Shown here: one piece after another, positions 1 to 38,316 of the stretch
How positions within the stretch are numbered: position 1 is the first letter of the stretch
How the letters are laid out: every line of letters begins with the position of its first letter
Assembly: GCA_005880875.1 (NCBI GenBank)
Contig: VBJI01000017.1
Location: forward strand, 1 to 38,316
Origin: Chloroflexota bacterium
Lineage (GTDB): Bacteria; Chloroflexota; Dormibacteria; CF-121
Reading direction: 5' to 3'
DNA: 38,316 nucleotides
Position numbers and translations under genes: made by a program
Notes under the pieces: model-generated
Told to the model about the DNA's origin: nothing
The model's input: only the letters and a program-made list of their open reading frames with translations
Database searches by the model: none

Positions 1-1
1 C

Positions 2-961
2 GTCGTACGGGCGGTCGGGCTTCGTAGCCGAACGGCGGGATCGCGAGAGCGGTTGCTCGGGACGTTCGCGCCGATGGTCGTCATCCTCCTGCTCCTGATT
101 TGGATCAGCGGACTCATCATCGGTTTCGGGCTCATGCTCTACGCTTTTCGCGGCTCCACGACGCCCCCTATCGAGAACCTGGGAAGCGCCATCTATGCAG
201 CCGGAACCTCGCTCCTCACGATTTCGTTCAGCAACATCGTGGCGAATTCTGGCGGGGCACGGCTCGTCAGCATCGCGGCGGGGATGGCCGGGCTGGGCAC
301 CATCGCCCTGGCGATCAGCTTCCTGTTCTCGATCTACGCGACCTTTCAGCGCCGCGAAATCCTCATCGTCACGCTCGACGCCCGCGCCGGGGCGCCGCCA
401 TCGGGGGTCACGCTGCTCGCGACCATGGCAAAACTTGGCGTGATCGACGATCTGCCCCGCTTCTTCGGCGACTGGGAGAAATGGGCCGCCGAGGTGCTTG
501 ACAGCCACCTGGCCTACCCCGTCCTCGCTTACTTCCGCTCCTCCCACGACAACGAGTCCTGGGTGAGCGCGCTTGGCGCAGTGCTGGACGCGACTACTCT
601 CCTGCTGACCACGTGCGACGGTGGCCCGCACGGCCCCGCCAAGCTGATGTACGCGATGGGGACCCACCTTGTCGAAGACCTGGGACGCTTCTTCAATATC
701 GAAAGCGACCACGACGTGGGGGTCGAGCGTTACGAGTTCGACCAGGCACGCGAGCAGTTGGCCGCGGCCGGCTGGACGCTGCGGCCCGCGGATGAGTCCT
801 GGGTCGCCTTTTCCCGCCTGCGCATCCAGTACGCCGTGGCCCTCAACAACATGGCCAAACGCTGGGCGGCGCCGCCCACGCAGTGGATTGGCGACCGCTC
901 CTACGTCCGGTTTACCGCGCGCCGGCACGAGGAAGTCACGGCTCGCGCGGCGTCTCGCTAG
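2..961 (+). CDS. Membrane protein resembling a two-TM ion channel with a degenerate pore (5' end outside window)
   Basis: The frame is open to the left edge, so the true start probably lies outside the window; the first in-frame start codon inside is TTG at 53. Two hydrophobic helices (about residues 9-31 and 75-96 counted from that TTG) flank a short segment, GTSLLTISFSN, which sits where a potassium-channel filter would be. This TM-pore-TM layout resembles the two-pore-domain potassium channel proteins of Actinobacteria, but the TxGYGD filter is absent, so I would not predict potassium selectivity. The remaining 200 residues are soluble, with several Trp and His residues, and I do not recognise them. 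It stops with TAG and is convergent with the next gene, 9 bases away. The channel relationship is an inference from layout only. Confidence 0.6.
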   Translation, partial: VVRAVGLRSRTAGSRERLLGTFAPMVVILLLLIWISGLIIGFGLMLYAFRGSTTPPIENLGSAIYAAGTSLLTISFSNIVANSGGARLVSIAAGMAGLGTIALAISFLFSIYATFQRREILIVTLDARAGAPPSGVTLLATMAKLGVIDDLPRFFGDWEKWAAEVLDSHLAYPVLAYFRSSHDNESWVSALGAVLDATTLLLTTCDGGPHGPAKLMYAMGTHLVEDLGRFFNIESDHDVGVERYEFDQAREQLAAAGWTLRPADESWVAFSRLRIQYAVALNNMAKRWAAPPTQWIGDRSYVRFTARRHEEVTARAASR

Positions 962-970
962 ACGCTTCGA

Positions 971-1774
971 TCAGGCGGCGAAGGCTTTCGGCGGATTGCC
1001 GTAGAGCCGGAGATAAAAGGCGGTCGCCAGCGCGTAGGGAAGCAGAAGGCGCACCTCAAAGTTCGCGGGGCGTCGGGCGATGCCGCCGAACAGATCCGGG
1101 AGCTGCCGCCGCTCCATCGCCTCGGTAATCCGCTGGATCGTGAAGGCATCGGAGGCGCGGATCTGCGCACTCGTTCCCTGCCAGGCCGTCTTGCCATCTT
1201 CCAGCTGCCGCCACTCCGCCAGCAGGATGCCCTGGGCGGCGCTCAGGGCGAGCACCTGGCTCAGCCGGGTCTGCCCATCCGGGACGATCTCGACCCCACG
1301 GGCCCGCGCCAGGGCGAGTGTCTTCTGAACAGCGGCCTCGACCACCGGCCACGATTCCGCATCGGCCGCGGCGTGTGGCAGCAGGTCGGGCGCCTCTACG
1401 ATCCGTTTCGTCCGTCCCAGCGCAAAGCCGTCGAGCTGGCTGCGAAGCCCGGCGCTGAGTTGCAGATGGGCCAGCGGTGGCGTCCGGGATTCGAATAGCT
1501 CGATTCCGGGTTCGCCGAAGGCGATCACCGGGTCCTCGGTCGGCTTTGGCAGCTCACGGTGCTGGACGGTGGGCCGCCAGAGCGCTTCCCGCCGACCTCG
1601 CGCCCGGATCCGGATCTTGAACAGGCCGGCCTGGTGTCGGCCGGCCAGCACCGCGGCCGTCACTCCCACGACCATCACCAGGATGGTGGCGAAGATGTTG
1701 ACGAACAAGAGCGCCGCGACCGAGAGGAGCAGGGTGGCCCCCAGGATGATGGGGCGTCGAAGCAGCCGGGACAC
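971..1774 (-). CDS. Hypothetical membrane-anchored protein
   Basis: A 267-residue protein starting GTG. Residues 5-45 form two close hydrophobic helices (an anchor or hairpin), followed by an Arg-rich stretch and a soluble domain of about 210 residues. I do not recognise a family. The soluble part contains a helical region rich in Ala, Leu and Gln around residues 130-200 and ends in a hydrophobic patch. It lies 58 bases downstream of the RraB-like gene on the same strand and may be the last gene of that thiolase-led transcript. No function is proposed. Confidence 0.6.
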   Translation of the reverse strand: MSRLLRRPIILGATLLLSVAALLFVNIFATILVMVVGVTAAVLAGRHQAGLFKIRIRARGRREALWRPTVQHRELPKPTEDPVIAFGEPGIELFESRTPPLAHLQLSAGLRSQLDGFALGRTKRIVEAPDLLPHAAADAESWPVVEAAVQKTLALARARGVEIVPDGQTRLSQVLALSAAQGILLAEWRQLEDGKTAWQGTSAQIRASDAFTIQRITEAMERRQLPDLFGGIARRPANFEVRLLLPYALATAFYLRLYGNPPKAFAA

Positions 1775-1832
1775 GGTCTAGGTACAACGACGATCGAGCG
1801 ATTCCCCGGCAGGCGGTGCCGGCCTCTCCTGG

Positions 1833-2189
1833 CTACCGCGTGGGGACGATGGGGGCGCCCCAGCCGTCGTACTCGCCCTTGAAGGCGGCGGCCACAGACT
1901 CCATCCGCGCCCTCATCTCGGCCACGTTGCTCGCCGTTGGAACAAGGACGACGATCGCTTTCGCACACCACGACGGTCCCTGCGCCGCCGGGGTGACCTC
2001 GACGTTCTTGCTGGAGGCACGAAGGCGATCAGCCGCGAGCGCCGCGGTGGACTGGTCCGCAAAGTAGAGGAAGTTGTCGACGTCGTGCGGCTGCTGCAGA
2101 TCGGAGCCGGCTTTCTTGAGCTGCGCGAGCACCATGGCGTCCAGATCCGCGGAACTCTTCGCGCGCTTCTTACGAAAGAACCCGGCCAT
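1833..2189 (-). CDS. RraB-family protein (ribonuclease E inhibitor domain)
   Basis: A 118-residue protein. After a basic N-terminus (residues 1-12) comes a compact alpha/beta domain with HDVDNFLYFAD (about 40-50), which matches the HxLYF strand of RraB. A Trp-containing centre follows, then GEYDGWG near the C-terminus, the motif most typical of the family. In E. coli RraB binds RNase E and alters mRNA decay; whether the role holds here is unknown, since no RNase E is in the window. It starts 11 bases after the thiolase stop codon and is probably co-transcribed with it. Family assignment is good, function is inferred. Confidence 0.75.
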   Translation of the reverse strand: MAGFFRKKRAKSSADLDAMVLAQLKKAGSDLQQPHDVDNFLYFADQSTAALAADRLRASSKNVEVTPAAQGPSWCAKAIVVLVPTASNVAEMRARMESVAAAFKGEYDGWGAPIVPTR

Positions 2190-2200
2190 CAGGGACGGGC

Positions 2201-3394
2201 TTAGTTAGGGTTGCGAAACAGGGTAGCGATTCCCTGGCCGCCGCCGATACACATCGTGACGATGCCCCACTCCGCCTGCCGCCGCTTCAGCTCGTAGGCC
2301 AGCTTGACGGTGAGGATCGCGCCGGTGGCGCCGACCGGATGCCCGAGCGCGATCGCGCCGCCGTTGGGGTTGACTTTCTCGGGGTCGATCTCGAGCTCAC
2401 GTATGACGGCGACGGCCTGGGCGGCGAAGGCCTCGTTCAACTCCATCAGGTCGATGTCGTTGATCGTCATCCCGACTTTGCGGAGCAGGTTCTGGACGGC
2501 GAAGATGGGAGCCACGCCCATGATCTCGGGCGCGATGCCGGCCACCGAATCGGCCACCCACTCGAGTTGGGGGTCGACGCCGAGCTCTTTTGCCTTCGCC
2601 GACGTCATCACCACCACGGCGGCGCCGGCGTCGTTGATGCCCGATGAGTTGCCCGGGGTCACGCTGCCGCCCTCTCGGAAGGCCGGCTTGAGCCGGCCAA
2701 GGGACTCGACCGACGTCCCGGCCCGCGGGTGTTCGTCAAGACTCGCCATCACCGGATCGCCTTTGCGCTGCGGGATCGCGATGGGGATGATCTGATCTTT
2801 GAAGCGACCCTCCGCGATGGCGGCGACGGCCCGCCGCTGGCTCTCCGCCGCGAACCGGTCCTGGGCTTCGCGCGACACGCCATAGCGGTCGGCAACCTTC
2901 TCGGCCGTGCAGCCCATCTGATAGCGGCCGAAGGGGTCGGTCACCAGCGATAGGGTGCCGTCGATCAGCTCGGCCTCGCCCAGCCGCCAGCCGACCTGCG
3001 ATCGGGGCAGCAGGTAGGGCTGGATCGACATGTTCTCGTTGCCACCGGCGACGACCACCTGCGCCTCCCCGGTGCGAATCTCCTGGACAGCGCTGTTGAT
3101 CGCCTGCAATCCGGAACCGCAGAGCCGGTTCACGTTGAAAGCCGTCGTCTTTTCCGGCAGCCCTGCCTTCAGGGTCGCCAGCCGCGCATTGAAGGCATCC
3201 TCGCCAACCTGGCCGACACAGCCGAGGATGACCTCATCGACCGCATCGGGCGAGATCCCCGACCGGTCAACGGCGGCGCGGATCGCGGTCGCCCCCAGGT
3301 CCGACGTCGGCGTGTCCTTGAAGGCGCCGGCAAACTTGCCAATGGCTGTGCGGACGCCGCCCGCGACAACGATCCCCTCTTCCTTCACCGCCAC
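2201..3394 (-). CDS. Acetyl-CoA C-acyltransferase (thiolase)
   Basis: A full-length 397-residue thiolase, which joins or cleaves acyl-CoA chains in fatty-acid oxidation or acetoacetyl-CoA synthesis. The nucleophilic Cys92 lies in NRLCGSGLQA, His352 in GGAIALGHPVGA, and the second catalytic Cys382 in CIGGGQG. NEAFAAQ is also present. The start is GTG; a TAAGAT box ends 6 bases before it and no ribosome binding site is visible, which fits a leaderless transcript. It heads a minus-strand run with the RraB-like gene. Sequence alone does not separate a degradative from a biosynthetic thiolase, so no symbol is given. Confidence 0.93.
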   Translation of the reverse strand: MAVKEEGIVVAGGVRTAIGKFAGAFKDTPTSDLGATAIRAAVDRSGISPDAVDEVILGCVGQVGEDAFNARLATLKAGLPEKTTAFNVNRLCGSGLQAINSAVQEIRTGEAQVVVAGGNENMSIQPYLLPRSQVGWRLGEAELIDGTLSLVTDPFGRYQMGCTAEKVADRYGVSREAQDRFAAESQRRAVAAIAEGRFKDQIIPIAIPQRKGDPVMASLDEHPRAGTSVESLGRLKPAFREGGSVTPGNSSGINDAGAAVVVMTSAKAKELGVDPQLEWVADSVAGIAPEIMGVAPIFAVQNLLRKVGMTINDIDLMELNEAFAAQAVAVIRELEIDPEKVNPNGGAIALGHPVGATGAILTVKLAYELKRRQAEWGIVTMCIGGGQGIATLFRNPN

Positions 3395-3400
3395 GGCCTC

Positions 3401-3406
3401 ATCTTA
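3401..3406 (-). promoter_or_regulatory. -10 box of thiolase gene, leaderless type
   Basis: TAAGAT on the minus strand, followed by six bases and then the GTG start of the thiolase. The first transcribed base would fall on or next to the start codon. No convincing -35 element is visible 16-18 bases upstream. Confidence 0.5.
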
Positions 3407-3423
3407 GCCGGGGCGCTGCGCGA

Positions 3424-3741
3424 CTAGACCCCTGGGCCCGGAGCGCTGCCGGTCCCCGTGCCGACCGACCCGCCGTACGCGGAGCCGCCGCTCGGCTCGT
3501 TGCCGCGCCGGGTGACCCGCTGCGCCTGCTGCTGGGCTTTTGAGATACCGCGTTCGACCTGCGGACGCGCCGACTCGACGACACCCTGCGCCTGGTCGAG
3601 CACCGGCTGCATCTGTCCCCGGACCTGATCGAGCCGCTCGGAGAGGTCCTCGCGCATCTGGCGCCCCGGCTTCGGTGCGTACAGCAGCGCCACCGCGCCG
3701 CCAATGATCATCCCGTGCACCACGCCTCTCAGATATCCCAT
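3424..3741 (-). CDS. YtxH-domain small protein
   Basis: A 105-residue protein. The chosen ATG at 3741 is preceded by GGAGGAG at a normal distance, which decides against an ATG 11 codons further upstream. Residues 1-25 contain the glycine-rich hydrophobic segment followed by LLYAPKPGRQMR, the hallmark of YtxH proteins (a membrane or surface-associated helix, then APxxG). A long amphipathic, possibly coiled-coil helix follows (about 30-80), and the C-terminus is low-complexity Gly/Ser/Pro. YtxH proteins are general-stress-associated in Bacillus; their molecular role is unclear. It is monocistronic as far as I can see. Confidence 0.75.
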   Translation of the reverse strand: MGYLRGVVHGMIIGGAVALLYAPKPGRQMREDLSERLDQVRGQMQPVLDQAQGVVESARPQVERGISKAQQQAQRVTRRGNEPSGGSAYGGSVGTGTGSAPGPGV

Positions 3742-3829
3742 CGTCTCCTCCCTTCGGCCAGCGGGCCGTCCCATCCATCGTGCCCACGGCCGGGTCGCGA
3801 AATTTCCCGCCTGGCGCCCATCTTATCGC

Positions 3830-4096
3830 TCACGCCCGTGACGGCTTGAGGCGTGCCGCCACCGCGATGGGGGACCGCAGAGAGCGAACCCCCAGCGCGA
3901 CGCCGCGCACCGCCAGGTCGAGAGCCGCCCGGAGCACGACCGCGCTGACGCAGCAGAAGCTATAGAGGAAGGTCTCCGGAATTCGCGCGCGCAGGAATGG
4001 CACGCCGATCGCCAACCCGGCGATCAGGACGGCGGCGGTGCAGAGCGCGGCGCCCAGCTCGACGGCGCGGGTCTTCAACCATGCTGAGACAGTCAT
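3830..4096 (-). CDS. Small hypothetical membrane protein
   Basis: An 88-residue protein with two predicted membrane helices (about residues 14-33 and 43-62) and a basic C-terminus. I do not recognise a family. It is transcribed divergently from the PPOX-class oxidoreductase, and a good sigma-70-like promoter lies directly upstream, so the messenger would have only a two- or three-base leader. It could be a small accessory or unknown membrane protein. Confidence 0.55.
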   Translation of the reverse strand: MTVSAWLKTRAVELGAALCTAAVLIAGLAIGVPFLRARIPETFLYSFCCVSAVVLRAALDLAVRGVALGVRSLRSPIAVAARLKPSRA

Positions 4097-4105
4097 CTAC
4101 AGAAA

Positions 4106-4133
4106 AGGATATAGCATTACTGTCATAAGTCAA
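4106..4133 (-). promoter_or_regulatory. Sigma-70-like promoter for the small membrane protein
   Basis: On the minus strand TTGACT (4133-4128) is followed by a 16-base spacer and TATCCT (4111-4106). It lies in a short AT-rich stretch unlike the surrounding GC-rich DNA. Transcription would begin about 2-3 bases before the ATG at 4096. The same stretch must also serve the divergent oxidoreductase gene. Confidence 0.5.
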
Positions 4134-4607
4134 GCAAATTCCCGGATCGAGGCCGGCTGGCGCCGGCGCGTCACCCGCGCGCGGGTCGGCCATCTGGCGA
4201 CCACTGACCGCAGGCGACCGTCGGTGGTGCCGGTGTGCTTCGTCCTGCTCGGCGATACCCTCTACCACGCGATCGATGCCAAGCCGAAATCGACGGACGC
4301 ACGCCGGCTGCGCCGGGTTCGGAACGTGCGGGGCAATCCGGTTGCGGCGCTACTCGTCGATCACTACGTCGAGGACTGGCGCCGTCTCTGGTACGCCTTG
4401 TTTGTCGGACGGGCGCGCGTCATCGAGCACGGTCCCGAGCAGCAGCGCGCCATCGCCGCCCTGAAACGGAAGTATCCGCAGTACCGACGCACGCTGCCGC
4501 TGGCGCGCGATGCCCTGGTTATTGCGATAGATGTACGGCGGCTATCGCATTGGCAAGCCAGCTCACCCGTCCGCCGCCGCGCTGCCCACCCGGGTCGGCC
4601 GGCATGA
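4116..4607 (+). CDS. PPOX-class F420-dependent oxidoreductase (TIGR03668-like)
   Basis: A split-beta-barrel flavin/deazaflavin-binding protein. Typical segments are RVGHLATTD, VVPVCFVLLGDTLYHAIDAKPK and LLVDHYVEDWRRLWYALF, which match the family of F420-dependent oxidoreductases known from Mycobacterium. It would use reduced F420 made by the cofDCE genes near 34-37 kb. The start is uncertain: no ATG, GTG or TTG lies within 20 codons upstream of the conserved part. I chose ATT at 4116 because AAAAGGA precedes it with a 6-base spacer. The alternative is GTG at 4038, which would overlap the divergent gene by 59 bases and add 26 unfamilial residues. The 3' end overlaps the convergent peptidase gene by 89 bases. 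Confidence 0.7.
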   Translation: MTVISQANSRIEAGWRRRVTRARVGHLATTDRRRPSVVPVCFVLLGDTLYHAIDAKPKSTDARRLRRVRNVRGNPVAALLVDHYVEDWRRLWYALFVGRARVIEHGPEQQRAIAALKRKYPQYRRTLPLARDALVIAIDVRRLSHWQASSPVRRRAAHPGRPA

Positions 4608-5187
4608 AGGTGCGAATCGAGACGATGCCGCTGGCCGGGTCGCCGTAGCGATCGTTGAACCTGACGCTATCGGCGAACCAGGGGTCGTTGATCACCAGGC
4701 CTCCCTCCGCCGAGTAGCCGGTCAGGAGCACGAAGTGCTGGTTGCCGTAGAGTTGCACTTCCGCGACCACCGGGCGCCCCGCGTCCAGCTCGTTGTCGAT
4801 CAGGCCGAGGTCGGCGCCGAGCCAGCCCGAAAACCTGACCCGTCCCACGGTGTAGCCATCGACGGCGCTCCAGATCAGCTGGTCGTCGAAAGCGTAGCCG
4901 CTGGCCACGGTCAGCCAGGCGTTGAAGGCGCCGGGATCCGTGTTCATCCCGTAGTACCGCAGCATCATGGCGACCGAGGTGATGGCACAGCCGGCCGATC
5001 CGATGGTATCCGTGGTCGAGGTGCCCAGCGGCGCGCCGGCCCAGGCGCTGTCCTGCTGGCCCATCACCGCGATGCTCGTCGAGCTGTCGGCGAGGGCACC
5101 GGCCTGGCCAAAAAGCGTGGCCGCCACGGCGATGGCCGAAGCGACGAGCGTTAGGCGCAGGCTGCCGGATAGAAGGTGCAATTTCAC
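4519..5187 (-). CDS. Secreted C39-like cysteine peptidase
   Basis: A 222-residue protein of the peptidase_C39_2 type, papain-like, expected to act outside the cell. A basic start is followed by a hydrophobic signal peptide ending near ALA at residue 32. The likely catalytic triad is Cys67 (in GSAGCAITS), His151 (in NQHFVLLTGY) and Asp168 (in INDPW). The start is GTG at 5187, because AAGAAGAG lies about ten bases upstream; an in-frame ATG 25 codons earlier would bury the signal peptide. Upstream is an unusually long structured leader. The substrate is unknown; peptide or cell-wall crosslinks are possible. The 3' end overlaps the convergent oxidoreductase gene. Confidence 0.8.
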   Translation of the reverse strand: MKLHLLSGSLRLTLVASAIAVAATLFGQAGALADSSTSIAVMGQQDSAWAGAPLGTSTTDTIGSAGCAITSVAMMLRYYGMNTDPGAFNAWLTVASGYAFDDQLIWSAVDGYTVGRVRFSGWLGADLGLIDNELDAGRPVVAEVQLYGNQHFVLLTGYSAEGGLVINDPWFADSVRFNDRYGDPASGIVSIRTFMPADPGGQRGGGRVSWLANAIAAVHLSQ

Positions 5188-5460
5188 AAATAGACGAACT
5201 CTTCTTGGCGGTACGCCAAACGGGGGCCATCTTGAAGGGTGGTTTCGGCCCAAACAAGCCAAAGGGGTGACTCAAGGTGGCCGACTGGGTCGAGCCGATC
5301 ATGGTGAGGCGAAGCTGTGCGGAAAAGGCTGGCGGCCGCGCCCGCCCCCGGGATCGCGTGTAACAGGTTATGGACCGAGCGCCGAAAGCTCTATTGAGTC
5401 CCGGTAAAGGTCCGGTCAAGACCGGAGCCCGAAGGCCCCATCGGCCCTGGTAGCTTTTCC
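5188..5460 (-). promoter_or_regulatory. Long structured leader upstream of the C39 peptidase
   Basis: About 270 bases on the minus strand without a convincing gene. It contains several inverted repeats: TTGGCG/CGCCAA with a 3-base loop (5205-5219) abutting the ribosome binding site, GGGCC/GGCCC around 5225-5250, and CCGGTC/GACCGG near 5411-5424. Cell-wall enzymes of GC-rich bacteria often have riboswitch leaders, but I cannot match this one to a known class. A possible but weak promoter (TTGACC, 18 bases, AATAGA) lies near 5390-5420. Confidence 0.35.
5205..5219 (-). repeat. Hairpin next to the peptidase ribosome binding site
   Basis: TTGGCG and CGCCAA separated by three bases form a perfect 6-base-pair stem. 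The 3' arm runs into the AAGAAGAG ribosome binding site of the peptidase, so folding could limit translation. Confidence 0.45.
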
Positions 5461-5472
5461 AGTCGCCCGGCG

Positions 5473-5625
5473 CTAGGCGGCCTGCTTGCGGCGGTCGGCC
5501 AGGCGAGCTTTCGCGCGCTCGATTCGCTTTTCTTTCGCGGCACGGCCGCGCCGGACGTGAGGCTTCATCGCCGGTACAACTGGCCGGCGCTTCTTCGCTT
5601 GCAGTCGGCAGCGCTCGCAGATCAA
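5473..5625 (-). CDS. Possible small basic protein with a CxxC motif
   Basis: A short reading frame of 50 codons from TTG at 5625, or 31 codons from ATG at 5568. It would encode ICERCRLQAKKRRP followed by a very basic helix rich in Lys, Arg and Ala. GC at third positions is high, as in the neighbours. Small basic CxxC proteins are often nucleic-acid or ribosome associated, but I recognise no family. It fills part of the otherwise empty stretch between the peptidase and murI, with no clear ribosome binding site. Confidence 0.3.
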   Translation of the reverse strand: MICERCRLQAKKRRPVVPAMKPHVRRGRAAKEKRIERAKARLADRRKQAA

Positions 5626-5681
5626 TCCGCGGCCTGATTGTCATCGGCGCCGGACTCGAGTCCAATTGAATGAGGCATTGT

Positions 5682-5687
5682 TAAGAT
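5682..5687 (+). promoter_or_regulatory. -10 box of murI, leaderless type
   Basis: TAAGAT followed by 8 bases and the ATG at 5696. The identical hexamer precedes the thiolase and the CDF exporter at similar distance. No clear -35 element is seen. Confidence 0.4.
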
Positions 5688-5695
5688 GGCTGCGA

Positions 5696-6392
5696 ATGAG
5701 TGACCCACGCCCAATCGGCGTCTTCGACGAACCACCTCCTCGGACGCGGCATCGGCATGCTCGTCGTCGCCTGCAACACGGCGACCGCGGCGGCGCTCAA
5801 TACCGCGCGCGAGGTCTTCGACATCCCGATCGTCGGCGTGATCACGCCCGGGGCCGAGGCGGCGGTGGCGGCCACCAGGAACAAGCGCGTCGCCGTGATC
5901 TCGACCGAGGGGACGCTGCAGAGCCAGGAATACCTGCACGCCATCCGGGAGGCCAACCCCACCATCGGCGTGCTGCCGAAAGCCGCACCCGAGCTGGTCG
6001 AGCTGGTCGAGGCGGGGAAAGCCGAGGCGCCCGAGACGGAGGCGGTGCTGCGCGACGCGCTGACCGACATCGTGCGGTTCCAGGCCGACACGCTGATCCT
6101 GGGCTGCACGCACTACCCGCTGCTGCGTCCGCTGATTCGCAAGATCGCCGGCGACGACATGACCGTCGTCGACTCGGCGGAGACCACCGCGGCCCGCGTC
6201 AAGCGGGTGCTCGCCAAGAACGGGCTGGAGGCGGACGATCACGAAGCCGCCCGCCACCAGATTTACGTCACCGGGTCGCCCGAGCGCTTTACCGATGTGG
6301 CCCGCATCCTGTTTGGACAGGACCTGCCCCCGATCAAGCCCGTCCGCCTCGAGCTGGTCGAGGCGATGAGCGGTCGGGAGGGAGCGGCGTGA
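5696..6392 (+). pseudogene. murI: Glutamate racemase with an internal out-of-frame deletion
   Basis: MurI converts L- to D-glutamate for peptidoglycan. The start is present: ATG at 5696 encodes MSDPRPIGVFD, the family N-terminus including the catalytic Asp. Right after it (about 5729) the homology jumps, in another frame, to NHLLGRGIGMLVVACNTATAAAL and then runs to the end, with both catalytic cysteines (VVACNTATA and LGCTHYPLL). About 45 codons are missing, including SGVGGLTV and the YG loop, and the frame changes. As written no racemase could be made. An in-frame ATG at 5700 gives a 230-residue protein without the first active-site half. The gene overlaps the next by GTGA. Either a pseudogene or an assembly error; murI is normally important for growth. 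Confidence 0.8.
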
Positions 6393-7375
6393 ACGCTACC
6401 GTGACGACCGGCACCGACTTCGTCACGCCGATCCGCGCCGAGCTGGAGGATTTCGAGCATCGGCTCCACGCGACGGTCCGAGCGGATCTGGGCCCGGTGG
6501 CCGACGCGATGCAGCAGATCCTGGACGCCGGGGGCAAGCGGTTGCGGCCCGCCCTCGTCTTCCTGGCCGCGGGGCTGGGCACCGCCCGCCGGATGGACGA
6601 CATCCACCGGGCGGCAATGGCGATCGAGTTCATCCACAACGCCACGCTGATCCACGATGACCTGATCGACGGCGCCCCGACCCGCCGGGGACTGAGGACG
6701 ATCCACGAAACGCTGGGGCCGAACCCCGCGATCATCATCGGCGACTATTACTTCGCCAAGGGCGCCAACCTGATGTCGCAGATCGGCAATACCAGCATCG
6801 ACGCGCTGCTCTCGCAGACGGTGATGACGATCTGCTTTGGCGAGATGCTGCAGCTCACCAGTCAGCGGCGTTACGACCAGACCATGGACGAGTATTACGC
6901 CAAGATCGAGCGAAAGACCGCGGTGTTGCTGGCCGCCTCGACCTTCTGCGGCGGCGTCCTCGGTGGGCTGCCGGAGGCGCGGGTGGAGGCGATCCGGCGC
7001 TTCGGCCGGCTGCTCGGGATGTCCTTCCAGATTGCCGACGACGTGCTCGATTACCTGGCGACGGAGGAAGAGGTGGGCAAGCCGGTGGGCAACGACCTCA
7101 AGCAAGGGACCGTTACCTTGCCGCTGATGCTGGCGCGCCACGATCCCTCACTGGACGGGCAGCTGAACGCCATTCTGGAGAAGCCGCTACTGCTGGATGC
7201 TGACTACGCCGACGTGGTGCGGATCGTGCGTGGATCCCGCGGGGTCGAGGAGTCGTACGAGTACGCTCGCCGATTTGGCGAACAGGCGCGCGCGGAGCTC
7301 GAGGCGTTCGAGCCTTCTCCGTATCGCGACGCGCTGGAAGGGCTCACCTTCTATGTCGTCGGCCGGCGCAGTTAA
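6389..7375 (+). CDS. Polyprenyl diphosphate synthase
   Basis: A 328-residue trans-isoprenyl diphosphate synthase, which elongates allylic diphosphates with isopentenyl diphosphate for quinone or carrier-lipid side chains. Seen are GGKRLRP (near 45-51), the first Asp-rich motif DDLIDG and the second motif DDVLDY. The residues before the first motif (FIHNATLIHDD) lack bulky aromatics at the positions typical of short-chain enzymes, favouring a long-chain product, but length cannot be fixed from sequence. It starts at GTG, overlapping the murI stop by GTGA, and is followed 12 bases later by hemC. Confidence 0.9.
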   Translation: MNATVTTGTDFVTPIRAELEDFEHRLHATVRADLGPVADAMQQILDAGGKRLRPALVFLAAGLGTARRMDDIHRAAMAIEFIHNATLIHDDLIDGAPTRRGLRTIHETLGPNPAIIIGDYYFAKGANLMSQIGNTSIDALLSQTVMTICFGEMLQLTSQRRYDQTMDEYYAKIERKTAVLLAASTFCGGVLGGLPEARVEAIRRFGRLLGMSFQIADDVLDYLATEEEVGKPVGNDLKQGTVTLPLMLARHDPSLDGQLNAILEKPLLLDADYADVVRIVRGSRGVEESYEYARRFGEQARAELEAFEPSPYRDALEGLTFYVVGRRS

Positions 7376-7387
7376 GACTTTCCGGCT

Positions 7388-9043
7388 CTGAGACTTCGAC
7401 TCGCGACCCGCGGCAGCCAGCTTGCGATGATCCAGGCGCAGCTGGCCGCCGATGCCCTGAGGCGACGCTTCCCCGAACACGAATTCGAGCTCACCCCGAT
7501 GACGACCCACGCCGACCGGCATCCGTCGATGCGGCTCAGCGACGCGCCCCGGGAGGGGGTCTTCGTCCAGGAGCTCGAGCAGGCGTTACTGGACGGCGGG
7601 GCCGAGCTCGCCGTGCACTCCGCGAAAGACCTCCCCACGCTGGCCACGCCGTCCCTGACGATCGCCGCCTTTCTTCCTCGCGCCGACGCGCGCGATGCCT
7701 TGATCGCCCGTGAGCCCGCCCAGCTGGGCACGCTCCCGCCCGGCAGCCGGATCGGGACCGGCAGCCCGCGGCGGGCGGCGCAGCTGGCCGCGCTGCGGCC
7801 GGATCTGCGGGCGGTCGACATCCGGGGAAACGTGGATACCCGACTGCGCCGCCTGCGGGAAGGGGCCGTCGACGCGCTCATCCTGGCCGCGGCCGGGCTG
7901 GAGCGGCTCGGACGGCTGAGCGAGGTCCATCAACTGCTGCCCTTCGACGTCATGCTGCCGGCGCCGGGCCAGGGCGCGCTCGCGCTGCAGGCGCTCGAAG
8001 GCAGCGAGGCGGCGCGGCTGGCGGCGCAGCTCGATGACCCTCCCACCCGCCGGGCGGTGAGTGCCGAACGCGAGCTGCTGCGACGCCTGGGCGGCGGCTG
8101 TCTCTCTGCCATCGGCGCCTACGCGCGGGTCGAGGACAACCGGTTGGTGCTCGACGCCGTCGTGCTGGCGGTGGACGGCCGGCGGGTACTCCGCGCACAG
8201 GCCGAAGGCGCCGACGACGCCCAGGTCGTCGAGGAGGTCAGCGACGGGCTGGACGCGCAGGGCGCCCGCCGGTTATTGCGGGGCGCGCCCAGCGCAGGAC
8301 CGCTGGACGGCTTGCGGGTGATGGTGACCCGCGCCGACCAGCAAGCCGCCGCCCTGGTGCAGGCGCTCGAAGCGCAGGGGGCCGTCGCCGTCGTCTGCCC
8401 GGTGATCGAGATCGAGCCGATCGGGGTCGACCCGGACCGGCTCCGTCTCGACCAGTACGACTGGCTGGTGCTGACCAGCGCGAACGGGGTGGACCGGCTG
8501 GTTGCGCTCGGATCGCTGGCCGAGGGGCGCGTTCCCGCACATATAAAGGTTGCGGCAATCGGCCCGCAAACCGCGGCCCGGCTTCTCGAGCACGGGGTGC
8601 GAGCCACGATCGTCCCCGCGCGGTATGTCGCCGAGGAGCTGGCGGATTCGCTGATCCGAGTGACCGAGTCTGGGGCCCGCGTCCTGCTGGCTCGGGCCGC
8701 CGGCGCCCGAGATGCCCTGCCGCAACGACTGACGGAGCACGGCGCGCAGGTCACCGTCGTCGAGACCTATCGCGCGGTCGCGCCCGCTGGGACCCGCCAG
8801 CAGCTGGCCGAGCGGATCTCCGGCGTCGACATGGTCACCTTTACCAGCTCGTCCGCCGTGCGCCACTTCGTGGAAGCGCTCGACGGCGTCCTTTCCAGCT
8901 CCGTCCTGGTCGCCTGCATCGGTCCGATCACGGCGCAGTCCGCGAGCGATCTCGGACTGCGGGTTGATATCATCGCCCAGGAGTACACGACGCGCGGATT
9001 GGTCGACGCCATCGTGCGCAGCCGAACTTCGCTATCAGCATGA
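7388..9043 (+). CDS. hemC-hemD: Fused porphobilinogen deaminase / uroporphyrinogen-III synthase
   Basis: A 551-residue fusion for two successive haem steps. HemC (about 1-290) polymerises four porphobilinogens: the N-terminal RLATRGSQLA, the catalytic Asp81 in HSAKDLP, TGSPRR, and Cys238 in GGGCLSA, which carries the dipyrromethane cofactor. HemD (about 300-551) closes and inverts ring D: VMVTRADQQA, LTSANGVD and FTSSSAVRHF are visible. Start: HemC homology begins at once after CTG 7388, the only start-like codon between the in-frame TAA of the previous gene and ATG 7427, which would cut off the conserved first strand. I therefore choose CTG. The stop overlaps hemB by ATGA. Confidence 0.9.
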   Translation: MRLRLATRGSQLAMIQAQLAADALRRRFPEHEFELTPMTTHADRHPSMRLSDAPREGVFVQELEQALLDGGAELAVHSAKDLPTLATPSLTIAAFLPRADARDALIAREPAQLGTLPPGSRIGTGSPRRAAQLAALRPDLRAVDIRGNVDTRLRRLREGAVDALILAAAGLERLGRLSEVHQLLPFDVMLPAPGQGALALQALEGSEAARLAAQLDDPPTRRAVSAERELLRRLGGGCLSAIGAYARVEDNRLVLDAVVLAVDGRRVLRAQAEGADDAQVVEEVSDGLDAQGARRLLRGAPSAGPLDGLRVMVTRADQQAAALVQALEAQGAVAVVCPVIEIEPIGVDPDRLRLDQYDWLVLTSANGVDRLVALGSLAEGRVPAHIKVAAIGPQTAARLLEHGVRATIVPARYVAEELADSLIRVTESGARVLLARAAGARDALPQRLTEHGAQVTVVETYRAVAPAGTRQQLAERISGVDMVTFTSSSAVRHFVEALDGVLSSSVLVACIGPITAQSASDLGLRVDIIAQEYTTRGLVDAIVRSRTSLSA

Positions 9044-10032
9044 GCTTTCCCACTGAACGCCCCCGCCGGTTGCGGTCGCGACCGGCGCTTCGCCGCCTCT
9101 CGCGCGAAACGCAAATCGCGCCACAGGACCTGATCTATCCGCTCTTCGTCAGGGACGCGATCGATGAGCCGCGGCCGATCGAGGCGATGCCGGGCCAGCA
9201 GCAACACACGCTCGACTCGCTCACCCGTGAGGTGGAGGCCGCGATCAGAGTCGGCGTCGGTGGCTTCGTGCTCTTTGGCATCCCGGAACAAAAGGACGCC
9301 CAGGGATCGGCTGCGTGGGCCGACGACGGGATCGTGCAGCGGGCGCTGCGCCAGCTTCGGGATGCGTTCGGCGCCGATCCGCTCCTGGCCGCCGATCTCT
9401 GCCTCTGCGAGTACACCGACCACGGCCACTGCGGTGTCCTGCAGGGGGACATCGTGGCGAACGACCCGACGCTTGAGATTTACCAGCGGATCGCGGTTTC
9501 GCAGGCGGCGGCCGGCGCGGACGTGATCGCGCCCTCGGGGATGATGGATGGCCAGGTGGGCGCGATCCGCGCGGCGCTCGATGGCGCCGGCTACACCGAT
9601 CGCGCGATCCTGGCCTACGCGGCGAAATACGCCTCCGCGTTCTACGGACCGTTCCGGGAGGCCGCCGGCTCGGCGCCGCGGTTCGGTGACCGGCGTGGGT
9701 ACCAGATGGATTCGGCGAACGTGCGCGAGGCCGTCCGCGAAGCGCGCCTCGACGTCGCGGAAGGCGCCGATATCGTGATGGTCAAGCCGGCGCTGGCGTT
9801 TCTCGACGTGATTCGGGCCGTCGCCCAGGCGACCGACGTGCCGGTTGCCGCCTACAACGTCAGCGGCGAGTACGCCATGGTGAAGGCCGCTGCCGCCAAC
9901 GGCTGGATCGACGAGCGGCGCGTCCTGCGCGAGATCCTGCTGGGCATCCGGCGCGCCGGCGCCCAGATGATCCTGACCTACCACGCGAAAGAGGCCGCCG
10001 CCGACATCCCCTGCTGGGACGAGATCGGGTGA
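9040..10032 (+). CDS. hemB: Delta-aminolevulinic acid dehydratase (porphobilinogen synthase)
   Basis: A complete 330-residue HemB, condensing two 5-aminolevulinates to porphobilinogen, the substrate of the preceding HemC. The two active-site lysines are Lys196 (AAKYASAFYGPF) and Lys249 (MVKPALAFLD). Cys121, Cys123 and Cys131 in LCLCEYTDHGHCG indicate the zinc-dependent type of metal site. It starts ATG, overlapping hemCD by ATGA, and ends overlapping the cyclophilin gene by GTGA, so translation is probably coupled along the run. Confidence 0.96.
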   Translation: MSFPTERPRRLRSRPALRRLSRETQIAPQDLIYPLFVRDAIDEPRPIEAMPGQQQHTLDSLTREVEAAIRVGVGGFVLFGIPEQKDAQGSAAWADDGIVQRALRQLRDAFGADPLLAADLCLCEYTDHGHCGVLQGDIVANDPTLEIYQRIAVSQAAAGADVIAPSGMMDGQVGAIRAALDGAGYTDRAILAYAAKYASAFYGPFREAAGSAPRFGDRRGYQMDSANVREAVREARLDVAEGADIVMVKPALAFLDVIRAVAQATDVPVAAYNVSGEYAMVKAAAANGWIDERRVLREILLGIRRAGAQMILTYHAKEAAADIPCWDEIG

Positions 10033-10730
10033 ACCAGGTCCCCAGACGCGTTCCGCAGATGCTGGCGACGCTGGCGATCCTCGCGGTCGCTATACTCGCG
10101 TTCTCTTTCTATGTTGGACGCAATGTCGGCAGCACGCCCGGGACAGCCCCAACCCCGACCCCGAGCGCGGCGACCGCGGTGAGCGCCGCGAGCTGTGGGT
10201 CGCTGAGCTTCGGCGCGGCCCTGGCGCCGACCGCGGGGAACGCCGGGAAGAAGAGTTTCAGCGCCGCGCCGCCGATGACGATCAACACCGGGCACCATTT
10301 TCTGGCGACGATCAAGACCGCCAAGGGCACCATCACGCTCTGCCTCGATCCGACGCTGGCGCCGAACACGGTCAACAACTTCGTCTTTCTGGCCCGCAAC
10401 CAGTTTTACGATGGGCTGAAGTTCCATCGGGTCGAGTCCAGCTTCGTCATCCAGGGCGGCGACCCCCTGGGCACCGGCTCGGGAGGCCCCGGCTACAAGT
10501 TCAACGACGAGCCGGTGAAGGGTGAGTACACCGCCGGCGCCGTGGCGATGGCCAACTCGGGGGCGAATACGAACGGCAGCCAGTTCTTCGTCTGCACCGT
10601 GGACGATAGCAAGAAGCTGGCCAAGAGCTACAACCTGTTCGGCTACGTCCAGACCGGGATGGACGTCGTCCTGAAGATAGCCGTGGGCGACGTCATGACC
10701 TCCGTCACGGTCCAGGAACAGGTCAGCTAG
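10029..10730 (+). CDS. Membrane-anchored cyclophilin-type peptidyl-prolyl isomerase
   Basis: A 233-residue protein with an N-terminal membrane anchor (about residues 10-30), a Thr/Pro linker (35-50), and a cyclophilin domain (about 95-230). The domain shows FHRVESSFVIQGGDP, the active-site Arg/Phe region, and SQFFVCT. It would help fold exported proteins at the outer face of the membrane. It starts GTG overlapping the hemB stop. There is no link to haem synthesis apart from position. Confidence 0.88.
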   Translation: MNQVPRRVPQMLATLAILAVAILAFSFYVGRNVGSTPGTAPTPTPSAATAVSAASCGSLSFGAALAPTAGNAGKKSFSAAPPMTINTGHHFLATIKTAKGTITLCLDPTLAPNTVNNFVFLARNQFYDGLKFHRVESSFVIQGGDPLGTGSGGPGYKFNDEPVKGEYTAGAVAMANSGANTNGSQFFVCTVDDSKKLAKSYNLFGYVQTGMDVVLKIAVGDVMTSVTVQEQVS

Positions 10731-10770
10731 GCTCTCAACCGATCCTCAGCTGATGGTTCCGAACCGGGCG

Positions 10771-10776
10771 TATAAT
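10771..10776 (+). promoter_or_regulatory. -10 box upstream of tatA
   Basis: A perfect TATAAT, 24 bases before the tatA ATG. A ribosome binding site, GAAGGAA, lies between them. The -35 region is weak. It marks a separate promoter for the tat genes after the haem run. Confidence 0.55.
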
Positions 10777-10799
10777 GGGCCGCGAAGGAAACCTCTTTA

Positions 10800-11045
10800 A
10801 TGCCATTTATCGGTGGCGGCCACTTCTGGATCATTCTTCTGGTCCTCGCCATCATCCTCATCATTTATGGGCCGGGCAAGCTCCCCGAGGTGGGTGGTGC
10901 GATTGGCCGCGGCATTCGAGAGTTTCGCAAGGCCTCAACGGATCTGACGGACGAGATCAAGAAGACGGCACAACCATCCTCGACGCCGGAGCAGGCGTCC
11001 AGCCAGCCGACCGACGTAAAGCCACCGACCGATAGCAAGGCCTGA
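10800..11045 (+). CDS. tatA: Sec-independent translocase subunit TatA
   Basis: An 81-residue protein with one membrane helix (residues 8-23), the hinge glycine in YGPGKLPEVGG, an amphipathic helix (GIREFRKA) and a polar tail. TatA oligomerises to form the route for folded, twin-arginine-tagged proteins across the membrane. GAAGGAA precedes ATG. It lies directly before tatC. Confidence 0.93.
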   Translation: MPFIGGGHFWIILLVLAIILIIYGPGKLPEVGGAIGRGIREFRKASTDLTDEIKKTAQPSSTPEQASSQPTDVKPPTDSKA

Positions 11046-11050
11046 CCGAT

Positions 11051-11068
11051 ACAGGGGCCGGGCCCTGT
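11051..11068 (+). repeat. Hairpin between tatA and tatC
   Basis: ACAGGG and CCCTGT separated by six bases (GCCGGG) form a GC-rich stem ending four bases before the tatC ATG. No T-run follows, so it is not an obvious terminator. It could damp tatC translation or processing relative to tatA, which cells need in excess. Confidence 0.4.
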
Positions 11069-11072
11069 AACG

Positions 11073-11813
11073 ATGGCAAAGCCAAAGCTTGTTCCCGTCG
11101 ACCAGGACCGGCGGATGACCGTGCTGGAGCACCTCGAAGAGCTTCGCCGGGTGCTGATCATCTCGCTGATCGCCTGGGCCGTGGGTACCATCGTCGGATT
11201 CGCCCTGTCCGGCTTCGTGCTCGAGATCCTGCTCAGGCCGGTGCGGTCTGTCATCGGTGGCCAGCACATCGTGTATTTCACCGGGCCGGTCGACAAGTTC
11301 TTCCTCTACTTCAAGGTCGGGATCTTCACCGGCTTCATCCTGTCGAGCCCGGTCATCCTGTGGCAGGTGTGGACGTTCGTCGCTCCAGGACTGCACCGCA
11401 ATGAGCGCCGCTTTGCGGTGGGCTTCGTCGCCTCGGCGGTCGGACTCTTTATCGCGGGGATCCTCTTTGCGTTCTTCGCGATGCCGATCGCCCTCCGCTT
11501 CCTGACGGGCTTCGGGAGCAGCGACATCCAGTACCTGCCCCTGGCCGATCGCTACATCAACTTCGTGCTGATCGTGATCGCGATCTTCGGCGTCACCTTC
11601 GAGCTGCCGCTGGCGCTCACCATGCTTGGACTGATGGGAATCGTCACGCCCGCGTTTCTGCGACATCGCCGGCTCTGGTTCTGGGTGGGGATCTTCATCG
11701 GCGCGAACCTCTTTACCCCGGGGGTCGACCCGTTCACCCCGCTGCTGTTAGCGGTCCCGCTGATCATTCTGTTCGAAGCCAGCATCCTCGTGATCGCCGC
11801 TCTGCGAAGATAG
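11073..11813 (+). CDS. tatC: Sec-independent translocase subunit TatC
   Basis: A 246-residue polytopic protein with six predicted membrane helices, the receptor for twin-arginine signal peptides. Family features are the N-terminal [23 protein letters not shown], and [12 protein letters not shown] in the first cytoplasmic and periplasmic loops. It stops with TAG. It forms a unit with tatA; no tatB is visible here, as in minimal TatAC systems. Confidence 0.94.
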
Positions 11814-11818
11814 TCCCC

Positions 11819-12547
11819 TTGGCTCAGACGCGACCTGACGGCCGCAAGCCGGACCAGCTACGGCCGGTGAAGATCGAAACCGGTGTCAACCTCTATGCCG
11901 AGGGGTCGGCCCTGATCAACATGGGCGACACGCGGGTGCTCTGCACGGCGAGCTGGGACGACAAGCCACCGCCACACAAGAAGGGCAGCGGGGAAGGCTG
12001 GGTCACGGGCGAGTATTCGATGCTGCCGCGGGCGACGCAAACCCGTACCGCCCGGGAGGCCCGCACCGGCCGGATCGATGGCCGCAGCCAGGAGATCCAG
12101 CGGCTGATCGGCCGCGCGCTGCGGGCGGCGGTCGACATGCCCCTGATGGGGGAGCGGACCATCATGGTGGACTGCGACGTGCTGCAAGCCGACGGCGGCA
12201 CCCGGACGGCGTCGATCACGGGGGGATTCGTGGCCCTGCACCTCGCACTGCAAAAGGCCGTCGAGCGCAATCTGTTGCGGGTGCTCCCGATCCGGCACTT
12301 TGTGTCGGCGGTGAGCGTCGGGATCGTGCAGGGCCAGCCGCGGCTGGACCTGAACTACCTGGAAGACTTCGCCGCCCAGACCGATATGAATTGTGTCCTG
12401 GCCGAGGACGGCCGCTTCATCGAGATCCAGGGGACGGCGGAACAGGAGCCCTTCAAGCCGGAGGAGATGGACCAGATGCTGAAGCTGGCGATCAAGGGTT
12501 CCGCCGAGCTCGTCGAGGCGCAGAAGAAGGCACTGAAGCTGCGCTGA
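11819..12547 (+). CDS. rph: Ribonuclease PH
   Basis: A 242-residue phosphorolytic 3'-5' exonuclease that trims tRNA 3' ends. Typical segments are [15 protein letters not shown] at the N-terminus, the phosphate-binding [22 protein letters not shown] region, and [17 protein letters not shown]. The start is TTG at 11819, five bases after tatC, without a good ribosome binding site. The stop codon overlaps the rdgB start by CTGA. Confidence 0.94.
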
Positions 12548-13164
12548 ACCGGCTACTTCTCGCGACGACGAACCAGGGAAAACTTCGCGAAATCCGCTCC
12601 ATCCTGGGCGAGCTGCCGATGGAGCTGGTCTCGCCGGACCAGCTCGGCATCCGGTTCGAGGTCGAGGAGGACGGCGTCACCTACCTCGACAATGCGCGCA
12701 AGAAGGCCGAGGCGGGCCGCCGGTTGACCGGCCTGCCGACCCTGGCGGATGACTCGGGGCTCGAGGTCCCGCTGCTGGAGGGCAAGCCGGGCGTGCAGTC
12801 GGCCTACTTCGCGGGCGTCGAGCACTACGGCGATGGTCCGGCCCTGGTGGGGGCGCTGCTCACCGCGCTCGGCGACGAGGCCGGCCATTCGCCGGCGGCG
12901 CGATTTCGATGTACCGCCGTGCTGGTCCTGCCTGATGGTCGCGAGTTCGTGGGCGAGGGCGTCCTGGCGGGCACGATCGCGTCCGAACCCAGAGGAACGA
13001 ACGGCTTCGGGTTCGACCCGGTCTTTCGCCTCGCCGACGGACGTCAGCTGGCCGAGCTCTCGAGCGACGAGAAGAATCTGCTGAGCCACCGGGCGCGGGC
13101 GCTCAACGCCCTGGAGGTGCACGGCGCCTTCGATGCGGCGCTGTCCGCCGCCGAGTCATCCTGA
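12544..13164 (+). CDS. rdgB: RdgB/HAM1 family non-canonical purine NTP pyrophosphatase
   Basis: A 206-residue house-cleaning enzyme that hydrolyses ITP, XTP and dITP. It shows [14 protein letters not shown] at the N-terminus, [30 protein letters not shown], and [15 protein letters not shown] near the end. The conserved start lies directly at CTG 12544, which overlaps the rph stop as CTGA in the same way ATGA and GTGA link other genes here. The next upstream GTG would overlap rph by over 150 bases and add unrelated residues. CTG is therefore the likely start. The rph-rdgB pairing is common in bacteria. Confidence 0.9.
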
Positions 13165-13165
13165 G

Positions 13166-13957
13166 ATGCTGCGGGCCTCGTTCCTCTATCTGTCGGCCAG
13201 CTTCGACCATCTGGGCGAAAACGTGACTGAGGAGAAGGCGGCGCGGGCCGCGACGGAAGACTACCTCGCCGCCTTCGAGCGGATCGCCGGCGAGCGGCTG
13301 AATGCCAACGTCTCGGTCAAGCTGACCCAGCTCGGCCTCGATATCTCGCCGGATCTATGCCGGGAGCTCTTGACCCGGATCGTCCAGCGAGCTCAGCAGC
13401 TCGACAACTTCGTGCGGATCGACATGGAAGGTTCCGCCTACACGCAGCGCACGCTCGACCTGGTGCTCGAGGTGCATCAGACGTATCCGAACTGCGGCGT
13501 GGTGCTGCAGAGCTACCTGTACCGGACGATGGACGATATCGCGCGGGTCAACGCGGCCCGAGTCCGGGTGCGGCTGGTGAAGGGGGCCTACGACGAGCCA
13601 GCGGCGGTGGCCTTCCCGAAGAAGGCCGACGTCGATGCGAACTTCGCGGCGGCGATGGAACAGCTCCTGGCGAAGGGCACCTATCCGGCGATCGCCACCC
13701 ACGACGAGCGGTTGATCGAGGCCACCAGGCGATTCGCTCGCGAGCGTGAGATCGCCCCTGACCGGTACGAATTCCAGATGCTCTATGGCATTCGTCGGGA
13801 TCTCCAGGATCGGCTGCTGCGCGAGGGCTATCGGGTCCGGGTCTACGTCCCCTACGGCACCGAGTGGTATCCGTACCTGATGCGGCGGCTGGCCGAACGC
13901 CCGGCGAACCTACTCTTTCTGGTCCGCAGTGTCATCCGGGAGCGCCGGGCCGCCTGA
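13166..13957 (+). CDS. Proline dehydrogenase lacking about 45 residues near the N-terminus
   Basis: A flavoenzyme oxidising proline to pyrroline-5-carboxylate. The body is normal: FDHLGENVT, VSVKLTQLGLD, FVRIDMEGSAYT, RVRLVKGAYDEP, AIATHDERLIE, QMLYGIRRDLQ and the C-terminal YVPYGTEWYPYLMRRLAERPAN. The first residues, MLRASFLYLSAS, resemble the usual start of bacterial ProDH. However, the 45 or so residues that normally follow, with the first helices and the GETLDEAL region, are absent; the text jumps in frame to FDHLGENV at about 13,199. The product has 263 residues rather than about 305. It starts two bases after rdgB. Function is doubtful as written; a misassembly is possible. It overlaps the convergent membrane-protein gene by 48 bases. 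Confidence 0.85.
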   Translation: MLRASFLYLSASFDHLGENVTEEKAARAATEDYLAAFERIAGERLNANVSVKLTQLGLDISPDLCRELLTRIVQRAQQLDNFVRIDMEGSAYTQRTLDLVLEVHQTYPNCGVVLQSYLYRTMDDIARVNAARVRVRLVKGAYDEPAAVAFPKKADVDANFAAAMEQLLAKGTYPAIATHDERLIEATRRFAREREIAPDRYEFQMLYGIRRDLQDRLLREGYRVRVYVPYGTEWYPYLMRRLAERPANLLFLVRSVIRERRAA

Positions 13958-14185
13958 TCCGGGCGGGTTCGGCTCGCCCGGTTTGGTCGCAAACTCGACT
14001 TTCGCCTGAGGCGGCGGCGGCACCCGGTGGCCGAAGAGGCCGCCGAACCACATCAGGAAGCCAAACGCCAGCCCGCGAAACTCGCTCTTTCGCCAGCTAT
14101 CCGTGTAGCGATAGCGCTCGAACCGGCGGAAGGCAACGAGTGCCGCGATGGCGATCACGACGATGGCGATCAACACGGGGATCAT
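13910..14185 (-). CDS. Small hypothetical membrane protein
   Basis: A 91-residue protein beginning MIPVLIAIVVIAIAALVAFRR: one N-terminal membrane helix followed by a basic segment, a second weakly hydrophobic stretch (GLAFGFLMWFGGLFG) and a Pro-rich tail. I recognise no family. It is just downstream of tRNA-Pro on the same strand and convergent with proline dehydrogenase. I chose the ATG at 14185 because residues before it read into the tRNA. Confidence 0.5.
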   Translation of the reverse strand: MIPVLIAIVVIAIAALVAFRRFERYRYTDSWRKSEFRGLAFGFLMWFGGLFGHRVPPPPQAKVEFATKPGEPNPPGSGGPALPDDTADQKE

Positions 14186-14201
14186 GGATTGGTCTTGCGA
14201 A

Positions 14202-14276
14202 TCGGGGCGGAGGGATTCGAACCCTCGACTTCTTGCTCCCAAAGCAAGCGCGCTAACCAGGCTGCGCCACGCCCCG
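14202..14276 (-). tRNA. tRNA-Pro (anticodon TGG)
   Basis: A full cloverleaf can be drawn: acceptor CGGGGCG/CGCCCCG, D arm GCGC/GCGC, anticodon stem CTTGC/GCAAG with loop TTTGGGA (anticodon TGG), T arm GAGGG/CCCTC with TTCGAAT. The discriminator is A. The CCA end is not encoded and must be added. Confidence 0.95.
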
Positions 14277-14305
14277 CGTGCTGGATTGTACGTCGTCGGC
14301 GGTCG

Positions 14306-15556
14306 CTAGCCGGGCGACGGCACCGTCACCGACAGCTGCTGCGTCCAGTGGTAGCCGCCGTCGGCGGTCGCCTCGATGACGAACTCGCCGGTCGAGTGGC
14401 GAGCCAGCACCCAGCCGGCCGAGGTACTCAAGAACGCGGCGTCGAAGGTCTCGGGCGCGTCCTGGATGGCGCCGGTGCGCTTCAACGTCGCGCCGCCCTG
14501 GGTCGCGATGACGCAGGCGGCCACGTCGGTCGCGGGACCGTCCCCGATGAAGACCGCGTCACCCGGGTCGATGACGCTCATGCTGCCGGGATGGCTGTCC
14601 GGACCGGCAGGCACGCCCGGCATCAGCGCGCCGATCGTGCCGGGCTCGGCCATCACGGTGCGCCAGCTCGTCCAGTTGGCGGTGGCGTAGGCGATATAGG
14701 GGGAATGACCCGCCGCGCCATTTCCGGTGGCCAGCAGCACCCATAATGCGTTCGGCCCAGCGCACTCGATCCGGGCGAACGACGGCAGCCCCTGATCGTG
14801 CCCGTACATTTGCAGCGCCTGGGACCACGTCTGGCCCGCATCGGCGCTGGCGTAGATCGTCGCCGATGCCGTGGCCAGCCAGCCGTGCGATGGATCGCTG
14901 AAGCACACCGTCTGGGGATCGGCCGGGGTGGTCAGCGTGGTCCAGGATTGGCCGCCGTCGCTGGACGTGACCAGAGTTCCAGCCGACGCAGGCATCAGGG
15001 CGCCGTGAACCAGCTGCGCGCCGGTTCCGCCGGCAATGCCCCACCCCTGGGTGGCGCTCACGAAATGAACGGATCGGATGGGTTTTGCGGCTTCGTCGAG
15101 CTCATGCCAGCTGCGGCCACCGTCAGTGGTGCCGAGGAGGTCGTGCAAGCCGACGACCCACCCGGTGGTGGTGCTGATGAAGTCAAGGCCGACATACTCG
15201 TTGGTGGACGAGTACTGCTTGGTCCAGCGCGCGCCGTCGGTCGTCGTAAAAATAGAGCCCGATCCGACCGCCCAGCCGAGCCGCGGCGTCAGCATCTGGA
15301 TGGCGGCCAGCGCCGGGATGAAGGCGGGATCCGTGCCATCCGGCGTTGCGGTGGGTGTGGGCGTGCGGGTTGGCTCGGCGGATGGACTTGTCGAACCGGT
15401 TGGTGTGGGGGTCACGGAAAGGGCCGGAGTTGCGGTGACGGTGGGGCTAGGGCTCGGCCGATTCGCGCTGGCTGTCGTGCAGCCGGCCGACAGCACCGCG
15501 GATGCGGTCATCAATCCGAGGAGCGCGAATGGTGGACGCTGGAGCCTTCCTGGCAT
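14306..15556 (-). CDS. Lipoprotein with BNR/Ycf48-like repeats
   Basis: A 416-residue exported protein. A signal peptide ends in AVLSAGC, a plausible but not ideal lipobox (Cys26). A Ser/Thr/Pro-rich linker follows (about 30-75). The rest is built of repeats of the sialidase BNR/Ycf48 type, with recurring DGGxSW, GWVVG and TTDG motifs, expected to form a beta-propeller. Such propellers bind proteins or sugars at the cell surface; the ligand cannot be inferred. It is divergent from the XRE regulator gene. Confidence 0.8.
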   Translation of the reverse strand: MPGRLQRPPFALLGLMTASAVLSAGCTTASANRPSPSPTVTATPALSVTPTPTGSTSPSAEPTRTPTPTATPDGTDPAFIPALAAIQMLTPRLGWAVGSGSIFTTTDGARWTKQYSSTNEYVGLDFISTTTGWVVGLHDLLGTTDGGRSWHELDEAAKPIRSVHFVSATQGWGIAGGTGAQLVHGALMPASAGTLVTSSDGGQSWTTLTTPADPQTVCFSDPSHGWLATASATIYASADAGQTWSQALQMYGHDQGLPSFARIECAGPNALWVLLATGNGAAGHSPYIAYATANWTSWRTVMAEPGTIGALMPGVPAGPDSHPGSMSVIDPGDAVFIGDGPATDVAACVIATQGGATLKRTGAIQDAPETFDAAFLSTSAGWVLARHSTGEFVIEATADGGYHWTQQLSVTVPSPG

Positions 15557-15610
15557 GCCAGTACGACGACCCCGGCGTCTCAGTCATGCGGCCGCGCAAG
15601 ATGCTATGCT

Positions 15611-15641
15611 ACGCTCACAGCCTATGCCATACGCTCACAGC
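15611..15641. repeat. Two direct repeats of ACGCTCACAGC, 20 bases apart
   Basis: An 11-base sequence at 15611-15621 is repeated exactly at 15631-15641. Each copy is preceded by TATGC or a close variant. The pair straddles the first ATG of the XRE gene, and a 20-base period puts both on nearly the same helix face. It could be an operator for the regulator itself or an incidental duplication. Confidence 0.4.
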
Positions 15642-16052
15642 GAAACACCCGATTCGATCCGCGCCGCCCTGGGTGCGGTGATCCGGCGACGCCGCGAGGA
15701 CGCCGAGCGGTCCCTCAGCGCGCTGGCTCAGGCGGCCGACATGTCGACTGCCTACCTGTCCGAGGTCGAGCGCGGCCTCAAGGACATCTCCACCGACTAG
15801 CTGGTCGCGATCGCCGGAGCCCTCGATCTGGTTGTAGCCGAGCTGTATCTCGAGGTCGCGCAACGACTGGGCAGCCGCGAGGCCATGCAACAGCGGCGCA
15901 GCTGGCCCGAGGACCCACGGATGCAGCTCCGGATTGCGGCCGCCAGTCTGCGCCCGAACGCGCTGCGCAGTGTCGCCGATTTCAGCCTCTATCTCGCGTC
16001 CACCCAATCGATGCCACAGAGGCGGCGCATCGGATTCACCGTCGATCGTTAA
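15624..16052 (+). pseudogene. XRE-family regulator interrupted by an in-frame TAG
   Basis: Codons 1-58 encode a helix-turn-helix (AALGAVIRRRREDAERSLSALAQ, then STAYLSEVERG) of the XRE type, ending ISTD before TAG at 15798-15800. The same frame continues with [16 protein letters not shown], the expected next helix, and stays open to TAA at 16050. The undisturbed gene would have 142 codons. It lies just before clpP, the position of ClgR-like regulators that control clp genes in Actinobacteria, so it may have regulated clpP. TAG is used as a normal stop elsewhere here, so recoding is unlikely. The TAG is followed by C, a context known to allow some readthrough. Confidence 0.8.
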
Positions 16053-16062
16053 GGAGGATTTC

Positions 16063-16704
16063 ATGGCCCTTGTTCCCAACGTCATCGAGACCACCGCCCG
16101 CGGCGAGCGCGCCTACGACATCTACTCGCGTCTTCTGCGCGACCGCATCATCTTTCTCGGCAGCGAGATCGACGACGACGTCGCCAACCTGGTGATCGCG
16201 CAGTTGCTTTTCCTCGACAGCGAGGACCCGGACAAGGAGATCAGCATCTACATCAACAGCCCGGGTGGCTCGCTCTCGGCGGGCCTGGCGATCTACGACA
16301 CGATGCGCTACGTCCATCCAGCGGTCAGCACCCTGTGCACCGGCATGGCGGCGAGTGCCGCGTCACTGATCCTGGTGGGCGGAACGAAGGGCAAGCGGCT
16401 GTCGTTGCCGCACTGCCAGATCGTGCTCCACCAACCCAGTGGCGGCATGCGGACCTCGCAGGCCACCGACATCGAGATCCATGCCCGCGAGATCCTCCGG
16501 CTTCGGGAGATCATCGTCGGCATCTACGCGCAGCACACCGGCCGCTCGACGGAGCAGGTCGAGCGCGACATCGAGCGCGACTTCTTCATGACGCCGGAGA
16601 TGGCGAAGGACTACGGCCTGATCGACGCCATCATCGAGCCGTCGGTGAAGTCACTCGCGGGTGGCTTCTCATCGAACGGCCACGTCACGACCGCGCCGAA
16701 GTAA
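16063..16704 (+). CDS. clpP: ATP-dependent Clp protease proteolytic subunit
   Basis: A 213-residue ClpP. The catalytic triad is Ser98 (GMAASAAS), His123 (VLHQPSGG) and Asp173 (ERDFF). [16 protein letters not shown] is present. AAGGAGG lies five bases before ATG, the strongest ribosome binding site in this part of the window. It follows the interrupted XRE regulator. HQPSGG replaces the more usual HQPLGG, which may mark it as one of several ClpP paralogues. Confidence 0.95.
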
Positions 16705-16716
16705 CGACGCTCGCGG

Positions 16717-17193
16717 CTACTGGCCGGCGCCGGCGAGATCCGGAAGGAATCGATACCAGAGCGGGCCGTCCCCATGCGGACCGGCGATAACGCCGTCCAA
16801 CCCGGTGCCTCCCGGGTTGTCATTGATCACCGCGATGTTCCAGCTGAATGTTGGCGGCGGGACGCAGCACGGACCGGAGGCCGCGAAATGGCCTCCCGGG
16901 ATCAGCACTAACCACAGCAAGTCGTTTGACCAGACGTTGCCACCATCGTTCGGGCTGAGCAAGGTCAGCTGCCATTGCCGTACGAGTTTGCTCTCGATGC
17001 GGATGTGCTCGCGCTCGCCCGGCTGAAGCAGATTGGCCACCGCGACCTTTTCCGCCTCGAAGCGGGTCGCGTGGTGAGCGGTCGGGACGGGGCCTAACCA
17101 CAAGGCGAGCCCCAACCCAAGCAGGATCGAAAGGCCGATGAACGTGGCAAGGGCTCGCCGCCTGGCCATCGCCCGCACTCCGACCAGGATCAT
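16717..17193 (-). CDS. Hypothetical membrane-anchored or secreted protein
   Basis: A 158-residue protein with a basic N-terminus and one hydrophobic helix (about residues 13-34), followed by a soluble domain of about 120 residues. The domain has several Trp residues and a Cys pair in SGPCCVPPP. I recognise no family. It may be exported and adopt a small beta fold. It is convergent with clpP (12 bases) and divergent from the GH13 gene. Confidence 0.5.
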   Translation of the reverse strand: MILVGVRAMARRRALATFIGLSILLGLGLALWLGPVPTAHHATRFEAEKVAVANLLQPGEREHIRIESKLVRQWQLTLLSPNDGGNVWSNDLLWLVLIPGGHFAASGPCCVPPPTFSWNIAVINDNPGGTGLDGVIAGPHGDGPLWYRFLPDLAGAGQ

Positions 17194-17244
17194 CAGTCCT
17201 GTAACGGCCCGCGCCCAGAAAGACGTCAGCTAGCATGGCGCCCA

Positions 17245-18837
17245 GTGGCTGGTCGCGAATGGTGGCGGGATGGGGTCATCTACCAGATCTACCCACGTTC
17301 CTTTCAGGACTCGAATCGCGATGGCATCGGCGACCTCGCGGGGATCATCGGACAGCTCGATTACCTGGGTTGGCTGGGGATCGACGCCATCTGGCTCACG
17401 CCCATCACGGTCTCGCCGGACGCGGACATGGGTTACGACGTCTCCGACTACTGCGGCGTCCAGCCGGTGTTCGGCGACCTGGAACGCGCGGAGACGCTGA
17501 TTGCGGAGGCGGACCGGCGCGGCATCAAGATCGTGCTCGACATCGTGCCGAACCACACCAGCGACCGCCATCCGTGGTTCATCGATGCCCGCGCGTCGCG
17601 CCGCGCCCGCCACCGCGACTGGTATGTCTGGGCCGACCCCAGATCCGACGGCGGGCCGCCGAATAACTGGGTCAGCCAGTTCGGTGGGCCCGCCTGGACA
17701 CTCGACGAGCGAACCGGGCAGTACTACCTGCACAACTTCCTGCCCGAACAACCCGACCTCAATTGGTGGAGCCCCGACGTCCGCGACGCCTTCGACGGCA
17801 TCTACCGCTTCTGGTTCGATCGCGGCGTCGCGGGTTTTCGCATCGACGTGGCGCACGGCATCGTCAAGGACCGTGAACTACGCGACAATCCGCCCGCGAC
17901 GGCCGATGACACCCCATGGCTCCAGCGCCTCGGCCAGCGTCCCATCTACAACACCGAGCGTCCCGAGGTGCACGACGTCCTGCGCCGCTGGCGCGCTCTG
18001 GCCGACACGTATCAGCCGCCCCGGATCCTGCTCGGCGAAACGTACGTCCTCGACGTCCGCAGCATGGGTCGCTTCTATGGCCAGGGCGATGAGCTCCACC
18101 TGGCCTTCAACTTCACCTACGTCCACGCGCCGTTCCAGGCGCCAGCGCTGGCGGAGGTGGTGGCCGAAAGCGAGCTGGTCCTTGGCGACCACAACTGGCC
18201 GGTCTGGACCGTCTCCAACCACGACGTCTCGCGCGTGATGACGCGCTGGGGCGGCGGTGACGAGCGCAAGCTCCGCTGCGCCCTGCTCAGCCTGCTGACG
18301 CTGCGCGGCACCCCGGTGCTGTATTACGGCGATGAAATCGGCATGCCCGACACGCCCATCGGCAAGGACGCTCTGCAGGATCCGCTGGGGAAGCGCTACT
18401 GGCCGCAACCGCGCGGTCGCGATCCGGAGCGAACCCCGATGCCATGGCGAAACACGAGCGGCGCCGGATTCACCGATGCTGGCGCCCGACCCTGGCTCCC
18501 GATCGGGGATGCCGCCGTCCGCAATGTCGAAGACCAACGCCGCGATCCGGCCTCGACGCTCTGCTTTACCCGCGACCTGATTGCCCTGCGGCGTGAAACC
18601 GGCGACCTGCAGGAGGGCCCGTATCGTCAGCTGCCGTCGCCGGCAGACGCCTGGGTATGGCAGCGGGGGAGGAGCACGATCGTCGCCGTGAACCTGTCCG
18701 ATCGGCAAGTGCGGATACCAGAAGTCGCGGGCGGCATCAAGCTCGCCACGGCGCGTTCCCGCGACGGCGAGCGGCTGACCGGCACACTCACTCTCGGACC
18801 GTGGGAGGGCGCGGTATGTTCCTCGGAATCGATCTAG
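17245..18837 (+). CDS. GH13 alpha-glucosidase (oligo-1,6-glucosidase type)
   Basis: A 530-residue cytoplasmic glycoside hydrolase of family 13, acting on alpha-linked gluco-oligosaccharides. The TIM barrel opens with WWRDGVIYQIYPRSFQDSN. The nucleophile is Asp201 (GFRIDVAHG), the acid/base Glu265 (LLGETYV) and the third carboxylate Asp327 (SNHDVSR). EQPDLNWW is typical of alpha-glucosidases in this branch. The start is GTG at 17245; a TAGCAT box ends 8 bases before it. Its last 22 bases overlap the xylulokinase gene, so the two are one unit. Exact linkage preference is not certain. Confidence 0.92.
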   Translation: MAGREWWRDGVIYQIYPRSFQDSNRDGIGDLAGIIGQLDYLGWLGIDAIWLTPITVSPDADMGYDVSDYCGVQPVFGDLERAETLIAEADRRGIKIVLDIVPNHTSDRHPWFIDARASRRARHRDWYVWADPRSDGGPPNNWVSQFGGPAWTLDERTGQYYLHNFLPEQPDLNWWSPDVRDAFDGIYRFWFDRGVAGFRIDVAHGIVKDRELRDNPPATADDTPWLQRLGQRPIYNTERPEVHDVLRRWRALADTYQPPRILLGETYVLDVRSMGRFYGQGDELHLAFNFTYVHAPFQAPALAEVVAESELVLGDHNWPVWTVSNHDVSRVMTRWGGGDERKLRCALLSLLTLRGTPVLYYGDEIGMPDTPIGKDALQDPLGKRYWPQPRGRDPERTPMPWRNTSGAGFTDAGARPWLPIGDAAVRNVEDQRRDPASTLCFTRDLIALRRETGDLQEGPYRQLPSPADAWVWQRGRSTIVAVNLSDRQVRIPEVAGGIKLATARSRDGERLTGTLTLGPWEGAVCSSESI

Positions 18838-20264
18838 GCACCAGCGCCCTCAAAGCCCTCGTCCTCGATGTCGACGGCGCGATCGTCGGCACCGGATCGG
18901 CCGCCTATCCGATGACGACGCCCCAGCCCGGCTGGGCCGAGTCGGATCCCGAGGACTGGTGGAAGGCCGCCGGGCCCGCCGTCAGGGAGGCAGCCGGCGC
19001 GCACGGCGCTGATATCGCCGCCATCGGATTGTCCGGCCAGATGCATGGTGTGGTGCTCAGCGACGATGCCGGCCAGCCGCTCCGACCGGCGATCCTCTGG
19101 CCGGACGGCCGGACGCACCGCCAGCTGGAGGCCTATGGCGAGCTCGATGCGGACCTTCGCCGCCGACTGGGCAACCCGCTGGCCACCGGCATGGCCGGGC
19201 CGACATTGCTCTGGCTGCGGGACAACGAACGGGCGAACTACCGGCACGCGCACTGGGCGCTGCAGCCCAAGGACTGGCTTCGCTTGCGGCTCATCGGCGA
19301 GGCGGCGACCGAGCCCAGCGACGCTTCGGCCACCCTGCTCTACGACATGACGACCGACTACTGGGCCAAGGAGATTCTGGACGCGCTCGACCTCCGCCTC
19401 GATTTCCTGGCCCCCATCCGGGAATCGGTCGAAATCTGCGGGGTGCTCAACGCGGTCGCCGCGGAGCATCTCGGCGTTCGCCCCAACCTCCCGGTGGTCG
19501 GCGGCGCGGCCGACACCGCGGCGGCGGCGCTGGCCGGTGGATTGCTGGACCCCGGCCCGGTGCAGCTCACCATTGGCAGCGGCGCCCAGGTGGTCGCGCC
19601 TCGGGATCGGCTCGCGATCGACCCGACGGCCCGCACCCATTGCTATCGCGCCGCGGCACCGGATCACTGGTACACGATGGCCGCCATCCAGAATGCCGGG
19701 ATCGCCCTGGATTGGGTGCGCACCACCCTCGGGGCCACCTGGGAGGAGATGTATGCCGAAGCGTTTGCCGTCGAACCCGCCGCCGAGGGCCTCTTCTTTC
19801 TGCCCTACCTCACGGGCGAGCGGACGCCCTACTTCGATCCGACGCCGAGAGGCGCCTGGATCGGGCTGCGGCTGGGGCACACCCGCGGTCACCTGCTCCG
19901 GGCGGCGCTCGAAGGCGTGGCCTTCGCGATTCGACAGGGGCTCGAGGCGCTGGCGGCCACCGGCGTCCCCATGACCGAGTTGCGGCTGGCCGGCGGCGGC
20001 TCCTTCGATCGGCGCTGGCGCCAGCTGCTCGCCGACGTCATCGAGCAACCCCTGCTGGCCACGCCGACGACGGCGGTATCGGCGCTCGGCGCCGCGCTGC
20101 TCGCCGGAGTTGGATTTGGCGCCTGGCCCGACGCGCAGCGGGTCGCGGCCCTCGCGGCGTCGCCCCAATTGGTGGCCACGCCCGGCCCGGCGACCGATGC
20201 CTACCGCGAGCCCTATCTGCGATACCGGCAGCTCTATCTGCCGATCGCGGCCGCGCTCGCCTGA
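18816..20264 (+). CDS. xylB: Xylulokinase (FGGY family)
   Basis: A 482-residue sugar kinase phosphorylating D-xylulose for the pentose phosphate pathway. FLGIDLGTSALKALVLD is the N-terminal nucleotide-binding loop. IGLSGQMHGVV is the motif that distinguishes xylulokinase from glycerol kinase, and GGAADTAAAAL contains the catalytic Asp. GGSFDRRWRQLLADV precedes the C-terminal ATP site. It starts inside the 3' end of the alpha-glucosidase gene. It ends three bases before the convergent phosphotransferase gene. Confidence 0.92.
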   Translation: MFLGIDLGTSALKALVLDVDGAIVGTGSAAYPMTTPQPGWAESDPEDWWKAAGPAVREAAGAHGADIAAIGLSGQMHGVVLSDDAGQPLRPAILWPDGRTHRQLEAYGELDADLRRRLGNPLATGMAGPTLLWLRDNERANYRHAHWALQPKDWLRLRLIGEAATEPSDASATLLYDMTTDYWAKEILDALDLRLDFLAPIRESVEICGVLNAVAAEHLGVRPNLPVVGGAADTAAAALAGGLLDPGPVQLTIGSGAQVVAPRDRLAIDPTARTHCYRAAAPDHWYTMAAIQNAGIALDWVRTTLGATWEEMYAEAFAVEPAAEGLFFLPYLTGERTPYFDPTPRGAWIGLRLGHTRGHLLRAALEGVAFAIRQGLEALAATGVPMTELRLAGGGSFDRRWRQLLADVIEQPLLATPTTAVSALGAALLAGVGFGAWPDAQRVAALAASPQLVATPGPATDAYREPYLRYRQLYLPIAAALA

Positions 20265-20267
20265 GGG

Positions 20268-21254
20268 CTATCGCCAGCCGGTGCGGCGCTTCAGCCACTC
20301 TAGCGCGGGGTATCCCTGGTCCCGCTGAAAGGCGCGAATGGTCGGGAGACCGGGCGGGCTCGGCTGACGGGATTGCCAGATAAAGAAGCCAGTGATCACC
20401 GCGACCATGGCCGTCACGCGGCTGTCGGATACGCCGCGTGCCATCGGGTGCACGTCGAAGATCTCCCAGGGCTTCGGACCACGCTGCATGGCGACGCTCG
20501 GCAGCATGAACAGCAGGTCGATCCAGGCTGCGCCGAGGCTCGCCCAGGGCCAGTCCACGAAGAACACCTTCGCCGGCGTCAGCAGGAGATTGTCCGCGCG
20601 GATGTCAGTGTGCAGGAGCGTTGTCCCGTCGGCCGCGCTCGGTCCCTCCAGCTCGAGGACGACAAGGTCGGACAGGTGTCGCCCGACCCACGGATCGACC
20701 CCTCGCAAATCGTCTTTGGCTGCCCGGACGTCCGCCGCGAGCCGCCGCCACCCGGAAAACATGTCTCCCATTCGATCGCTCACGCGCTCCACGCCGATCG
20801 GCGCCGGAGTTAGCATCGCGGTCAGCTCGGTCACGGCCGCGAGGACGCGCTCCAGTTCCGAGGGCCGCCAGGGGAGGTGGGGCGTCCTGCCCTGGATGTC
20901 CTCGAAAATCAATGCGATCCAGTCGCCGTCGTCGTAGGTATCGAGAAGGCGTGGCGTGGGAACCCACGCTGGCAATGCCGCCGCGATGCGCGCCTCGCGT
21001 CGGTGCATCCCGGGCGAATGCGGGTTGATTGACGGGCTGACGGCCTTGACGGAGGCTGACCGGCCATTGGCCAGTCCGAGCCGCGCAGCCACGCCGGGTG
21101 AAAAGCCACCGGGCTGGGTATCGGCTCGGGTGACGGCTGAGCCGAGGCGGGTCTCGAGACCGAGCCGAACATGATCGGGAAGCTGCGCCCATTGCAGCCG
21201 CTGGCCGGTGGCCGGCGTAAATGCAAGGTCGTCGGGTGGTTTGGAGATGCGCAA
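20268..21254 (-). CDS. Aminoglycoside phosphotransferase-like kinase
   Basis: A 328-residue protein of the APH/choline-kinase fold. Seen are GGFSPGVAARL (nucleotide loop region), a lysine in ASVKAV, the Brenner motif LLHTDIRADNLLL with catalytic Asp, and VFFVDWPWAS with the metal-binding Asp. The substrate is unknown; such genes act on antibiotics, sugars or other small alcohols, and resistance should not be assumed. TTG at 21254 is the best start, just before the family's N-terminal helix. No ribosome binding site is visible. Divergent from the CDF exporter. Confidence 0.75.
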   Translation of the reverse strand: MRISKPPDDLAFTPATGQRLQWAQLPDHVRLGLETRLGSAVTRADTQPGGFSPGVAARLGLANGRSASVKAVSPSINPHSPGMHRREARIAAALPAWVPTPRLLDTYDDGDWIALIFEDIQGRTPHLPWRPSELERVLAAVTELTAMLTPAPIGVERVSDRMGDMFSGWRRLAADVRAAKDDLRGVDPWVGRHLSDLVVLELEGPSAADGTTLLHTDIRADNLLLTPAKVFFVDWPWASLGAAWIDLLFMLPSVAMQRGPKPWEIFDVHPMARGVSDSRVTAMVAVITGFFIWQSRQPSPPGLPTIRAFQRDQGYPALEWLKRRTGWR

Positions 21255-21260
21255 TAAGAT
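21255..21260 (+). promoter_or_regulatory. -10 box of the CDF exporter gene, leaderless type
   Basis: TAAGAT followed by seven bases and the ATG at 21268. The transcript would start at or within a base of the start codon. No clear -35 element is seen. Confidence 0.5.
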
Positions 21261-21267
21261 AAGGCCA

Positions 21268-22218
21268 ATGCAGCTCGCGAACGTGAGCTCCGGCGCCGCC
21301 GCCCGCGTGCGGCTGGCCCTCCTGCTAACCACGATCATCCTCGCAGTCGAGGTGGTCGGTGGGTTCTGGGCGCATAGCCTCGCGCTGCTCAGCGATGCCG
21401 GCCACGTGGTCACTGACCTCGTCGTCCTGGCCCTGTCGACGTTCGCGTTGGGCCAGGTGCAACGTCCGGCCAGTGCCAGGCGGACCTTCGGCTATCAGCG
21501 GGTTGGGATCCTGGTCGCGTTGGTGAATGCGCTGCTGCTCGGGGCCGTCGTGGTCGGGATCGTCGTCGAAGCCGTTCGCCGGCTGCAGCATTCCGGAGCG
21601 GTGCACGGCGGCATCATGGCCGCGGCGGCCGTGGTCGGGCTGGTCATCTCCCTGCTCATCGCCCGCTTCCTGCAGCCGATGCGAGCCGACCTCACGGTGC
21701 GCAGCGCGCTGATGCATATCTGGGGCGATGCGTGGGCCTCCGCCGGCATCATCGTCGCCGGGCTGCTGATCGCCGCCACCGGTTGGTTGGCGATCGACCC
21801 GCTCCTCAGCCTGGCGATCGCCGCGCTGATCGCCTGGAGCGCCTGGCGCGTGGTCGCGGCGGCGATCGATATCCTGCTCGAGTCGACGCCGCCCGATCTG
21901 CGGACCGAGGCCGTCGTCACCGCCGTCAAGCGCGTGCCCGGCGTCCGCGACTTGCACGACCTGCACATCTGGTCCCTCGGTGCGCAGACCCGGGCCATGA
22001 GCGCCCACCTGTTGATCGATGACCAGCGGGTGGCCCAGGCGCAAGACATTCTGGCCGAAGTCCGCGAAGTGCTAGCGCACGAGTTCGAGATCGAGCACAC
22101 CACCATCCAGTTCGAAAGCCTGGTGTGCCGGCCGGGCGACGTCTTCTGCGTGCAGCCCGACGGCCATCCGCATCTCGACGATGCCCACGACCGCATGACC
22201 CGTCGAGCCGCCGGCTGA
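21268..22218 (+). CDS. Cation diffusion facilitator (zinc/cadmium-type exporter)
   Basis: A 316-residue CDF transporter with six predicted helices. The metal-site pairs are in ALLSDAGHVVTD (helix 2) and in LMHIWGDAWASAG (helix 5, HxxxD). The cytoplasmic domain includes VPGVRDLHDLHIWSL. The tail after LVCRPGDVFC carries extra His and Asp residues that may bind metal. It exports Zn, Cd or similar ions in exchange for protons. ATG at 21268 is supported by the TAAGAT box. No metal-responsive regulator is adjacent. Confidence 0.9.
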   Translation: MQLANVSSGAAARVRLALLLTTIILAVEVVGGFWAHSLALLSDAGHVVTDLVVLALSTFALGQVQRPASARRTFGYQRVGILVALVNALLLGAVVVGIVVEAVRRLQHSGAVHGGIMAAAAVVGLVISLLIARFLQPMRADLTVRSALMHIWGDAWASAGIIVAGLLIAATGWLAIDPLLSLAIAALIAWSAWRVVAAAIDILLESTPPDLRTEAVVTAVKRVPGVRDLHDLHIWSLGAQTRAMSAHLLIDDQRVAQAQDILAEVREVLAHEFEIEHTTIQFESLVCRPGDVFCVQPDGHPHLDDAHDRMTRRAAG

Positions 22219-22237
22219 TGGATCGATTGCGGCGGGA

Positions 22238-22961
22238 TTGAACGACGCGGAGCGGCGCCGTGCGCTCTTCGTCGTGAATCCGGCGCTGCCGCGGACCGGC
22301 AAGGACTTCGGACAGCGCCTGCTCGAGCTCGCCGGCGAGCTCGGATGGGAGGCGATGGTGCTGGAAACGAGCGCCGGCCTCAATGTCGAGGCGATCGGCG
22401 CCGCCCTGGCGCGCCGCGAATTTCAACTGGTGCTGGCGGCCGGCGGCGATGGCACCGTCGCGGAGGTGATGGCGGCGGCCCACCAGGGTGGCCTACCGAT
22501 GGGGATCGTGCCGCTGGGGACGGCGAATATCGTCGCCCGCGAGCTCAAGCTACCGGCCGCCTGGCGGGCCGCGACGCGCCGGGCACTCGAACGCTTTCCG
22601 CATACCCGCGCCGTCGACCTGGTCCGGGTCAACGACGGCTACTCGGCCCTGGCCGCCGGGATCGGCTTCGATGCGACCGTCATGCGATACACGCCGGCGG
22701 GTCTCAAGTACTGGCTCGGCCGGGCGGCCTATTTCCTGGCCGGCGCCTGGTGGCGGCCCCGCGCTCCGATGTTTGATTGCACCATCCGAGCCGATGGTGA
22801 GGAACTCCGAATGACCGCCGTCGGGCGTGCTCCAGCGCAAGGCGAGGTCTGTCGAGGTCAAGGCCCCCGACGTCCAATGGCACGAGGTCGACGGCGACGT
22901 CCACCGCGGCAATGTCTTGCGGGCACAGATCGTTCCCGGAGGCGTCCAGGTTGTCAGCTGA
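22238..22961 (+). pseudogene. Diacylglycerol kinase-family gene with internal deletion and frameshift
   Basis: The N-terminal part (TTG start) is a normal DAGK catalytic domain: LFVVNPALP, LAAGGDGTVAEVM, GIVPLGTANIVARELKLP and DLVRVNDGYSALAAGIGFDA. Homology continues to EELRMTA near 22,817. It then stops, and the family C-terminus (VEVKAPDVQWHEVDGD, then QIVPGGVQVVS and TGA at 22959) follows in another frame from about 22,827. About 50 residues of the beta-sandwich domain are missing. CGCC and GGCG four bases apart sit at the join. As written the kinase would be truncated with a junk tail. Either decayed or misassembled. The TTG of the next gene overlaps its end. Confidence 0.75.
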
Positions 22962-23418
22962 TACCTTGGGCGCTCCCGCGATCGTCAACGCGCGGTTTCC
23001 GTGGGCGCTGTTCTTGCCGCTCGCGAGCATCACCGAGATCGGCGGCGTGCTGTTGCTGCTTTCCGACCGGAGCATCGGCTGGGCGGCGGTCGCCGCGCCG
23101 CTGGTCGGCTTCTTCGCCATGCGTGGCCCGGTGCGGCCGCGCTTCGAGTTCTCAGACGACGGGGTGGTCTTTCGCCGCTCCGGCAAGAGCCCGCTCTTGC
23201 CCTGGGACGAGATCGCGGCCGTGGACCTGGTCAAAGCCAGTGGGCGGACCGTGCTCGCCTACCGGCTCAAGCCCGGGGTGGCGGTGATGAAGCGGCATCC
23301 AGGCGCCGGATTCTTGCGGGCGAAAGGCCTGGATTTCGACGGCGGCTATTTCGTCGACCAGATGACGGCGTCGCCGCAGGAGATCCTGAACCTCTTCCAG
23401 CAGCATCTGGGTCGCTGA
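22951..23418 (+). CDS. Membrane protein with PH-like domain (first of a pair)
   Basis: A 155-residue protein. Two close hydrophobic helices (about residues 15-50) are followed by a beta-rich domain with DDGVVFRRSGKSPLLPWDEIAAVDL, the layout of bacterial PH-like (bPH) membrane proteins. TTG at 22951 is chosen because it starts just before the first helix and overlaps the preceding gene end by 11 bases. The function is unknown. The next gene has the same layout. Confidence 0.6.
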   Translation: MSADTLGAPAIVNARFPWALFLPLASITEIGGVLLLLSDRSIGWAAVAAPLVGFFAMRGPVRPRFEFSDDGVVFRRSGKSPLLPWDEIAAVDLVKASGRTVLAYRLKPGVAVMKRHPGAGFLRAKGLDFDGGYFVDQMTASPQEILNLFQQHLGR

Positions 23419-23474
23419 CCAGCAGGACCGCCGACGCGCGAGAAGAGTCGCGAGCGCTTGCCGTTGTACGTGTC

Positions 23475-23948
23475 GTGAGCGCGAAGCTGGAGCCGCAGTG
23501 GCCGGGCGGAACGCCCGAGTGGCTGGGCGACAAGCCGGAGCGGATCGTCCTTCGGACGCAGCGACCGGTCGTCATCATCACCACGATCGCCATGACCACC
23601 ATGGCCGTCGCAACCGCAGGTGGTGGTTTACTCATGGACCCGACCGGGTTGCCCTGGGCGCTCCTCATCGTGGCCATCTTCCTCGGGCTCGAGTACTTCG
23701 TTGTCGGCGGATCGGTCTGGGCCGATGCGGGATGGGTTGGCAGCTCGCGCGTCCTCGGGTGGTGGTCGGTTCCCCGGGACGAGATCGCTTCGCTGCGCAT
23801 CGGCGCGTATCGGCAATGCTGTTTCGTTCGCCGCGACGGCACCGTTGCGCATCGAACGCCGGGGACGATCTTCGGCGCGACCCAACTCTCGCAGCTGGCC
23901 GCTTATCTGGGGGTGCCGATCTACGGCACGCAGTTGTTATCGGACTGA
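23475..23948 (+). CDS. Membrane protein with PH-like domain (second of a pair)
   Basis: A 157-residue protein with two hydrophobic helices (about residues 30-70) and a C-terminal beta domain containing WWSVPRDEIASLRIG, comparable to WDEIAAVDL in the preceding protein. GTG at 23475 gives VSAKLEPQW. The two genes probably arose by duplication or serve the same complex. No function is proposed. Confidence 0.6.
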   Translation: MSAKLEPQWPGGTPEWLGDKPERIVLRTQRPVVIITTIAMTTMAVATAGGGLLMDPTGLPWALLIVAIFLGLEYFVVGGSVWADAGWVGSSRVLGWWSVPRDEIASLRIGAYRQCCFVRRDGTVAHRTPGTIFGATQLSQLAAYLGVPIYGTQLLSD

Positions 23949-23969
23949 TTCGCCGCCGCAGTCAGGCGC

Positions 23970-26579
23970 TCAGCGCCTGGCGAAGTAGCGGTGGAAGCCC
24001 TCGACGATGTGCTCGAGGTCGCGGCGCTGAAGGCCCTGGTGGCAACCGATGGCAAATCCGCGTCGATTGATGCGGGCCGCCACCGGGTACTGCGGTTCGA
24101 GGTCGCCGAAGACCTTGCGATACACGGGCTGGTTGATCAACGGCATCAAATGCCGGGTTTCGATGCCGGCCATCTCCAGGTGCAGCAGCAGCGCTTCGCG
24201 GTCGACCCCATCCTTGACGATGATCGGGTACATCATCCAGGCATGCTCCGTGTCTTTTCGCACCGTGGGGAGCTGAAGATACCGGGTGAGATCGGCGAGA
24301 CCGCTGTTCAAGGTCGCGGCGTTTTCCTGGCGGCGGCGGAGAATGTCCTGATAGCGGGCCAGCTCGCCGACGCCGAGGGCCGCCTCCATCTCGGTCGCCC
24401 GATAGCTGTAGCCGACGTGAATGAAGGAGAAGCGGCGCGCCACCATCTGCTTGAGGACGTCCTTGTCCTTGGTGTCGTCGTCATCAATCGATAGATAGAT
24501 GTTGTCGCGCCCGTGGTTCATGAGGCTCTTCATCAGCGTCGCCAGGCTCTCGTCGTTCGTGGTGGCAAATCCGCCGACACCGGTCACGATCAGGTGGGCC
24601 ACATAGCTGGAAAAGCACGCGACATCGCCCCACGACCCGGTGGGCCGGCCTTTGTAGTGGACGAACATGGTCTCGCACGAGTCCTCGATCACGCGCAGGT
24701 CGTGCGCGTTCGCGAACGCCATGATCGGGTCCATGTCACAGGGCTGACCAAACAGGTGGACCGGCATGATGGCGCGCGTCCGTCGGCTCAGATGCTTCGA
24801 CAGTTGCGCCGGGTCGATGCCGACGTGATCGGACTCCACGTCGACGAAGACCGGCTTGAGCCCGTTCTGCAGCACGACGTTGGAGCTGGCTACGAAGGTG
24901 ACGGCCGGGACCAGGATCTCGTCGTCGGGCTTCCACTGGTAGTGCTCCTTGAGCGCGTGGACGGCCACCTGCAGCGCGCTCGTCCCGCTGTTGCAGAAGA
25001 TCGCGTAGCGCCGGTCGTGGAGCCGGGCGAATTCCTGCTCGAAGCGCTGGGTGTACTCACCGTACGACAGCCGGTTTTTGTTGAGAACGTCGTTGACGTA
25101 TTCCCGCTGCAGGGCGCTGATCTCCGCCGTGCCGAGGCCGATGCGCGCCGGGGTGCCCTGCGCGGCCGGGCGCGCTTCCATGGGCGCGAGAACGGGCGTA
25201 CCCTTTCGCATCGTCGCCATCAGGTCGGTGCCTTGACCGTCCGGCTGGTAGCCGCGCTGCCGCAGCATGGTCTGGACGCCGGCGCGCTCGCCCCGACCGA
25301 GGCCCAGGATGATCCGTCCGGCGGGCGCCAGCACCCGATCGAGCTCTTCGACGGCCTGCTCCTGCCCCGCGGCTCGTCCTGGATGACCCCAGAGCGCCAG
25401 GTCGAAGCTGCCGTCCGGAAATGGCAGGGCGGTTTCGGAGCCGCGCAGCAGCGGCCGGCCGAAACGACGGGCCCAGCGCAGCTTGTTCAGGCGATCATCC
25501 AGCCCAACCGCCTCCGGCAGCGAGGCCAGCAAGGGATCCGCGCCGCACTCGAGCAGGAGGGTTCGTTGGCTCCCCTGTGAGGCATCCTGGATCGCCGCCA
25601 TCCGCCGCCGGGCGCGCGCCCGGCGAATTGGGTTGTACGACGTCAGCGACCAGCTCTCGTAATCGGCCGAGTCCGGCGAGTTGCGGAGCTGCCGCAGGCG
25701 CCAGAACGTGCGCAGGTAGGAGACGACGAACTGCAGGAGCATCACGTGCGAGCGTCCGGTGAAGCGCGCCTTGTGATGGAGCGGCACCTCGATCACCTGG
25801 TGGCCATCCGCGACGATCCGCAGGAGGATGTCCTCGAGGACGTCGAAGTTGCGACCCTCTACCGCGATGGTCTTGATCACGGACTGGCGGTAAAGCCGAA
25901 AACCGGATGACATGTCGCGAAACTGCACCCCGAGGCCGAAGCCGTACACCCGGTTCAGGATGCGGCTGAAGAGCTTGCGGTAGATCGGCATGTCGGCGCG
26001 GCCGCCTTCGACGTAGCGGGACGCGATCACCAGGGCGGCATTCTCCCGCTCGGCCCACATCGCCTCCAGGAAATCGGGATCGTGCTGGTGGTCGCCGTCC
26101 ATGGTGGCGATGTACCGACCGCGCGCCACGCTGAAGCCCATCCGCAAGGCGCCACCGTAGCCCGGCTCGGTCTGTCGCGCCACCCGAGCCCCGCCTTCGG
26201 CGGCGACCTGGGGCGTGCCATCGGTCGATCCCGCGTCGACCACGATCACCTCGTAGCTCACGTGCAGGCGTTCGAGAACAGCCCGGACCTGGGGCAGCAG
26301 CGTCCGGAGGTTACTGGCCTCGTTCCAGGCGAGCACCATGATGGTCAAGTCGACCATCGGGGTGATCAGCTTGGGCGTCTCGTCGCCGGCGGGCTCGGTC
26401 AGGTCAGGGATGCCGTCCACGACCGGGAAGCCGTGGCCGCCGAGGCAGCGGGCGATGTCCGCCTCGACCACGCGCAAGCGCAGCCGGCAGCGCGGACAGG
26501 CGAGGTCCGCCGGCAGCGGATTGGGCTGCTCGAATCGAAGTGATTCGAGGCGGGCACTCTGATCGAGAACGCCGTCCAG
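23970..26579 (-). CDS. Fusion: zinc-ribbon, family 2 glycosyltransferase, methyltransferase-like domain and DegT/ColD-like domain
   Basis: About 869 residues from CTG 26579; the region before TTG 26477 is needed because it holds CPRC. Order: Trm112-like zinc ribbon (C28, C31, C45, H49; ending VVDGIPDL); DPM1-like GT2 (77-300, with MDGDHQHDP near 161-169); a degenerate SAM-methyltransferase-like domain (about 320-465, DGSFDLALW); and a PLP-fold DegT-type domain (490-869). In the last, the Schiff-base lysine position reads SSYVAHLIVTGVGG, with His662. His replaces Lys in ColD and in the E1 dehydrase of 3,6-dideoxysugars, so a dehydratase rather than an aminotransferase is possible. A cell-surface glycan role is inferred. 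The start is uncertain because sequence seems lost at this junction. Confidence 0.75.
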   Translation of the reverse strand: MDGVLDQSARLESLRFEQPNPLPADLACPRCRLRLRVVEADIARCLGGHGFPVVDGIPDLTEPAGDETPKLITPMVDLTIMVLAWNEASNLRTLLPQVRAVLERLHVSYEVIVVDAGSTDGTPQVAAEGGARVARQTEPGYGGALRMGFSVARGRYIATMDGDHQHDPDFLEAMWAERENAALVIASRYVEGGRADMPIYRKLFSRILNRVYGFGLGVQFRDMSSGFRLYRQSVIKTIAVEGRNFDVLEDILLRIVADGHQVIEVPLHHKARFTGRSHVMLLQFVVSYLRTFWRLRQLRNSPDSADYESWSLTSYNPIRRARARRRMAAIQDASQGSQRTLLLECGADPLLASLPEAVGLDDRLNKLRWARRFGRPLLRGSETALPFPDGSFDLALWGHPGRAAGQEQAVEELDRVLAPAGRIILGLGRGERAGVQTMLRQRGYQPDGQGTDLMATMRKGTPVLAPMEARPAAQGTPARIGLGTAEISALQREYVNDVLNKNRLSYGEYTQRFEQEFARLHDRRYAIFCNSGTSALQVAVHALKEHYQWKPDDEILVPAVTFVASSNVVLQNGLKPVFVDVESDHVGIDPAQLSKHLSRRTRAIMPVHLFGQPCDMDPIMAFANAHDLRVIEDSCETMFVHYKGRPTGSWGDVACFSSYVAHLIVTGVGGFATTNDESLATLMKSLMNHGRDNIYLSIDDDDTKDKDVLKQMVARRFSFIHVGYSYRATEMEAALGVGELARYQDILRRRQENAATLNSGLADLTRYLQLPTVRKDTEHAWMMYPIIVKDGVDREALLLHLEMAGIETRHLMPLINQPVYRKVFGDLEPQYPVAARINRRGFAIGCHQGLQRRDLEHIVEGFHRYFARR
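26529..26549. repeat. Perfect 8-base inverted repeat at the divergent gene junction
   Basis: CTCGAATC and GATTCGAG are separated by five bases. It lies inside the start region of both divergent genes, where each has lost its conserved beginning. It may mark a fold-back join. Confidence 0.5.
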
Positions 26580-26582
26580 CTG

Positions 26583-27593
26583 GTGATGCCGTCACCGACC
26601 GCGCTGGTGGCCGACCGGGTCAAGCAGGCGACCGCCGATCGGGCCGACCTGTTCCTGACCGGTGTGATGATGGGAGGCGGGCCGGACCACTGGGCGGTGG
26701 AGGCCCACCTGCGCGAGGGACTGCGGGTCTATGCCACCCCGGATGCCGCACGGACCTTCGACGATGACCTGGGCCGCGTCGAGGCGATGGGCGTGCGCCT
26801 CGTCGACTCGGCTGACCGGGCGAACGGCGCCCGTCGCCTGGAGATGCGGGATTTCTATGGCGCCGAGCTGATAGATGCGCTACGGGCGTTCGGGGTCAGC
26901 ACGGTGTTCGATGCGGTCGCGGCGGCCGTCTTCGATCACGGTGCGGCGCCGCCGGGCGTGAGCGACCGCCGGTTTCGTTTCGACTATCTGCGCGAGCAGG
27001 TCGAGCGCGGCACCGGGCTGGCGGGGTTCGGCTTTCTCAGCGGTGAGGTCCCCTCGCGGATGACCCGAATGGAAGCGGTGGCGAGGACCTGGACCGGATC
27101 CGAGCCGCTGTTTCTGATGGATACCGGCCCGGCGGCCATCCTGGGTGCGCTCGACGATGGTCGCGTCGGGTCGACCCGACGACCGATGGTGGCAAACCTC
27201 GGAAACTTCCATACGATTGCCACCCTCCTCGACGGGCAGCGGATCGTAGGGCTGTTCGAGCACCACACCGGCGAGCTCACCCGCGAAAAGTTGGAGGGCT
27301 ACCTCGACGGACTCGCCACCGGCCGGCTGTCCAACCAGGCGGTCTTCGACGACATGGGGCACGGGGCACTGGAGCTCGGACCGGTCACGTCGCCCCCCGA
27401 GCTACTCGCGGTCACGGGGCCGCGGCGCCGCCTCCTCGACGGGTCGCGATTGCGCCCGCACCTGGCCGTACCGCACGGCGACATGATGCTGGCCGGGTGC
27501 TTTGGGCTGCTGCGGGCGCTCGCCGGGCGGTTGCCCGAGTTTTCCCCGGCGATCGACGAACAGCTGAGGCGAAGCGGATCTGAAATCGGCTGA
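26583..27593 (+). CDS. DUF1786 protein, N-terminus missing
   Basis: A 336-residue protein matching DUF1786 (named from a supposed pyruvate-formate-lyase-activating link that is unproven). Seen are LPSPT-like MPSPTALVADRV, FLTGVMMGGGPDHWAVEAHLR, VYATPDAARTFDDDL, FLMDTGPAAILGAL and NLGNFHTIATLLDG. Family homology continues upstream of the start codons through LIENAVQLV, and the expected first 20 residues (a glycine-rich, actin-like nucleotide loop of the IDxGxGTQD type) are absent; a TGA lies just before. So GTG 26583 or ATG 26586 is only the first available start. It probably follows a deletion that also removed the glycosyltransferase start. Confidence 0.7.
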   Translation: MMPSPTALVADRVKQATADRADLFLTGVMMGGGPDHWAVEAHLREGLRVYATPDAARTFDDDLGRVEAMGVRLVDSADRANGARRLEMRDFYGAELIDALRAFGVSTVFDAVAAAVFDHGAAPPGVSDRRFRFDYLREQVERGTGLAGFGFLSGEVPSRMTRMEAVARTWTGSEPLFLMDTGPAAILGALDDGRVGSTRRPMVANLGNFHTIATLLDGQRIVGLFEHHTGELTREKLEGYLDGLATGRLSNQAVFDDMGHGALELGPVTSPPELLAVTGPRRRLLDGSRLRPHLAVPHGDMMLAGCFGLLRALAGRLPEFSPAIDEQLRRSGSEIG

Positions 27594-27609
27594 ACGAGAG
27601 CGGCACCCG

Positions 27610-27615
27610 TAGAAT
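27610..27615 (+). promoter_or_regulatory. -10 box of the AAA/VWA operon
   Basis: TAGAAT, 33 bases before the TTG start, with AGAGG as ribosome binding site six bases before TTG. The -35 region is weak. Confidence 0.4.
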
Positions 27616-27648
27616 CGAAAGGCGTCACCACATTCAAAGAGGTTTGCA

Positions 27649-29043
27649 TTGGAGAACGCCACGACCATCGCCCAGCTTCGCCAGAGTGAGTACCGTGTCC
27701 TCCCCGTCAAGGAAGAGATGCGCAAGAACCTTGTTCGCAAGATCAAGGCGAGCGACGTGCTCTTCCCGGGCATCATCGGATATGACGGGTCCGTCATCCC
27801 GCAGGTGGAGAACGCCATCCTGTCGGGCCAGGACGTCGTGTTCCTCGGTGAGCGCGGCCAGGCGAAGAGCCGGCTGATCCGGTCACTCGTCAGCCTCCTC
27901 GATGAGCAGGTCCCGGTCATCGACGGCTGCGAGATCAACGACAATCCCTACGTCCCGATCTGCCGGGCATGCCGCGACCGGGTCGCGGCCCAGGCTGACC
28001 GGGTGGCGGTGCGCTGGATCAGTCCGGACGAACGCTACAGCGAGAAGCTGGCCACGCCGGATACCTCGATCGCCGACCTGATCGGTGAGGTGGATCCGAT
28101 CCGGGTGGCCGAGGGCAAGTACCTGGCGGACGAGCTGACCATCCACTACGGCCTGGTGCCGCGCACGAACCGCGGCATCTTCGCCATCAATGAGCTGCCC
28201 GATCTGGCGGAGCGGATCCAGGTGGGCTTGCTGAACCTGATCGAGGAACGGGATGTCCAGATCCGCGGTTTCAAGCTACGCTTGCCGATCGACGTCTACG
28301 TCGTCGCCAGCGCGAACCCCGAGGATTACACCAACCGCGGCCGGATCATCACCCCGCTCAAGGACCGATTCGGGGCGCAGATCCGAACCCACTATCCCCG
28401 CAGCGTCGAGGATGAGATCCGCATCGTCGAGCAGGAGCGGACCGACTTCCAGGATCGCGAGCTCACGGTGATCATGCCGGACTACATGAAAGAGATCGTG
28501 GCGGAGGTGACCCAGCTCGCTCGCCGCAGCCCGAAGGTAAACCAGCGGTCGGGGGTCAGCGTCCGAATCTCGATCACCAACTACGAAAACCTCGCGTCGA
28601 ATGCCTCTCGCCGCGCGCTCCGCACCGGCGAGACCGAGGCGGTGCCCCGGATCAGCGATCTTCCCTCGATCATTCCCTCCAGCGCGGGCAAGCTCGAGAT
28701 GGAGACCTGGGAAGAGGGTGATGACCAGACGGTCTTGGAGAAGATCATCAAGACGGCCGTCCTCAATGTGTTTCGACGCCATTTCGAGTCCAGCCAGTTC
28801 ACGGAACTGGTGCAACGCTTCGACGCCGGTCTGACCTTTGAAGTCTCCGAGGGCCAGCCGGCCGAGCGCTATATGGCCCTACTGCGCGAGCTGCCTGGAA
28901 TGGAAAAGGCGTTGAAGGGCCTGGGCCTCGACAAGCGGCCGGCGCTCGCCGCCTCAGGGGTCGAGTTCGTGCTCGAGGGGCTGCATCTCAGCAAGCGGAT
29001 CAACAAGACCGAGCTGGACGGTGGCGCGATCTACGCCGGCTAA
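27649..29043 (+). CDS. ChlI-like AAA+ ATPase
   Basis: A 464-residue AAA+ protein related to magnesium chelatase subunit I and MoxR. Walker A is GERGQAKS (67-74). Walker B is GIFAINELPDL, and SANPEDYTNRGRIITPLKDRF includes the sensor and arginine-finger region. The length and gene order resemble the mycobacterial Rv0958-Rv0959 pair, as I recall it. It would remodel a target together with the VWA protein encoded two codons later. No chlorophyll or cobalamin chelatase large subunit is nearby, so metal insertion is unproven. It starts TTG with AGAGG upstream. Confidence 0.85.
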   Translation: MENATTIAQLRQSEYRVLPVKEEMRKNLVRKIKASDVLFPGIIGYDGSVIPQVENAILSGQDVVFLGERGQAKSRLIRSLVSLLDEQVPVIDGCEINDNPYVPICRACRDRVAAQADRVAVRWISPDERYSEKLATPDTSIADLIGEVDPIRVAEGKYLADELTIHYGLVPRTNRGIFAINELPDLAERIQVGLLNLIEERDVQIRGFKLRLPIDVYVVASANPEDYTNRGRIITPLKDRFGAQIRTHYPRSVEDEIRIVEQERTDFQDRELTVIMPDYMKEIVAEVTQLARRSPKVNQRSGVSVRISITNYENLASNASRRALRTGETEAVPRISDLPSIIPSSAGKLEMETWEEGDDQTVLEKIIKTAVLNVFRRHFESSQFTELVQRFDAGLTFEVSEGQPAERYMALLRELPGMEKALKGLGLDKRPALAASGVEFVLEGLHLSKRINKTELDGGAIYAG

Positions 29044-31035
29044 ATGATCTCGCGGTCCAACCGCTACGAGCGCTGGGACGGATCTCAGGAGCCCTTCGGA
29101 CGCGATGCGGAGGACCTCTTCGACCGGCTCGCCGAGGATCTGTTCCAGGGCGGCGACTTCGACTACGCGTTGCACCGGCTGATGAGTCGCGGCTGGCGCG
29201 ACCGTCAGGGGCGCAAGCTGCCCGGCTTCGAGGAGATGCTGGAGCGGCTCCGGCAGAAGCGGCTGCAGCAGCTGAAGCGGTACAACCTGAATGACGTCTT
29301 CGGCAACATTCGGGAGCGCCTGAACGACATTCTTCGTCGCGAGCGCCAGGGCATCAACGAGCGATTGGAACAGGCGCCCGAGAGCGCGAAGCGGGTGCTG
29401 CAGAAGATCACGAAGAAGAAGCTGCAGGAGCTCGACCGGCTGCCCGAGGACGTGGGCGGCACCATCCGTCAGCTGAACGACTACGAGTTCATGGACGAAG
29501 GCGCGGCGCAGGCTTTCCAGAAGCTGATGGAGGAGCTCAAGCAGCAGGTCTCGCAGACCTACTTCAAGAACATGACCCGCACCATGCAGCAGCTGCGGCC
29601 CGAGCAGCTCACTGAGATCAAAGAAATGATGAAGGCGCTCAACCAGATGCTGCGCGATCGGCTCGAGGGCAAGCCGCCGAAATTCGAGCAGTTCATGCAA
29701 CGCTTCGGCCATTTCTTCGGCCCCAATCCGCCGAAGACGCTCGACGAGCTGATCCAGCACCTGGAGCGGCAGATGGCGCAGATGGAATCCTTGATGCAGT
29801 CCCTCTCGCCGGAGATGCGCCAGCAGATGCAGGATCTGATCGAGACGACCCTCAACGATCCGGAGCTGCAGGCGCAGATGGCCGAGCTCGCCGCGCAGTT
29901 GGAGCTGTTGTCGCCGCGTCCCGGGCTAGGCAGCCGCTACGCGTTCTACGGCTCGGAGTCGCTGCCGCTGCAGGAGGCGCTGTCGTTGATGGAGCGCCTG
30001 CAGGGCATCGAGGACCTGGAATCCGCGTTGCGCGAGGGCTACCAGGGCCGGCAGCTCACGCCGGAGCAGTCCGCGCAGCTGCAGCAGTTGCTCGGGTCGG
30101 ATGCTCGTCAGGCGGCGGACCAGATGAGTGAGCTCGCTTCCCAACTGGAAAAGAAGGGTTACGTGCAACGCGGCCGGCGCGGCATGGAGCTGACTCCGCG
30201 CGGGATGCGCCGCATCGGACAAAAGGCGTTACGCGATCTCTACACCCGGTTGAAGCGCGACCGCTTCGGCGATCATCCGATCAGCGTTCGCGGGCTCGGC
30301 TCGGAGCGATCCGATGAGACCAAGGTCTACGAGTTTGGCGATGCCTTCAATCTTCATGTCGAGCAGACCCTGATGAACGCGCTGCGGCGCGAAGGTCCCC
30401 GCGAACCGATCCGGCTGAAGACTGACGACTTCGAGGTCTACCGTTCGGAGTTCAGCGCCCAGTCGGCGACGGTGCTGATGATCGACATGAGCCGGTCGAT
30501 GCCATTGCGGGGCTACTTCTACGCTGCCAAGAAGGTGGCGCTGGCGCTGGATGCGCTGATCCGCAGCCAGTTTCCGCGCGATTTTCTGCAAGTGATCGCC
30601 TTCAGCGATTATGCCCGGCCGGTGAAATCGCATCAGCTGGCCGAGCTGACCTACAACGAGTCGATCTATGGCACGAACATCCAGCACGGGCTGATGCTGG
30701 CTCGCCAGTTCCTGAACCGGCACAAGACCGGCAACAAACAGGTGATCATCGTCACCGACGGGGAGCCGACCGCACACATGGAAGGCCAGCAGGCTGTCTT
30801 CTTCTATCCACCGTTGCCCGAGACCTTTCAGAAAACGCTGCTCGAGGTGCAGCGCTGCACCCGAGAGCACATCGTCATCAATACCTTCATGCTCGACAAC
30901 GACTACCACCTGGTCTCGTTCGTCAAGCAGATGACTCGCATGAACGGTGGTCGGGCCTTCTTCGCCAGCGCCGACCGGCTGGGGGACTACGTCCTGCTCG
31001 ACTACGTCGACCGCAAACGCAAGGCCAGCCGCTGA
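29044..31035 (+). CDS. VWA-domain partner of the AAA+ ATPase
   Basis: A 663-residue protein. Residues 1-280 are mostly helical and rich in Gln, Glu, Leu and Met (likely coiled coils); the VWA domain is at about 470-655. Its metal (MIDAS) site is DMSRS (from Asp481) with Thr in YGTNIQHG and Asp572 in VTDGEP. VWA proteins of this type pair with MoxR/ChlI ATPases and recruit the substrate. It starts ATG directly after the ATPase stop (TAAATG). Its stop overlaps the methyltransferase gene by CTGA. Confidence 0.88.
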   Translation: MISRSNRYERWDGSQEPFGRDAEDLFDRLAEDLFQGGDFDYALHRLMSRGWRDRQGRKLPGFEEMLERLRQKRLQQLKRYNLNDVFGNIRERLNDILRRERQGINERLEQAPESAKRVLQKITKKKLQELDRLPEDVGGTIRQLNDYEFMDEGAAQAFQKLMEELKQQVSQTYFKNMTRTMQQLRPEQLTEIKEMMKALNQMLRDRLEGKPPKFEQFMQRFGHFFGPNPPKTLDELIQHLERQMAQMESLMQSLSPEMRQQMQDLIETTLNDPELQAQMAELAAQLELLSPRPGLGSRYAFYGSESLPLQEALSLMERLQGIEDLESALREGYQGRQLTPEQSAQLQQLLGSDARQAADQMSELASQLEKKGYVQRGRRGMELTPRGMRRIGQKALRDLYTRLKRDRFGDHPISVRGLGSERSDETKVYEFGDAFNLHVEQTLMNALRREGPREPIRLKTDDFEVYRSEFSAQSATVLMIDMSRSMPLRGYFYAAKKVALALDALIRSQFPRDFLQVIAFSDYARPVKSHQLAELTYNESIYGTNIQHGLMLARQFLNRHKTGNKQVIIVTDGEPTAHMEGQQAVFFYPPLPETFQKTLLEVQRCTREHIVINTFMLDNDYHLVSFVKQMTRMNGGRAFFASADRLGDYVLLDYVDRKRKASR

Positions 31036-31913
31036 AGGATCGCGTCGCCGAGCACAACAAGCAGATGTGGGAGCGGCTGGCCAAAGCCGCTATGAACTAC
31101 ACGCGGCCCTTCGGGCGGCCGCCCAAGTCCCGAGCCGGCATGCGCCGCTTTATGGATCCGCGAGGCCGTCTCAAGGGCGTGCGCCTCGACGGCGCCCGAG
31201 TGCTGGGGCTCGCTGCCGGCGGTGGCTGGGACCCGGTGATCTTCGCCAAGCTGGGCGCTGAGACGACCGTGTTCGACATCTCGCCGACCCAGTTGCAAAC
31301 GGTCCGCCACCTGGCGGCGCGCCAGCGCGTCAAGCTGCGGCTGGTGCGCGGCAACATGAAAGACCTTTCGGTGTTCAAGGACGCCTCCTTCGACGTCGTC
31401 TGGCACTGTCATTCGCTGGTCTTCATCGACGACGCGGTCCGGGTGCTCAAGGAAGTCGGGCGGGTACTGGCGCCCGGCGGTACCTACCTGCTGTCGACCA
31501 TGCACCCCACGACCCTGCGGCTGTACGGCACCTACAAGGATGGGGGCTGGCGGCCGAAGATCAGCTATTTCACGGACAAGCCGGTTCCCTATGTCAGCGA
31601 GTGGGACATGACCTGGACGCTCGGGAACAAGAAGCTGGTGGCGCCGACCATCGAGTTCGGCCATCGCTTCGAGACCATTGTCAATGGGATGGTGGCGGGG
31701 GGCATGGTGGTCGACGGGATCTGGGAGTTCTCTCCCGGTCCGCCCGAGCCCGACGCGGAGCCTGGCAGCGAGGCGCATCTCGACCTGCTGTTCCCGGCCT
31801 TCATCGAGGTGCGCGGCAAGAAACCGGTGCCGGGCGCCTTTGCCGCCGATAGGCGGCCAGCAGCTCGGCCCGCTGTGGCGGCGAAAGGTACTTCACGGCG
31901 TCGCGCACGGTGA
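31032..31913 (+). CDS. SAM-dependent class I methyltransferase
   Basis: A 293-residue protein. Motif I is VLGLAAGGGWDPVIFAKLG; ETTVFDISPTQL gives the acidic residue of motif II; and FDVVWHCHSLVFIDDAVRVLKEVGRVLAPGGTYLLS contains motifs III-IV. The substrate is unknown. The start is probably CTG at 31032: it overlaps the VWA stop as CTGA and gives KDRVAEHNKQMWERLAK, a typical first helix. ATG 31065 is the alternative and would shorten it by 11 residues. The last 30 residues are basic and Ala-rich and read through the convergent alkD remnant. Probably works with the ATPase/VWA pair. Confidence 0.82.
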   Translation: MKDRVAEHNKQMWERLAKAAMNYTRPFGRPPKSRAGMRRFMDPRGRLKGVRLDGARVLGLAAGGGWDPVIFAKLGAETTVFDISPTQLQTVRHLAARQRVKLRLVRGNMKDLSVFKDASFDVVWHCHSLVFIDDAVRVLKEVGRVLAPGGTYLLSTMHPTTLRLYGTYKDGGWRPKISYFTDKPVPYVSEWDMTWTLGNKKLVAPTIEFGHRFETIVNGMVAGGMVVDGIWEFSPGPPEPDAEPGSEAHLDLLFPAFIEVRGKKPVPGAFAADRRPAARPAVAAKGTSRRRAR

Positions 31914-32133
31914 CGCCTGAAGCGACGGCGCAGCGCGGCAATAGCCAGCGGTAGACGACGTCGGGCTGTCGCCTCCCGCGTGATGGCGCGAACCATCTGC
32001 CGCATGTCGGGCAGGCTGACGCCGAGAAGGTCGAGGTCGCTCTTCAGATGGGCTTTCTCGGCGACCCGCGCCGCGGATTCCGATGACGCCGCCGCTCCGC
32101 CTCGATCTGCGATGCCAGGGCTGAGGCGGACGC
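31801..32133 (-). pseudogene. DNA alkylation repair (AlkD-like) remnant
   Basis: Three pieces on the minus strand read as parts of one AlkD-type HEAT-repeat DNA glycosylase. ALASQIEAERRRHRNP (about 32,075-32,122) continues after a one-base shift as RVAEKAHLKSDLDLLGVSLPDMRQMVRAITREA (to about 31,970). Then, after another shift, comes RQPDVVYRWLLPRCAVASGVTVRDAVKYLSPPQRAELLAAY, ending at TGA 31801. AlkD proteins have about 230 residues; some 140 in the middle are missing. It cannot be functional as written. It lies between the methyltransferase end and the luciferase-like gene. The family call rests on recognition of the two conserved ends and is moderate. Confidence 0.55.
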
Positions 32134-32134
32134 C

Positions 32135-33115
32135 TTAGTGGAGCTTGGGAAGGACCTGCTTGCCGAAGGCGTCGATCCACTCACGCTGGTTTCGTCCCAC
32201 GTTGTGGAGGTACACGCGGTCGAAACCGAGGTCGATGAACTTCTGGATTTCCCGACGATGGACATCAATGTCTGAGGAGATCAGCATCCGGCCCTTGAAG
32301 TCTTCCGGCCGGACGATCTTCGCCATTTGCTCGAAATCAAACGGTGAGCGGATATCGGCTTTTGGGAATTTCATGCCACCGTTGGGCCACTCCTTCAGCG
32401 CGTTGCGCATGGCTTCCTCGTCAGTGGGCGCCCAGGAGAGATGCAGCTGGAGGATCTTGTGAAGTGTCGATGGATCCTTGCCGGCCTCGCGGGCCCCCTT
32501 CTCGAAGCGCTCGAAGACGGTGCCGATCTTCTCCTCGGGGGCGCCGACCGTGATGATCCCATCGCAGAAGCGCCCGGTCTTCTCGGCGGTCACGGGCCCG
32601 GCCGTCGCCACGTAGATCGGCGGGGACTGCTCGGGCATGGTCCATAGGCGCACCGTCTCCATCTTGTAGTACTCGCCGGCGTGCTTCACGTCTTTTCCGG
32701 TGAACAGCTTTCGGATGATCTCGATCGACTCGAACATCCGGTTGATGCGCTCTGCGACCTCCGGCCAGTAGCCGGCGACGACATGCTCGTTCAGCGCCTC
32801 GCCGGATCCGAGGCCAAGCCAGAACCGGCCGGGGTACATCGCCGTCATGGTGGCGGCGGCCTGCGCGATGATCGCCGGGTGCGACCGAAAGGAGGGGCAG
32901 GTCACGCCGGGCCCGATGTCACCGTGTGTATGCTCGGCCGCGGCGGTCATGAATGACCACACGAAGGCGGCGTTGCCCTGCTGCGGTGTCCACGGTTGCA
33001 CGTGGTCGGCGGCCATCACGCCGCTGAAGCCGGCGGCCTCGGCGGCCTGGCAAAAACCAACGAGCTCCCGCGGATGGAACTGCTCGAGCATCGCGGCATA
33101 GCCGATGTGTGACAT
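32135..33115 (-). CDS. F420-dependent luciferase-like oxidoreductase (TIGR03557 type)
   Basis: A 326-residue TIM-barrel protein of the luciferase-like monooxygenase superfamily, close to the F420-dependent glucose-6-phosphate dehydrogenase group. Typical segments are GVMAADHVQPW, SPSF-like GVTCPSFRSHPAIIAQAAATM, GRFWLGLGSGEALNEH, and SPPIYVATAGPVTAEKTGRFCDGIITVG. It should reduce or be reduced by F420, made by the cofDCE genes just to the right. GGAGA precedes the ATG. The substrate is not certain. Confidence 0.88.
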   Translation of the reverse strand: MSHIGYAAMLEQFHPRELVGFCQAAEAAGFSGVMAADHVQPWTPQQGNAAFVWSFMTAAAEHTHGDIGPGVTCPSFRSHPAIIAQAAATMTAMYPGRFWLGLGSGEALNEHVVAGYWPEVAERINRMFESIEIIRKLFTGKDVKHAGEYYKMETVRLWTMPEQSPPIYVATAGPVTAEKTGRFCDGIITVGAPEEKIGTVFERFEKGAREAGKDPSTLHKILQLHLSWAPTDEEAMRNALKEWPNGGMKFPKADIRSPFDFEQMAKIVRPEDFKGRMLISSDIDVHRREIQKFIDLGFDRVYLHNVGRNQREWIDAFGKQVLPKLH

Positions 33116-33128
33116 GGTCTCCGTCGTT

Positions 33129-33383
33129 TTAGCGGTTGAACCGGCTCGGCGTCGACATCGTCTCGGGGCGCGGCCGGGCGAAGGACGCGATCACGGCGCC
33201 GGCGGCCAGGATGAGCAGCGCCACCACGAAATGCTTCAGTCTGAAGTGCGGCCCGGGCAGAATCAGGCTTTCGCTGGAGGTGCGGACCACGAGGTAGAAG
33301 ACCACGCCCATCAGGCCCACGAAGACCAGCACCAGCCCGGCCCAAAAGGCCATCGCATTGTTTTGCAGTGGGTTATCTTGCAT
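33129..33383 (-). CDS. Small hypothetical membrane protein
   Basis: An 84-residue protein with two membrane helices (about residues 12-33 and 50-66). AAGGAGG stands five bases before the ATG. It lies 13 bases upstream of the luciferase-like gene on the same strand and 17 bases after uppP, so it is probably in one transcript with them. No family recognised. Confidence 0.6.
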   Translation of the reverse strand: MQDNPLQNNAMAFWAGLVLVFVGLMGVVFYLVVRTSSESLILPGPHFRLKHFVVALLILAAGAVIASFARPRPETMSTPSRFNR

Positions 33384-33400
33384 TCGTCCTCCTTGACGCG

Positions 33401-34243
33401 CTAGCGGCTGAGCAGGATCAACGACAGGATCCCGAACGCCGCACAGTAAATGGCAAACGGATCAAGCCGTCCCACTCGAAAGTATCGCATGAGGTAGGCC
33501 ACGCTCAGAAAGGCGGCGACGCCGGACACAACACCGGCCAGCAGGTAGACGGGCAAATGTGGCAGTGCGGTGGCTGTGAACAAATCGGGAATCTTGAGGA
33601 TGCCCGCCCCCAGGATGACCGGGGTGGCGAGCAGGAACGCGAATCGGGCCGCGGCCTCGTGCGTCAGGTTGCCGAGCAGGCCGGCCACCATGCTGCTGCC
33701 GGATCGGGAGATCCCGGGCAACAGCGCCAGGATCTGCGCCGAGCCGATGCCGACCGCGGACCGGACGCTGAGCCGGTCGAGCGGCGTGCGGCCTTCCTCG
33801 GCCGCAAGGGCGTGGCGCCGCAGGCGTTCGCCGCCGAACATGATCACGCCGTTGATGATCAAGAACACCGCGGCCGCGCGAGGGCTGGCAAAAAGCGCCT
33901 GCACCTGCTTCTGCAGCAGCGTGCCGACGACGCCGACCGGGATGGTGGCGAGGATCAAGCGCCAGCCGAGGCGTTCGTCGGTGGTGCCCTGCAGCTGACC
34001 GGCGATCACGCTGCGCAGAACCGCCCGCACGATGGCCAGCCAATCGCGCCAGAAATAGATGACGAGCGCGATGGCCGTGCCGACGTGCAGCAAGACCACG
34101 AAAGCGAGAAAGGTGGGGTCGGCTTGATTGACGTTCCAGTGCAGCAGCGAGGGAAGTATCACCGTGTGCCCGAGGCTGCTCACCGGGAAGAGCTCCGTGA
34201 CGCCCTGCAGCAATGCCAATACGAGGGCCTGGAACAGGGACAT
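33401..34243 (-). CDS. uppP: Undecaprenyl-diphosphatase
   Basis: A 280-residue polytopic membrane enzyme that recycles undecaprenyl diphosphate for peptidoglycan and other wall polymers and confers tolerance to bacitracin. Motif 1 is LLQGVTELFPVSSLGH with the conserved Glu, and motif 2 is PGISRSGSSMVAGLL. AGGA precedes the ATG. It is divergent from cofD with 19 bases between the start codons. Confidence 0.93.
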   Translation of the reverse strand: MSLFQALVLALLQGVTELFPVSSLGHTVILPSLLHWNVNQADPTFLAFVVLLHVGTAIALVIYFWRDWLAIVRAVLRSVIAGQLQGTTDERLGWRLILATIPVGVVGTLLQKQVQALFASPRAAAVFLIINGVIMFGGERLRRHALAAEEGRTPLDRLSVRSAVGIGSAQILALLPGISRSGSSMVAGLLGNLTHEAAARFAFLLATPVILGAGILKIPDLFTATALPHLPVYLLAGVVSGVAAFLSVAYLMRYFRVGRLDPFAIYCAAFGILSLILLSR

Positions 34244-34250
34244 CGTTTCC

Positions 34251-34256
34251 TATGAT
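34251..34256 (+). promoter_or_regulatory. -10 box of cofD, leaderless type
   Basis: TATGAT followed by six bases and the ATG at 34263. The same arrangement precedes the moaD-moaE fusion. The upstream -35 region (CTGGAA) is weak. Confidence 0.55.
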
Positions 34257-34262
34257 GCTGGA

Positions 34263-35213
34263 ATGAGCGCGGGGCCCGTCGTCGTCCTGGCCGGCGGCGT
34301 CGGGGCCGCCCGCTTCCTGCGAGGCCTGGTGCGTGTCATCCCGCGGGAGGATCTGGTCGTCATCGGCAACACCGGTGACGACCTGTGGTGGCAGGGGCTC
34401 TATATCGCGCCAGACCTGGACACCGTCACCTACTGGCTCGCCGGGGTGGCGGATGAATCGAGGGGTTGGGGACTCAAGGGCGATAGCTTCACCGCGCAGA
34501 ACGCCCTGGCCGGCCTGACGTCGGCGGCCTGGTTCCAGCTCGGCGACCGCGACCTGGCCACCCATCTGTATCGCACGGGCCGGCTGAATGCCGGTGCGCC
34601 GCTCCACCAGGTCACGGCTGAGCTTGCTGAGCGGCTGGGAGCCCGCAGCCGCGTCCTGCCGATGAGCGACGATCCGGTGGAGACGCGGCTCAAGACCGAT
34701 GCTGGCGACCTGCATTTTCAGGAGTACTTCGTCCGCGAACGCTTCCGTCCCAGCGTCCGGGAGATCTACTGGACCGGCATCGAGGCGGCCCGGCCCGCGC
34801 CGGGCATCGCAGAGGCGATGTCGGCCGCCCGGGCGATTCTGATCGCCCCGAGCAACCCGGCGATCAGTATCGGGCCCATCCTTCGAGTGCCCGGGATGCG
34901 AGCGCTGGTCAGCGCGGCCCGCGCTCGGACCGTGGCGATCTCCCCGCTGATTCAAGGCCGCGCCGTCAAGGGGCCGACGGTCGAGCTGATGCGCGCCGAG
35001 GGCATCCGGCCGGATGCCCTGGGGGTGGCGCAGCTCTATCGTGAGATCGCCGCCGGCTTCGTCCTGGACGCGGCCGACGCGTCGCTGGCCTCGGCGATTG
35101 CGGCCATGGGGTATCGCGTGGCCGTCCGTCCTACCCTGCTCGACGACCTCGCGGCAGCGCGCGAGGTGGCGGCCGCGGCGTTGGACCTGCTGCGCCAACC
35201 GGCGGCCGCGTGA
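34263..35213 (+). CDS. cofD: 2-phospho-L-lactate transferase (F420 biosynthesis)
   Basis: A 316-residue CofD that joins a phospholactyl-type guanylyl or phosphoenolpyruvyl precursor to the deazaflavin Fo. Seen are VVLAGGVGAARFLRGL (nucleotide loop), VIGNTGDDLWWQGLYIAPDLDTVTYWLAG, LKGDSFTAQNAL, QLGDRDLATHLYRTGRL and IAPSNPAISIGPIL. ATG at 34263 is fixed by the -10 box. It is the first of the cofD-cofC-cofE run; the stop overlaps cofC by GTGA. Confidence 0.95.
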   Translation: MSAGPVVVLAGGVGAARFLRGLVRVIPREDLVVIGNTGDDLWWQGLYIAPDLDTVTYWLAGVADESRGWGLKGDSFTAQNALAGLTSAAWFQLGDRDLATHLYRTGRLNAGAPLHQVTAELAERLGARSRVLPMSDDPVETRLKTDAGDLHFQEYFVRERFRPSVREIYWTGIEAARPAPGIAEAMSAARAILIAPSNPAISIGPILRVPGMRALVSAARARTVAISPLIQGRAVKGPTVELMRAEGIRPDALGVAQLYREIAAGFVLDAADASLASAIAAMGYRVAVRPTLLDDLAAAREVAAAALDLLRQPAAA

Positions 35214-35878
35214 GGCTCGCCATCGTCGTTCCGGTCAAGTCGCCGAAGCGGGCGAAGCATCGTCTCGAGGCCGTGATGTCGGAGGCCGAACGAACCCGGC
35301 TGGCGATGACCATGGCGCGCGACGTGTTCGGAGCCGCGGCGCAGCTCAAGGAGTACGCGCGGTTCGTCGTCTCCGACGATCCGGATGTCCTGGACGAAGG
35401 GCGGCGGTTTGGGCTCGAGCCGGTCGAGGATCGGGTCCGACAGGGCCAGAGCGCCGCGGTCGGCCAGGGATTTGGCCTGGCCTGGGAGCGCGGCTTCACC
35501 GCGGCTCTGACGATCCCCGGCGATGTCCCGGGTGTGACCGCCGACGAGTTGCGCGGCTTCAGCGCGTACCGTCCGGAGATCGAGGTCCTGCTGGCGCCCG
35601 ATCGAGGAAGGATCGGGACCAACGGGCTGCGCCTCGTGCCACCCCATGCCATCAGCCTGGCGTTCGGCGAAGACAGCTTCAATCTGCATCGTACCGCCGC
35701 GGCCCGTACCAATCGCAGTTTTGCGGTGATCGACGTCGAGGGCCTGCGGTACGACCTCGATACCCCCGACGACGTGGTCGCCTTCGTCCGGCTTGGCCGC
35801 GAGAGCGGCACGCTGGATTTACTTCGCGAGCTGAAGGTTGTGGATCGCGCGCTGGCCGCGACGCCGCCGCACGCTTGA
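35210..35878 (+). CDS. cofC: 2-phospho-L-lactate guanylyltransferase
   Basis: A 222-residue nucleotidyltransferase that makes the guanylylated donor used by CofD. RLAIVVPVKSPKRAKHRLE is the N-terminal GTP loop, ALTIPGDVPGVTADEL carries the metal-binding Asp, and GTNGLRLVPP and FGEDSFNLH follow. It starts GTG in the cofD stop (GTGA) and ends as TTGA with cofE. The donor (phospholactate or phosphoenolpyruvate) cannot be told from sequence. Confidence 0.93.
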   Translation: MRLAIVVPVKSPKRAKHRLEAVMSEAERTRLAMTMARDVFGAAAQLKEYARFVVSDDPDVLDEGRRFGLEPVEDRVRQGQSAAVGQGFGLAWERGFTAALTIPGDVPGVTADELRGFSAYRPEIEVLLAPDRGRIGTNGLRLVPPHAISLAFGEDSFNLHRTAAARTNRSFAVIDVEGLRYDLDTPDDVVAFVRLGRESGTLDLLRELKVVDRALAATPPHA

Positions 35879-36624
35879 CGCCGGTCTCGATCTATCCCGT
35901 CCGGGGCCTGCCGGAGATCGGACGTGGTGCGCCGCTGGCGGCGCTCATCCTCGATGGCATCAAGCAAGCCGGGATGTCCCTCGAAGCCGGCGACGTCGTC
36001 ATCATCACGCAGAAGGTGGTCTCCAAGGCCGAGGGTCGGGTCCGGCGGTTGGATGAGGTGCAACCCTCGGAGCGCGCTCGCGAGATCGCCGGCCGGATCG
36101 CCTACGACGCTCGCCATGTCGAGCTGATTCTTTCCGAATCGGTGCGGGTGGTTCGCGAGGCGCCCCGGGTCTTGATTACAGAGACACGCCAGGGTTTCGT
36201 CTGCGCCAATGCGGGTGTCGACCGGTCTAACACCGGCGGCGCCGAGCTGGCCGTGCTGCTTCCGGAACGGCCGGACGAGTCGGCGCGCCAGCTCCGGGAC
36301 GCGCTCGTCGCGGCGTCTGGGGCGGATGTCGGCGTGGTGATTTCCGACAGCTTTGGCCGGCCCTGGCGCGAAGGGCAGGTGAATGTGGCGATCGGCGCCG
36401 CCGGAGTCAGGGCCCTTCGCGACTACCGCGGCGAACGCGACCCGGATGGCTACGAACTGCAGGGGACGGAGCTCGGTGTGGTCGATGAGCTCGCCGCCGC
36501 CGCCGAGCTGGTCATGGGAAAATTGGACCGGGTTCCGGTGGCGCTGATCCGCGGGGCATCGGTCTCGGGCAAGGGTCGTGTGCGTGATCTCCTCCGCGAT
36601 CCGGCGACCGACCTGTTTCGATGA
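35875..36624 (+). CDS. cofE: Coenzyme F420-0:L-glutamate ligase
   Basis: A 249-residue GTP-dependent ligase adding glutamates to F420-0. Seen are YPVRGLPEIGRGA, VVIITQKVVSKAEGRVRRLDEV, LILSESVRVVREAP, GFVCANAGVDRSN, VVISDSFGRPWREGQVNVAIGAAG and DELAAAAELVMGK. It corresponds to the archaeal-type CofE length and lacks the C-terminal flavin domain of mycobacterial FbiB. The start TTG 35875 forms TTGA with the cofC stop. Its own stop overlaps the phosphoesterase gene by ATGA. Confidence 0.94.
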   Translation: MTPVSIYPVRGLPEIGRGAPLAALILDGIKQAGMSLEAGDVVIITQKVVSKAEGRVRRLDEVQPSERAREIAGRIAYDARHVELILSESVRVVREAPRVLITETRQGFVCANAGVDRSNTGGAELAVLLPERPDESARQLRDALVAASGADVGVVISDSFGRPWREGQVNVAIGAAGVRALRDYRGERDPDGYELQGTELGVVDELAAAAELVMGKLDRVPVALIRGASVSGKGRVRDLLRDPATDLFR

Positions 36625-37103
36625 AGATCGGTCTAATTGCTGACACGCAAGGCAAGTTCGACGTAGCGGCGCTGCTGGCGCACGTCGCCAGGGAATTTGA
36701 CGGCGTTGATGAGATCTGGCACGCGGGTGACTGGGGCGATGAGGAGATCCTCACGGGACTTAGCCGCCTGGGCCGCATCGTGGTAGTGAATGGGAATGCG
36801 CCGAATGATCCCCGCTATCCGACGACGATCGAAGGGACGATCGGGCGATGGCGCGTCGGGATGGTCCACAACCTCGACAAGCGGCGGGCGCGCTGGGCGG
36901 CCGGCTACGACGTGGTCATCCACGGGCACACCCATCGCTGGCGGGATGAGGTCGTCGGTCGCACTCGGTTCATCAACCCGGGGTCGGCGACCCGCCCGCA
37001 GTTCGGCGGCACCGAGCGGACGATGGCCCGTCTCACGTTCGGCAATGAGTTGCAGGTGGAAAAGCTGATGGTGCCGAAGTTCGCCAGAACCCTGGCGATA
37101 TGA
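36621..37103 (+). CDS. Metallophosphoesterase (YfcE/MJ0936-like)
   Basis: A 160-residue calcineurin-like phosphodiesterase. Metal motifs are GLIADTQG, HAGDWGD, VNGNAPND, VHN, VIHGHTHRW and NPGSATRPQ. The usual DxHG of the first motif is DTQG, with Gln in place of a metal-binding His, and GNCD is GNAPND; activity may be altered. The substrate is unknown. Translationally coupled to cofE by ATGA, but there is no known link to F420. Confidence 0.85.
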   Translation: MKIGLIADTQGKFDVAALLAHVAREFDGVDEIWHAGDWGDEEILTGLSRLGRIVVVNGNAPNDPRYPTTIEGTIGRWRVGMVHNLDKRRARWAAGYDVVIHGHTHRWRDEVVGRTRFINPGSATRPQFGGTERTMARLTFGNELQVEKLMVPKFARTLAI

Positions 37104-37104
37104 T
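37099..37104 (+). promoter_or_regulatory. -10 box of the moaD-moaE fusion, leaderless type
   Basis: TATGAT overlapping the TGA stop of the phosphoesterase gene, followed by six bases and ATG at 37111. The spacing and hexamer are identical to those upstream of cofD. Confidence 0.5.
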
Positions 37105-37110
37105 CTCGTC

Positions 37111-37782
37111 ATGAACGTCCGGATCGTCTTGTTCGCCAAACCCCGCGAACTCGTCGGTCAGCCCAACCTCGAGCTGGCCCTGCCGGCGGGAGCCACGGCG
37201 GCCGACGCCTGGAGCCAGCTCAGCACCCGGTACGATCTCGGTCCGCTGCCGCGATCGTTTCGCTGCGCGGTGAATTCGGAATACGCGGGCTGGAATGATC
37301 CGCTGAAGGATGGCGACGAGCTCGCGGTCATCCCGCCGGTGAGCGGCGGGGCGATTGGTCAGCGTCAGGGGCTGGTGGCTTTGCGGGAAGCGCCACTGGA
37401 CCCGGCGGCGATCGCCGACCGGATCCGCGGCGCGGAGGAGGGCGCCCTGGTGGTTTTTCAGGGCATCGTCCGCACTCATTCGCGTGGCAAGCAGGTGCGC
37501 GCCCTGGTGTACGAAGCCTATGGCGCGATGGCCCAGAAACAAATGGAGCAGCTGGCGGAGGAGGCGCGCCGTCGCTGGCCGATCCTGGACCTGGCGATCG
37601 TCCACCGAACCGGCACGCTGCAGGTGGGTGAGATCAGCGTGGTGATCGCCGTGACTGCGTCGCATCGCGGTGAGGCGTTCGACGCCTGTGAATGGCTGAT
37701 CGACGAACTCAAGCACACTGTGCCGATCTGGAAAAAAGAGGTCTACACCGAAGGCGAAGCCTGGATCGACGACCGGCCGTAG
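37111..37782 (+). CDS. moaD-moaE: MoaD-MoaE fusion (molybdopterin synthase, MoaX-like)
   Basis: A 223-residue protein carrying both molybdopterin synthase subunits. MoaD (1-80) has a ubiquitin-like fold ending in PPVSGG, with Gly79-Gly80. MoaE (about 88-223) shows GALVVFQGIVRTHSRGKQV, EAYGAMAQKQM, VHRTGTLQVGEISVVIAV and KHTVPIWKKE with the catalytic lysines. MoaD needs a free C-terminal Gly to carry sulphur, so the fusion must be cleaved after the Gly pair, as reported for mycobacterial MoaX. It has its own leaderless-type promoter. Confidence 0.92.
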   Translation: MNVRIVLFAKPRELVGQPNLELALPAGATAADAWSQLSTRYDLGPLPRSFRCAVNSEYAGWNDPLKDGDELAVIPPVSGGAIGQRQGLVALREAPLDPAAIADRIRGAEEGALVVFQGIVRTHSRGKQVRALVYEAYGAMAQKQMEQLAEEARRRWPILDLAIVHRTGTLQVGEISVVIAVTASHRGEAFDACEWLIDELKHTVPIWKKEVYTEGEAWIDDRP

Positions 37783-37788
37783 GCTAGG

Positions 37789-37794
37789 TACAAT
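37789..37794 (+). promoter_or_regulatory. -10 box of tRNA-Gly
   Basis: TACAAT ten bases before the mature 5' end of tRNA-Gly and seven bases after the moaD-moaE stop codon. The -35 region is not clear. Confidence 0.5.
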
Positions 37795-37804
37795 ACGGCA
37801 GCAC

Positions 37805-37880
37805 GCGGGAGTAGCTCAGTTGGTAGAGCTCCTGCCCTCCAAGCAGGTTGTCGCGGGTTCGAGTCCCGTCTCCCGCTCCA
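37805..37880 (+). tRNA. tRNA-Gly (anticodon TCC)
   Basis: Acceptor GCGGGAG/CTCCCGC, D arm GCTC/GAGC, anticodon stem CCTGC/GCAGG with loop CCTCCAA (anticodon TCC), T arm GCGGG/CCCGT with TTCGAGT, discriminator T, and an encoded CCA. Position 33 is C rather than the usual T. Confidence 0.95.
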
Positions 37881-37987
37881 GATTCCTGTTTAGGCCGATT
37901 TCGATGGCGGCCCGTGTCAGCCGGTTTCGAAGTCCAATTCCAGTTCCTGCAACGCGTTTGTATCCCGCTGAGTTAGGTAACAGATTC

Positions 37988-38316
37988 ATGAATGAGGCTC
38001 ACCTGAAGATCTGCTCCAGCCCAGAGTGGGCAAGTTATGTGGCTAGCGAGTTGCTACCTTGGGTGCTGGCCAGTTATGAGCTCGGCGATGACGTGCTAGA
38101 GGTTGGGCCCGGCCCTGGATTGACGACCGACCTGCTGCGGCACATGGTTCCGCGGCTGACGGTCATCGAAATCGACGAATCGCTCGCCGCCCAGCTCGCA
38201 CGGCGCCTTGCCGGAACAAACGTAACCGTGCTGCATGGGGACGGCACCCAACTGCCGTTCAAGCCGGCACGGTTCAGCGCTGCCACGCTCTTCACAATGT
38301 TGCATCATGTGCCATC
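37988..38316 (+). CDS. SAM-dependent methyltransferase (3' end outside window)
   Basis: ATG at 37988 opens a frame that runs off the right edge. The 109 visible residues include VLEVGPGPGLTTDLLRHM (motif I), LTVIEIDESLAAQLARRL (motif II), VLHGDGTQLPF, and FTMLHHVP, where motif IV would lie: a class I methyltransferase of the UbiE/type-11 kind. The substrate is unknown. Codon use is less GC-biased (TTG, CTA, AGT, GTT, TAT) than in neighbours and it directly follows tRNA-Gly, so acquisition by transfer is possible. Confidence 0.8.
   Translation, partial: MNEAHLKICSSPEWASYVASELLPWVLASYELGDDVLEVGPGPGLTTDLLRHMVPRLTVIEIDESLAAQLARRLAGTNVTVLHGDGTQLPFKPARFSAATLFTMLHHVP

Follow-up and report, generated by a model that had tools for sequence, protein, structure and literature searches.

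A ChlI/MoxR-like AAA+ ATPase and a VWA protein encoded side by side in a Chloroflexota bacterium are a widespread, deeply conserved pair that is inherited together, and together they probably form an obligate remodelling machine of two components that acts in the manner of NorQ/NorD. The pair lies in a stretch of 38,316 nucleotides (the window; contig VBJI01000017.1 of assembly GCA_005880875.1), part of a 2.5 Mb, 75% complete genome assembly whose near relatives are Chloroflexi MAGs. The features of the window discussed here are as follows.

27608..27615, + strand: putative promoter-like −10 box (cgTAGAAT) of the AAA–VWA unit, between the DUF1786 gene and the AAA gene
27649..29043, + strand: AAA+ ATPase, ChlI/MoxR-like, 464 aa, initiated at TTG downstream of a conserved AGAGGT ribosome site
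29044..31035, + strand: VWA partner, 663 aa, with an N-terminal helical arm (20–406) and a C-terminal VWA domain with a complete MIDAS
29494..29943, + strand: Gln/Met-rich helical stretch, residues 151–300 of the VWA protein, from composition and predicted helices
30313..30453, + strand: candidate pore-finger region, residues 424–470 of the VWA protein (YEFGD...TLMNALRRE...DDFEV)
30484..30498, + strand: MIDAS motif DMSRS (D481, S483, S485), after which come T544 and D572
31065..31913, + strand: SAM methyltransferase (Methyltransf_11), a neighbour outside the machine

These coordinates bore out the three same-strand open reading frames listed in a preliminary description of this DNA, the methyltransferase ending at 31913, and its TAAATG junction, where the ATG of the VWA gene comes immediately after the ATPase stop codon. 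Pfam returned weak AAA_5 and Sigma54_activat matches for the ATPase, VWA_2 for its partner and Methyltransf_11 for the third gene. TAGAAT occupied the box position upstream of the ATPase at 11 of 15 loci of the window's family, the remaining four being a truncated contig, a split gene and loci L042 and L043. As both this box and the AGAGGT ribosome site are conserved before the ATPase, the ATPase–VWA unit appears to form a separate transcription unit, transcribed on its own.

Upstream of the ATPase, most members of the window's family have a DUF1786 gene (26583–27593, +), which was not seen beside the pair elsewhere. On the opposite strand, an 835-aa ORF (23970–26477, −) fuses a glycosyltransferase of family 2 to a methyltransferase-like segment and a DegT-type aminotransferase; it was full-length in two relatives (G005 and G013), with partial matches in others. 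Downstream of the pair is an F420 cluster (32135–36624) encoding an LLM oxidoreductase, CofD, CofC and CofE, along with an undecaprenyl-diphosphatase gene on the opposite strand.

Across 329 sampled genomes from two phyla (181 Chloroflexota and 148 Actinomycetota), the AAA and VWA genes were found in the identical 125 genomes, 84 from Chloroflexota and 41 from Actinomycetota (whose members were found by search), and neither was ever found alone. The pair was carried by 61 of the 117 genera in the Chloroflexota sample and the VWA protein by 39 of 41 near relatives of the window genome, and among the matches listed outside the two sampled phyla were Dormibacterota, Rokubacteria and Gammaproteobacteria records. 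Co-occurrence held even where the genes were unlinked, in 11 genomes of family f3 with the ATPase on another contig and in G159, G139 and G259. At the 82 loci extracted with both genes, these always shared one strand, with a gap of <100 bp in 53, 100–2500 bp in 24 and 2.7–3.8 kb in 5. Pairwise distances between AAA proteins tracked those between VWA proteins (r = 0.947 across 73 loci, against a maximum of 0.09 in 500 permutations); shared ancestry partly explains both the co-occurrence and this correlation, and the raw counts overstate independence. We found no relatives of the pair on viral contigs. Four genomes carried one AAA gene with two or three VWA paralogues, and every paralogue examined keeps the MIDAS, the pattern to be expected if one motor works with several adaptors.

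Two single genomes are of separate note. One 99%-complete genome of 1.7 Mb (G171), which also lacks COX1, holds short broken pieces of both genes with an in-frame TGA (contigs C49 and C5), which looks like joint decay of AAA and VWA. In another (G131; L191 7983–13113), a second, divergent ATPase–VWA pair follows a 4-hydroxyphenylpyruvate dioxygenase (HPPD) gene at a distance of about 25 bases.

The mycobacterial proteins Rv0958 and Rv0959 are probably orthologues of the pair, judged by how they are annotated, by the length of the gene and by the domains described (PMC11237697, PMC7092591). They share the same annotation pattern (magnesium chelatase and conserved hypothetical), and the Mycobacterium marinum orthologue gene measures 1,392 bp (PMC11237697), as does the AAA gene of the window without its stop codon.

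In the ATPase, the Walker A motif is GERGQAKS, the Walker B-like motif FAINE carries N-E, the sensor-1 region contains N223, and R240, R246 and R306 are candidate arginines. The Walker A form GERGQ(A/G)K(S/T)R was invariant among aligned ATPases, and N-E occurred in 62 of 62, at the place where BchI/ChlI have D-E in the alignment. Hydrolysis of ATP is likely, since the catalytic glutamate is retained in Walker B, and the N-E form could reflect altered hydrolysis. The AF2 model of the ATPase (mean pLDDT 82.4, pTM 0.81) was weak around residues 130–240, the stretch relevant to the helix-2 insert; its fold match to NorQ was one among many AAA+ matches, and RavA was a weak fold match.

The AF2 model of the VWA protein (mean pLDDT 86.2, pTM 0.71) comprised a helical arm that is ordered as far as residue 406, then a weakly modelled hinge (407–423) and the VWA domain. 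The long Gln/Met-rich helical part described previously was recovered at residues 151–300 (14.0% Gln, 8.7% Met; predicted helical, mostly at high confidence), and the Asp481 singled out for mutation is indeed the MIDAS aspartate, with S483, S485, T544 and D572 as the other MIDAS residues. A complete DxSxS...T...D motif was present in 74 of 75 VWA proteins, the lone exception having a gap through the motif. Also strongly conserved were the segment 424–470 before the VWA core, including R449 (75/75) and N445 (72/75), and the C-terminal stretch up to V655. Searching the PDB with the VWA model placed the NorD VWA at ranks 1–4 (E 7e-7 to 8e-6), while single-sequence PDB searches with the whole protein and with its VWA domain gave chance matches only, PADLOC gave only weak matches, along the helical arm, and Pfam found no AAA domain in the protein. 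Joint inheritance (125/125), the MIDAS (74/75) and the NorD-like VWA fold together match what is expected of a MoxR-type AAA+/VWA pair.

In NorQD, a finger of the NorD VWA (residues 403–448) enters the NorQ pore and NorD binds the ring by its C-terminus; a proposed twisting of the adaptor on ATP turnover would let iron into the reductase (PMC13036017). The candidate finger region here, placed by position and conservation, holds the same relative place as the NorD finger, and by analogy the finger and C-terminal contacts may run parallel in the two systems. We picture the AAA+ protein as forming a ring on which the VWA protein would dock by its C-terminal VWA domain, with the conserved C-terminus on the ring and the finger segment (about residues 424–470) probably entering the pore. 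The long ordered arm (20–406) and the MIDAS site would hold a client protein, and ATP turnover would twist the adaptor and so reshape the client, perhaps admitting a metal or cofactor or freeing a bound inhibitor.

As nearly all carriers have a haem-copper oxidase (COX1 in 81/84 carriers versus 70/97 non-carriers in Chloroflexota), the client would most likely belong to aerobic metabolism. This link is not specific, because methylmalonyl-CoA mutase correlates about as well (82/84 versus 57/97). The F420 gene CofD was present in 74/84 carriers versus 40/97 non-carriers, and none of the three associations is strict. A connection to F420, raised by the downstream cofD, cofC and cofE, was rejected, as 40 of the 97 non-carriers have cofD and 10 carriers lack it. 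The neighbours of VWA paralogues (histidine kinase, LLM oxidoreductase, glyoxalase and, in G131, HPPD) gave no constant guide to the client, and CobB beside the pair was likewise set aside as a clue limited to family f2.

The pair might instead be a machine linked to B12, for the repair or loading of a cobalamin enzyme, methylmalonyl-CoA mutase being one candidate. This would fit the mutase count among carriers, cobB just upstream of the pair in several family f2 genomes, and a transposon insertion in M. marinum, 49 bp upstream of the orthologous gene, that came out of a B12-resistance screen (PMC11237697). We regard such a role as unlikely: the mutase is also found in more than half of the non-carriers and is missing from two carriers, the cobB adjacency is confined to one family, and the screen contributes a single upstream insertion. 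Slightly less likely still is a role in protein quality control with ClpC1 in place of one as a metal or cofactor chaperone. The Mycobacterium smegmatis orthologue of Rv0958, MSMEG_5512, is a recurrent ClpC1 interactor by affinity purification, and by two-hybrid according to earlier work cited there (PMC10433963); lists of ClpC1 interactors are, however, rich in abundant proteins, MSMEG_5512 could be a mere ClpC1 substrate, and direct action would be a further step from these data. No DNA association was found for MSMEG_5512 (PMC7092591). We keep to a NorQ/NorD-like machine as the preferred reading.

In family f2 the pair is preceded by the gene for cobyrinate a,c-diamide synthase (CobB; L045 11611–13062), and the product of a downstream gene reads like a B12-binding domain. 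In families f2 and f4, and also at L097 and L098, the VWA gene is followed by a gene of ~290 aa without a Pfam or NCBIfam match (L045 7097–7960).

That the ATPase is ChlI-like, as first described, holds as resemblance and fails as membership. Its closest PDB chains by sequence search were BchI/ChlI (E about 1e-10 to 1e-9), yet it scored 51.5 bits against the BchI-ChlI NCBIfam equivalog, where the cut-off is 466.95, and the putative cobaltochelatase model TIGR02442 gave 48 bits for the ATPase and 32 bits for the VWA protein (in a match beginning at residue 433) against a cut-off of 779. CobN/ChlH was present in 9/84 carriers versus 20/97 non-carriers in Chloroflexota, and neither the window genome (75% complete) nor any of the 4 further sampled members of its family yielded it, in keeping with the earlier view of a MoxR/VWA-type pair lacking a chelatase partner. 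Given the 51.5-bit score, the lack of CobN/ChlH in 75 of 84 carriers and the invariant N-E Walker B, the two proteins are, on sequence grounds, not chelatase subunits. It is thus very unlikely that they are the I and D subunits of a magnesium or cobalt chelatase whose CobN/ChlH is encoded elsewhere, even though ChlI/BchI are the nearest solved ATPases, both proteins touch TIGR02442 and the mycobacterial orthologue carries a magnesium chelatase annotation (PMC7092591, PMC11237697): an H subunit missing from so many carriers cannot be required, the scores fall far below curated cut-offs, and genomes of family f3 have, beside the pair, separate and more distant ChlI/ChlD-like genes of about 30% identity.

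The methyltransferase is a separate, lineage-specific gene and not the third part of a machine. It was detected in 16 of 17 genomes of the window's family and was absent from 19 pair-bearing genomes outside it, 8 of the same class and 11 named (all at E ≤ 1e-20). It stands beside the pair on the same strand in the window, G005 and G002, but among family members it is usually separated from the pair by an LLM oxidoreductase gene, by a gene on the opposite strand or by 1–3 kb, and in G015 it is on a different contig from the pair. Relatives have a TAGAAT-like box directly before the GTG or TTG start of the methyltransferase; in G005, a 98%-identical relative, a 26 bp spacer with a TAGAAT box is followed by the GTG start. 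Compared with G005, the window lacks about 34 bp after the VWA stop codon (31036–31064), and with them the promoter-like box and the GTG start. The CTG at 31032 is not a usual start, and the first usual one is the ATG at 31065, 29 bases past the VWA stop. The tight coupling proposed for the three genes therefore stands at the TAAATG between AAA and VWA and falls at the CTGA contact with the methyltransferase, which arose because a private deletion of about 34 bp, either real or an assembly fault, removed the box and the start codon. A three-part machine with the methyltransferase as modifier of the client or of the VWA protein, as the same-strand adjacency in three genomes and the retention of the gene within one family might suggest, is thus extremely unlikely, given its absence from the other pair-bearing genomes, the usual interruption of the linkage and the gene's own promoter-like box in relatives. 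The three-gene linkage is not conserved in relatives, the very outcome that the preliminary description had named as counting against its proposal, and a gene-neighbourhood scan, suggested earlier as a search for constant partners, found no constant neighbour of the pair across groups.

The pair occurs in Chloroflexota, Actinomycetota, Dormibacterota and Rokubacteria as well as in some Proteobacteria. We found no functional study of it in the literature searched. The mycobacterial 'magnesium chelatase' label is misleading and is still used to interpret data (PMC10774309). With co-inheritance perfect and a chelatase H subunit lacking, that label can give way to a testable claim, that of an AAA+/VWA remodelling machine, which is open to genetics in M. 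smegmatis; setting the methyltransferase aside spares a false lead.

Among known systems, ChlI/ChlD and CobS/CobT-type motors are similar in that the ATPase sequence is nearest to ChlI and the VWA protein has an upstream motif matched by TIGR02442, but the pair lacks an H subunit in most carriers, scores far below equivalog cut-offs and has no Pfam AAA domain in its VWA protein. Unlike the MoxR-vWA ternary conflict systems (VMAP, iSTAND, FtsH; PMC7159879), it has no constant third gene across groups. RavA/ViaA, CoxD/CoxE and CbbQ/CbbO likewise combine an AAA+ protein of the wider MoxR clade with a VWA co-chaperone (PMC7159879, PMC13036017), but act on other clients; RavA was only a weak fold match and the others had no sequence match here. 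NorQ/NorD is alike in having an AAA+ ring partner and a VWA protein that has an N-terminal part, a C-terminal VWA domain and a MIDAS, the NorD VWA being the nearest solved fold to our model; no nor genes were noticed among the neighbours of the pair at the loci scanned. It differs in that the arm here is ~390 residues long and predicted to be ordered, whereas the NorD linker is unresolved in structures, and in that the ATPase here has 464 aa and an N-E Walker B. Tentatively, and with somewhat less than even confidence, we suggest that many aerobic bacteria, mycobacteria probably among them, may share in this pair a vertically inherited and so far undescribed AAA+/VWA machine, which would be set apart by its N-E Walker B, its ordered arm and the service of one motor to several adaptors, and which would activate a widely shared enzyme.
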